Assembly (NCBI GenBank): GCA_021736135.1 | Contig: JAIPGO010000034.1 | Coordinates: 1 to 36,405 of the forward strand | Direction of reading: 5' to 3' | DNA length: 36,405 bases | From: Candidatus Cloacimonadota bacterium | GTDB lineage: Bacteria > Cloacimonadota > Cloacimonadia > Cloacimonadales > TCS61 | Shown here: positions 1-36,405 of the stretch, piece after piece | How the letters are laid out: each line of letters starts with the position of its first letter | Numbering within the stretch: position 1 is the stretch's first letter | Position numbers and translations under genes: made by a program | Notes under the pieces: generated by a model | Told to the model about the DNA's origin: nothing | What the model saw: the letters and a program-made list of their open reading frames with translations, nothing else | Database searches by the model: none

Positions 1-2330
1 GCTCATTATCAACATCTTCAGCATAATCCGTCAGTTCTGCCGTAAATACCGTATCTTCATTAAAACTGAAGCTCTCCGGCAGCCACAAAACGGGACTGTC
101 GTTTACAGCTGCAATGAGTACGGGTAATACTTCACTTACGTTGTTTACTCCGTCGCTGGCGCTTATCTGAATACTGGCTTCTCCATAATAATCGACTTCT
201 CCCCATATAACTAATTCTCCTCCGGTATTTTCCCAATACAGATCCTCTGAAGAAAAATTAAAAACAAGAGGAGTATTTTCCACATCATAGATCCAGTCTT
301 CCAGATTTAAAGCATAGCTCTCATCTTCATTAAATGAAATGTTTTCCGGTAGATCTATCACGGGGGCATCATTCACTGCCAGAACCACCACTCCCACATT
401 ATCACTATCACTCAGACGCTCCTGCCCGTCTTCAACTGACACTGTGAGCACTTCACTGCCATTCCAGTTCTCAGTACTTGTAAAAGTAACCTGCAGACCT
501 TCGATTTCATAAAAAATATTTGTATTGCCACTGATACTCACTGTCAGTTCATCATTGTCATATTCCAGAATATACTGTGCCAGATCCACGGTCAAATTCG
601 CATCCTCATATAAGTAAAACCAGTTGGGAAGATTGATATTAGGAGGATCATTCACCGGTGTTACTATTATATTTACACTGTCATAAACGGTAAGTACCCC
701 GTCACTAAGGCTGAAAACTACCTCTTGTTCACCGAAATAATTGAGGCTGGCAGAAAAGAGGACATTATATCCCTGAACCTGTAAATTCAAATGAGGATAT
801 GTGCCAGACACACCAAAGATCAATGTGCTGTTATCCACGTCGCTGCAGTAATTTCGGAAACTCATAAAAAGACTGGTATCTTCGGCAAAACTTATCACTG
901 CCGGTAAATTCAGCACGGGAGCATCATTAACTGCTGACACATTTAAAACCACAGAATCTGTAATATAAGCTCCACTTTCCTGATTAATTAGACTTATTAC
1001 TGCCGTCTGTATTCCATACCAGTTCAAATTTCCCAGCAATGTTATCTGCAGACCGTTGACTTCAGCCACAATCTGCGATAAACCTGAAATAGACACAGTC
1101 ACTCCCGCCCCATTCTCATTAACCAGATAATCTTCCAGTTCCAGTAAAAATGCCGTATCTTCAGCCATTTCGATCTGGTCTGGCAAATCCAGACTGAATT
1201 CATAATCTGGATAATAAACATTTATGATAAGAATCCCGGCAACGCTTAATTCCCCGTCACTCAATTCACATTCCAGGGCTTCACTACCCGTCCAGCCGGG
1301 TTCTGCCGTAAATTCCACAGTTAAGCCACTCACTTCCACAGCTATATGTTCACTGTTTTCTATCGTCAATAACAGTTCTTCACTGTCAATATCGGAACAA
1401 TATATGCTCATATCTACTATTTCGCTGCTGATGTTAGCAATATCCAGACTCTCCGGCAGATTTAATACCGGGGCATCATTGACTGCCGTAACGCTAATCA
1501 GAACATCCTGCATTGTTTCCAGCCGCTGCCCGGTATCATTAACAAAAAAAGTCACTGTTTCGCTGCCATTCCAGTCTGCCGGAGCCTGCAGGCTACATTC
1601 CTCCCCGGTAAATCCAATTTGAATTATTTCAGATTCGGCACTGACGAAAACGGCATCACCATCCACATCTCCGCAGTAATCAAGCCAATTCAATACATAC
1701 TCATCGTCTTCATTAAAAACTATTTCAGCAGGAAGCGCCAGCCAGGGTGCATCTTCCACCGGCAGAACGGTTATTTCTATTAAACCTTCCCCAATACCGT
1801 TTCCATCATCTGCTCTCACTGTCACTTCACTATTGCCGTTCCAGTCTGGTGCCGGTACAATTGTCATTATAAAGCCTGTGACCACTGCTTCCAGATATTC
1901 GCCTGTTTCTACCGAAAAACTAAGATCTTCACTATCTACATCCTGCCAGTAATCCCACAAGTTACTTTCGTAAACCTGATCTTCGTCAAATTCGAATGAA
2001 ATTCCCTCTGTCATTTCGGGAAGGTCATTAACTGCTGTCACGTATACTGCCACAGTATCAGTAGTAGCCAGTTCACCGTCACTTACTATAAATATCACTT
2101 CTTCTATTCCGTTCCAGTTCTCCGGTGCACTAATTAAAAGAGAAACCTCATTCGTGATTATGGAAATTGTATCATTGCCCGTCCACGATATTGTTAATGG
2201 TTCACCTTCCGGATCACTGGCCAATAACTGCCAGTTAAATATATATACCGTATCTTCTTCGAATAATATCTCTGAGGGAAAATTTAATACCGGCGCTTGC
2301 TCCTGCTGAATAACTGTTACAACTATGGCT
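1..2330 (-). repeat. Array of ~93-residue (about 280 bp) cadherin/Ig-like protein repeats
   Basis: Translated repeat boundaries of the type 'AVNDAPVLNLP' or a variant fall near residues 722, 808, 902, 996, 1090, 1177, 1272, 1363 and 1453. This gives a period of about 90-95 residues, and the array continues past the window edge. Acidic 'D.D.D' stretches inside each unit suggest calcium binding, as in related adhesin repeats; that is inference. Units are diverged at DNA level, so this is an old array and not a recent expansion. Confidence 0.8.
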
Positions 2331-4456
2331 GTTTCGATGCAGCCAGTGCCATCGGATACGGTTATCTGTATTTGATAATCACCCTGCAGCTCAAAGCCTG
2401 CTTCAATATGAAGAAGCATACCTGTAACGGTCAGTAACAGAAATTCATTCTCTGCCGTTACCTCTAAGTCATCTCCATCAATGTCAAATATCAGCTCATT
2501 CATATCAAGTATGAGTTCTGATCCTGCCGACATTTCCAGGTCTGCTGGTAAATTTATTTCCGGCAGATCGTTTACTGCCTCTATCAGCACATTAATCTCG
2601 GCTTGAGAACTTAATCCTCCACTATCTGATACTTCCAGAATCGCTTCCGTAATTCCATTCCAATTCGGCTCCGGAGTCAGTATAAAGGTTAACGGCATTA
2701 CTACTTCCGTTCCATTCAACGGAAGAAAATTCGGAGGATAACCCACAATGCCTCCCGGGACTGTCATTATTTCCAGATCCACGGCATAAACGATATCTTC
2801 ACTCACATCAAGTATCATAAAAGTCATCGGCTCCACAACTTCAGTATATGTCACAAAGTTTGTATAATTTGTACTGCCGAAACGGTACCCGATACCTCGG
2901 CACTCGCCATTCACAAACGCCCCAATCGGATCTTGCGGACTCAGACTGGCTCCGTTTATATGGACTATTCCGTAAACTGTCATTGTCTGTCCGCAGTGTA
3001 CCGGTTCCCAGTCAATCTCAGCTTCTTCAATACTCAGCTCTTCCCCGCTCTGCCAGCTTATCTCCAGCGCATCTCCCTCCAGATCATATACCATAGAGCT
3101 TAGATCAAGCTGATAAGATTCATCTTCCTGAAGGATTAATTCCGCTGGTACTTCCAGTACTGGTGCATCATTAACCGCTGTAACTATTACCTGGATTGCG
3201 TCTGTATCCTGAAGCCTTAAGCTTTCGTCTTCCACTCCGAATACAAGATTTTCACTGCCAGACCAGTTCGAGGTTGAGCTGAAAACTACTTCATAGCCGT
3301 TAATAACGCAAAAAATATGCTCTGCTCCTGTTTCCAGAAATAAAATCGGATTATCGCCATCCGGGTCACTTATAAAGTCTCCAAAGTCCACAACCAGACT
3401 CTCATCCTCTTCAAATGTAATACTTTCCGGCAAGTCAAGCACTGGAGCATGATTGCCTGGAAATACCTCCACTTCCAGTATGGCAGGCACTGGGGGATTA
3501 CTATAATCATTGATATAAAAAGTTATCGCTTCTTCACCAGTCCAGTCATCTGTTGTAAATGACAGATAACCAGAAAAATCTTCTTCTATGAAATTAAGGT
3601 TCAGAGGAGTCGGATAACCCACCATCCCTCCGGGATTGCTGTTTACTATTACAGGTGTGTTATGGATTACTTCATCTGTTCCCCGTAATTTAAAGTGCAT
3701 CTCTTCCACATGATTACCCTGGACAGATGTATTCATATAGCTTCTGCCATTAAGCGATACAAGTCCGCTTACCCCCCGGCATTCCTCGCCAACGAATATT
3801 CCCACTTCACTGTCAAGTGGTGCATTTTCTCCAGAGATCATCACATAGCCGTAAACCTGGGTAAATGAACCACAACTGATAACACTCCAGTCTTCATTGA
3901 CTATACTGATGCTTATCTGCTCATTACCACTCCAGCTTATTCCATAATTGTCATTTTCATTATCCGTGATATAATCTGTAATTGAAAAATTGTAAACTTC
4001 TGTGTTTAAAAAGGATATTCCAGCAGGAAAATTAACTTCGGGTGCCAGATTCTCTACTCCTGGTCGTTCTGCGTCGATGATAATAAAATCCGGCGGGTAA
4101 CCAAGATCGTGACCCGGCCAGCTTTGAATTGTTTCCTCCACCTCACAGATCAAATCCATGCTCGCATCCCAGGCCAAAAAACTGATTGTTTCTGCGCTTT
4201 CACCCTGGATATTCATTACAGCATAAGCGCTCCCCTGATATGTAAATACTGTCCCTATTCCTCGGCATTCATCTCCGGAAAACGCTCCCAGTAAATCACC
4301 TGCTTCTGCAGGCTCTCCATCAAGATAGACTATGCAGTAAGCTACTGTGCTGTTTGTGTATATGATCAAGTTCCAGTCCGGGTTCCGGTCTTGCGCTGGT
4401 AAATTAATGGTCAAAAATAAAAGAAGGGAAATTACCCAATATTTATACACTTTCAT
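1..4456 (-). CDS. Giant secreted tandem-95-repeat protein, 3' end cut by the window edge
   Basis: An open frame of 1485 codons runs from the ATG at 4456 to the left edge without a stop, so the C-terminus is missing. Residues 1-21 (MKVYKYWVISLLLFLTINLPA) form a signal peptide, so the protein is exported. Three modules around residues 60, 224 and 515 share a 'GAF/GIF...ECRG(I/V)' core. From about residue 420 onward, cadherin/Ig-like repeats of about 93 residues recur, each with a 'VNDAPVL.LP..I.F.ED' boundary, 'WNGSE' and 'VSDG'. This is the pattern of tandem-95 or VCBS-type adhesins, likely surface attached. A C-terminal sorting domain would be expected beyond the edge, but that is inference. 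Upstream of the ATG there is only a G-run (GGGGGG) as a possible ribosome-binding site and a weak TTGACC box. The exact function is unknown. Confidence 0.88.
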   Translation of the reverse strand, partial: MKVYKYWVISLLLFLTINLPAQDRNPDWNLIIYTNSTVAYCIVYLDGEPAEAGDLLGAFSGDECRGIGTVFTYQGSAYAVMNIQGESAETISFLAWDASMDLICEVEETIQSWPGHDLGYPPDFIIIDAERPGVENLAPEVNFPAGISFLNTEVYNFSITDYITDNENDNYGISWSGNEQISISIVNEDWSVISCGSFTQVYGYVMISGENAPLDSEVGIFVGEECRGVSGLVSLNGRSYMNTSVQGNHVEEMHFKLRGTDEVIHNTPVIVNSNPGGMVGYPTPLNLNFIEEDFSGYLSFTTDDWTGEEAITFYINDYSNPPVPAILEVEVFPGNHAPVLDLPESITFEEDESLVVDFGDFISDPDGDNPILFLETGAEHIFCVINGYEVVFSSTSNWSGSENLVFGVEDESLRLQDTDAIQVIVTAVNDAPVLEVPAELILQEDESYQLDLSSMVYDLEGDALEISWQSGEELSIEEAEIDWEPVHCGQTMTVYGIVHINGASLSPQDPIGAFVNGECRGIGYRFGSTNYTNFVTYTEVVEPMTFMILDVSEDIVYAVDLEIMTVPGGIVGYPPNFLPLNGTEVVMPLTFILTPEPNWNGITEAILEVSDSGGLSSQAEINVLIEAVNDLPEINLPADLEMSAGSELILDMNELIFDIDGDDLEVTAENEFLLLTVTGMLLHIEAGFELQGDYQIQITVSDGTGCIETAIVVTVIQQEQAPVLNFPSEILFEEDTVYIFNWQLLASDPEGEPLTISWTGNDTISIITNEVSLLISAPENWNGIEEVIFIVSDGELATTDTVAVYVTAVNDLPEMTEGISFEFDEDQVYESNLWDYWQDVDSEDLSFSVETGEYLEAVVTGFIMTIVPAPDWNGNSEVTVRADDGNGIGEGLIEITVLPVEDAPWLALPAEIVFNEDDEYVLNWLDYCGDVDGDAVFVSAESEIIQIGFTGEECSLQAPADWNGSETVTFFVNDTGQRLETMQDVLISVTAVNDAPVLNLPESLDIANISSEIVDMSIYCSDIDSEELLLTIENSEHIAVEVSGLTVEFTAEPGWTGSEALECELSDGELSVAGILIINVYYPDYEFSLDLPDQIEMAEDTAFLLELEDYLVNENGAGVTVSISGLSQIVAEVNGLQITLLGNLNWYGIQTAVISLINQESGAYITDSVVLNVSAVNDAPVLNLPAVISFAEDTSLFMSFRNYCSDVDNSTLIFGVSGTYPHLNLQVQGYNVLFSASLNYFGEQEVVFSLSDGVLTVYDSVNIIVTPVNDPPNINLPNWFYLYEDANLTVDLAQYILEYDNDELTVSISGNTNIFYEIEGLQVTFTSTENWNGSEVLTVSVEDGQERLSDSDNVGVVVLAVNDAPVIDLPENISFNEDESYALNLEDWIYDVENTPLVFNFSSEDLYWENTGGELVIWGEVDYYGEASIQISASDGVNNVSEVLPVLIAAVNDSPVLWLPESFSFNEDTVFTAELTDYAEDVDNE

Positions 4457-4546
4457 AACCCCCCGGTTATATTTTTACTTCGCTACTTTATTTTTATGCA
4501 ATTTGTTATTCGGTCAAGGTTTTTCAGAGCTCTGTTCGTTTCCAGC

Positions 4547-5632
4547 TCAGATGATCTCAAATTTGTGCAAATTTACCACCAGTATAGTTACGATTTCTTT
4601 TACAAGAAATACAATTGGAACCGCGAACAGCATACCTATAAAACCAAATGAATATCCACCTGCTAATACCGTCAGTAAGATTACCAGCGGATGCATCTCC
4701 ATGCTTCTGCCCATCACGTATGGATATACTATTTTATTTTCCAGGATCTGCACTATCTGCAGCGCAACAATAGCTGAAATTATCATCATCAGCGGTTCCC
4801 CGCTTAAAAATATTGAGATGATAGCTGCCAGTATACCTATCCAGGGACCCAGATACGGTATCACGTTTGCCACTCCTGCTATCAATCCGATCACAATTGA
4901 ATAAGGCACTCCTACGATCACTAAAGCTACAGTGGACATGGCAGCCACGATCAGCATTTCCAGCATCATCGCCCGGAAAAATGTTTTCAATACATAATCC
5001 GTCTTTTCTATTATAATTACTGTCAGCTCAAAAAATCGGTTTGGTATTCCCGAAAACAGCACTTTCCTGAACTTCTCATGATCAAGAAGCATAAAAAATC
5101 CGATACTTGGCACCATAAATAGAAATGTAAAAATATTGAATAGTTTTCCCGCAAAGGAACTGATTCCCTGCGGCATATTTGTAGCCATATTCTTCAGACT
5201 ATATAAAAAGTCCTGAAAAAGCTTGTTAAGATCATATAATCCCGTCTTTTCACTGAATTCTATAATTGGTGAAAATATTTTTTTCACCATCTCCACTTCC
5301 GTTATTTTAAATTCAGCGATACTTCCGCTCGTGGATGCAATTTCAGTTACTTTGCCTCCTATATCATGCACCTGATTGATAAAAACGGGGACAATGATCA
5401 TCAAACCTAAAACTAGCAGACCAGCCAGAACCAGATAGATCAATAATATTGCTATCCAACGAGCCAGTTTATAACCTTCCAGAAATTCTACAGCCGGTTT
5501 TAATAAATAGGAAAATATCACAGAACCTATCAACATCCAAAATACACTTTTATAAAATAATAGAATGCAGATCACCAATCCTGCCAGCAATCCCCATACT
5601 ATTAATTTCATTACTGTTATTTTATTTTTCAT
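4547..5632 (-). CDS. AI-2E/PerM-family membrane transporter
   Basis: This 361-residue protein of the AI-2E transporter family (PerM/YdiK/TqsA relatives) sits in the inner membrane. It shows the family pattern: a hydrophobic N-terminal pair (about residues 8-45), a third helix near 60-85, a long loop region (about 90-205), then the conserved C-terminal block with 'IGLIAGVANVIPYLGPWIG' and 'ENKIVYPYVMGRSMEMHPLVI'. Family members export varied small molecules or ions (autoinducer-2, Na+/H+, indole-like compounds), so the substrate cannot be named. Its ATG overlaps the 3' end of the upstream cyclic-nucleotide-binding gene by 11 bp, so the two are translationally coupled. A coupled regulatory subunit is a reasonable inference. 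Length is normal for the family. Confidence 0.9.
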   Translation of the reverse strand: MKNKITVMKLIVWGLLAGLVICILLFYKSVFWMLIGSVIFSYLLKPAVEFLEGYKLARWIAILLIYLVLAGLLVLGLMIIVPVFINQVHDIGGKVTEIASTSGSIAEFKITEVEMVKKIFSPIIEFSEKTGLYDLNKLFQDFLYSLKNMATNMPQGISSFAGKLFNIFTFLFMVPSIGFFMLLDHEKFRKVLFSGIPNRFFELTVIIIEKTDYVLKTFFRAMMLEMLIVAAMSTVALVIVGVPYSIVIGLIAGVANVIPYLGPWIGILAAIISIFLSGEPLMMIISAIVALQIVQILENKIVYPYVMGRSMEMHPLVILLTVLAGGYSFGFIGMLFAVPIVFLVKEIVTILVVNLHKFEII

Positions 5633-6155
5633 TTGCCTTATGCCTGTTGCTTGATGTCTTCAGCCGCTCATTACTGCTTACTATTGTTTCACAAAATATC
5701 CTGTTGAAATTTATAAGTATCTTGTTTGCTATTTTGGGGTATTTTTCGGTAAATTCATTAAAATCCTTCTTCGTGATTGCCAGCAGTTTTGTGGGTACTA
5801 CTGCTCTGGCACTGGCTGTACGTGTGGTCTCAATAAATAGTCCCATCTCTCCTAAAAAATCACAACTCTTCTTTCTGATCAGTTCTATTTCCTTGTCATC
5901 CTTTTCCAGAAATATACTTATTTCACCTTCCTTGACCAGAAACAGTACCGTATGTGGATAATCTATCTTAAATATCATTTCCTCAGGTTTGAAATTCCTC
6001 TCTAGTATCAGATTTCTCACCAGATTCAATTCTCTCGGTCCTATTCCCTGAAATATGGAATATACAGCAAGTTCATGTGCTTTTTTCTTCTTCGTCTGAT
6101 CAGGCTCTTCCTTTTCAGTCTTTGCATTCTTCGAACGCAGATTTAATAACTTCAT
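5622..6155 (-). CDS. Cyclic-nucleotide-binding-domain (Crp-like sensor domain) protein
   Basis: The protein has 177 residues. A lysine-rich N-terminus (about 1-26) is followed by one cNMP-binding beta-roll (about 30-150). The phosphate-binding cassette is visible as 'FLGEMGLFIETTRTASARA', with the Gly-Glu pair and the Arg that contacts the cyclic phosphate in this family. There is no helix-turn-helix after the domain, so it is not a Crp-type DNA-binding regulator. It is more likely a soluble sensor acting on a partner. The partner may be the AI-2E-family protein whose start codon lies inside this gene's last codons; that is inference. The short polar C-terminus (about 150-177) has no recognised domain. 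The ribosome-binding site is weak (GGGGGCAGG directly before ATG). Confidence 0.88.
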   Translation of the reverse strand: MKLLNLRSKNAKTEKEEPDQTKKKKAHELAVYSIFQGIGPRELNLVRNLILERNFKPEEMIFKIDYPHTVLFLVKEGEISIFLEKDDKEIELIRKKSCDFLGEMGLFIETTRTASARAVVPTKLLAITKKDFNEFTEKYPKIANKILINFNRIFCETIVSSNERLKTSSNRHKANEK

Positions 6156-6190
6156 CCTGCCCCCATTTCTCCAATATATTAATTATATCT

Positions 6191-6220
6191 ATTATCCTCT
6201 TCATCCTCTCTTTCTGTCAA
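6191..6220 (-). promoter_or_regulatory. Sigma-70-like promoter for the cNMP-binding/AI-2E gene pair
   Basis: On the minus strand TTGACA (6220-6215) is followed after 18 bp by GATAAT (6196-6191), about 35 bp before the ATG at 6155. The -35 is perfect and the -10 matches at five of six positions. Confidence 0.55.
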
Positions 6221-6348
6221 TATTTTTCCCTCTCATAAGGCTCTTATCAGTAAAAGTCTGTTCGAATTCATACTCCACACTCATTCAGCTTAGCTATCAA
6301 AATCGAGAATCTGAACCGGGTGTATTTATCTGTCATAATTGGTATTTC

Positions 6349-6466
6349 TCAGGAATAATAATTTCTCTTTACCTCATTACTCTCACTCATGTGTCCGGCT
6401 ACATGAGTGAGAGTAATGAGATTGAGAGGCTTTTGGATAGAGAAAATGAGGTTAATTATTACCTGA
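6349..6466. repeat. Compound palindrome with a perfect 20-bp stem inside an imperfect outer inverted repeat
   Basis: The core arms 6373-6392 and 6401-6420 are perfect 20-bp inverted repeats around an 8-nt loop. Outer arms (6349-6378, starting TCAGGAATAATAATT; 6445-6466, ending TTACCTGA) are inverted with a 6-9 nt difference in length. CTCATT at 6373-6378 can pair with either of two copies of AATGAG (6415-6420 or 6445-6450). It is too long and not followed by a T-run, so a simple terminator is unlikely. A small palindromic mobile element or a structured RNA are both possible. Confidence 0.7.
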
Positions 6467-6679
6467 ATCCACTACTATACCTTCCTAAAAGAGTAAGAAA
6501 ATGAATCTAACTATACTTCATCTGTAATTTATCCCCTTAAACCCGAAATTTACTTCAATTCTGCATATTTTTTTCTTAATACATCTTACAACGTAGACAC
6601 CCATAACATTTAAAATGTCATCCGTGTCCTCGTTGATATATTAATTGAGGATTTTATTATCTACATCGTATAAAAAAAT

Positions 6680-6751
6680 AAGCCTGATATACCAAATATG
6701 ACTGTCATGAAGTTAATGACAGCAGGTTAATTTGTCAGGTTTTTCAGGCTT
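6680..6751. repeat. Nested hairpin upstream of the XRE gene
   Basis: Outer arms AAGCCTGATATACC (6680-6693) and GGTTTTTCAGGCTT (6738-6751) pair with two mismatches. An inner perfect stem CTGTCAT/ATGACAG (6702-6708, 6716-6722) has a 7-nt loop. There is no clear T-run after it. It may be a small repeat element or a terminator-like structure insulating the divergent genes. Confidence 0.5.
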
Positions 6752-6877
6752 ATGATGCATATCTGGTTCTTTGGTTTTTATTACTCAAAGAGCATATCCA
6801 AGAAATAAATTGACTGGTGAAATGTTTTTGTTTAAGTGTCATAGTAATAAAGAGAGAGCTCGGCGTGTATATATTTC

Positions 6878-6906
6878 TTGACAGTAGATACAGGTTACTG
6901 TACATT
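6878..6906 (+). promoter_or_regulatory. Promoter with overlapping inverted-repeat operator for the XRE gene
   Basis: TTGACA (6878-6883), a 17-bp spacer and TACATT (6901-6906) form a strong promoter about 22 bp before the XRE start codon. Over it lies the perfect inverted repeat ACAGTA-N9-TACTGT (6881-6901), and a shorter TACAG-N4-CTGTA dyad is nested in the same place. A dyad spanning the -35/-10 spacer is the usual place for an autorepressor to bind, so autoregulation by the XRE protein is likely. Confidence 0.65.
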
Positions 6907-6927
6907 AGCTGAGGCAAAGGGGAAAAT

Positions 6928-7167
6928 ATGGAAAAACCAGGAACTGTAAAGCTGATCAATAATTTACGCGTACACCGGTTTCATAACGGCGAGATGACGC
7001 AGGCAGGGCTTGCTGAAGCTGTTGGCGTAAGCCGTCAGACGATCATAGCCATTGAGAAGGGTAAATTTAATCCTTCAGTGTTGCTGGCGATGAAAATAGC
7101 TAAGGAATTCCGATGCCGCATCGAAGACATATTTAAACTTGTAACGGAGGAAGGGGAAGATGAATAA
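6928..7167 (+). CDS. XRE-family helix-turn-helix transcriptional regulator
   Basis: This 79-residue single-domain regulator consists almost entirely of a Cro/C1-type HTH. The motif 'MTQAGLAEAVGVSRQTIIAIE' (about residues 23-43) is helix 2, turn and recognition helix, followed by 'KGKFNPSVLLAMKIAKEF' typical of the small YgzD/YozG-like group. The ribosome-binding site AAAGGGGA precedes the ATG at good spacing. Its stop overlaps the next gene by 8 bp. It probably represses its own promoter through the ACAGTA-N9-TACTGT dyad. Such small regulators are often paired with a membrane protein, as here. Whether it also controls the efflux operon starting at 7645 is open; only a half-site ACAGTA is visible upstream of that operon. 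Confidence 0.9.
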   Translation: MEKPGTVKLINNLRVHRFHNGEMTQAGLAEAVGVSRQTIIAIEKGKFNPSVLLAMKIAKEFRCRIEDIFKLVTEEGEDE

Positions 7168-7510
7168 GCGCTTTTTTTATGAATTTTTTGTAGGATTTGT
7201 CACATTACTGGCAGCATATTTATTTGGCATCTGGGGATTTCTTGGTTTTGCACTGCTGATACCTTATCCTTTGATATTCCGTCGCAGTCAGCCGGATGAA
7301 CGTGAGCTTTTAATGCTGCATCAGACGGCGACTTTAACATTGAGCCTGATGCTGATGGTTCTTATAGTGCTTTATTATATTTCTGGCCGGAATTTTGGTG
7401 AGATCAATATAGGAAAGAACTGGCTGCAGTTTGCAGTTGTATCTTTTTTAATTGCACATGGAGCGGCAGGAGTTTATATTTTCCGGCAGGATAAGGATGA
7501 AAATGATTGA
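7160..7510 (+). CDS. Small four-helix membrane protein paired with the XRE regulator
   Basis: The protein has 116 residues and four predicted transmembrane segments, at about 9-24, 26-38, 53-70 and 87-105. The loop between helices 2 and 3 carries 'RRSQPDERELLMLHQTA'. A 'DER' loop followed by an amphipathic stretch is seen in small membrane proteins of the DUF2178 kind that are commonly encoded next to XRE regulators. I recognise the arrangement, not a defined function. The gene overlaps the regulator by 8 bp and ends 134 bp before the efflux operon. It may sense membrane state and transmit it to the regulator, which is inference. Confidence 0.75.
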   Translation: MNKRFFYEFFVGFVTLLAAYLFGIWGFLGFALLIPYPLIFRRSQPDERELLMLHQTATLTLSLMLMVLIVLYYISGRNFGEINIGKNWLQFAVVSFLIAHGAAGVYIFRQDKDEND

Positions 7511-7644
7511 TGATTGACGAAGGATAATGAATAAATAAAGACAATTTCGGAGAATTTTACTAATTTTATATTTAGTTCACAGTAATTTGTTGGGATGCAT
7601 GTCTATTGAAGTGTAAATAATAATATAATTGAGGTGATTTTATT

Positions 7645-8901
7645 ATGGCTAAAAACAGGAAGAGGAAAAAGAGTTTCTGGTGGGTGATCATCATCGTGGT
7701 GCTTGTGGCAGTGACGGGCTATTATAAGTTTATAAAAAAAGAGATAAGTAATGAGACAACCTATGAGACAGCAACTATAAGTTTAACTGATATTGAGTCA
7801 ATAGTATCGAGCACGGGAACGCTGGCGGCAGTTGGTACCGTGGAAGTGGGAACGCAGGTTTCTGGTCGATTAGACAGCGTGCTGGTCGATTTTAATGATC
7901 AAGTGAAAAAAGGCCAGATGCTGGCAATGATAGACCGCACGACATTAAAATCCGTATTCCGCGATGCTCAGGCGAATCTGCGCCGGGCACTGTCACAATT
8001 TGAATTAATGCAGGAAAAATTCAATAATGATCAGAAGTTATTTGAGAAAGGTCTGATTTCAGCTTATGAATTCAAGACCAGTCAAACAGATCTGATCAGT
8101 TCCGAAACAAATGTTACTTCTGCAGAAATTTCCCTGGAAAAAGCAGATCAGAATTTGAATGAATATGCCATCATCCGTTCACCCATAGATGGTATGGTGA
8201 TATCCCGCGAAGTTGAAAAAGGGCAGACGGTGCAGGCAAGCATGAGTGCACCAACGCTTTTTATTCTGGCTGAGAATCTGCAGACAATGGAAATCGAAGC
8301 GCTGGTGGATGAGAGCGATATTGGACTCATCAGGATGGATCAGGCAATCCGTTTCACAGTGGAAGCGTATCCTGAAAGTGAATTTACCGGGAAAGTCAGT
8401 CAGGTTCGGTTGCAGCCGAAGGTTGTGTCAGACGTGGTCAATTATACGGTAATCTGCACCGCGGAAAATGAAGAAGGAAAATTATTACCAGGAATGACAG
8501 CAACTGTGGAATTCGTGATAGCTTTTCGTGAGCAGGTTACGGCATTGCCAAACGGCGCTTTTAACGTGAGAATGCCACAGAGCGTAATGGATAAACTGCA
8601 GGAGAAAAGAGCAGCCAGAGAAAATGCACCGGCAGCAGATGACACTTCCAGAAGAAGAGGTAATGGCGGTATACGGCAGATGTCGGAAAATATGGGGCGC
8701 ATCTGGTATATGACCGAAACGGGAGAAATAAGCATGGCGATGGTGGAAAAAGGATTGAGTGACGGCATCAATACTGAGGTAACGCTAGTACGCAATCTGC
8801 CGGAAAACGCCAGAATCATCACAAAAGTAAATACAACCGAAACAACGACGTCTTCTTCCAGGATGGGTGGCGGCATGCGGCATGGACCGGGACTGTTTTA
8901 A
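7645..8901 (+). CDS. MacA/HlyD-type periplasmic adaptor of a tripartite efflux pump
   Basis: The protein has 418 residues. An N-terminal membrane anchor (about 8-28) follows a basic stretch. A barrel-sandwich/lipoyl half-motif 'GTVEVGTQVSGRLDSVLVDFNDQVKKGQ' lies at about 62-90. A coiled-coil hairpin (about 100-175) includes 'LFEKGLISAYEFKTSQ'. The second lipoyl half is 'IIRSPIDGMVISREVEKGQTV', and beta-barrel and membrane-proximal domains follow to about 400. This is the MacA family layout; the adaptor links the inner-membrane ABC unit to a TolC-like channel. A serine/glycine/methionine-rich tail ends the protein. The ribosome-binding site GAGGTG (7631-7636) supports the start. The gene leads an operon with the ATPase, permease and TolC genes. 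Confidence 0.93.
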   Translation: MAKNRKRKKSFWWVIIIVVLVAVTGYYKFIKKEISNETTYETATISLTDIESIVSSTGTLAAVGTVEVGTQVSGRLDSVLVDFNDQVKKGQMLAMIDRTTLKSVFRDAQANLRRALSQFELMQEKFNNDQKLFEKGLISAYEFKTSQTDLISSETNVTSAEISLEKADQNLNEYAIIRSPIDGMVISREVEKGQTVQASMSAPTLFILAENLQTMEIEALVDESDIGLIRMDQAIRFTVEAYPESEFTGKVSQVRLQPKVVSDVVNYTVICTAENEEGKLLPGMTATVEFVIAFREQVTALPNGAFNVRMPQSVMDKLQEKRAARENAPAADDTSRRRGNGGIRQMSENMGRIWYMTETGEISMAMVEKGLSDGINTEVTLVRNLPENARIITKVNTTETTTSSSRMGGGMRHGPGLF

Positions 8902-8909
8902 GCAAGGAA

Positions 8910-9656
8910 ATGATAGTGAAAAAAGTTATAGATATGCGGGGAGTAGTTAAAAATTACCAGATGGGTGAAATGGAAGTGCATGCGCTGCGTGGTATAGACC
9001 TGGAGATAAATGCCGGTGAATTCGTAGCGATAATGGGTGCTTCCGGTTCTGGTAAATCCACATTAATGAACATAATTGGCTGCCTGGATGAGCTTTCAGA
9101 AGGCGAATATTATCTGGATGGCGAAGACATCCGTGATCTGGATGCGGATGATTTTGCCGCCATCAGGAACCGGAAAATCGGTTTCGTCTTTCAGAGTTTC
9201 AATCTGTTGGCCCGCACTTCGGCACTGGAAAACGTGGAACTGCCACTTCTCTATAACCGGCAGATAAAAATGCATGAAGCCAGAGCAAAAGCAGCAGCAT
9301 CACTGGAACTGGTAGGATTAGGAGACAGAATTGATCATGAACCCAGTCAGCTTTCCGGTGGACAGCAGCAGCGCGTGGCTTTGGCAAGAGCACTCGTAAA
9401 TGATCCGGCGCTGATATTGGCAGATGAACCTACCGGTAATCTGGACAGCAAAACTTCCGTGGAAGTGATGAAGCTTTTTCAGGATTTGAACGATAAAGGT
9501 ATTACAATAGTTCTGGTAACGCATGAGCATGATATCGCCGAATATGCCCGCCGGAAAGTAGTTTTGAAAGATGGACATAAGATAGAAGACGTGATATTAA
9601 GTAAGCGCAGGCAGGCGGAAACTGACCTGTCAAGCTGGCAGGGGGAGGACGAATGA
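8910..9656 (+). CDS. MacB/LolD-type ABC transporter ATP-binding subunit
   Basis: The 248-residue nucleotide-binding domain contains Walker A 'GASGSGKST' (about 43-51), Q-loop '[17 protein letters not shown]', signature '[15 protein letters not shown]', Walker B with catalytic Glu '[13 protein letters not shown]' and H-loop 'VTHEHD'. The 'PTGNLDS' and 'NLL...ALENVELPL' wording is typical of the MacB/LolD/FtsE group. It powers a mechanotransmission-type ABC system in which the permease drives periplasmic movements. It lies 8 bp after the adaptor (ribosome-binding site AAGGAA) and overlaps the permease gene by 4 bp (ATGA). ATPase and permease are separate genes, unlike E. coli MacB, where they are fused. 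Confidence 0.95.
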
Positions 9657-10870
9657 GACTCTTAGTACTATTAAAAGTAGCCATGAAAAGCATTTTTAAG
9701 AATAAAATGCGGAGTTTCCTCACTTCCCTGGGAATCATAATCGGGGTCTGTTCCGTGATAGTGATGGTGGGAGTGGGCCAGGGTTCGCAGCAGAAGATCG
9801 AGGATTCGATATCTTCACTGGGCACCAACCTTATATTGGTGTTTCCCAATTATATGCGCCAGCAGGGAGTAAGTTCAGGTCGTAGCGGACGCGAAAGCCT
9901 GAAACCGGAAGATCCGGCATATCTGGAAGCGAACGGAAAATATATCCTGGCTGCCAGCGGCAGCATTCGTACCGGTGGACAAATCATTGGCGGCGTGGGC
10001 AACTGGAATACAAGCATCGAAGGAGTTAGCGCCAGTTATTTGATCATCAAGAGCTGGAGTATGGAAAGCGGCAGTTTCTTCACACAGCGTGATGATGATA
10101 CAAAAAAGAAAGTATGCGTAATTGGAAAAACCATAGCAGAGGAACTTTATCCTGATATGGAGCCGGTGGGACAGCGGTTGCGCATTCGTAACAAACCTTT
10201 TACGATCATTGGTGTACTGGCAGAAAAGGGTGAAAATTCCATGGGCAATGATCAGGACGACATCATACTTGCACCCACAAAAACTGTATTAACCCGTTTG
10301 CGGGGCCGCGATTTTCTTAACCAAATCTACGTGAGCGCAACCAGTGAAGATGATTTAGCGGCGGCTCAGGCGGAAGTAACCGAACTTTTACGACTGAAAC
10401 ATAAGCTTGATTATGGTGAAGCTGATGACTTCATTGTGCGCACACAGACTGAGATCACGGATATGGCATCAGCAACCTCCAAAACCCTGACACTGCTTCT
10501 GGCTGCAATTGCCGGAGTATCACTGGTAGTAGGCGGCATCGGCATTATGAATATAATGCTGGTATCAGTAACTGAACGAACGCGTGAAATAGGTATCAGG
10601 CTGGCGATTGGAGCGCGGGGTAAAGACGTATTACGTCAGTTTTTATATGAAGCCATCACCTTAAGTTTGACGGGTGGGATTTTAGGCATTCTGCTGGCAG
10701 CAGGGATCAGTAGTATTTTAAATCATTTTACGGAAATCAATGCCTTGATCAATCCCCAGATTGTTATAGTAGCTGTGCTGTTCTCAGCGGCAGTAGGTAT
10801 ATTTTTTGGATATTATCCCGCCCGGAAGGCAGCACAATTGAATCCCATTGACGCCTTACGTTACGAATAG
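9653..10870 (+). CDS. MacB-type ABC transporter permease (FtsX superfamily)
   Basis: The protein has 405 residues. One transmembrane helix near the N-terminus (about 20-45, 'FLTSLGIIIGVCSVIVMVGVG') is followed by a large periplasmic MacB core domain (about 50-275) and the FtsX domain with three helices (about 282-305, 335-360 and 366-388). The loop 'VTERTREIGIRLAIGARGKDVLRQFL' is diagnostic of this superfamily. The end 'ARKAAQLNPIDALRYE' is also typical. It should dimerise and work with the ATPase encoded just upstream and the MacA-like adaptor. The start is set by GGGGGAGG directly upstream and the ATGA overlap. The TolC gene follows 8 bp later behind AGGAG. Confidence 0.95.
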   Translation: MRLLVLLKVAMKSIFKNKMRSFLTSLGIIIGVCSVIVMVGVGQGSQQKIEDSISSLGTNLILVFPNYMRQQGVSSGRSGRESLKPEDPAYLEANGKYILAASGSIRTGGQIIGGVGNWNTSIEGVSASYLIIKSWSMESGSFFTQRDDDTKKKVCVIGKTIAEELYPDMEPVGQRLRIRNKPFTIIGVLAEKGENSMGNDQDDIILAPTKTVLTRLRGRDFLNQIYVSATSEDDLAAAQAEVTELLRLKHKLDYGEADDFIVRTQTEITDMASATSKTLTLLLAAIAGVSLVVGGIGIMNIMLVSVTERTREIGIRLAIGARGKDVLRQFLYEAITLSLTGGILGILLAAGISSILNHFTEINALINPQIVIVAVLFSAAVGIFFGYYPARKAAQLNPIDALRYE

Positions 10871-10878
10871 GAGTTTTT

Positions 10879-12192
10879 ATGAAGAATTATATTTTGACGA
10901 TAATAATTTTAGCCGGAATGATGCTTTCTGCGACAGAACTGAATCTGGAAACAGCCTGGCAAAAGGTTCTGGCTAATAATTCACAGTTACAATCACAACA
11001 ACTTACTATGAAATCGAGAATTGCGGATGTGAAACTTTCCTTATATGATCTGCTGCCCTCCGGAAGCATCAGCGGTTCTTATAACCGCAGCGGAAAAAAC
11101 GACCTGGATGAAGACAGTATGGGCTGGCGCATGTCATTATCGCAATCTCTTTTTCAGGGTGGCAAGTTGACCGGCAATCTGAAAAATTCCGTAAAAGTTC
11201 TGCTGCAGTCTATGGAAAATGTGAAAGAGCTGAGACTGGATCTGCGTATGCAACTGGAAAGCAAATACTATAATGTTCTGAAACTGCAGGAAAACCTGCA
11301 AACCGCCCGGCAGCAGCAAGGATTTTTAAACACCAATCTGGCAACAGCCCAGGTGCGTTTCGATAACGGCAGTCTTTCCCGCAGCGACCTTTTGCAGTTG
11401 CGAAGCCAGAAAGCACAACAGGATGTGACCATATTGAGAGCGGAAAACAGTTTGCAGATGGCACTTAACGACCTGGAGAACTTCCTGGGACTCAGGGAAG
11501 AGATAGAACTATCCGCAATTGATCTGGGACCTTATGAGAATATCATTACTGACCTGGAAAACTGGCAGATAGCTGATATTAATGCGAAACAGACGGAACT
11601 CATTAAAGTAGCTCTGGAAAAAAATCCGTCAATCCAGGTTAATAAACTTAGCGTTGATATCAGTGAAGTGGGAGTTAAAACCGCCAAAGGTAATTTTCTA
11701 CCCTCATTTTCAATGAGCCTGAGTAAATCGTGGAATTATCAATATTTCAGTGATGATCCGGAAGGTTCACTGAGCCTGGGACTGAGCGCTTCTCTACCCT
11801 TTTTCCCCATTGGTGATAAGGTGGAAAATTACACAAAATCACGTTATGCATTAAAACAGTCGGAACTAAGTCTGCAGCAGAACCAGCTAGATCTGGAAAA
11901 CAGCCTGAAAAGTTCACTTTTGAACCTGGTGGCAGGAGTTCAGGAAATCAGGGCAGCCGCAATGGCCCGGGATTATGCGCAGGAATCTTATCTGCAGGCG
12001 GAAGAGAGTTTTGCCAACCGGATAATTACTGCTAATGAACTGCTTAATACCCAGATCGCTCTTACTACCGCTGAGAATGCGGTAACCAGCGCTCGTTATG
12101 ATTTTTTGGGATATAAAGGCGAATTGCAGAAAAGCCTGGGGATTGCATCAGAAGAAGATCTATGGGATCTGCTGCTTAACTCTGAGGAATAA
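10879..12192 (+). CDS. TolC-family outer-membrane efflux protein
   Basis: The protein has 437 residues, with signal peptide 'MKNYILTIIILAGMMLSA' (1-18). Two homologous halves of long alpha-helical coiled coil contain the OEP-family pattern: 'LNLETAWQKVLANNSQLQSQ' at the start, 'ARVRFDNGSLSRSDLLQLRSQ'-type wording (here 'AQVRFDNGSLSRSDLL', about 153-168) in the first repeat, and 'SFANRIITANELLNTQIALTTAENA' in the second. It forms the trimeric outer-membrane channel that completes the MacA-MacB-like pump encoded directly upstream, and it is the last gene of that operon. Its presence supports a diderm envelope. The pump substrate is not readable from sequence; lipid-like molecules, peptides or macrolides are family possibilities. 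Confidence 0.93.
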   Translation: MKNYILTIIILAGMMLSATELNLETAWQKVLANNSQLQSQQLTMKSRIADVKLSLYDLLPSGSISGSYNRSGKNDLDEDSMGWRMSLSQSLFQGGKLTGNLKNSVKVLLQSMENVKELRLDLRMQLESKYYNVLKLQENLQTARQQQGFLNTNLATAQVRFDNGSLSRSDLLQLRSQKAQQDVTILRAENSLQMALNDLENFLGLREEIELSAIDLGPYENIITDLENWQIADINAKQTELIKVALEKNPSIQVNKLSVDISEVGVKTAKGNFLPSFSMSLSKSWNYQYFSDDPEGSLSLGLSASLPFFPIGDKVENYTKSRYALKQSELSLQQNQLDLENSLKSSLLNLVAGVQEIRAAAMARDYAQESYLQAEESFANRIITANELLNTQIALTTAENAVTSARYDFLGYKGELQKSLGIASEEDLWDLLLNSEE

Positions 12193-12318
12193 GAGGAATA
12201 TAGAGATTATAAGTTTAATTCTGGATCCAGAAGACTTTGGGGGAATTTAGATAAATCTTTTTAAACCACTTTGGAGACTGTGCGAGTATTATTATTCGTC
12301 CCTGAAATGGATTGAATA

Positions 12319-12471
12319 CCCAGTTGAGCCAAGAGTTTTGGACTGTAATCAGGACAAGACTTTTGAGCGACATAGTCATGATAATGTTATCTTAAGTGCC
12401 TGTTTTGATAAACATTAGTCGCCCAAAAGTCTTGCCCGGAGTACCGTTCAAAACTCTTGTTCTTAGCTGGG
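12319..12471. repeat. Palindromic ~153-bp element, copy 1
   Basis: Long terminal inverted arms read inwards from CCCAGTTGAG at the left and CCCAGCTAAG (reverse strand) at the right. Each arm carries two related motifs, CAAGAGTTTTG and CAAGACTTTTG. A second copy lies at 34161-34314 with the same arm differences (left ACTGTA..TCAGG, right ACGGTACTCCGG), so both copies have the same orientation. The central 40-50 bp differ between copies. There is no ORF inside. This fits a non-autonomous MITE/REPIN-like element. The rest of the gap (12193-12318) shows no gene and no clear terminator for the TolC operon. Confidence 0.8.
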
Positions 12472-12556
12472 AATCATTATCTTATCTATGAAACAAACTG
12501 TTTTCGCACAATCTCTTTGTGCAGTAGGATTCCACAAAGTGGGTTTAACAATGGAA

Positions 12557-12584
12557 TTGACAGATAGAGAGATTTAATTATAAT
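12557..12584 (+). promoter_or_regulatory. Consensus sigma-70 promoter of the MscS-family gene
   Basis: Perfect TTGACA (12557-12562) and perfect TATAAT (12579-12584) are separated by 16 bp. Transcription would start near 12591. That leaves the ATG at 12601 almost leaderless, while the ATG at 12616 keeps a GGAG ribosome-binding site at 12603-12606. Confidence 0.75.
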
Positions 12585-12615
12585 CGCAGGCAAATAATAA
12601 ATGGAGAAGAAAATA

Positions 12616-13884
12616 ATGATAAATTTAATCGAAGACTGGTTGCTGTCACTGGGGTTGCAGTCACGGCAGGCTTCTGTTTCAGCCTCGATAATATCAATCA
12701 TAATTCTGCTGTCAGCAGCCTGGATAGCCTATATATTTACCAATGCAGTAATACTGCATTATTTAAAAAAAATATTCGATAAAACACGGACTAACTGGGA
12801 TAATATATTTTATGATCAGAAAGTATTCAGCCGTCTTTCTCATTTAGTCCCGGCATTCATTATCTATTTTGGAGTCATACTGGTTTTACCTGATTTCCCG
12901 CGAGCAGTAGCAGCGATTCAGACAGCCGCCTATCTTTACATCCTGATTACCGCCTTAATAGTAATTGATGCCCTATTAAATGCCATACATAAAATCTATA
13001 ATACAATGCCTGCCGCCAAAGATCGTTCCATCAAAAGCTTTGTTCAGGTAATCAAGATATTCGTTTACATTCTTGGTTTTGGCATATTCGTATCCATTAT
13101 CTTTGATAAGGATCTTACTTCATTTTTTACCGGTTTAGGTGCTATGGCAGCAGTCATAATGCTGATATTCAAAGATACTATTCTTGGTTTTGTGGCAGGT
13201 ATTCAGCTTTCTGCGAATGATATGGTGAGTCTGGGTGACTGGGTGGAAATGCCCAGCAGAAATGCCGATGGAGTTGTAATAGATATTTCACTTAATACGG
13301 TCAAGATCCAGAACTGGGATAGAACAATCAGCACGATTCCGCCTTATGCTCTTATTACGGAGTCATTTACAAACTGGAGAGGAATGGAAGAATCAGGAGG
13401 GAGACGCATAAAGCGTTCCCTCAATATTGATTTAAAGAGCATTCACTTTTTAAACGCGGAAGACCTGGAAAAACTTAAAGAAATTGAATTGATCAGAGAA
13501 TACATTGAAACCAGAGAAAAAGAAGTTGCGGAATCTAACAAGCTGAATAAGGTAAATGTCAATAATCCCGTTAACGGTAGAAGACTTACAAACATTGGCA
13601 CATTCCGCAAATATGTGGAAGAATACTTGAAACGGCACCCCCAGATACACAACGATATGACTTTCCTGGTACGACAGCTTCAACCCACAGAGAAAGGTCT
13701 GCCGCTGGAGATATACGTTTTTTGTAAAGACCAGAGGTGGGCTTATTACGAAAGCATTCAGGCAGATATCTTTGACCATCTTCTTGCTGTTATACCGCAG
13801 TTTTCATTAAGTTTATATCAGTATCCCGGGAGTGATGATCTAAGGTTGTTTGTGGAGAAGAGAATATTGGGTGATCAGGGATAA
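12616..13884 (+). CDS. MscS-family mechanosensitive channel (YbdG-like)
   Basis: The protein has 422 residues from the chosen start (427 if ATG 12601 is used). Inner-membrane helices lie at about 12-40, 70-90, 95-120 and 135-160. The pore helix 'GLGAMAAVIMLIFKDTILGFVAGI' is followed by 'GDWVEMPSRNADGVVIDISLNTVKIQNWDRTISTIP', the beta-domain signature of the YbdG/YnaI branch. The C-terminal cytoplasmic domain (about 250-420) is larger than in MscS, as in YbdG. The channel protects against hypo-osmotic shock. The start at 12616 is preferred because GGAGAAG lies 9 bp before it and the consensus promoter would start transcription only about 10 nt before 12601. It is a stand-alone gene, convergent with the long minus-strand gene string. 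Confidence 0.92.
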   Translation: MINLIEDWLLSLGLQSRQASVSASIISIIILLSAAWIAYIFTNAVILHYLKKIFDKTRTNWDNIFYDQKVFSRLSHLVPAFIIYFGVILVLPDFPRAVAAIQTAAYLYILITALIVIDALLNAIHKIYNTMPAAKDRSIKSFVQVIKIFVYILGFGIFVSIIFDKDLTSFFTGLGAMAAVIMLIFKDTILGFVAGIQLSANDMVSLGDWVEMPSRNADGVVIDISLNTVKIQNWDRTISTIPPYALITESFTNWRGMEESGGRRIKRSLNIDLKSIHFLNAEDLEKLKEIELIREYIETREKEVAESNKLNKVNVNNPVNGRRLTNIGTFRKYVEEYLKRHPQIHNDMTFLVRQLQPTEKGLPLEIYVFCKDQRWAYYESIQADIFDHLLAVIPQFSLSLYQYPGSDDLRLFVEKRILGDQG

Positions 13885-13960
13885 CACAGACCTACACGGA
13901 CAGAGTGGACGAAGCGGACTTAGCAGGTATCTGGGCAACCAGGGGGGTGTTTTCCTCTTA

Positions 13961-13984
13961 ACTGTTCACTGTTCACTGTTCACT
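13961..13984. repeat. Heptamer tandem repeat (ACTGTTC)3
   Basis: Three exact copies plus a partial one lie between the convergent MscS gene and the GT-C-like gene. The same heptamer, read on the other strand as AGTGAAC, recurs at 35926-35953, and it is seen again at 36161-36180. Confidence 0.9.
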
Positions 13985-13989
13985 TCTAG

Positions 13990-15465
13990 TCACGAGTCAC
14001 TGACCGGTACATAGAGATAATAGGTTTCGTCCTGTATCCAGAAAACTTCCCTTTTATTTTGGTAGAGCTGACGGAAACCGTCGATTGAGGGTGTAGCCAG
14101 CGGTTTTGACATCACCAGTAAAATATCTTTCTGCCCGGGGAAATGCTTATTGATCCGGGTAATTATTTCCTCCTCGGAAATATTGTGATTTTCCTTGAAT
14201 TCAGTATCCCAGATAATATATGATCCATAATCCTGCAATCCGGCATACCAGAATTTCTTTTCCGGGAAATAGGGAAGTATGGCTTCGCATTTTTCAGACT
14301 GAAAACCTATCCAGGTCAAATTTTCCAGGTCGTTATCTTTGATGTAATGCGCAATTTCCCTGGAACCCGAAAAGGAATACCTGATCTCTTTAGGAATAAT
14401 GACCAGAGTGCGCACGACAGAGGTCAGCAGGCATAAACCGATAATGAGAAACACTCCGTTTTTAAAGGCTTCACTGGTAAAATAGGGGGGCAGGAATTTC
14501 TTGTACCATTCGCTTTTGGGATATAAGGTGATGACCCAGAAGAAAAAGATCAATATCATCAGCAGAAAGCCATGATGACGGGTATCGCCCATATAGATAA
14601 AAGTAAACATATAAAGGCACCAGGCAGAGGAAATCAGTGCTGCCAGCAGGATTCTCGTTCTTTTGATCAGCAAAAGTGCAATCGCCAGATAAGTGAAAAG
14701 AAAGAAAAAGGGAATGACCATAGAGTCTGAACCGCCATCAACCGTTACCAGTGCATTTGCAGGAGCCCTGAAGATCATTTCAGGAAATTTAATGTCCCAG
14801 AAACTGAAATGAACCACACTGTGATCAGCAGCACTGCCCCGTGGTATGATTTGAAACAGCACCAGAGCAAAACCGGCAAGGAGTATGATAATCGTGAGAA
14901 AGTGAGATAATTTTAAATGTTTCCTGTTACATTTACAGTCATAAAAATAGAGCAGGGTTACGGCTACTCCAAATCCCCAGATCACGAGATTACTGTTTAT
15001 CAGCAGAATAACCAGCAGACAAAAAAGAAGTGGCAGTTCACCCTTCCGTTTCCAGATTGTAGCCAGCAGAAACATCAGCAAAATGGTGATATTATAATTC
15101 CGCGCCATCGCGCAATACTCGTAAAGGAAATAATAGGAGAAAACAAGCAATACTTTGAATACAGGTGGAAATGTTGATTTATAGATGAGCAGCCAGGCAA
15201 TTGCCACGGCAAAGAGCCAGTGCAGAAGCTGCATGGAAAAATAGGGCATTCCCAGTTTCACTAAAGGAAAGATCAATAAATGCCAGAGTGCCGGAGTGCC
15301 TTCATACCACATCATATTGAAAATACCGCTCAGGTCAAGATCCCTTACGATCAGCCAGGCTTGGGCTTCGTTCTTGAAGGGCTCGTGAGTGATAGTTATG
15401 ATCAACGAAAGCAGACAATACAGAGAAAATGATATGGAGCGATAATCAATTTTCCAGCTCTTCAT
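13990..15465 (-). CDS. GT-C-like polytopic membrane glycosyltransferase, uncharacterised
   Basis: The protein has 491 residues and about ten to twelve hydrophobic segments between residues 10 and 350, then a soluble domain of about 130 residues. The first extracytoplasmic loop contains 'HEPFKNEAQAWLIVRDLDL' (about 27-45). The acidic residue in this loop and the following 'EGTPALWHLL' are the hallmark of a group of GT-C-fold proteins (PMT/ArnT superfamily) that use lipid-linked sugars. Donor and acceptor are unknown. The ATG lies 20 bp inside the end of the HAD gene behind a strong AAGGAG, so the two are coupled. It is the last gene of the long minus-strand string. Confidence 0.75.
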   Translation of the reverse strand: MKSWKIDYRSISFSLYCLLSLIITITHEPFKNEAQAWLIVRDLDLSGIFNMMWYEGTPALWHLLIFPLVKLGMPYFSMQLLHWLFAVAIAWLLIYKSTFPPVFKVLLVFSYYFLYEYCAMARNYNITILLMFLLATIWKRKGELPLLFCLLVILLINSNLVIWGFGVAVTLLYFYDCKCNRKHLKLSHFLTIIILLAGFALVLFQIIPRGSAADHSVVHFSFWDIKFPEMIFRAPANALVTVDGGSDSMVIPFFFLFTYLAIALLLIKRTRILLAALISSAWCLYMFTFIYMGDTRHHGFLLMILIFFFWVITLYPKSEWYKKFLPPYFTSEAFKNGVFLIIGLCLLTSVVRTLVIIPKEIRYSFSGSREIAHYIKDNDLENLTWIGFQSEKCEAILPYFPEKKFWYAGLQDYGSYIIWDTEFKENHNISEEEIITRINKHFPGQKDILLVMSKPLATPSIDGFRQLYQNKREVFWIQDETYYLYVPVSDS

Positions 15466-16279
15466 TATATCTCCTTACAATATCAGTCAAGGGACTGTCA
15501 TTATGATCACAGGTTACCGGGAATTCTTTCTTCAAGTCATCCGGCGCATTTTCTGTGACATAACTTTTCCCGGCAATCCTTAACATGTCAAGGTCATTAT
15601 AGTCGTTGCCAAGGCAAAGTGTGTTTCTGATATCAATATTCAAACGTTGGCACAACCACTCAAGAGCGTAACCTTTGGAAACATTTCCCGGAAAAATCTC
15701 CATCCAGTCATAATGACCGGTTATGGGAGAAGTAGTACGCACGACCTGAAATTGAGGAAGCTGCTGCCTGATTTCGGCGATACGGTGAGTCTGGTGTGGA
15801 AAGAAAGCCAGAAACTGGGATGCCTCTTCCAGAAGTTTCAGGTCCGGGTTTAGTTTACTGGCAAAATTGCGGTACCAGCCCCAGCGCAGTTGAAAATCAG
15901 GATGCCCTGTTCCCGCATCATGGCATTTTACATAATGGTTGTCCGGTAGTATATTATGAATCATGAAATCCACTTCTTCCTGTAGCAGGAACTGCGTTAA
16001 AAACTGCACTTCATCTTTCCTGAGAGAATAGGTTTTTAGAAACTGGTTTTTCTGGTAGTCCATGATCCCCAGTCCCGTGGAAATAATGACATAGTCCAGG
16101 TCAGGATTCCGCTTGAGAACCTGTTCGGCTGAATACGCATTTCTGCCAGTGGCTATAGCGCGCACTATATCCTTATTACCCATTTCAGTCAGGATCTGCT
16201 GATCCCGGGGACTTACTTTGCTTTCGGAATTGAGTAATGAACCATCAAGATCTGTTATCAGTAACTCCAGCCTGCGCAT
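15446..16279 (-). CDS. Cof-type HAD-IIB hydrolase (sugar-phosphate phosphatase-like)
   Basis: The protein has 277 residues. Motif I 'ITDLDGSLL' (about 8-16) carries the nucleophile and acid/base Asp. Motif II Thr is in 'AIATGRNAYSA', motif III Lys is in 'NVSKGYALEWL', and motif IV is 'LCLGNDYNDLDML'. The C2B cap lies in between (about 85-195). Cof-type HAD enzymes are cytoplasmic Mg-dependent phosphatases acting on sugar phosphates, FMN or pyridoxal phosphate. The gene starts one base after the pyridoxal-kinase-like gene, so a pyridoxal-phosphate phosphatase partner of that kinase is one attractive but unproven reading. It overlaps the downstream GT-C gene by 20 bp. Confidence 0.9.
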   Translation of the reverse strand: MRRLELLITDLDGSLLNSESKVSPRDQQILTEMGNKDIVRAIATGRNAYSAEQVLKRNPDLDYVIISTGLGIMDYQKNQFLKTYSLRKDEVQFLTQFLLQEEVDFMIHNILPDNHYVKCHDAGTGHPDFQLRWGWYRNFASKLNPDLKLLEEASQFLAFFPHQTHRIAEIRQQLPQFQVVRTTSPITGHYDWMEIFPGNVSKGYALEWLCQRLNIDIRNTLCLGNDYNDLDMLRIAGKSYVTENAPDDLKKEFPVTCDHNDSPLTDIVRRYNEELEN

Positions 16280-16280
16280 A

Positions 16281-17153
16281 TTATAAATCCAGTTTCTCGA
16301 TTTTTGCCTGAATTACAGGTTTCAATAATTCCGGTAACATTGGCTCCATATAAATACCTTCTCTCGTGTCGGTTACATAATTCAGGGAAAACTCTATAGC
16401 TTTGTAAATAAAATTGACAGCTTTCTCAATTGCAGCGGCAAGTGTTTCTTTCTGCAGCAGACTGCCGGTGATAATGCTGGCAAATGTGTCTCCGGTTCCC
16501 GGGAAATTGCCGGGAAGGTAATGGCATGACATCTTCCAATATTCATCAAGAACCTTGTTATAAGCGAACACACAGGTTTTGTCTTTCTCCTGGTAATCAG
16601 GTACACTGGTGATTATAACCATATCAGGTCCCATTTTACTCAATCTCCTTAACCAAAGGCCGATTTCAGTATAAGTAAGAAGTTTTACAGGATTTTCATC
16701 AAGCAGAAATGCTGCTTCCGTCAAATTGGGCGTTATCACTTGTGCGCTTTTTACCAGTTCTTTCATGGCAATAATAATATCAGGCTGGAATACAGAATAT
16801 AGATTTCCATAATCCCCCATAACCGGGTCAACAACGATCAGGCTACCTTCTTTGGAAGTAAATCTGATCAAATCCTGCACAATCCTCGCCTGGCGGGGTG
16901 AGCCCAGAAAGCCGCTGTATATGGCATCAAACCTGAGATTCAACTCCCGCCAGTGGGATATAATATCTTCCAGAGAATCTGTGAGATCAATCATCCGTGG
17001 TTCAGGAAATATGCTGATAGTAGATAGTACTGCCGTAGGTAATGGGCAAACCTGAATTCCCATCGTGGAAAGTATGGGAATAACCACCGTAAGTGATGAT
17101 TTGCCAAAACCGGAAATGTCATGTACCGCTGCAACTCTCTGGATTTTATTCAT
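16281..17153 (-). CDS. Pyridoxal/pyridoxamine kinase-like protein (ribokinase superfamily)
   Basis: The protein has 290 residues. N-terminal 'AAVHDISGFGKSSLTVVIPILSTMGIQVCPLPTAVLS' is the vitamin-B6 kinase pattern. 'VVDPVMGDYGNLY' (about 116-128) and the anion-hole/catalytic 'PGTGDTFASIITGSLL' (about 219-234, Asp as base) complete the fold. It would phosphorylate pyridoxal/pyridoxamine/pyridoxine with ATP in the cytoplasm to supply PLP. A hydroxymethylpyrimidine kinase is the main alternative, but the N-terminus fits the PdxK/PdxY type better. It starts one base after the stop of the large GNAT fusion gene and is followed by the HAD phosphatase after one base, so all are co-translated. Confidence 0.87.
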   Translation of the reverse strand: MNKIQRVAAVHDISGFGKSSLTVVIPILSTMGIQVCPLPTAVLSTISIFPEPRMIDLTDSLEDIISHWRELNLRFDAIYSGFLGSPRQARIVQDLIRFTSKEGSLIVVDPVMGDYGNLYSVFQPDIIIAMKELVKSAQVITPNLTEAAFLLDENPVKLLTYTEIGLWLRRLSKMGPDMVIITSVPDYQEKDKTCVFAYNKVLDEYWKMSCHYLPGNFPGTGDTFASIITGSLLQKETLAAAIEKAVNFIYKAIEFSLNYVTDTREGIYMEPMLPELLKPVIQAKIEKLDL

Positions 17154-17154
17154 T

Positions 17155-20100
17155 TCAGCTCCATTTGATCTTATTTAGCACCTGCAACTCCTCAGGCGTC
17201 ATTATGCGGTCTGAGATCAGCAGATAAAAAGGATGTGATGCTTTCACTTTGCCAGACTCGATACCATTGATGATATATTGATAAGAGATCTCACTCATTC
17301 TGCTGAAAACAGAGGCATCCACAGTGTTTTGAGGAGAATAGAAATTCAAAAAACAATTTGTGCCGGGTAATTCGGCGCTGATCAGTTTCTTTTCATCTTC
17401 ACAGGCATATCTTTCTGAAACCTTAAGAGTAGCATCCTTACAATTGATCTTAACCTGCTGATCTTCATTGATAAAGATATTGGCACTGGCCCGGAACCTG
17501 TTCAGATATGCTCCTCCGGTTCCCATTACTTCATAAAAAGCAGCGATGACATCCTGGGAAGGGCTCACCAGAAAGCTGTATTTTACAGAAATTTCTTCCA
17601 GGTGCGGAATGCTGTCGTCATACTTAACAGTAAAGCTGAAACCCTGCCAGACATTCCGGAAATTATCCAGCCGCGTTTCCTGCTGCAATTCCGTTTTCTG
17701 CTTTATCAGCAAAGCAGTGGCAGTTCGGTGGGGAGTTATCTGAAATCCACCGCACCAGTGATTGCTCCAGCCTCTGATAATACTTTTGGGAAAAGAACTG
17801 CTGAGAAGCTCCTTACCGTAATATTTTATAGAAAAAATACCAGTCATAAAATCGGCTGCAGCTTGTAGTTCCAGCTTTTCACCCTGCAAAATAGATACCG
17901 GCTGTCCTGCCTGCTCTGATACATTAAACTGCATGAGTTGAATACTATTGCCAAAAGTGATCTTTTCAAAAGCATAGCTCTTTGCTTCTTCTTCTATTTC
18001 CAGCTTGAATTTTGAATGACGGGTAACCTTTTTCTGCCATTCTCCGGAAATATATTTATCTGAAATCAGCAGGATATCATCACCAAATAACCTGATCTCC
18101 TTTTCTTCCACATTTTCATTCAGGTCAATGTATTTTAAACCTATTTCATTTGCGCAGAATGGATTATTATCATTTATCACCAGTTCCTGAACTCTGCTGT
18201 CAGCCGGATAATTTCTGTTGCCAAATTTCCAGCAATAGAAGTCCTGCCAGCTTTTAAAAGCATTCAGCATAAGGCTTTCACCCTTAATGTTCCGTTTCTC
18301 TCCCGGCTGTAATTCGCCTATATCATAAAGCACTCTCTGCCACCATTCACCAAACTTGAATTGCTGGTTTTGATTCCAGGAAAGGGCAGCGGAAAAACCG
18401 GCGTTATTAAAATACATCCAGCCGGAAGTAACCTTTTCGGCTACAAGCCTTTTCCAGGTCATATTCTTTTGCTGAACAGTCATGCCGAGAAGCTTTCCAT
18501 CATAGATAGCCTGAGTGGCAGCAGCATCAAAATTGGTTTCCAGATGCTTGACCTTCATATTTTCTTCGCTGGTATTTTCAATTTCCCAGTCATGTTCGAT
18601 CACATTGTCAAATCTCATCTTGAAAATGCTGCCCAGCATAATTTTCTGGTTCTTGCTTTTATATTGCACTCTCATGACCACTCCATCATCTGCAATGTTA
18701 AAGCTGGCATTTTCAGGTGCTTGATTAGTAAATTCCTTATCAAAAGGTTCGCTCAGCTTAGGCGGCATCATATAGAACCAGTATGTTTTTTCATCAACAT
18801 CCAGATAAAGTGGATGCATATTCGTTTTTCTGGCATATTTCAATTGCAGAGAGCCTTTCCGCAAAGACCAGTATTCTTCAGTTTCACCATGAATAATAGT
18901 CTCAAGATCAGCGATTTCCCGTTTGATCTTCTGGATATAACTTATGGTTTCCCCATTGCACTGCAGATGAACTTTCACTTTCCGGTCATAAAAGCATCCT
19001 TTAGTCAAAACGGCTGCCATTTTAATGGTTTTAATCTCATCTGCCTGCAGACTTTCGCTTATCTCATTTTCCTGAAAAGAGAGTTCTTCCACATCCGGCA
19101 ATGCCAGGTTCACTTTTACGGCTTCTTTCAGATTGTTTTTAAATTGCAGGAAAAGTTCAATGACACCCTGTTGATATACTTCCCGGGTATCGTGCTTGAG
19201 CACTACAGCAACAGGAGCCTGAGGTTTCAATCCCAGCTTCATCTGCAAAGGCAGGCCATTGAGCAATAAACTGGCAGTAACGGAAGGGATCTCCTCACTG
19301 CCCAGCTCTATATCATCTCTGACCATAATTTTGAAAGTTTCTTTGGCATTTCCCTGCAATGATAAATTGCGCTTTTCTGAAATTGTGATTTCAGCTTCAC
19401 CACTCATATTGATTTCAACCATCAGTGGTTCTGAGCCTTTATTGGTCATTTCCAGAAAAACTTCTCTGCTTCCGAAACATGTTTTTAGTTGAGGTGCGTC
19501 CAGTTTCAATTCAAAGTCATTGCAGTTAAGATAGCTTAGTCCTTTGGCATCTGCATTAAAGCCGGCTTCCAGAAACATTTCATTCTTTTTCCAATTATAA
19601 TGAAAGAACTCAAATCCACGCTCCATATTACCATCAGGTTCCAGGGAAAGATCGCGTTCACAGTTCTCGTACCAGTCAACTTCAGCAAAGAATGGCTGTA
19701 AAAGTTCCAGATTCAATAGATAGGGTAAAAAGTTCATCATATACGTCGATGAATTGGAAGTCTGCCAGCGGAATCCGGTTTTTTTATATAGCGGAACGGC
19801 TCTGGTGTTACCGCTCCATGAATGCAGGTCAAGCCGGCTGTACCCGGAGTCGATGGTATTTTGCAAAGTCTTCAGAATTAGCACTTTGCCATATTTTCTG
19901 CCCCAGTATTGGGGAATTACATTCAGTAAAGCAATGTAAACTGCTTTCTGATCACTATATTCTTCCAGTTTGCAATATCCTAGAACTTTGTCCTGAGCGT
20001 CAATTACCAGATATAAACCGATATAATTACTGCTGCCTTCTTCAATCAGCACCTGTTGTTCGGTCATATTCCACAATTCACCGTTCCAGCCCTCGGGACT

Positions 20101-20190
20101 GGCATTCCACATATCAGCTACGGAAGCAGCGAATTTCGGCTCAAAATCTACAATCCTCACTCCTTCCAGATTTATTTGTTTTATCTTCAT
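17155..20190 (-). CDS. GNAT acetyltransferase fused to a very large beta-rich domain of unknown function
   Basis: The protein has 1011 residues. Residues 10-155 are a GNAT domain: acetyl-CoA-binding motif 'NVIPQYWGRKYGK' (90-102) and 'GNTRAVPLYKKTGFRW' (127-142). The remaining about 850 residues are beta-strand rich, with no membrane segment or signal peptide. Residues about 235-335 look like an Ig-like/NEW3-type sandwich; the part from about 450 to 900 (many Trp/Tyr, 'LHPLYLDVDEKTYWFYMMPPKL'-like stretches) resembles carbohydrate-enzyme beta-supersandwiches, but I cannot assign a family. Its start overlaps the methyltransferase gene by 50 bp, with AAGGAA before the ATG, and it is one base from the next gene. 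Substrate is unknown; it is presumably cytoplasmic. The fusion itself is secure because the frame is uninterrupted. Confidence 0.8.
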   Translation of the reverse strand: MKIKQINLEGVRIVDFEPKFAASVADMWNASPEGWNGELWNMTEQQVLIEEGSSNYIGLYLVIDAQDKVLGYCKLEEYSDQKAVYIALLNVIPQYWGRKYGKVLILKTLQNTIDSGYSRLDLHSWSGNTRAVPLYKKTGFRWQTSNSSTYMMNFLPYLLNLELLQPFFAEVDWYENCERDLSLEPDGNMERGFEFFHYNWKKNEMFLEAGFNADAKGLSYLNCNDFELKLDAPQLKTCFGSREVFLEMTNKGSEPLMVEINMSGEAEITISEKRNLSLQGNAKETFKIMVRDDIELGSEEIPSVTASLLLNGLPLQMKLGLKPQAPVAVVLKHDTREVYQQGVIELFLQFKNNLKEAVKVNLALPDVEELSFQENEISESLQADEIKTIKMAAVLTKGCFYDRKVKVHLQCNGETISYIQKIKREIADLETIIHGETEEYWSLRKGSLQLKYARKTNMHPLYLDVDEKTYWFYMMPPKLSEPFDKEFTNQAPENASFNIADDGVVMRVQYKSKNQKIMLGSIFKMRFDNVIEHDWEIENTSEENMKVKHLETNFDAAATQAIYDGKLLGMTVQQKNMTWKRLVAEKVTSGWMYFNNAGFSAALSWNQNQQFKFGEWWQRVLYDIGELQPGEKRNIKGESLMLNAFKSWQDFYCWKFGNRNYPADSRVQELVINDNNPFCANEIGLKYIDLNENVEEKEIRLFGDDILLISDKYISGEWQKKVTRHSKFKLEIEEEAKSYAFEKITFGNSIQLMQFNVSEQAGQPVSILQGEKLELQAAADFMTGIFSIKYYGKELLSSSFPKSIIRGWSNHWCGGFQITPHRTATALLIKQKTELQQETRLDNFRNVWQGFSFTVKYDDSIPHLEEISVKYSFLVSPSQDVIAAFYEVMGTGGAYLNRFRASANIFINEDQQVKINCKDATLKVSERYACEDEKKLISAELPGTNCFLNFYSPQNTVDASVFSRMSEISYQYIINGIESGKVKASHPFYLLISDRIMTPEELQVLNKIKWS

Positions 20191-20998
20191 CAGTTAATTC
20201 CTTATGTTTCTCCCCTATCAGGATGTATGATAAGGGCAGTTTCATACTCCTTGCCTCCAGCCACTCCATTCCACAGGAAATATCCTTTTCATATTCTCCA
20301 AAAAAACTGATATTTATCCCGTTTTCAATCAGCGCCATCAAAATATTGGCAAGAGTATAGGTGAATTCATAATGTTCCGGCGCTTCATATTCAGCGCCGC
20401 CATAATAATCCATACTGTCATCCCATCGCCATGCTTCCCTGTGAAAATAGGGATTTAAGATCTCCACTTTTGTATCTGCGCTGCCTTCCCATGGTAACAT
20501 ATGGCAGAAGGGATGAGAATCGTAAATAAACACCACTCCTTCTTTCCTGAGCAGTCGGTTAACCAAGTTAAAAAACCGGTTAATATCCGGCAGCCAGACC
20601 AGCGCGCCAATGGTAATATAAACGATATCGAAACGCTCTGCATATTCAGCACCCAGGTCATAAACATCGCTGCGCAGATATTCTACATCTATTCCGCTGG
20701 CGACTGCTCTTTCCCGTGCTGCCTTAATTGCTGCATCGCTGATATCCACACCCAGACAATATCCTGCGTCCATATTTTTCAGGGAAAGCAGTTCCCTGCC
20801 ATTATTGCAGCAGAGATGGATAATAGCTTTTCCGGCAATGCCTATATCCCTGAGCTTTTCAAGTTCTACACCTTCCTGAATTATGAAACCGGGTTCTTGG
20901 AAATTCTTATCCCACTCTGCCTTTTTCACCTTTTGATGATGCGGCATCACGGCATTCCAGGCAATCCGGTTCTTTTCCGTGTATTCCTTCAGTTCCAT
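20141..20998 (-). CDS. Class I SAM-dependent methyltransferase
   Basis: The protein has 285 residues. The Rossmann-fold motif I is slightly unusual, 'IIHLCCNNGRELLSL' (about 59-73) in place of the common 'LDLGCGTG'. Motif II is 'LGVDISDAAIKAARERA' and motif III is 'VEYLRSDVYDL'. 'FDIVYITIGALVWLPDINRFF' and 'LLRKEGVVFIYDSHPF' are the post-motif strands. This style of motif I occurs in small-molecule methyltransferases of the methyltransf_11/25 type. The substrate is unknown. The ATG shares one base with the stop of the aminopeptidase gene, and the last 16 codons overlap the GNAT fusion gene, so translation is coupled on both sides. The polar C-terminal tail, in the overlap, may be a recent extension. 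Confidence 0.87.
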   Translation of the reverse strand: MELKEYTEKNRIAWNAVMPHHQKVKKAEWDKNFQEPGFIIQEGVELEKLRDIGIAGKAIIHLCCNNGRELLSLKNMDAGYCLGVDISDAAIKAARERAVASGIDVEYLRSDVYDLGAEYAERFDIVYITIGALVWLPDINRFFNLVNRLLRKEGVVFIYDSHPFCHMLPWEGSADTKVEILNPYFHREAWRWDDSMDYYGGAEYEAPEHYEFTYTLANILMALIENGINISFFGEYEKDISCGMEWLEARSMKLPLSYILIGEKHKELTDEDKTNKSGRSEDCRF

Positions 20999-23025
20999 TA
21001 CATTCCGTCTAATTCTTCCAGTGGTTTATTCAGTTCTTCCGTTCCAGGAATCACGAATCTGCCGTCACGGATAATATCGAAACGTTCACCTGCTGCAGTC
21101 ACAGCCGTAATGTAACCCAGTTCCTCGTAAGGCAGAGTGATATCTGTATGTTTATTTGTATATGCCTTGCTCATATCGGTTTTACGCAAAATACTCACTT
21201 CGTTTTCACGCGCGGTGATCTCTTTCCCATCGGGATTAAAGGTCTGTTTATCTTCCTCCCAGCTAAAACAGGTATCACCAATCGCAAAGTGCGGTCCCAT
21301 CTTCTCAATGATCAAAACGGGCATCTGAGGAAGGATATTAAATTTCTTCGCCATCAGATATGCCAGTGTGTTCGTGCCTATGGCAAATTCACCCAGAGGT
21401 AGTTTCTTATGCGGCAGGAAGAGATTTTCAAAGACGTATTTCTGATTTTCCTCATCACTCTCAAAATTAGTGCAGGTATATTCGGTGGCAAAACCATCCT
21501 TAAAAATCAGCTTCAAGTTATCATATCTCAGGTCTTCCAGATAGATGTCAGTTACGTGAAGCACGCCATTCGTGCCTGTCAATTGCGGAGATGTAAACAC
21601 TTCTCCCACGGGTATGTTCACATCCGCCCCGCAATTACAGAAATTACTCTGTTTTGCCGGATCATTGAGTTTCTGCATCTGCACCCGGATGTCCGTTTGA
21701 TTTGAATCCTTACCCTTAACTTCCACGTATTCAGCCTTATCAAGAATATCAATGATCTTCTGTTGTATAGTCTGCCAGTGATCAGAATCCAGCATATTGA
21801 TATCTGCCGTATTTTCAAAGATATCGGCAAACTGCCCGCCAATCTCCGGAACAGGAAATCCGATTATACAGAAACTTGTTTCACTCCGCGGAGCATATTT
21901 ATCAATGATCTGACTGCGCTGCATGCTTAGTTGCTGCATCATCTTTTGCTGCTCAGGACTCATCTTGAGGCATTCTTTCTTTTGTTCAGGCGAAAACAGC
22001 TCTTCACCAAAGCGGTCAAAGTATATGCCGCCAGAATATCCCTGCATTAGCTCGGAAGCCCTCTGACAGGATTCGGCAAATTTTTCTACAGATTGCTTAA
22101 CCAGTTCATCTGTGAAATAAATGGCACCATCATAGCGGTGATCATAGCTATATTGCGGATTAGCTTTCGTGCTCTGCACATAGAATATTAACGGTTCCAA
22201 CCCCAGCTTGCGAAACATGGGCAAAGCCTTGCGGATGATCTGTTCCTGCCCGATATTATACATAATAGCCACGGTATTTTTCCTGGTGTAATCCTTATTA
22301 TCAGATTCAAAACCTTTGATATATGCTTTCACAAGCGTCTCTGCCAGTTTCGAAATCTTCTCCTCAGGATAATTATTCAGAAAACGTGCCGTTTCAATCT
22401 CATTGGGTCCAATGTAATGCAAGTATTGATACAGATAGCGCAGATCACTCAGATCTGACTTTTCCACAATTTCAAGTAAAGGACGGTATTCTGATGAATA
22501 TTGCATTCTTTGCTGATATTCATTAATGTCATCATCGCGTCGCATCATTATTTTCTGAATTATCTGAGTCCAGATCACCGGGTCTGCATCTGCCTTATAT
22601 AATCGATCCAGCAGGCTGCCCATTATGGCAAGTTCGAAATGCTGATTTTCCAGTGCCTTATGATATAATGGCTGGATCATTGTGGCCACTGCTGCTACGA
22701 TTTTGCCCATTTCACTGCCAAACTTCTGCACGCTATAAGCTGGATTCGCAAAGCTGGTCCCATAATTTTCGGCAATTACATCTTTAAGCAGCATTTGATT
22801 CAAATTTTCCAGATCTTCTATCTTGTATTTCATACAAAAATCATCAGTCCAGTCTTCCATCAATTGACAGCTCATCTTATACTTTAATCCCACACTATGG
22901 AAAAATCTCTGCCAGTTATCATCCTGCTGTTCTGTTTCCATCAACATCGTTTCACAATTGGCTAACGCGGTTTCATATTCTCCCAGGTATCTCTCATTCA
23001 ATTTTGTTCTTAATGCTTCTAACAT
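20998..23025 (-). CDS. M29-family-like aminopeptidase with long N-terminal extension
   Basis: The protein has 675 residues. The C-terminal half has the M29 (AmpS/aminopeptidase T) pattern: 'NIPVGEVFTSP' (470-480) with the metal-binding Glu, 'LGEFAIGTN' (544-552) with the second Glu, then 'GPHFAIGDT' and 'NKHTDITLP', which supply His and His/Asp ligands. M29 enzymes are usually about 370-410 residues; here about 270 extra residues precede the domain and show no recognisable motif. It would remove N-terminal residues from peptides in the cytoplasm using one or two divalent metals. It starts 10 bp after hflX and shares one base with the methyltransferase start codon. Confidence 0.82.
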   Translation of the reverse strand: MLEALRTKLNERYLGEYETALANCETMLMETEQQDDNWQRFFHSVGLKYKMSCQLMEDWTDDFCMKYKIEDLENLNQMLLKDVIAENYGTSFANPAYSVQKFGSEMGKIVAAVATMIQPLYHKALENQHFELAIMGSLLDRLYKADADPVIWTQIIQKIMMRRDDDINEYQQRMQYSSEYRPLLEIVEKSDLSDLRYLYQYLHYIGPNEIETARFLNNYPEEKISKLAETLVKAYIKGFESDNKDYTRKNTVAIMYNIGQEQIIRKALPMFRKLGLEPLIFYVQSTKANPQYSYDHRYDGAIYFTDELVKQSVEKFAESCQRASELMQGYSGGIYFDRFGEELFSPEQKKECLKMSPEQQKMMQQLSMQRSQIIDKYAPRSETSFCIIGFPVPEIGGQFADIFENTADINMLDSDHWQTIQQKIIDILDKAEYVEVKGKDSNQTDIRVQMQKLNDPAKQSNFCNCGADVNIPVGEVFTSPQLTGTNGVLHVTDIYLEDLRYDNLKLIFKDGFATEYTCTNFESDEENQKYVFENLFLPHKKLPLGEFAIGTNTLAYLMAKKFNILPQMPVLIIEKMGPHFAIGDTCFSWEEDKQTFNPDGKEITARENEVSILRKTDMSKAYTNKHTDITLPYEELGYITAVTAAGERFDIIRDGRFVIPGTEELNKPLEELDGM

Positions 23026-23034
23026 GGCATCTCC

Positions 23035-24306
23035 TTATATTTTCCATTGTTTAAACTGATATAAATCCTCATCATTGAGGAGCACATCCATTAGCACTCC
23101 CTCATCTTTGTATTCTTTCTCCAGCACAACTCCCAGCTTAAAAAGATGGGATATAATTTTCTGCTCCTGATGTGGAACAAGTATCTTAACCACGTGTGCA
23201 ATGTTTAATTTCTGGTCAACAACTTCTCGTAAATTGTCCAGATTTATCTTTTCCGATGCTGATATAAACACCGCTTCGGGATATGTTTCTTTCACAGCTT
23301 CAGTCACCTCAGAGAAGAGCATATCAATCTTGTTAAATACCAGCAGAACCGGTATTTCGGCTGCCTTGATCTCTGCCAGCACTGTCTCTACATCTGCAAT
23401 ATGCTGCTCAAAATTTGCATCAGTAACATCTATCAAATGCAGAAGCAGGTCGGCATCTACCACTTCCTGCAATGTCGCCCGAAATGATGCTACCAGATGA
23501 TGCGGAAGTTGTGAAATGAAGCCCACTGTGTCAGATAATATCACATCACGCCCCTTACCCAGGTTCAATGCCGAGGACGTGGATTCCAGAGTCGCAAACA
23601 GCTTGTTTTCCACTAGTACTTTCCCATCTGTTAGCGCATTAAAAAGAGTTGATTTCCCCGCATTAGTATAACCCACTATGCATACTTTTTTGAAATGCGA
23701 AAACCGGTATTGCCGCTGTACTTCTTTCTGACTGGCTATTTTTTCCAGTTCCAGTTTTGCTTTACGCATTTTCAAACGCACGTAGCGCTTGTCCAGTTCC
23801 AGTTGCTTTTCGCCACTGCCACGGGATATTCCTCCCGTACTTGCAGTCCCTTTTTCCCTGTCCAGATGTGCCCAGAGATTACGTAGTCTCGGCAGTTCAT
23901 ATTCATAACGTGCCAGGTTTACCTGTATCCTCGCTTCACTGGAGCGCGCATGCTGTTTAAATATCTCCAATATCACTTCTGTTCTGTCCATGATGTCTTT
24001 ACTGGTTTTCTTGCTGATATTACGTATCTGCGACGGATGCAGGTCATTGTCGTAAATCAGCAGATCGTCTTCTGCCATCCCGGACACTACTTCCTCAATA
24101 AAGCCTTTTCCGGTATAAAGCGCTCTGTCTGGCCGGTCTCGTTTCTGCAGATTTATGCTTCCGGTTTCCAGCCCCATCGTCTGCACCAGTAATTTTAATT
24201 CCTGCAGCGATTTCAGTTTTGCATCCTCATCTTTAGGTGCGCAAATCCCTACCAGATGTGCCTTAGGTAATTTCTCCTCAACTTCTATCAATTCTTTCTG
24301 ACTCAT
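23035..24306 (-). CDS. hflX: HflX ribosome-associated GTPase
   Basis: The protein has 423 residues, normal for HflX. An N-terminal HflX domain (about 10-200) includes 'RPDRALYTGKGFIEEV', 'DNDLHPSQIRNI' and the glycine-rich 'GTASTGGISRGSGEKQLELDKR'. The GTPase domain has G1 'GYTNAGKS' (212-219), G3 'DTVGF' (259-263), G4 'NKID' (325-328) and G5 'SAS' (349-351). HflX binds the 50S E/P region and splits stalled 70S ribosomes; in mycobacteria and Listeria, HflX homologues give macrolide/lincosamide tolerance. The start at 24306 is chosen because it has a perfect AGGAGG ribosome-binding site. The frame stays open for 25 more codons upstream only because it runs into the heptamer array. It lies downstream of the ABC exporter pair and upstream of the aminopeptidase gene. 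Confidence 0.95.
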   Translation of the reverse strand: MSQKELIEVEEKLPKAHLVGICAPKDEDAKLKSLQELKLLVQTMGLETGSINLQKRDRPDRALYTGKGFIEEVVSGMAEDDLLIYDNDLHPSQIRNISKKTSKDIMDRTEVILEIFKQHARSSEARIQVNLARYEYELPRLRNLWAHLDREKGTASTGGISRGSGEKQLELDKRYVRLKMRKAKLELEKIASQKEVQRQYRFSHFKKVCIVGYTNAGKSTLFNALTDGKVLVENKLFATLESTSSALNLGKGRDVILSDTVGFISQLPHHLVASFRATLQEVVDADLLLHLIDVTDANFEQHIADVETVLAEIKAAEIPVLLVFNKIDMLFSEVTEAVKETYPEAVFISASEKINLDNLREVVDQKLNIAHVVKILVPHQEQKIISHLFKLGVVLEKEYKDEGVLMDVLLNDEDLYQFKQWKI

Positions 24307-24321
24307 AATGCCTCCTATTAT

Positions 24322-24432
24322 CCATCGTCCATCGTCCATCGTCCATCGTCTATCGTCCATCGTCCATCGTCCATCGTCCATCGTCCATCATCCATCATCC
24401 ATCGTCCATCATCCATCGTCCATCGTCCATCG
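24322..24432. repeat. Heptamer array (CCATCGT)~16 between ABC exporter and hflX
   Basis: This is 111 bp of nearly perfect 7-bp units; variants are CTATCGT and CCATCAT. On the transcribed (minus) strand the unit is ACGATGG. The perfect unit has no stop codon in any frame and encodes the same heptapeptide cycle in all three. It ends 15 bp before the hflX start codon, just upstream of its ribosome-binding site. A small GCGCC-GCA-GGCGC hairpin (24432-24444) lies next to it. It is not a CRISPR: units are far too short and have no spacers. Confidence 0.95.
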
Positions 24433-24456
24433 CGCCGCAGGCGCTCCGTCCATCGT

Positions 24457-26274
24457 TTAAATCGCTTTATACATTTCTTCCATGAACTGGTTGCTGTAAA
24501 GCTGCCAGTAATAACCTTTTCTTATCATCAATTCCTCGTGATTTCCCATTTCGATCACTTTGCCTTTGCTGATCACCAGTATCCTGTCTGCTGACCTGAT
24601 CGTCGATAACCGGTGCGCCACGATGAAGCTTGTTCTTGCATGAAGTATCTGCTCAATTGCCCTTTGGATCATCTGCTCAGTTTCCGTATCTACTGATGAA
24701 GTAGCCTCATCAAGCACGAATATTGCAGGATTACCGATTATCGCTCTGGCGAATGAGATCAGTTGCTTTTGTCCAGAAGATAATCCTGCTCCACCTTCAC
24801 CCACTTCACTGTCATATCCCTTTTCCATTTCGCTGATGAAATTATGCGCATTTACCAGTTTCGCTGCCTGAATTATCTCGTCTTCTGTAGCCTTCAGTGC
24901 GCCATAACGGATATTGTCCCGTATCGTACCGCTGAATAGATGCGGAGTCTGGAGCACATAACCGATCTGGGACTGCAGCCATAAAAGCGGTCGCTCCCGG
25001 TAATCAATACCATCTATCAAAATGCTGCCGCTCTGCGGCTCATAAAACCGGCAGATCAGGTTCACTATCGTGCTCTTACCGGAACCGGTCTCCCCCACCA
25101 GCGCTATTTTCTCTCCGGCTTTGATGCTAAGACTGAAATTTTCCAGAACTTTTTCACCATCCTTATATTCAAAGCTCACATCCTCGAATTCTATGGCGCC
25201 GTGGATAGCCTTCAGACTTTCGCTATATTCGTAATTTTCAACCTGATACTTCTTAATTATTTCCGTATTATCGCAGATCTCCACTTCTTCATCCAGCAGC
25301 GAAAAGATGCGTTCCGCGGAAGCCTGGGCATTCTGCAGTTCCGCAAATATCCGCCCTATCTGATAGATCGGCTCCATCATAATGGAAATATAACTGATGA
25401 AAGCAGCCAGCGTGCCAAAGGTTACAGTTCCATGCAACACTCCGCTCCCGCCTTTCCAAAGTACAAGAGAAGTTCCTGTCATTCCCAGAACCAGCAGTAT
25501 CGGCAGAAATATTGCTGATACAACAGCAGCCCGCACCGATACCCGAAACATCCGGCTGGTCAGTTTCTGGAAATCATTAAGATTTTTATCTTCCAGCACT
25601 AATGTTTTCGTGGTTATGGCACCGGCAATTCCCTCACTGACTGCACCGGTGATGCGCGAATTGGTTTTTCGCACGTCACGGTAAGATTTCAGAATCAGTT
25701 TATGGAAATAAAACGTGACTACCGCCATGACCGGCACAATGGAAAGACTCAATAATGCCAGTCTCCAGTTGAGCAGCAGCATCGCTATGATATTACCGAT
25801 CAGCAGCACCGTTCCCCAAACCATGTCCACCAGTCCCCAGGATATGATCTCGCTTAACCGTCCCGTATCCGATGTCATGCGCGCCATTATCCAGCCCACA
25901 GGCGTCTTGTCAAAATAGCGGAATGCCAGATCCTGCAGTTTCTTGAATCCGTCCCGCCGTATCCGGTAACATAACCCTATCTCTATCTTGCCAGCCCATA
26001 CTATAAAAAAGTATATATTGAAACTCTGCCAGATGAATATACCCAAAAAACCAGCCACAAATAGCCCGAAGCCACCCGTCTTTCCCGGTATAATGTAATG
26101 ATCAATCGCCCAGCGACTGAAAAGCGGATAAATAATATCCACACCTGCCGTCATCATCATCAGAAACGCCAGCACCGCCATCAGTCGCCACATCGGCTTT
26201 AAATATGCCAATATCTTCTTAAAAGTAGCAGGATCAAACTGCTTATCATAATCATACTCTTCATATCCCTGCAT
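24457..26274 (-). CDS. ABC exporter half-transporter, MdlB-like (canonical catalytic site)
   Basis: The protein has 605 residues. Six-helix transmembrane domain (about 28-310), then the nucleotide-binding domain: Walker A 'GETGSGKST' (394-402), Q-loop 'VLQTPHLFSGT', signature 'LSSGQKQLISFARA' (498-511), Walker B 'IFVLDEATSSVD' with catalytic Glu523, and His554. The signature is LSSGQ rather than LSGGQ. In heterodimeric exporters this half contributes its signature to the degenerate site opposite the partner's Walker A/B. E. coli MdlB also has an altered signature. It is the second gene after the leader-controlled ABC gene, about 85 bp downstream, with GAGG before the ATG. It exports an unidentified compound, plausibly drugs or hydrophobic molecules. 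Confidence 0.93.
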   Translation of the reverse strand: MQGYEEYDYDKQFDPATFKKILAYLKPMWRLMAVLAFLMMMTAGVDIIYPLFSRWAIDHYIIPGKTGGFGLFVAGFLGIFIWQSFNIYFFIVWAGKIEIGLCYRIRRDGFKKLQDLAFRYFDKTPVGWIMARMTSDTGRLSEIISWGLVDMVWGTVLLIGNIIAMLLLNWRLALLSLSIVPVMAVVTFYFHKLILKSYRDVRKTNSRITGAVSEGIAGAITTKTLVLEDKNLNDFQKLTSRMFRVSVRAAVVSAIFLPILLVLGMTGTSLVLWKGGSGVLHGTVTFGTLAAFISYISIMMEPIYQIGRIFAELQNAQASAERIFSLLDEEVEICDNTEIIKKYQVENYEYSESLKAIHGAIEFEDVSFEYKDGEKVLENFSLSIKAGEKIALVGETGSGKSTIVNLICRFYEPQSGSILIDGIDYRERPLLWLQSQIGYVLQTPHLFSGTIRDNIRYGALKATEDEIIQAAKLVNAHNFISEMEKGYDSEVGEGGAGLSSGQKQLISFARAIIGNPAIFVLDEATSSVDTETEQMIQRAIEQILHARTSFIVAHRLSTIRSADRILVISKGKVIEMGNHEELMIRKGYYWQLYSNQFMEEMYKAI

Positions 26275-26289
26275 AACTACCTCAAATAA

Positions 26290-26350
26290 TTTTGAATTTT
26301 GAATGTTGAATTTTGAATTTAATCATCCATCGTCCATCGTCCATCATCAA
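26290..26350. repeat. Two adjacent heptamer tracts (TTTTGAA)4 and (TCGTCCA)~4
   Basis: 26290-26320 holds four TTTTGAA-type units (one TGTTGAA). 26323-26350 holds about four units of the same CCATCGT heptamer as the long array at 24322-24432, in shifted register. They occupy the gap between the two ABC half-transporter genes. Confidence 0.85.
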
Positions 26351-26358
26351 TTTTTGAT

Positions 26359-28161
26359 TTAACCGACCTCGGTTAAATCAAAACTACTCTGTATCTTCCA
26401 TATCCGCTGATAGATCCCCGGCTGCAAGATCAATTCCTGATGGGTGCCACTTTGAGTGATTTTCCCTTCTTCCAGAACGTATATCCGGTCTGCTTCCGAG
26501 ATCGTGGTCAGCCTGTGTGAAATAATGATCGTTGTCACCTGCTGCTGACGTTCCCGCAAACGCTCACGTATCCGCCTGTCGGTTTCCGTATCTACTGCCG
26601 AAAGCGAATCATCAAAGATCAGTATCGGACTTTCCTGCAGCAGTGTGCGAGCCATAGCGATCCGCTGTTTCTGTCCACCGCTTAAGGTCACGCCGCGTTC
26701 ACCGACCAGCGTCTCATAGCCTTTATCAAATTCATTGATCACTTCATGCACCGCTGCCTGCTCTGCTGCTTTCACGATTCCTTCCCGGGAAAATTCCCGC
26801 TCCCTTATACCGATGTTTTCCTCTATCGATCTGGAAAACAGGAATGGTTCCTGCAGTACGATGCCGATATTCCGGCGAATGTAGTGCTTATCCATATCTT
26901 TTAATTCTTTACCATCAATCAATATTGAGCCTTTCTGATATTCATATAACCGCGGCAGCAGATGCACAAGACTTGATTTCCCGGAACCCGTAGCTCCCAA
27001 AAAAGCCACTGTCTCTCCTGCCTTGATCTTCAGGCTTACGCCCTTCAGAACCGGTTTTTCTGCATCATAACCAAACCACACATCATTAAACTCAATATCT
27101 CCCTTCACCGGCTGTCCTTCTGCTGAGCCCAGGTCTTCCTCAGCCTCTTGCAATATTTCATCTATTCTGCCAATGGATACTACGCTTTTACTCACATCCA
27201 CCAGGATTCTGCCCAAGGAACGGAAGGGCCAGATCAGCATTCCGATATAAGAACTGAATGCCATCATCGTTCCCAGAGTTATCTTTCCCGTTGCCGCCAG
27301 CCAGGTGGCTATGGATATCACCAGCACCATCTGCATTCCGCATAAAAGGTCGGAAAATGACCAGAACATCGCCAGATGTTTCATCATCCGGTAAAGTTCA
27401 CGCGTATAACCGCCATTTCTTTCTTCAAATTTCCCGATCTCAAAATTCTGCGCTGCAAATGCCCGTACTACGCGCACTCCTGTTACATTTTCCTGAATCA
27501 CGCTGTGCATCTTGCTTTCCGCTTTTTCCACCTGCTCAAATACATTCCGTATGCGACGGTAGAATATAAATGAAAATGCCATTATAAATGGCATAAACAC
27601 CATTGACATCAAAGTAAGTTTCCAGCTCATCGGCAGCATAAAACTCATGGCAAAGGAAAACATAAAAACCGTTCTGCCTATTTCCACCAGTTGCATCGCC
27701 AGCATCCGGCGAACCGTCTCAATATCGGAGGTACTTCGCTGGATCAGGTCGCCCGTTTCCACTTTCTGGTGATAACTGAAAGGCAGCTTCTGAATATGAT
27801 CATATAACCGGTTCCTGATATTTTTCGCTATATTCTCGGAAGCACTGGCGCTCCACTTGCCCTTTAAGAACTGTGATAGCCCCTGCACAACCGCCAGAAT
27901 CACGAGTATCAATCCGCAGATCCAAAGATTAGCACTCAGATGCTCCCTGCCTCCCAGCCCATCAAAGATACCCTTGATCAAAGGATCAATCCAGGTCTTG
28001 GTTTCCAGCGCTGCTTTACCAATAATGTTATCAACCGTGATCCGCAAGACAAGAGGCCAGACGAAGTTTACCAGCGCTGCCACTGCCACTGCTATGATCG
28101 CAAATATGTATAAATGTCTCTCTCCCCGCATCAAGCTCCATAATCTTTTCAAATTCTTCAT
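26359..28161 (-). CDS. ABC exporter half-transporter, MdlA-like (degenerate Walker B)
   Basis: The protein has 600 residues. Transmembrane domain about 17-325; Walker A 'GATGSGKSS' (389-397), Q-loop 'VLQEPFLFSRS', intact signature 'LSGGQKQR' (493-500), Walker B 'ILIFDDSLSAVD' where Asp518 replaces the catalytic Glu, His549. The Asp-for-Glu change is the mark of the inactive half in heterodimeric exporters (TM287/288, BmrC/BmrD, MdlA/MdlB). It should pair with the next gene's product. The start at 28161 has GGAGG 10 bp upstream. The frame is open 43 codons further, to 28290, but that stretch is made of two terminators and is non-coding. Expression is probably governed by the leader at 28183-28379. 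Confidence 0.94.
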   Translation of the reverse strand: MKNLKRLWSLMRGERHLYIFAIIAVAVAALVNFVWPLVLRITVDNIIGKAALETKTWIDPLIKGIFDGLGGREHLSANLWICGLILVILAVVQGLSQFLKGKWSASASENIAKNIRNRLYDHIQKLPFSYHQKVETGDLIQRSTSDIETVRRMLAMQLVEIGRTVFMFSFAMSFMLPMSWKLTLMSMVFMPFIMAFSFIFYRRIRNVFEQVEKAESKMHSVIQENVTGVRVVRAFAAQNFEIGKFEERNGGYTRELYRMMKHLAMFWSFSDLLCGMQMVLVISIATWLAATGKITLGTMMAFSSYIGMLIWPFRSLGRILVDVSKSVVSIGRIDEILQEAEEDLGSAEGQPVKGDIEFNDVWFGYDAEKPVLKGVSLKIKAGETVAFLGATGSGKSSLVHLLPRLYEYQKGSILIDGKELKDMDKHYIRRNIGIVLQEPFLFSRSIEENIGIREREFSREGIVKAAEQAAVHEVINEFDKGYETLVGERGVTLSGGQKQRIAMARTLLQESPILIFDDSLSAVDTETDRRIRERLRERQQQVTTIIISHRLTTISEADRIYVLEEGKITQSGTHQELILQPGIYQRIWKIQSSFDLTEVG

Positions 28162-28182
28162 CGTAATAATACCTCCATAAAC

Positions 28183-28219
28183 AAAAAATCCCGCGGACCT
28201 GAATTCCACGGGATTTTTT
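28183..28219 (-). terminator. Intrinsic terminator 2 of the ABC-operon leader (segments 5:6)
   Basis: On the minus strand ATCCCGTGGA (28214-28205) pairs with TCCGCGGGAT (28197-28188) around a 7-nt loop, with one G-U pair. Six T's (28188-28183) follow, and flanking A's can lengthen the stem. It ends about 8 nt before the GGAGG of the ABC gene, so it can only be regulatory. The A- and T-flanks make it workable on both strands. Confidence 0.88.
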
Positions 28220-28222
28220 GAT

Positions 28223-28273
28223 AAAAAAAGGGTGGAACCCAGGCGTTTTACTTCTGACGCTTCCGGTTCCACC
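28223..28273 (-). terminator. Intrinsic terminator 1 of the ABC-operon leader (segments 3:4)
   Basis: On the minus strand GGTGGAACC (28273-28265) pairs perfectly with GGTTCCACC (28239-28231). An inner GCGT/ACGC stem follows (28260-28257, 28246-28243), then seven T's (28229-28223). This is a strong rho-independent terminator located after a leader ORF and before the ABC gene. Confidence 0.88.
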
Positions 28274-28343
28274 AATATATTTTCTGCCAAGGGCAGCTAA
28301 TTATCAATAAATTACTTCTATTTAAAAAGCAAACCGGTTGCGT

Positions 28344-28379
28344 TTAGTTGTTACGCAATCTCACTGTAAAATTCATCAT
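28344..28379 (-). CDS. Leader peptide MMNFTVRLRNN with Arg-Leu-Arg motif
   Basis: An 11-codon ORF (ATG at 28379, TAA at 28346-28344) has an excellent ribosome-binding site, AAGGAG, at 28392-28387, 7 nt before the ATG. Codons 7-9 are Arg-Leu-Arg, the motif that defines one class of macrolide-arrest leader peptides (ErmDL type), where the drug-bound ribosome stops with Leu in the P site and Arg in the A site. Codons 8-9 are exactly segment 1 of the attenuator. The peptide itself probably has no function; its translation does. A second ATG directly follows the first. An amino-acid (Arg/Asn) attenuation peptide is the main alternative. Confidence 0.75.
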   Translation of the reverse strand: MMNFTVRLRNN

Positions 28380-28628
28380 GTTTATACTCCTTCAAATTTA
28401 TTTGGGGACAATTTCTTTTTCCCTTTCCCACCTGTCAATAGAAAAAAATTCCACGATATCCAAAGCGATTGCCGATTGGCTGAAAGTAAATCGGTGATTA
28501 CAGATTAATTCTTAAATTTGCTTAGTGTAATTTGTACATCTACGGCTATTTTTTTTGAATTCTGGATTTATTTTATATTGACAAGATTACACATAATTCC
28601 ACTTCCTATTATATATTAGGGGGAACTA
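28380..28628. other. Divergent spacer between the ABC leader and the RDD gene
   Basis: Apart from the leader ribosome-binding site and its candidate promoter, there is a CCGATT...AATCGG dyad near 28472-28493. AT-rich -10-like boxes (TATTAT/TATATT, 28607-28617) lie just before the AGGGGG ribosome-binding site of the RDD gene, without a good -35. I see no gene here. Confidence 0.45.
28410..28438 (-). promoter_or_regulatory. Candidate promoter of the ABC/hflX gene string
   Basis: A perfect TTGACA (28438-28433) is followed after 17 bp by GAAATT (28415-28410), a poor -10. It lies about 31 bp upstream of the leader ORF start, the right place for the leader transcript. The weak -10 keeps confidence low. 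Confidence 0.4.
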
Positions 28629-30455
28629 ATGGAAACAGGTAAATCAAATTTCTCTGCTGGTCTGCAAAGACTGGTCGCATTTATCATTGATAAGGTTGTA
28701 ATAATACTCTTTTATTTTGTATCTTTTCTGCTGCTGAAAGGTGTTTTCTACCCAATGTTTGTATGTGGAACAGGTATTTACTTTGCCCTGACGATGGTAA
28801 TATTGGTGATTCCATCACTGTATTTTATCTTAATGTGGCGCTTCTTTGGAGCGAGCGTTGGTATGTTTGCTCTGAAATTACGCATTGTGGAGTATAAAAC
28901 GGGTCACAAGCCCTCATTATTAACCTCACTCAAACGTATTGTCGTGTTCTATTTGTCCTTTTTTTCTTTCCTGGTTGGATATTTATGGCTTCTCTGGGAC
29001 AGCCGCAGGCAAAACTGGGCAGATAAGCTTTCCGGCACGTTGATCTTATGCCTTAATGAAAGCCCTTCTGAAGCCAGTCAAAAAGACATCAAAGCCTGGC
29101 AAACAGGGAAAATCCTTTTTTACATCACAATTTTGATCTTTATAATATTGAACGTTTTCTGGCAATATGAGCAGCAATTACTTCCGGAAGCAGAGATGGC
29201 AATCCGTGATTATTCACCGGAAGATAACCCGCGAGCAAATGGCTTTTATGAATTATACTCTTTTAGTTCGGCTGACAGCATAGATACTTTTGAAGCAGGC
29301 TTTGAGGAAGTGACCAGAGTTAATGATGCCAACATTGAATTTTACAAATCTTTCGGCTTTTTGGGTCCGAAGTATAAGGTAGAAACCGGATCATTGAAAC
29401 AACCCGATATGATTGAAGGTCTTGAAATATTACAGGAACTTTTTATGGCAGAAAACGTCATTGCAGCAATCCGGACAAATAGTGAAATGATACAGCAAAA
29501 TATGCAGCGCTATGATTATCTGGAAGAGCGTTATAATCGCATTCCAAACTACGAATATATCAATAACCCCGTGTTTCAGGATTTCTTCGTAAACATCACC
29601 TCCTTTATGCCACTCATATTATTTCACCGTTTATACTGCGCAGACATTGTTCTCAAATATGTTAATGGTGACCGGCAGAATGCCGTGGCAAGACTGGAAA
29701 AGAATATGGCTGTAAGTAGAGTGATAGTGCAACAGGCAGACAATATGCTGCTCAAACTTGTGGGAAACGTCTTGTACCGCGTCAGTTTGAGCACCTGTGA
29801 AGAACTGATAAACTATGAGGAAACCATAGACCCGCTGCTTACTGAATCCGTATTAAATTATTCGCCACTGTCTGCAAAAGAAATTAGTTTTAGAAAAGCC
29901 TTTATGGGAGAATATGACTTAGCAGTTGCTCCTTATGTAAGAAATCTTCATTCTCCCAGGGGATTTCTTGACCTGAAGGTTGACAGAGAAGATGTTCAGA
30001 AAGCTAATCCACTTTTAGTGAAAGCAAATCAAATGTTGAACTATAGAATTCAAAGATTTGAAAATCTGAGTGAACTTTCGGAACTGCCTGTGCAAGATTT
30101 TTACAGGAAATTCGGTACAATAGAAAATGTGCCCATCCACTGGATCAACTACATAAATAATCCGATTGGCTTGATAATGTCTCTAACTTCTGACAATCAG
30201 GGTTATCTAAATCATCTACCATTGCCGCACGATAATCAAATACATCAGAATATGCTGAAAGCAGCAGCAGCCATAAAAGCAAACAAAATATCAGAAAAAG
30301 ATATCCCCGGATTTCTGGAAGAAAATAAAGCTAACTGGGGTAATTTCTATACAGGCGAAGCCCTGAACTGGGATGCAGCCACCAAAGAATTATCATTTAC
30401 TGGACCACTCCAGGAACAAAAAGCAGATGAGCGAATATTGAAACTAAAGCTATGA
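28629..30455 (+). CDS. RDD-family membrane protein with large uncharacterised C-terminal domain
   Basis: The protein has 608 residues. Residues 10-145 are an RDD domain: 'LQRLVAFIIDKVV' with the conserved Arg and Asp, helices at about 16-42 and 50-72, 'FGASVGMFALKLRIVE', and 'WDSRRQNWADKLSGT' with the final Asp. One more helix lies at about 160-180. The remaining about 420 residues are soluble, rich in Asn/Tyr/Glu and helical, and I recognise no family. The domain may be extracytoplasmic if the last helix is a single crossing. RDD proteins are linked to ion or compatible-solute transport, but many are unassigned. The ribosome-binding site AGGGGGAA precedes the ATG. The gene stands alone, divergent from the ABC operon. 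Confidence 0.82.
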   Translation: METGKSNFSAGLQRLVAFIIDKVVIILFYFVSFLLLKGVFYPMFVCGTGIYFALTMVILVIPSLYFILMWRFFGASVGMFALKLRIVEYKTGHKPSLLTSLKRIVVFYLSFFSFLVGYLWLLWDSRRQNWADKLSGTLILCLNESPSEASQKDIKAWQTGKILFYITILIFIILNVFWQYEQQLLPEAEMAIRDYSPEDNPRANGFYELYSFSSADSIDTFEAGFEEVTRVNDANIEFYKSFGFLGPKYKVETGSLKQPDMIEGLEILQELFMAENVIAAIRTNSEMIQQNMQRYDYLEERYNRIPNYEYINNPVFQDFFVNITSFMPLILFHRLYCADIVLKYVNGDRQNAVARLEKNMAVSRVIVQQADNMLLKLVGNVLYRVSLSTCEELINYEETIDPLLTESVLNYSPLSAKEISFRKAFMGEYDLAVAPYVRNLHSPRGFLDLKVDREDVQKANPLLVKANQMLNYRIQRFENLSELSELPVQDFYRKFGTIENVPIHWINYINNPIGLIMSLTSDNQGYLNHLPLPHDNQIHQNMLKAAAAIKANKISEKDIPGFLEENKANWGNFYTGEALNWDAATKELSFTGPLQEQKADERILKLKL

Positions 30456-30495
30456 TCATTCATCGTAGATGATATTTATTTATAGAGAAATATGA

Positions 30496-30553
30496 AATAA
30501 ACATCCCCTACTCCAAAATCGGTTTCGCCGATTTTGGGGTGGGGATGTTTATT
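30496..30553. terminator. Very strong hairpin between convergent genes, likely bidirectional terminator
   Basis: Arms AATAAACATCCCC...CCAAAATCGG and CCGATTTTGG...GGGGATGTTTATT form an almost perfect stem of about 25 bp. One bulged base and one or two mismatches lie mid-stem, and the loop is TTTCG-like. It sits between the RDD gene (plus) and the nucleotidyltransferase gene (minus). The A/T-rich stem ends give U-rich tails in both directions, though short. Confidence 0.7.
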
Positions 30554-30574
30554 AGTTATTCAGACAAGCACTAT

Positions 30575-30883
30575 CTAATCAATTGAAATACCTGATACTA
30601 AGATTTCTTCCAGGAAAGGGTTGATATCATTCAAATCATTCTTTTCAAAGGGATGTGGCTCAATTCGAAGATCAAATTTCCTTCTCAATTTCATTAGAGT
30701 TATCTGCATTTCAATGGCATCAGCAAGTTCATTAAATATAAACGCAATATCGATATCACTTTCGAGACGTGCAGTCACCTTAGCATAAGATCCAAAAAGA
30801 TAAGCACTGGAAATTTGAAAGTTCTCTGCTAAAAGAAAGGCATAATACTTCTTCGCAATTTCTATAATTTCTCTTTTAACCAT
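30575..30883 (-). CDS. Minimal nucleotidyltransferase (MNT/MntA-like)
   Basis: The 102-residue pol-beta-type nucleotidyltransferase has the active-site signature 'LFGSYAKVTARLESDIDIAF' (29-48): Gly31-Ser32, and Asp43/Asp45 as metal ligands, with Asp71 in 'FDLRIEP' a likely third carboxylate. Proteins of this size normally act as the antitoxin of HEPN-MNT modules, transferring AMP to the HEPN RNase. No HEPN gene is present on either side here, so it is an orphan, or its partner has been lost. The ribosome-binding site GAGGAGAT lies before the ATG. A 26-codon open tail in another frame that overlaps the start might be a remnant of an upstream partner; that is weak. Confidence 0.88.
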   Translation of the reverse strand: MVKREIIEIAKKYYAFLLAENFQISSAYLFGSYAKVTARLESDIDIAFIFNELADAIEMQITLMKLRRKFDLRIEPHPFEKNDLNDINPFLEEILVSGISID

Positions 30884-30972
30884 TCAAATATCTCCTCAAT
30901 ATTATTTGTCCACCCGAAGAAGAAATCCAGTAATCTACAAAGTTAACTCTGTTAACGGGGTTCAAAAATCTT

Positions 30973-33900
30973 CTATTTCAACAAAATCAGCTTCTTCATC
31001 TCGCATCTTTCACCACTTCTAAAACTCACCAGATAAACTCCGCTACCCATCATCTTACCAGAATCATTTTTCCCGTCCCAGACAACAGAATTTATTTTAC
31101 ATTTTACATTTTCAATTTTCCATTTGCGGATGCGTTGCCCTTTTAAATTGTAAATGCATAACTCTGTGTTCTCTGTGCTCTCTGCCTGCCACGTCGTAGT
31201 ACCACGAAGGCTGGTGGTGGTAAAAAAAGAAATTGTTGTTTCCGGATTGAAAGGATTAGGGTAAATACTAATTTTCAATTTTACATTTTCAATTTTCAAT
31301 TCGTCAGTATTGACGATTCCATATTCCAGAGCGCCCATATCAGGTGCAGATCCGAAATAATCGTTTTCATGAAAGGCCGCGAACACCTCACCTTCATATT
31401 CAAACCAGGCTATACCAGCATCAATACACGGTGAATCAACCATCAGAGAATAATCTCCTGACTCCGGATCATTGAACATCGGGGCATCATCAATATTTCC
31501 TTCCAGCCCGATTATTTCTCCCTGACCATAATTTACTATTCCATCAAGTCCACCCTCAATATCAGAATAAGCAACAATTAAAGTGTGGATTACATCAGAA
31601 TCACAAATTATCTCAGCTTGAGTATCCTGCCACATCAGGCAGTTTACCAGAACTGCACTTCCCCCATCCATACAATAAATTCCACCCCCAAATATAGCTG
31701 AATTATGCGAAAAAGTGACATTCGCTAATATTGGTCTGGATTCAGAAGTGCAGAACATCCCGCCCCCCATTTGCGCTGAATTCCCAGCAATGATCAGGTT
31801 AAGCAAATACGGACTCGCATACATGCAATAGATGCCTCCACCAAAAGTTGTGCTATAACCACCTGTAATTGTTAAATTACTGATTTTAACATTTTCCACC
31901 TGATATATAAAGATAACATTTGCCGTGCCGTCAGCGTCAAGAATCACATTAGCTGCTTCAGTTCCTGAAAGCGAGACATTAGAAGGCAGATTTACCGGAA
32001 AATATTCACCATTGCTGCCGGGACTATAAATACCTTCCGCAAGATAAATGGTATGAGGATCCAGGCTGTCTGCCATAATTACAGAACAGGCAAATTGGAT
32101 TGTCTTCAGGGGATTTTCAGGATCTAATCCACTATTATTATTATCTCCCAACGGAGACACGTACAAGTCTGCACTTACCTGTTCCTGTAAGCCGTGCAGG
32201 ATATCAAAACTGAAATTCTCCAGCGGTGATGCCTGAAAATCAGTGGGATTCATTACTGTAAATGTATCAACTATCACGCTAACAGCATCAGTGGAATATA
32301 AATCACTCCCACTCTCGCGGTTATTGGTGTTGTTCAGGTAAATATTACAGCGATTTTCATTACTGAACTCTACTTCAGAACTAAGATCAAGATGAATGCC
32401 CCCACCAAGATTTGCTATATTGTATGTTATCGTAACATTTGCAAAAGCCGGGCTGCAATTCCCTTTAAGACATACTCCACCTCCTGTTCTGGCACTATTA
32501 TTCCTGATCATTACATTGGTCAGGTTTGGGCTTGAACTCAGGCAAAAAAGACCTCCCCCGGAAAGTCTCGCTGAATTATTGAGTATGTGTAAATTATTTA
32601 AAAATATATTATTAAAGCCCTGAAAATATATTCCCCCTCCCCAGCCATCTGCGTAATTATTGATTACTGTGATATTCTCCAAAATCAAATTTGTTTCCAG
32701 ACAATATATCCCTCCGCCATTCTTGTCACCATAACCATTAGTAACCGTTAGATCGCAAACGGTAACATTTTCTGCCTGATCAATCATGATCACTCTGCCC
32801 GTGTTCTCTGCATCTAATATCACTTCTGTTTCACCTGTTCCGCAAAGGGAAACGTTAGCCGGTATATTTATCGGGAAAAACTCACCATTAACAGATGGAC
32901 TATAAATCCCTGCAGAAAGATATATCGTATGAGGGTCTACACTACTCGCCTGAATTATCGAACAGGCATATTGTACCGTTTTTAAAGGATTTGCGGCATC
33001 CAGACCTGTATTGTGATTATCTCCCTGCGGAGATACATAAAGATCGGCGCTAACCTGCTCCTGCAATCCATGCAAGATGTCAAAACTGAAATTCTCCAGA
33101 GGTGCTGCATGAAAATCAGAGGGATTTAACACCGTAAAAGTATCTACTATCACATCAATGGGACTGGTAAAATATATCTCACTCCCGTTTCCACGTCCTG
33201 ACACATTATTATAATACAAATTACAGCGATTCTCACTATCGAAAATTACTGAAGAGCCATAAGAATGATAACTGGCGATCCCACCCCCACTTGCACCGGC
33301 TGAGTTATTTGTGATAGTCACATTGGAAAGCGTACACATGCCAAAATTCCCGCAATAGATGCCGCCACCGGAACCAATTGCAGAATTGCCAGTTATCAGC
33401 ACATCTGTAAATATTACAGATTCGGTGCCAAAACAGTCTATCCCTCCGCCATTTCCAGAAGAAATATTATTAATGATCTTCACGTTCAGCAGATTTGTAT
33501 TGCTCCCACAGGATAAACCTCCCCCATACCATTCTGCCTGATTATCTCGGATTTCCAGGTTTTCTAAGCTGGCTTCTCCATCACAATAAATCCCGCCACC
33601 AAAAAAACCTGAGTTATCAATGACCAGCAAATTTTCCAAATGTGGTCCGGATTCAATCACATATATCCCGCCTCCGTCTTCAGCATTACCATCAGTTATA
33701 GTAAATCCCGTTAAAACAGTTGTAGAAGTCTCCCCACTTATAAAAGTTACCACACTCCCTTCCTGATTGCCGTTAATGATCGTCTGAGAAATATAACTCG
33801 TATCCTGAGTAGTATAAAACCACGAACCTAATATAATTGCCTTACCATTAAAATTAATATTCTCCACATAAGTTCCCGGTGCCACGATTACCTCATCCCC

Positions 33901-34020
33901 ATCTTCAGAAGCATCAATCCCCTCCTGAATTGTTGCATAGTCTTCCGGTATATTTATCGTCACAGCATAAATTGATAACGTCACACATACAAATAATAGA
34001 ATAAAATTTTTCTTTTTCAT
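30973..34020 (-). CDS. Secreted parallel beta-helix protein with C-terminal sorting domain
   Basis: The protein has 1015 residues from ATG 34020; a second ATG directly upstream (34023) and one at 34047 are in frame, but AAAGGGG fits 34020 best. Signal peptide 'MKKKNFILLFVCVTLSIYA'. 'INIPEDYATIQEGIDASEDGD' opens a right-handed parallel beta-helix built from 'N.S...GGGIYC' turns through most of the protein. A block of about 290 residues beginning 'VIVDTFTV.NP.DF' occurs twice. Near the end, 'SPCIDAGI' and 'PDMGALEYG' form a choice-of-anchor-type cap. The final about 90 residues, from 'ISIYPNPFNPETTISFF' to 'KKLILLK', are a Por/type-IX-type sorting domain for surface attachment. Polysaccharide binding or degradation is possible but no catalytic residues are identified. 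The sorting domain carries repeat-derived inserts. Confidence 0.9.
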   Translation of the reverse strand: MKKKNFILLFVCVTLSIYAVTINIPEDYATIQEGIDASEDGDEVIVAPGTYVENINFNGKAIILGSWFYTTQDTSYISQTIINGNQEGSVVTFISGETSTTVLTGFTITDGNAEDGGGIYVIESGPHLENLLVIDNSGFFGGGIYCDGEASLENLEIRDNQAEWYGGGLSCGSNTNLLNVKIINNISSGNGGGIDCFGTESVIFTDVLITGNSAIGSGGGIYCGNFGMCTLSNVTITNNSAGASGGGIASYHSYGSSVIFDSENRCNLYYNNVSGRGNGSEIYFTSPIDVIVDTFTVLNPSDFHAAPLENFSFDILHGLQEQVSADLYVSPQGDNHNTGLDAANPLKTVQYACSIIQASSVDPHTIYLSAGIYSPSVNGEFFPINIPANVSLCGTGETEVILDAENTGRVIMIDQAENVTVCDLTVTNGYGDKNGGGIYCLETNLILENITVINNYADGWGGGIYFQGFNNIFLNNLHILNNSARLSGGGLFCLSSSPNLTNVMIRNNSARTGGGVCLKGNCSPAFANVTITYNIANLGGGIHLDLSSEVEFSNENRCNIYLNNTNNRESGSDLYSTDAVSVIVDTFTVMNPTDFQASPLENFSFDILHGLQEQVSADLYVSPLGDNNNSGLDPENPLKTIQFACSVIMADSLDPHTIYLAEGIYSPGSNGEYFPVNLPSNVSLSGTEAANVILDADGTANVIFIYQVENVKISNLTITGGYSTTFGGGIYCMYASPYLLNLIIAGNSAQMGGGMFCTSESRPILANVTFSHNSAIFGGGIYCMDGGSAVLVNCLMWQDTQAEIICDSDVIHTLIVAYSDIEGGLDGIVNYGQGEIIGLEGNIDDAPMFNDPESGDYSLMVDSPCIDAGIAWFEYEGEVFAAFHENDYFGSAPDMGALEYGIVNTDELKIENVKLKISIYPNPFNPETTISFFTTTSLRGTTTWQAESTENTELCIYNLKGQRIRKWKIENVKCKINSVVWDGKNDSGKMMGSGVYLVSFRSGERCEMKKLILLK

Positions 34021-34053
34021 CATTGCCCCTTTAATTATGAAATACAACTAACC

Positions 34054-34082
34054 TCTATAACAATTGTATAATTATTTGTCAA
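34054..34082 (-). promoter_or_regulatory. Promoter of the beta-helix protein gene
   Basis: On the minus strand TTGACA (34082-34077), a 17-bp spacer, then TATAGA (34059-34054). It lies about 34 bp upstream of the chosen ATG at 34020, with AAAGGGG in between. Confidence 0.65.
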
Positions 34083-34160
34083 TCACATAATTGAAATCAA
34101 TATTCGCATCCCCCCGTTTTTTCTGTATTCATTGAAAATTTAAATTCAAAGAAATTGTCA

Positions 34161-34314
34161 CCCAGCTAAGCCAAGAGTTTTGGACTGTACTCAGGACAAG
34201 ACTTTTGAGCGACTAATGTAAGTCTGATTAACCAGTTACATAAAAACATCATCTCATTGGTGTCGTCCAAAAGTCTTGTCCGGAGTACCGTCCAAAACTC
34301 TTGACTTAGCTGGG
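34161..34314. repeat. Palindromic ~154-bp element, copy 2
   Basis: It is the same element as 12319-12471, about 22 kb away, same orientation. Terminal arms start CCCAGCTAAG on both strands; each arm has CAAGAGTTTTGGAC and CAAGACTTTTG. The arms of this copy match each other better (nearly perfect for about 48 bp) than those of copy 1, suggesting it is younger. The middle about 45 bp is not shared. No ORF. Confidence 0.82.
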
Positions 34315-34450
34315 ATATCTTTTCCATTAATAGAAGAAATTCCATAATCATAATCAACACTATCTTTTTGCTGAATAATTTGTTATAAATATCTCTGAAT
34401 ATTTTTTCAGCGGGATGCCAGCATAATTGAAATCAATAGGGTTGTACTAA

Positions 34451-34556
34451 GGAGGTACAGAGGAGGATCTCGAACATCACAACATCGATCAATCTGACAT
34501 AATGTTGTTAGATTGATCGATGTTGTGACGGACTTGTACCTCCTCTTTACCTCCTC
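34451..34556. repeat. Second type of palindromic element
   Basis: The inner perfect 19-bp stem is 34477-34495/34510-34528 with a 14-nt loop. Outer arms GGAGGTACA (34451-34459)/TGTACCTCC (34535-34543) and GAGGAGG (34460-34466)/CCTCCTC (34550-34556) can also pair, in competing registers. Nested inverted repeats with no ORF; a MITE-like element or structured RNA. Confidence 0.7.
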
Positions 34557-34707
34557 TGACCCTCCTATATACTTCTCTGGTGCAAAAAGGTAAAATAGTG
34601 TACCCACATATAGAAATAATATGGATCGTAGATATACTGGTGAAAGAAGGTTCCGGAAAAGTGAAAATGACTATGTGGAAAACCCACATAAACAAGGAGT
34701 TAGATAG

Positions 34708-34736
34708 TTGACATTTCCCAATGTAAAATGTAAAAT
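34708..34736 (+). promoter_or_regulatory. Promoter whose -10 box lies in a heptamer repeat
   Basis: TTGACA (34708-34713), a 17-bp spacer and TAAAAT (34731-34736). The -10 is part of the (ATGTAAA)5 tract. Transcription would begin near 34743, giving a leader of about 110 nt for the gene at 34856. Confidence 0.55.
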
Positions 34737-34755
34737 GTAAAATGTAAAATGTAAA
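34721..34755. repeat. Heptamer tandem repeat (ATGTAAA)5
   Basis: Five exact 7-bp units. The same unit on the other strand (TTTTACA) appears in two copies near 36090 and in the coding sequence near 31084-31100. Confidence 0.93.
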
Positions 34756-34800
34756 ATTGGTATATAAGTGATCAGAGAGATGAAAGACGATATCCGAAAT

Positions 34801-34831
34801 TCGAGTCTCTAGTTTCGAGTCTCGAGTCTCG
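34801..34831. repeat. Heptamer tandem repeat (TCGAGTC)~4
   Basis: TCGAGTC, TCTAGTT, TCGAGTC, TCGAGTC and a partial unit. It lies in the 5' leader of the following gene, just before its ribosome-binding site. The unit contains its own dyad (CTCGAG across two units). Confidence 0.88.
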
Positions 34832-34855
34832 TAAAAAAAAACCGGAGGTTTTATT

Positions 34856-35752
34856 ATGGATCGCTCATTAACTGCCCTGGACTTTTTTGAGAAAAACTTT
34901 GATATTCATGGCGAATTTAATGGAAAAGTTTACCGCACCAAGCGTAATGGCGTTGTGGAAAAATACCCTTATGAGCCTTTATCGCATTATAAACGGACTA
35001 ATTTGACTATCCGTAATGAATGGATCAGGAAATTTGCTGCCAGCGTGAGTAATCCGCGGAATCAGGACTATGGCAGTGTGATCAAAAAACTTAATTATTA
35101 CACGCCTTACATTCTGCCGGAAGGTAAACAGAAATTCCTGGCTGAAACTGTGTTTTACGTGCGGGAACGCGGTGAATATGAATTTATCTGGCAAAGTAAT
35201 GAAATGGGTAGTGTATATACTGTAAGCCGACGCACTGATCTTAGTTTCAGTTTTCATAGTGAGGGTGAAAAACTTTTAAATGTTTATTATAATGATGATA
35301 TCTATTGTCAGAGATGGTTCATCATCACTGCAGCAGATCTGGATTCAAAGTATGAAGAATGGCTGGAAGCGCATCTGACAGAAATTCTGGCAATGCCGGA
35401 ACCTGAATATGAAAGCCTGAAAACTTACTGGCGCGGTATGCAAAGCAAGCGTAACTGGATATTGGCAATGGATGGTAAACTCTTTGAGGAAATTCACTTT
35501 ACGCGCAAGGACATGAAATATAAAGACGGTTACCGGCAGAATCCCTGGATGTATCATCGAAAAACTTACGACCACAGCAGTAACCCGCAGACAATTGCCT
35601 TTGATAAAAATATGCCCGCTATCGCCTCAAAGTGGCAGGAATTAAGCGAAACAGAAAAAAATTACTGGAAAAAAAAAGCCAGAGAACAGGTAAGAAAAAG
35701 AGTAACAGGATTTAATATTTTTACTGCGTTCAGCGTGACAGGTGACTCGTGA
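34856..35752 (+). CDS. Uncharacterised soluble protein with C-terminal Trp-rich HMG-like motif
   Basis: The 298-residue protein has no signal peptide or membrane segment and no family I can name. A basic/aromatic N-terminal part (about 1-85) is followed by a beta-rich middle (about 95-165, 'FYVRERGEYEFIWQSN') and an acidic helix near 166-195. The C-terminus (about 259-292) has 'KWQELSETEKNYWKKKA' followed by 'TGFNIFTAF'. This W-(x2)-L-S-x2-E-K-x2-W plus 'tGfN-F' pattern recurs at protein ends in phage-like and FCB-group proteins and may be a small helical DNA- or protein-binding unit. The ribosome-binding site GGAGG (34844-34848) lies in a small AAAACC-GGA-GGTTTT hairpin, 7 bp before ATG. It stands alone. 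Confidence 0.75.
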   Translation: MDRSLTALDFFEKNFDIHGEFNGKVYRTKRNGVVEKYPYEPLSHYKRTNLTIRNEWIRKFAASVSNPRNQDYGSVIKKLNYYTPYILPEGKQKFLAETVFYVRERGEYEFIWQSNEMGSVYTVSRRTDLSFSFHSEGEKLLNVYYNDDIYCQRWFIITAADLDSKYEEWLEAHLTEILAMPEPEYESLKTYWRGMQSKRNWILAMDGKLFEEIHFTRKDMKYKDGYRQNPWMYHRKTYDHSSNPQTIAFDKNMPAIASKWQELSETEKNYWKKKAREQVRKRVTGFNIFTAFSVTGDS

Positions 35753-35925
35753 CTGGGAAGAATAATGTAAAAAGTAAAATCCGTTAAATCCGTTTAATCC
35801 GCGGTTGAAACTCTTCTCTTCAAAACTCTTTCTTAGCAGCGAATAGCCTACGTAAACTTCCGGCTCATCAAGACAAAACGAACAATACGAACAGAAGAAA
35901 TCCTTTTTAATCTATATCATTTAGA

Positions 35926-35953
35926 AGTGATTAGTGAACAGTGAACAGTGATT
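35926..35953. repeat. Heptamer tandem repeat (AGTGAAC)4
   Basis: AGTGATT, AGTGAAC, AGTGAAC, AGTGATT. It is the same unit as at 13961-13984, on the opposite strand. Confidence 0.85.
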
Positions 35954-35989
35954 GGATGCCGTGAACCGAAATCTGAGACCACAAAAAAC

Positions 35990-36027
35990 GAAAATGAGAA
36001 AGTGAGAAAATGCGAAAATGAGAAAAG
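35990..36027. repeat. Octamer tandem repeat (GAAAATGA)~4.5
   Basis: Units GAAAATGA, GAAAGTGA, GAAAATGC, GAAAATGA and a partial one. This is one of the few tandem tracts here that is not 7-bp periodic. Confidence 0.85.
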
Positions 36028-36160
36028 ACAGGAAATCCGTGAATCGTGAGACGTGATAAAAAGAAAACCGAGTACCGATGTTTTACTTTTTTACATTTTA
36101 CATTTACTCCGTGCTCTCTGTGTCTCTGTGGTGAAAAATCTTCTCTTCGCATGTTCCCGA

Positions 36161-36180
36161 TCACTATTCACTGTTCACTT
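36161..36180. repeat. Heptamer tandem repeat (TCACTGT)~3
   Basis: TCACTAT, TCACTGT, TCACTT; the same heptamer as at 13961-13984 in the same strand orientation, two and a half to three copies. Confidence 0.75.
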
Positions 36181-36405
36181 TTTTCTTTCTACTCACGCCT
36201 GAAAGCGGTGAAGAATATTCTCCATCTGAAAATTCTTGACCATAAAGTGGGTTGAAAAATTTTATGATAATGAATTCTGCATAATTGGCAGAATATCAGA
36301 GGTGAAAATTTAAATTAGATGGATCAGCAGGGAAATAGGTTAAGAATTTAGTCCCTGTTTATGTGTTAGTGGTAATTCTCAGTAAAAAAATTGATCTTTA
36401 TAGAC

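Follow-up and report, generated by a model that had tools for sequence, protein, structure and literature searches.

Two long palindromes lie in the 36,405-nt stretch of Candidatus Cloacimonadota DNA analysed here (contig JAIPGO010000034.1; the whole stretch is referred to as the window), and they raise the question of what kind of element they are and how it has spread. A preliminary description of the window had placed them at 12319-12471 (copy 1) and 34161-34314 (copy 2), where both are present, and had read their arms mainly as the ends of a transposon. The palindromes are not a two-copy transposon. They are very probably REP doublets (REPIN-like) of a genome-wide family that belongs to a RAYT, a transposase of the Y1 HUH type which some of the genomes concerned also encode, and each of them is in addition the core of a different MITE-like shell.

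A repeat search of the window returned the arms of each copy as inverted repeats (Table 1), and in both copies arms of ~53 nt flank a spacer of 46-48 nt. The left arms of copies 1 and 2 are 94% identical over 54 nt. Folded as single strands the two copies gave z values of −10.1 and −14.6, equalled by 0 of 200 shuffles, and are thus far from chance. The remark that the arms are common to both copies and the middle is not proved correct, the spacer having kept its length and not its sequence. The asymmetry between the arms was equally well seen: at one stem pair the left arm has CTG..CAG and the right arm CGG..CCG in both copies, and this is general in the organism's own 4.14-Mb genome (G000), where 21 out of 27 doublets are T-A/G-C heterodimers at one stem position. 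Both window copies lie between ORFs; elsewhere, one unit overlaps the 3' end of a RAYT gene. An Rfam scan of the window gave no match and a tRNA scan found none. Two further repeats were seen in the window, namely another long palindrome just past the shell of copy 2 (34450-34555; 50-nt arms, 82% complementary, with a 6-nt loop and AGGAGGTACAGAGGAGG motifs) and a tandem array of the 7-nt unit ATCGTCC at 24293-24446, around the 5' end of the minus-strand ORF 23035-24381.

Table 1. Positions of the palindrome units, shells and target duplications in the window.
Feature	Position	Strand	Basis
Left TSD TTTG, type B shell	12270..12273		TSD table
Type B MITE-like shell around copy 1, 242 bp, ends GAGACTGTGCGA / TCGCACAATCTC	12274..12515		TIR search, family and TSD table
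REP unit, left arm of copy 1, T-A type; CCCAG-type outer end, 11+3 bp hairpin, inner foot AGCGAC	12319..12371	+	model R2, 69.4 bits; ssDNA fold −7 vs −3.8 kcal/mol for the other strand
Doublet spacer of copy 1, 46 nt	12372..12417		G000 gap classes 24 and 46-50
REP unit, right arm of copy 1, G-C type	12418..12470	-	model R2, 71.1 bits
Right TSD TTTG, type B shell	12516..12519		TSD table; unoccupied target sites
Left 17-bp target duplication CATAATTGAAATCAATA	34086..34102		all 17 positions as in the right copy; 30 shuffles reached at most 13
Type A MITE-like shell around copy 2, 319 bp, ends (TTC)GCATCCCCCCG / CGGGATGCCAG	34103..34421		family and TSD table
REP unit, left arm of copy 2, T-A type	34161..34213	+	model R2, 75.6 bits; ssDNA fold −7 vs −3.7 kcal/mol for the other strand
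Doublet spacer of copy 2, 48 nt	34214..34261		gap classes, doublet table
REP unit, right arm of copy 2, G-C type	34262..34314	-	model R2, 78.4 bits
Right 17-bp target duplication CATAATTGAAATCAATA	34422..34438		TSD table

The two 11-mers of each arm, CAAGAGTTTTG and CAAGACTTTTG, had been taken for sites in a row; they pair with each other inside one arm and form the two sides of a hairpin. The structure was examined in an alignment (A1) of 57 of the 88 arms found, near-identical and damaged arms having been excluded by hand, which was made without structure in mind. The hairpin has 14 pairs (11+3 bp), and 98.4% of 790 cells are paired. Seven of the 14 pairs have changed on both sides, which amounts to 59 double-change cells where shuffles give 15; none of 500 shuffles came up to this, and pairing falls to 24-68% when the partner is shifted by 1-3 columns. 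RNAalifold recovered the identical arm structure unaided. A larger set of 125 units (119 distinct), whose alignment was fitted to the model, was 97.7% paired with double changes at nine pairs, and in it two G.T pairs of the stem are nearly fixed (102 and 113 of the 119 rows). As single-stranded DNA (DNA parameters), three window arms fold at −7.0, −6.9 and −7.0 kcal/mol versus −3.7, −4.6 and −3.8 kcal/mol for the opposite strand; because of the two G.T positions, the arm hairpin forms well on one strand only. Among the 110 stem-pair positions that differ between the arms of 42 doublets, 89 keep the pair within the arm and 19 keep the pairing from arm to arm. Selection thus acts on the single arm, and a long arm-to-arm palindrome as the selected structure was ruled out on these counts.

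At its foot the hairpin has no GT[AG]G, the tag of the GTAG superfamily, in any of the 125 units on either strand; on the less well folding strand the foot reads CGTC in 26 and CG[CT][CT] in 89 of the 125. Two loci on different contigs (L006, L007) contain the same ~22-nt self-complementary insert within one REP arm.

For unit counts we used R2, a covariance model of one arm. The guess of a high genomic copy number was right: G000 has 61 arm units in 34 clusters, and the 160-bp copy 2 used as a query likewise hit many places in that genome. Counts in the other genomes were 77 (G026), 56 (G004), 48 (G019) and 2 (G029), and R2 found units in only 5 of the 124 genomes of the phylum, in three genera. 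With copy 2 as the query, matches were obtained in 5 out of 59 genomes, i.e. its own, all three from a sister genus and, with a single weak place, one from a third genus. A scan of a named genome collection for the exact arm pattern yielded 16 stretches, solely from Cloacimonadota MAGs (Candidatus Stygibacter frigidus, isolate Tobar13.5m-G52); the pattern was found in 0 viral contigs, and the doublet DNA had no match to plasmids and phages. The units are hence short hairpins with many scattered copies in G000, as are REPs, at copy numbers below those of many REP-rich genomes.

Every R2 row of all scanned genomes was used for the analysis of neighbours and spacers; set A3 comprised 69 chosen loci, with loci repeating the same places left out. 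Within 300 bp, neighbouring units in G000 are arranged head-out ('+-') in 25 cases and '-+' in none. The '+-' spacers measure 24 nt (6), 46-50 nt (18) or 68 nt (1), so that 24 of the 25 have one of two defined lengths, as expected of REPINs, which are inverted REP doublets with a defined spacer length. The 46-50 nt class is nearly confined to G000. The other genomes hold many single units, their '+-' doublets have mostly a ~24-nt spacer, and G026 contains a few arrays with '-+' and '--' neighbours.

Y1_Tnp domains (PF01797) occur in 44 of 59 genomes. RAYT-like loci from 28 sources (one a duplicate) in G000, G004, G019, G026 and G029 were inspected, among which units stood beside the gene at L096 and at L104/L067. 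At L084, an IS200-like gene of G000, two units lie nearby within a type B shell and were set aside when evidence for a RAYT was weighed. Related Y1 transposase genes (RAYTs) adjoin units of the family in three genomes, and one of these genes is flanked on both sides. This is the 192-aa RAYT gene of G026 (C286). A doublet precedes this gene at 7 bp and a further unit shares 23 nt with its 3' end; the reading frame ends within the downstream REP (L096, 52-74), which consequently supplies the last codons of the RAYT. Its best match in G000 (C106; 48% identity over 175 aa) has two units 90 bp past the 3' end. Flipped stem pairs leave these two with low scores (35 and 31 bits). One still adopts the same shape and the other a similar one, and in view of the low scores the C106 enzyme may act on a set of units that has diverged. 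Its best relative in G019 (C54; 46%) is broken by one stop; from 325 bp upstream of it there are two units, and the fold of one is poor. By chance alone, a cluster would be expected within 500 bp of a single named gene at 0.014, 0.033 and 0.018 in these three cases. A further relative in G011 (C50) is adjoined by hairpins of the same layout, though R2 finds 0 units in that genome. G004 has 56 units, yet no match to the C286-type RAYT at E ≤ 0.001. Other RAYT genes of the phylum (L122, L123, L124, L125, L126, L128, L129, L130) have their own, different repeats or hairpins alongside.

The enzymes have the Y1 HUH fold features, an HxH motif and a catalytic Tyr: NH[FY]H and YIHxNP are retained in 10 of 10 sequences. 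PF01797 is matched by the RAYTs, with L096 alone at 21.6 bits against a cut-off of 23. Scores against the NCBIfam REP-associated tyrosine transposase model (NF047646) were 58.4 and 54.3 bits, below the curated cut-off of 80. The only PDB sequence match of the RAYT is 4ER8 (TnpA-REP). This enzyme, bound to a REP hairpin, is also the top Foldseek match (E 4e-7) of the AlphaFold model (mean pLDDT 83). From the covariation and the adjacency we infer that a RAYT acts on the hairpins of this family, that the doublets themselves have moved, and which of the two strands is involved.

Many G000 copies resemble one another in their flanks, outside the palindrome, as well. While no clear target-site duplication had been noticed, duplications do exist, at the outer ends of larger elements that contain the palindromes. 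Two families were distinguished among ten type B and nine type A copies, with the partial type B copies C4, C135 and C88 outside the count. Type B shells are 240-242 bp long with ends GAGGCTGTGCGA, and nine of the ten examined copies have a perfect 4-bp TSD (TTTG, TTTA three times, TGAA, TAAA, CAAA twice, CAAT), the tenth being without recognisable ends. Terminal inverted repeats, a constant TSD and the lack of an ORF are those of a MITE. Six of the nine copies with a TSD sit in one interspersed repeat, AACCCAYWTTG.TGCAGTA as read from the flanks, and unoccupied copies of this target repeat occur elsewhere in G000. Type B shells favour as their target an interspersed repeat around AACCCAYWTTGTGCAGTA, which was seen at L110, L169, L173, L183, L018, L023 and L063. 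By position, no longer element that could be a parent transposon with the same ends was apparent among 31 end matches in G000, and the type B parent may be absent from the assembly.

Type A shells end in GGCATCCCCCCG. Their target duplication is identical at 15-17 of 17 positions in five of nine copies, with shuffles reaching at most 14, and there is none in the other four. For this shell, an IS family with long duplications (the IS1202 type) was considered as a candidate. At L069 (900-1260; G000:C53:18200-18560) the core of a type A shell is reduced to a ~50-nt mini-palindrome made of the outer sides of two REP stems only, and at L008 a type A shell holds a reversed doublet with an unrelated spacer, as if cores were exchangeable. 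A second repeat family of G000 (L170-L183; ends CCTGAATAATAAAACGGGGGGATGCCAG; at least 13 copies) has an end in common with the type A shell and differs inside.

Shell copies account for 18 of the 27 G000 doublets (8 type A, 10 type B). With most doublets inside shells, their spread in G000 need not involve RAYT at all, and one may ask whether by now the two shells alone spread them as passengers, the RAYT association being a relic. The broken RAYT gene of G019 and the lack of a RAYT match in G004 fit such a view. Six bare doublets with the 24-nt spacer lie outside shells in G000, however, and doublets occur in G004, G019 and G026, genomes in which a search at E ≤ 1e-3 turned up no type B shell. 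We therefore consider it unlikely that the doublets are passengers only.

The gene downstream of copy 1 is of the MscS type, and its orthologues in G004 and G019 are 84-85% identical. No unit was present around them in the stretches fetched; since the gene further upstream differs in these genomes, this is not a clean empty site for copy 1. The situation named in the preliminary description as adverse to mobility, only two copies conserved in place, thus does not apply, with 61 units in G000 and none at the orthologous gene. The same result bears on a role as RNA elements between genes, for which the doublets would be kept as terminators or stabilisers of mRNA 3' ends. The very strong folds and the location of both window copies between ORFs would suit it, and the available text of Di Nocera 2013 (PMC3733652) reports such roles for REPs. 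Against it are the lack of an Rfam match, the failure to be retained near the orthologous gene in G004 and G019 and the many copies in mobile shells; an RNA role may also be a side effect and not the cause of the spread. It appears improbable as the reason for which the doublets are kept.

The main idea of the preliminary description, that the ~48-bp arms are the TIRs of a DDE-type MITE, each end offering its transposase two 11-mers to bind, accounts for inverted arms, many copies and the absence of an ORF inside. However, the duplications are found ~45 to 107 bp outside the arms, at the outer ends, arms stand singly and in tandem in other genomes, and the differences between arms preserve the hairpin and not the pairing from arm to arm. 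It is hardly tenable. What stands of that description is the high copy number, the asymmetry of the arms and a relation to transposition; the arms are REP hairpins inside two different shells and not the TIRs of one DDE-type element. Integron attC sites and Tn7-like ends were also considered and were dropped given the intra-arm hairpin and the RAYT adjacency. Sites for a chromosomal DNA-binding protein of the nucleoid or partition type, duplicated by recombination, would have the conserved core and the genome-wide scatter of the units, but this reading is most improbable, as covariation of whole stem pairs favours a folded strand over a duplex site and the units are restricted to three genera of the phylum.

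Taking the palindromes as REP doublets, the likely course of events is as follows. The REP is a unit of ~53 nt with an 11+3 bp hairpin and two conserved G.T pairs, and two such REPs, inverted head-out around a spacer of fixed length, constitute the REPIN-like doublet. The RAYT would bind the hairpin on one strand while the DNA is single-stranded, as on the lagging strand or in a transcription bubble, cut beside it and move or copy the doublet, which would be the mobile unit. In G000 the doublet has also become the core of two MITE-like shells, within which other transposases (none found here) would carry it on, with 4-bp and 17-bp duplications. It is these duplications that point to carriage within shells.

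A bolder version is possible, though speculative: the REP doublet would be moved by two kinds of machinery, in that a RAYT would use the single-stranded hairpin, and two or more unrelated transposition systems would use the shells that have the doublet as their core. Shells might gain from carrying a REPIN, be it as a harmless RNA hairpin or as a captured function, and this RAYT lineage might read the stem marked by G.T pairs and the CG[CT][CT] foot instead of GTAG. If this is true, CGTC-like REPs would gain the dedicated transposase that was reported missing in 2013 (PMC3733652, in the part available).

The relationship of REPs and REPINs with RAYTs is extended here to Cloacimonadota, with a GTAG-less hairpin, a stem covarying across species and matching transposase genes in hand, and the system offers a direct test of what a RAYT reads without GTAG. 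The REP doublets nested in MITE cores represent a second route of REP spread, one that studies of REPIN copy number would miscount. Among the literature matches listed, no paper linked Cloacimonadota to REP or RAYT, and a search for REPIN with MITE and nested gave 0 matches, neither of which is proof of absence.

Of the known systems, the REPINs of Pseudomonas fluorescens SBW25 (Bertels and Rainey 2011, PMC3116915), as far as the available text describes them, are alike in being inverted doublets of REP hairpins, in keeping the length and not the sequence of the spacer, in their compensatory changes and in the link to RAYT. Here the hairpin is longer (11+3 bp) and has no GT[AG]G head, the host is a member of the Cloacimonadota, copies are fewer, and doublets are also nested in MITE shells.

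The accessible part of Di Nocera 2013 (PMC3733652) describes two REP superfamilies, GTAG and CGTC, which share with the present units tagged hairpins and head-to-head heterodimers, some families lying within palindromes; the heterodimers formed by the arms here match both these and the REPINs of SBW25 (PMC3116915, same reservation). The resemblance to CGTC concerns the foot counted above, which is on the strand opposite the better-folding one. According to the same text, CGTC families have stems of 8-9 bp with A-T first pairs and no associated transposase, whereas here the stem is longer (11+3 bp), starts with C-G and has RAYTs adjacent. With GT[AG]G absent and this misfit to CGTC in stem and lack of a transposase, we call the family REP/REPIN-like with its own RAYTs.

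TnpA-REP/RAYT subclass 2.6 and class 3 are, in the portion of PMC6006769 available, Y1 HUH enzymes flanked by genome-repeated hairpins without GTAG, as here. The signature of subclass 2.6 (NH[LIV]H, YIH[QN]NP) is close to the NH[FY]H and YIHxNP of our enzymes, a likeness by motif; the words Cloacamonas and WWE1 are absent from that paper.

E. coli TnpA-REP (PMC8266576, available sections; 4ER8) is the top fold match and sole PDB sequence match named above, and its REPs likewise have conserved non-Watson-Crick positions in the stem. Recognition by that enzyme is reported to be strand-specific, with cutting next to the hairpin, and the conserved stem mismatches matter. In contrast to the E. coli REPs there is no GTAG guide here, and two separate G.T positions (A.C on the other strand) replace the E. 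coli bulge. Finally, the location of most type B shells in one interspersed repeat is reminiscent of the targeting of REPs by IS elements (Tobes and Pareja 2006, PMC1525189, as far as the accessible text goes), except that here the inserting element is MITE-like, without a transposase, and itself carries a REP doublet.

Follow-up and report, generated by a model that had tools for sequence, protein, structure and literature searches.

Several described regulators resemble the leader analysed here. In erm(K) of Bacillus licheniformis, an MRLR leader peptide is followed by two adjacent terminators, according to PMC4335068, which cites Kwak et al. (1991), and the sequence Arg-Leu-Arg (RLR) is a known stall motif for macrolides and ketolides (PMC8298421). 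The attenuator rli80 of Listeria monocytogenes hflXr (lmo0762) carries RLR in a 14-amino-acid leader, and macrolide and lincosamide resistance can come from an HflX-type protein (PMC6310831). Here we examine a leader in a window of 36,405 nucleotides, which is contig 23 in a draft genome measuring 4.14 Mb. The nearest named relative found is a Candidatus Cloacimonadota genome, which places the source in the FCB phylum Cloacimonadota, in keeping with the FCB-type genome named in a preliminary description of this DNA. That description divided the leader into six RNA segments, numbered 1 to 6 from the 5' end, and proposed that a ribosome stalled on an RLR peptide would open two terminators in turn. 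We consider it likely that two linked intrinsic terminators in the window form part of a ribosome-mediated transcription attenuator, which most likely works in the manner of erm(K) but is not itself an erm attenuator.

As in erm(K) and erm(D), an Arg-Leu-Arg leader, present in the window and in the related leaders L009 and L010, precedes two intrinsic terminators, each with an alternative pairing. The terminators are about 100 nt apart in erm(K)/erm(D), whereas those of the window are directly adjacent, and the pairing of segments 4 and 5 (4:5) that would link them has about 7 pairs there but 12 pairs and an additional U-tract:A-tract stem here. An rRNA methylase is controlled there, in contrast to the ABC exporter pair and HflX that follow here, and a Firmicute is set against Cloacimonadota; the likeness is one of architecture. 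With rli80 the window shares the RLR leader, the anti-anti-terminator/anti-terminator/terminator logic and an HflX-type target, but a single terminator is described there with hflXr directly 3', whereas HflX comes third in the window, after two exporter genes (PMC6310831). In Bacillus subtilis bmrB-bmrCD, cited in the preliminary description as a single-terminator attenuator in agreement with PMC4191407, a heterodimeric ABC exporter is likewise under ribosome-mediated transcription attenuation, although its one terminator lies within the bmrB leader ORF and the two of the window lie past the stop codon. In streptococcal mef(E)/mel and msrD, genes for macrolide efflux and protection are likewise attenuated through leader peptides, by two attenuators described as a "double-lock" (PMC4335068, PMC10314930); these are, however, separate attenuators with their own leader peptides, rather than one pairing chain. 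Our literature search found no paper linking Cloacimonadota with attenuators.

An erm(D)-class leader (L091), which we found on a B. licheniformis plasmid by means of its leader peptide, folded with both terminators, a 2:3 duplex of -11.1 kcal/mol and a 4:5 duplex (TCTGCCT:AGGCAGA) of -11.9 kcal/mol; the same linked chain is possible in this leader. In their 1991 abstract on erm(K), Kwak and colleagues reportedly describe two conformations that exclude each other, and truncated RNAs roughly 210 and 333 nt long. The erm(D)-type leaders of Priestia and Metabacillus have a 4:5 pairing similar to that of L091, and none similar was found in the Planococcus leader. We also observed that the erm(D)-type leader peptide on plasmids of Bacillus, Priestia, Metabacillus and Planococcus (L091-L094) precedes differing genes (an Erm methylase; an RNA methyltransferase with an msr-type ABC-F; an MFS transporter; a macrolide phosphotransferase), and it looks like a swappable attenuator cassette. 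The linked two-terminator chain, which the preliminary description thought would be new, is therefore not new as a principle, given the complementarity in L091 and the leader and terminators of erm(K) (PMC4335068). Its presence in Cloacimonadota is new, as are the adjacency of the terminators together with a 4:5 latch of 12 pairs, the operon of exporter and HflX genes, and a scaffold on which leader peptides have been exchanged.

Leader, terminators and operon of the window

All features described below are on the minus strand, where a Shine-Dalgarno sequence, an 11-codon ORF, segment 2, a small hairpin, terminator 1 (T1), terminator 2 (T2) and the exporter start at 28161 follow one another. 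The leader ORF, read from the sequence with the putative translation MMNFTVRLRNN* (28379-28344), is preceded by GAAGGAG (28393-28387) and overlaps segment 1 (TTGCGT, 28358-28353), which holds its Leu-Arg codons. Segment 2 (ACGCAACCGGTT, 28343-28332), the partner of either 1 or 3, begins directly past the leader stop codon. Segment 3 (AACCGGAAGCGT, 28268-28257) lies within the 5' arm of T1 and segment 4 (CCTGGGTTCCAC, 28243-28232) in its 3' arm, while segment 5 (GTGGAATTCAGG, 28209-28198) takes in the 5' arm and loop of T2 and segment 6 (CCGCGGGA, 28196-28189) forms its 3' arm. Folding predicts T1 (28223..28273, -19.8 kcal/mol) as a hairpin, GGTGGAACCGG...CCTGGGTTCCACC (28273-28231), with a U7 tract (28229-28223), and T2 (28183..28219), whose helix also covaries, as an A6 tract (28219-28214), the hairpin TCCCGTGG...CCGCGGGA (28213-28189) and a U6 tract (28188-28183). 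The two are directly adjacent, and both are located 3' of the leader ORF stop codon. A further hairpin between segments 2 and 3 (GCTGCCCTTGGCAG, 28284..28297), with similar ones in L009 and L010, was identified by sequence only and is speculatively a candidate polymerase pause hairpin.

The 1:2 pairing has 6 pairs, 2:3 has 10 of 12 (AA stands opposite AA in mid-helix, giving a 2x2 internal loop), and 4:5 has 12 of 12, two of them G-U. Compared with shuffled sequences, the minimum free energy of the whole leader had a z of -4.05 (0/200 shuffles as low), the 4:5 stretch folded alone a z of -3.56 (0.5% of shuffles as low), and the 2:3 duplex a z of -2.97 (p = 0.007). Direct reading and folding thus confirmed the leader ORF, tandem terminators and exporter operon that the preliminary description had placed at 28379-28183, and every pairing in its mutually exclusive chain (1:2 / 2:3 / 3:4 / 4:5 / 5:6) exists. 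A simple consensus terminator scan of the window found neither terminator, because its loop and stem limits were strict, and a scan of the window with the Rfam 15 covariance models gave no match to any family at gathering score.

Downstream of the leader lies a heterodimeric ABC exporter pair, after which comes an HflX GTPase. Half 1 of the exporter (600 aa, 26359..28161; PF00664 and PF00005; relatives P-gp, Sav1866 and MsbA) has the Shine-Dalgarno sequence GGAGG (28176-28172), and half 2 (605 aa) occupies 24457..26274; both are half-transporters of the P-glycoprotein/MsbA superfamily, and their genes lie side by side in relatives wherever the data reach. The HflX gene (23035..24381; TIGR03156, 385 bits against a cut-off of 216.75) is the second copy in the genome, with a paralogue on contig C26. 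HflX is found behind the exporter genes in at least seven related genomes (G024, G026, G003, G028, G018, G019 and G037), and this position suggests an operon that responds to ribosome-targeting antibiotics. A candidate -35 element, TTGACA (28433..28438), is proposed on sequence grounds; most of the related leaders also have TTGAC(A/T) 5' of their ORF, and no clear -10 element was seen in the sequence near the window's candidate.

Related leaders and covariation of the pairings

We found no other genome of the source genus, but exporter orthologues were present in 24 of 40 genomes of the family and 43 of 107 of the order, and 26 leaders from four families of this one order were compared. Among the upstream regions of the orthologues, three groups with tandem terminators were distinguished. 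Group A comprises the RLR leaders, namely that of the window, L009 (MINFTGRLRNN) and L010 (MNNFTGRLRNN). The 19 leaders of group B encode peptides of 11-15 residues, mostly with Arg-x-Pro-x-Gly (e.g., MINIFKNRVPQGTSA), and their segment 1 (ACAGG) sits just past the stop codon. In group C (L034, L035, L036 and L049, from families f5, f8 and f9), where leader ORF and terminators were found again, longer ORFs contain segment 2; whether L049 has a second terminator is doubtful. A short ORF with a Shine-Dalgarno sequence is present in the window and in nearly all relatives, with a conserved peptide, and the RLR leader put forward in the preliminary description holds for three leaders only, since in the others either an Arg-x-Pro-x-Gly peptide or a longer ORF is found. 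No genome has more than one match to the conserved T1 pattern, and 15 of the 16 matches are upstream of this exporter, the 16th being near a contig start.

The peptides also bear on whether the leader might be an amino-acid attenuator that senses shortage of Arg or Leu rather than a drug. Although Leu and Arg codons do make up segment 1, there are only three such codons, other peptides (Arg-x-Pro-x-Gly) take their place in most relatives, and the operon encodes an exporter and HflX, not biosynthesis; on these grounds we rejected this explanation, which we regard as very unlikely.

Leaders in family f2, including that of the distant named relative L032, are of another type, and no tandem terminators were seen in them. 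In L032, L037, L039, L040, L042 and L043 a distinct conserved leader ORF, starting MRQ, MRK or MRH, lies behind ACAGGAGGTAA or a similar sequence, and a conserved CAGACCCGTT stands ahead of the exporter start in the f2 orthologues; judged from their sequences, these regions, which have no terminators, possibly represent another kind of leader control. Four leaders of group B (L013, L015, L026 and L051) have a hairpin within the leader ORF (GTACC/GGTAC) with changes on both sides, as well as crossing repeats (GCCTATA..GGCTGA..TATAGGC..TCAGCC), located between segments 2 and 3, which could form a pseudoknot or a further switch, and in L011, L012, L018 and L030 extra small ORFs with Shine-Dalgarno sequences are located between terminator 2 and the exporter.

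Covariation was evaluated in an alignment of the 22 leaders of groups A and B. The 2:3 pairing, present in all 26 leaders with a mean z of -2.5, was 98.2% paired in the alignment, with both-sided compensatory changes in 6 of 8 pairs, and none of 500 shuffles reached it on any of five measures, a count that is not a probability because the alignment rows are related. When its partner was slid by one column as a control, pairing was at most 61%. The competing 3:4 helix was solid across eight outer pairs, so that an anti-terminator (2:3) exclusive with an intrinsic terminator (3:4) has been kept in evolution, and 5:6 was 91.7% paired, with double changes in 7 of 11 pairs and 33 both-sided cells. 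Together with an apical stem between U tract and A tract, 4:5 was 81.8% paired and had three pairs changed on both sides; its covariation score, matched by 1 of 500 shuffles of the same related rows, was modest and weaker than that of 2:3, and its mean z across leaders when folded alone was -2.4. The 1:2 pairing was 88.9% paired in group B, with both-sided changes in three pairs, and within group A TTGCGT:ACGCAA is replaced in L009 by TTGCGA:TCGCAA, a compensatory change that keeps Arg by a synonymous codon. The preliminary description had set covariation in relatives beforehand as the test on which its switch could fail; we found it to be strong for 2:3 and weaker for 4:5, with the leader ORF kept, an outcome that favours the switch.

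Tandem terminators are common in bacteria, and this commonness speaks for a plain pair of back-to-back terminators shielding the exporter against transcription from upstream, next to a small ORF arisen by chance and with no switch. Such terminators would nevertheless silence the gene they directly precede, and they leave no role for 2:3, which has compensatory changes, or for the Shine-Dalgarno sequence, short ORF and conserved peptide of nearly all leaders. We rejected the plain double terminator for the conserved leader ORF and peptide and the changes in 2:3, and consider it extremely unlikely.

Coupling of the two terminators

Should 4:5 be of importance, segment 5 would be expected to follow segment 4 as the leaders diverge. 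In 15 leaders, the mean energy of a leader's own 4:5 duplex was -11.2 kcal/mol, compared with -7.9 (sd 0.65) for permuted partners, and none of 20,000 permutations was as low. In eight divergent leaders, for which the boundaries of segments 4 and 5 were set by hand in families f5, f8 and f9 (group C), the true 4:5 pairing was the best of 40,320 permutations, and the true 2:3 pairing was among the best two of 40,320. Truncated transcripts of the window were also folded. With nucleotides 1-36 blocked, as by a ribosome on RLR, and segment 5 emerged, 2:3 stood at 0.90 and 4:5 at 0.99, while 3:4 stood at 0.87 when the ribosome was placed at the stop codon. Among the 26 leaders, 14 had an expected number of 4:5 pairs of about two or more, along with 2:3, in stalled-state folds; no 4:5 coupling was seen in the folds of the RTPQG-like subgroup (L011, L014, L017, L021, L027 and L031) or of L020 and L030, and in leaders of this kind T2 would need another release. 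The domino step of the preliminary description is thus supported by the permutation tests and the window folds, and was not seen in the folds of these leaders.

A fold with segment 1 blocked, which had been suggested as a check, was borne out in that 2:3 and 4:5 rise together, but not for the stage before segment 5 is made, when 3:4 wins. At equilibrium, with segment 1 blocked and T1 complete, 3:4 reached 0.88-0.98, and antitermination at T1 must therefore be kinetic; escape from T1 would rest on 2:3 forming before 3:4.

The leaders that lack coupling raise the possibility that only one terminator is regulated, with 2:3 switching T1, T2 acting as a separate leaky lock or being relieved otherwise, and 4:5 arising as a by-product of like 5' arms. 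The 5' arms of T1 and T2 are indeed alike (GTGGAA/GTGGAA, GTGGGA/GTGGGA, CCACG/CCACG), and the RTPQG-like subgroup, together with L020 and L030, has a 4:5 that is weak or not coupled. However, the T2 arms track the T1 arms over divergent families while the T2 stems otherwise differ, 4:5 of group A extends across the T2 loop (AATTCAGG), a stretch that T2 could do without, and a T2 left unrelieved would block the operon. We regard regulation of T1 alone as unlikely, and most likely the linked switch works as first proposed, with a kinetic first step.

Proposed mechanism and its meaning

From the pairings and the operon content we infer an order of events for the linked attenuator. When no inducer is present, the ribosome would reach the stop codon and cover segment 2, 1:2 would form upon its release, 3 would pair with 4, and transcription would end at T1, with T2 (5:6) serving as a second lock for polymerases that read through T1. 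An inhibitor would stall the ribosome on Arg-Leu-Arg, so that segment 1 would be inside the ribosome, 2 could pair with 3, and 4 would be left free. Segment 5, as it emerges, would then zip onto 4, aided by pairing between the T1 U tract and the A tract that precedes T2, and 4:5 would both block T2 and hold 4 off 3, allowing transcription of the exporter pair and HflX. By analogy, the RLR motif is suggestive of drug-dependent stalling, and for the window a response to a macrolide-type drug is what we infer. In most relatives, a second type of sensor, the Arg-x-Pro-x-Gly leader with segment 1 just past the stop codon, would drive the same scaffold. It is possible, though on balance we doubt it, that the element is order-wide, with 4:5 as a latch that holds the first switch by placing the T1 U tract and 3' arm onto the 5' side of T2, and with stall peptides (RLR, Arg-x-Pro-x-Gly or longer ORFs) swapped on one scaffold.

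If the model is correct, leader-peptide attenuation that senses antibiotics and works through a two-terminator latch would enter a little-studied FCB phylum, and an exporter and a GTPase of the ribosome-splitting type would be tied to a single ribosome-sensing switch. With one scaffold and differing peptides, the leaders make up a natural series for testing the rules that govern drug-specific stalling and linked antitermination. The logic shared between Bacillus erm(K) and this leader suggests that a two-terminator chain may be a general route to very low background expression.
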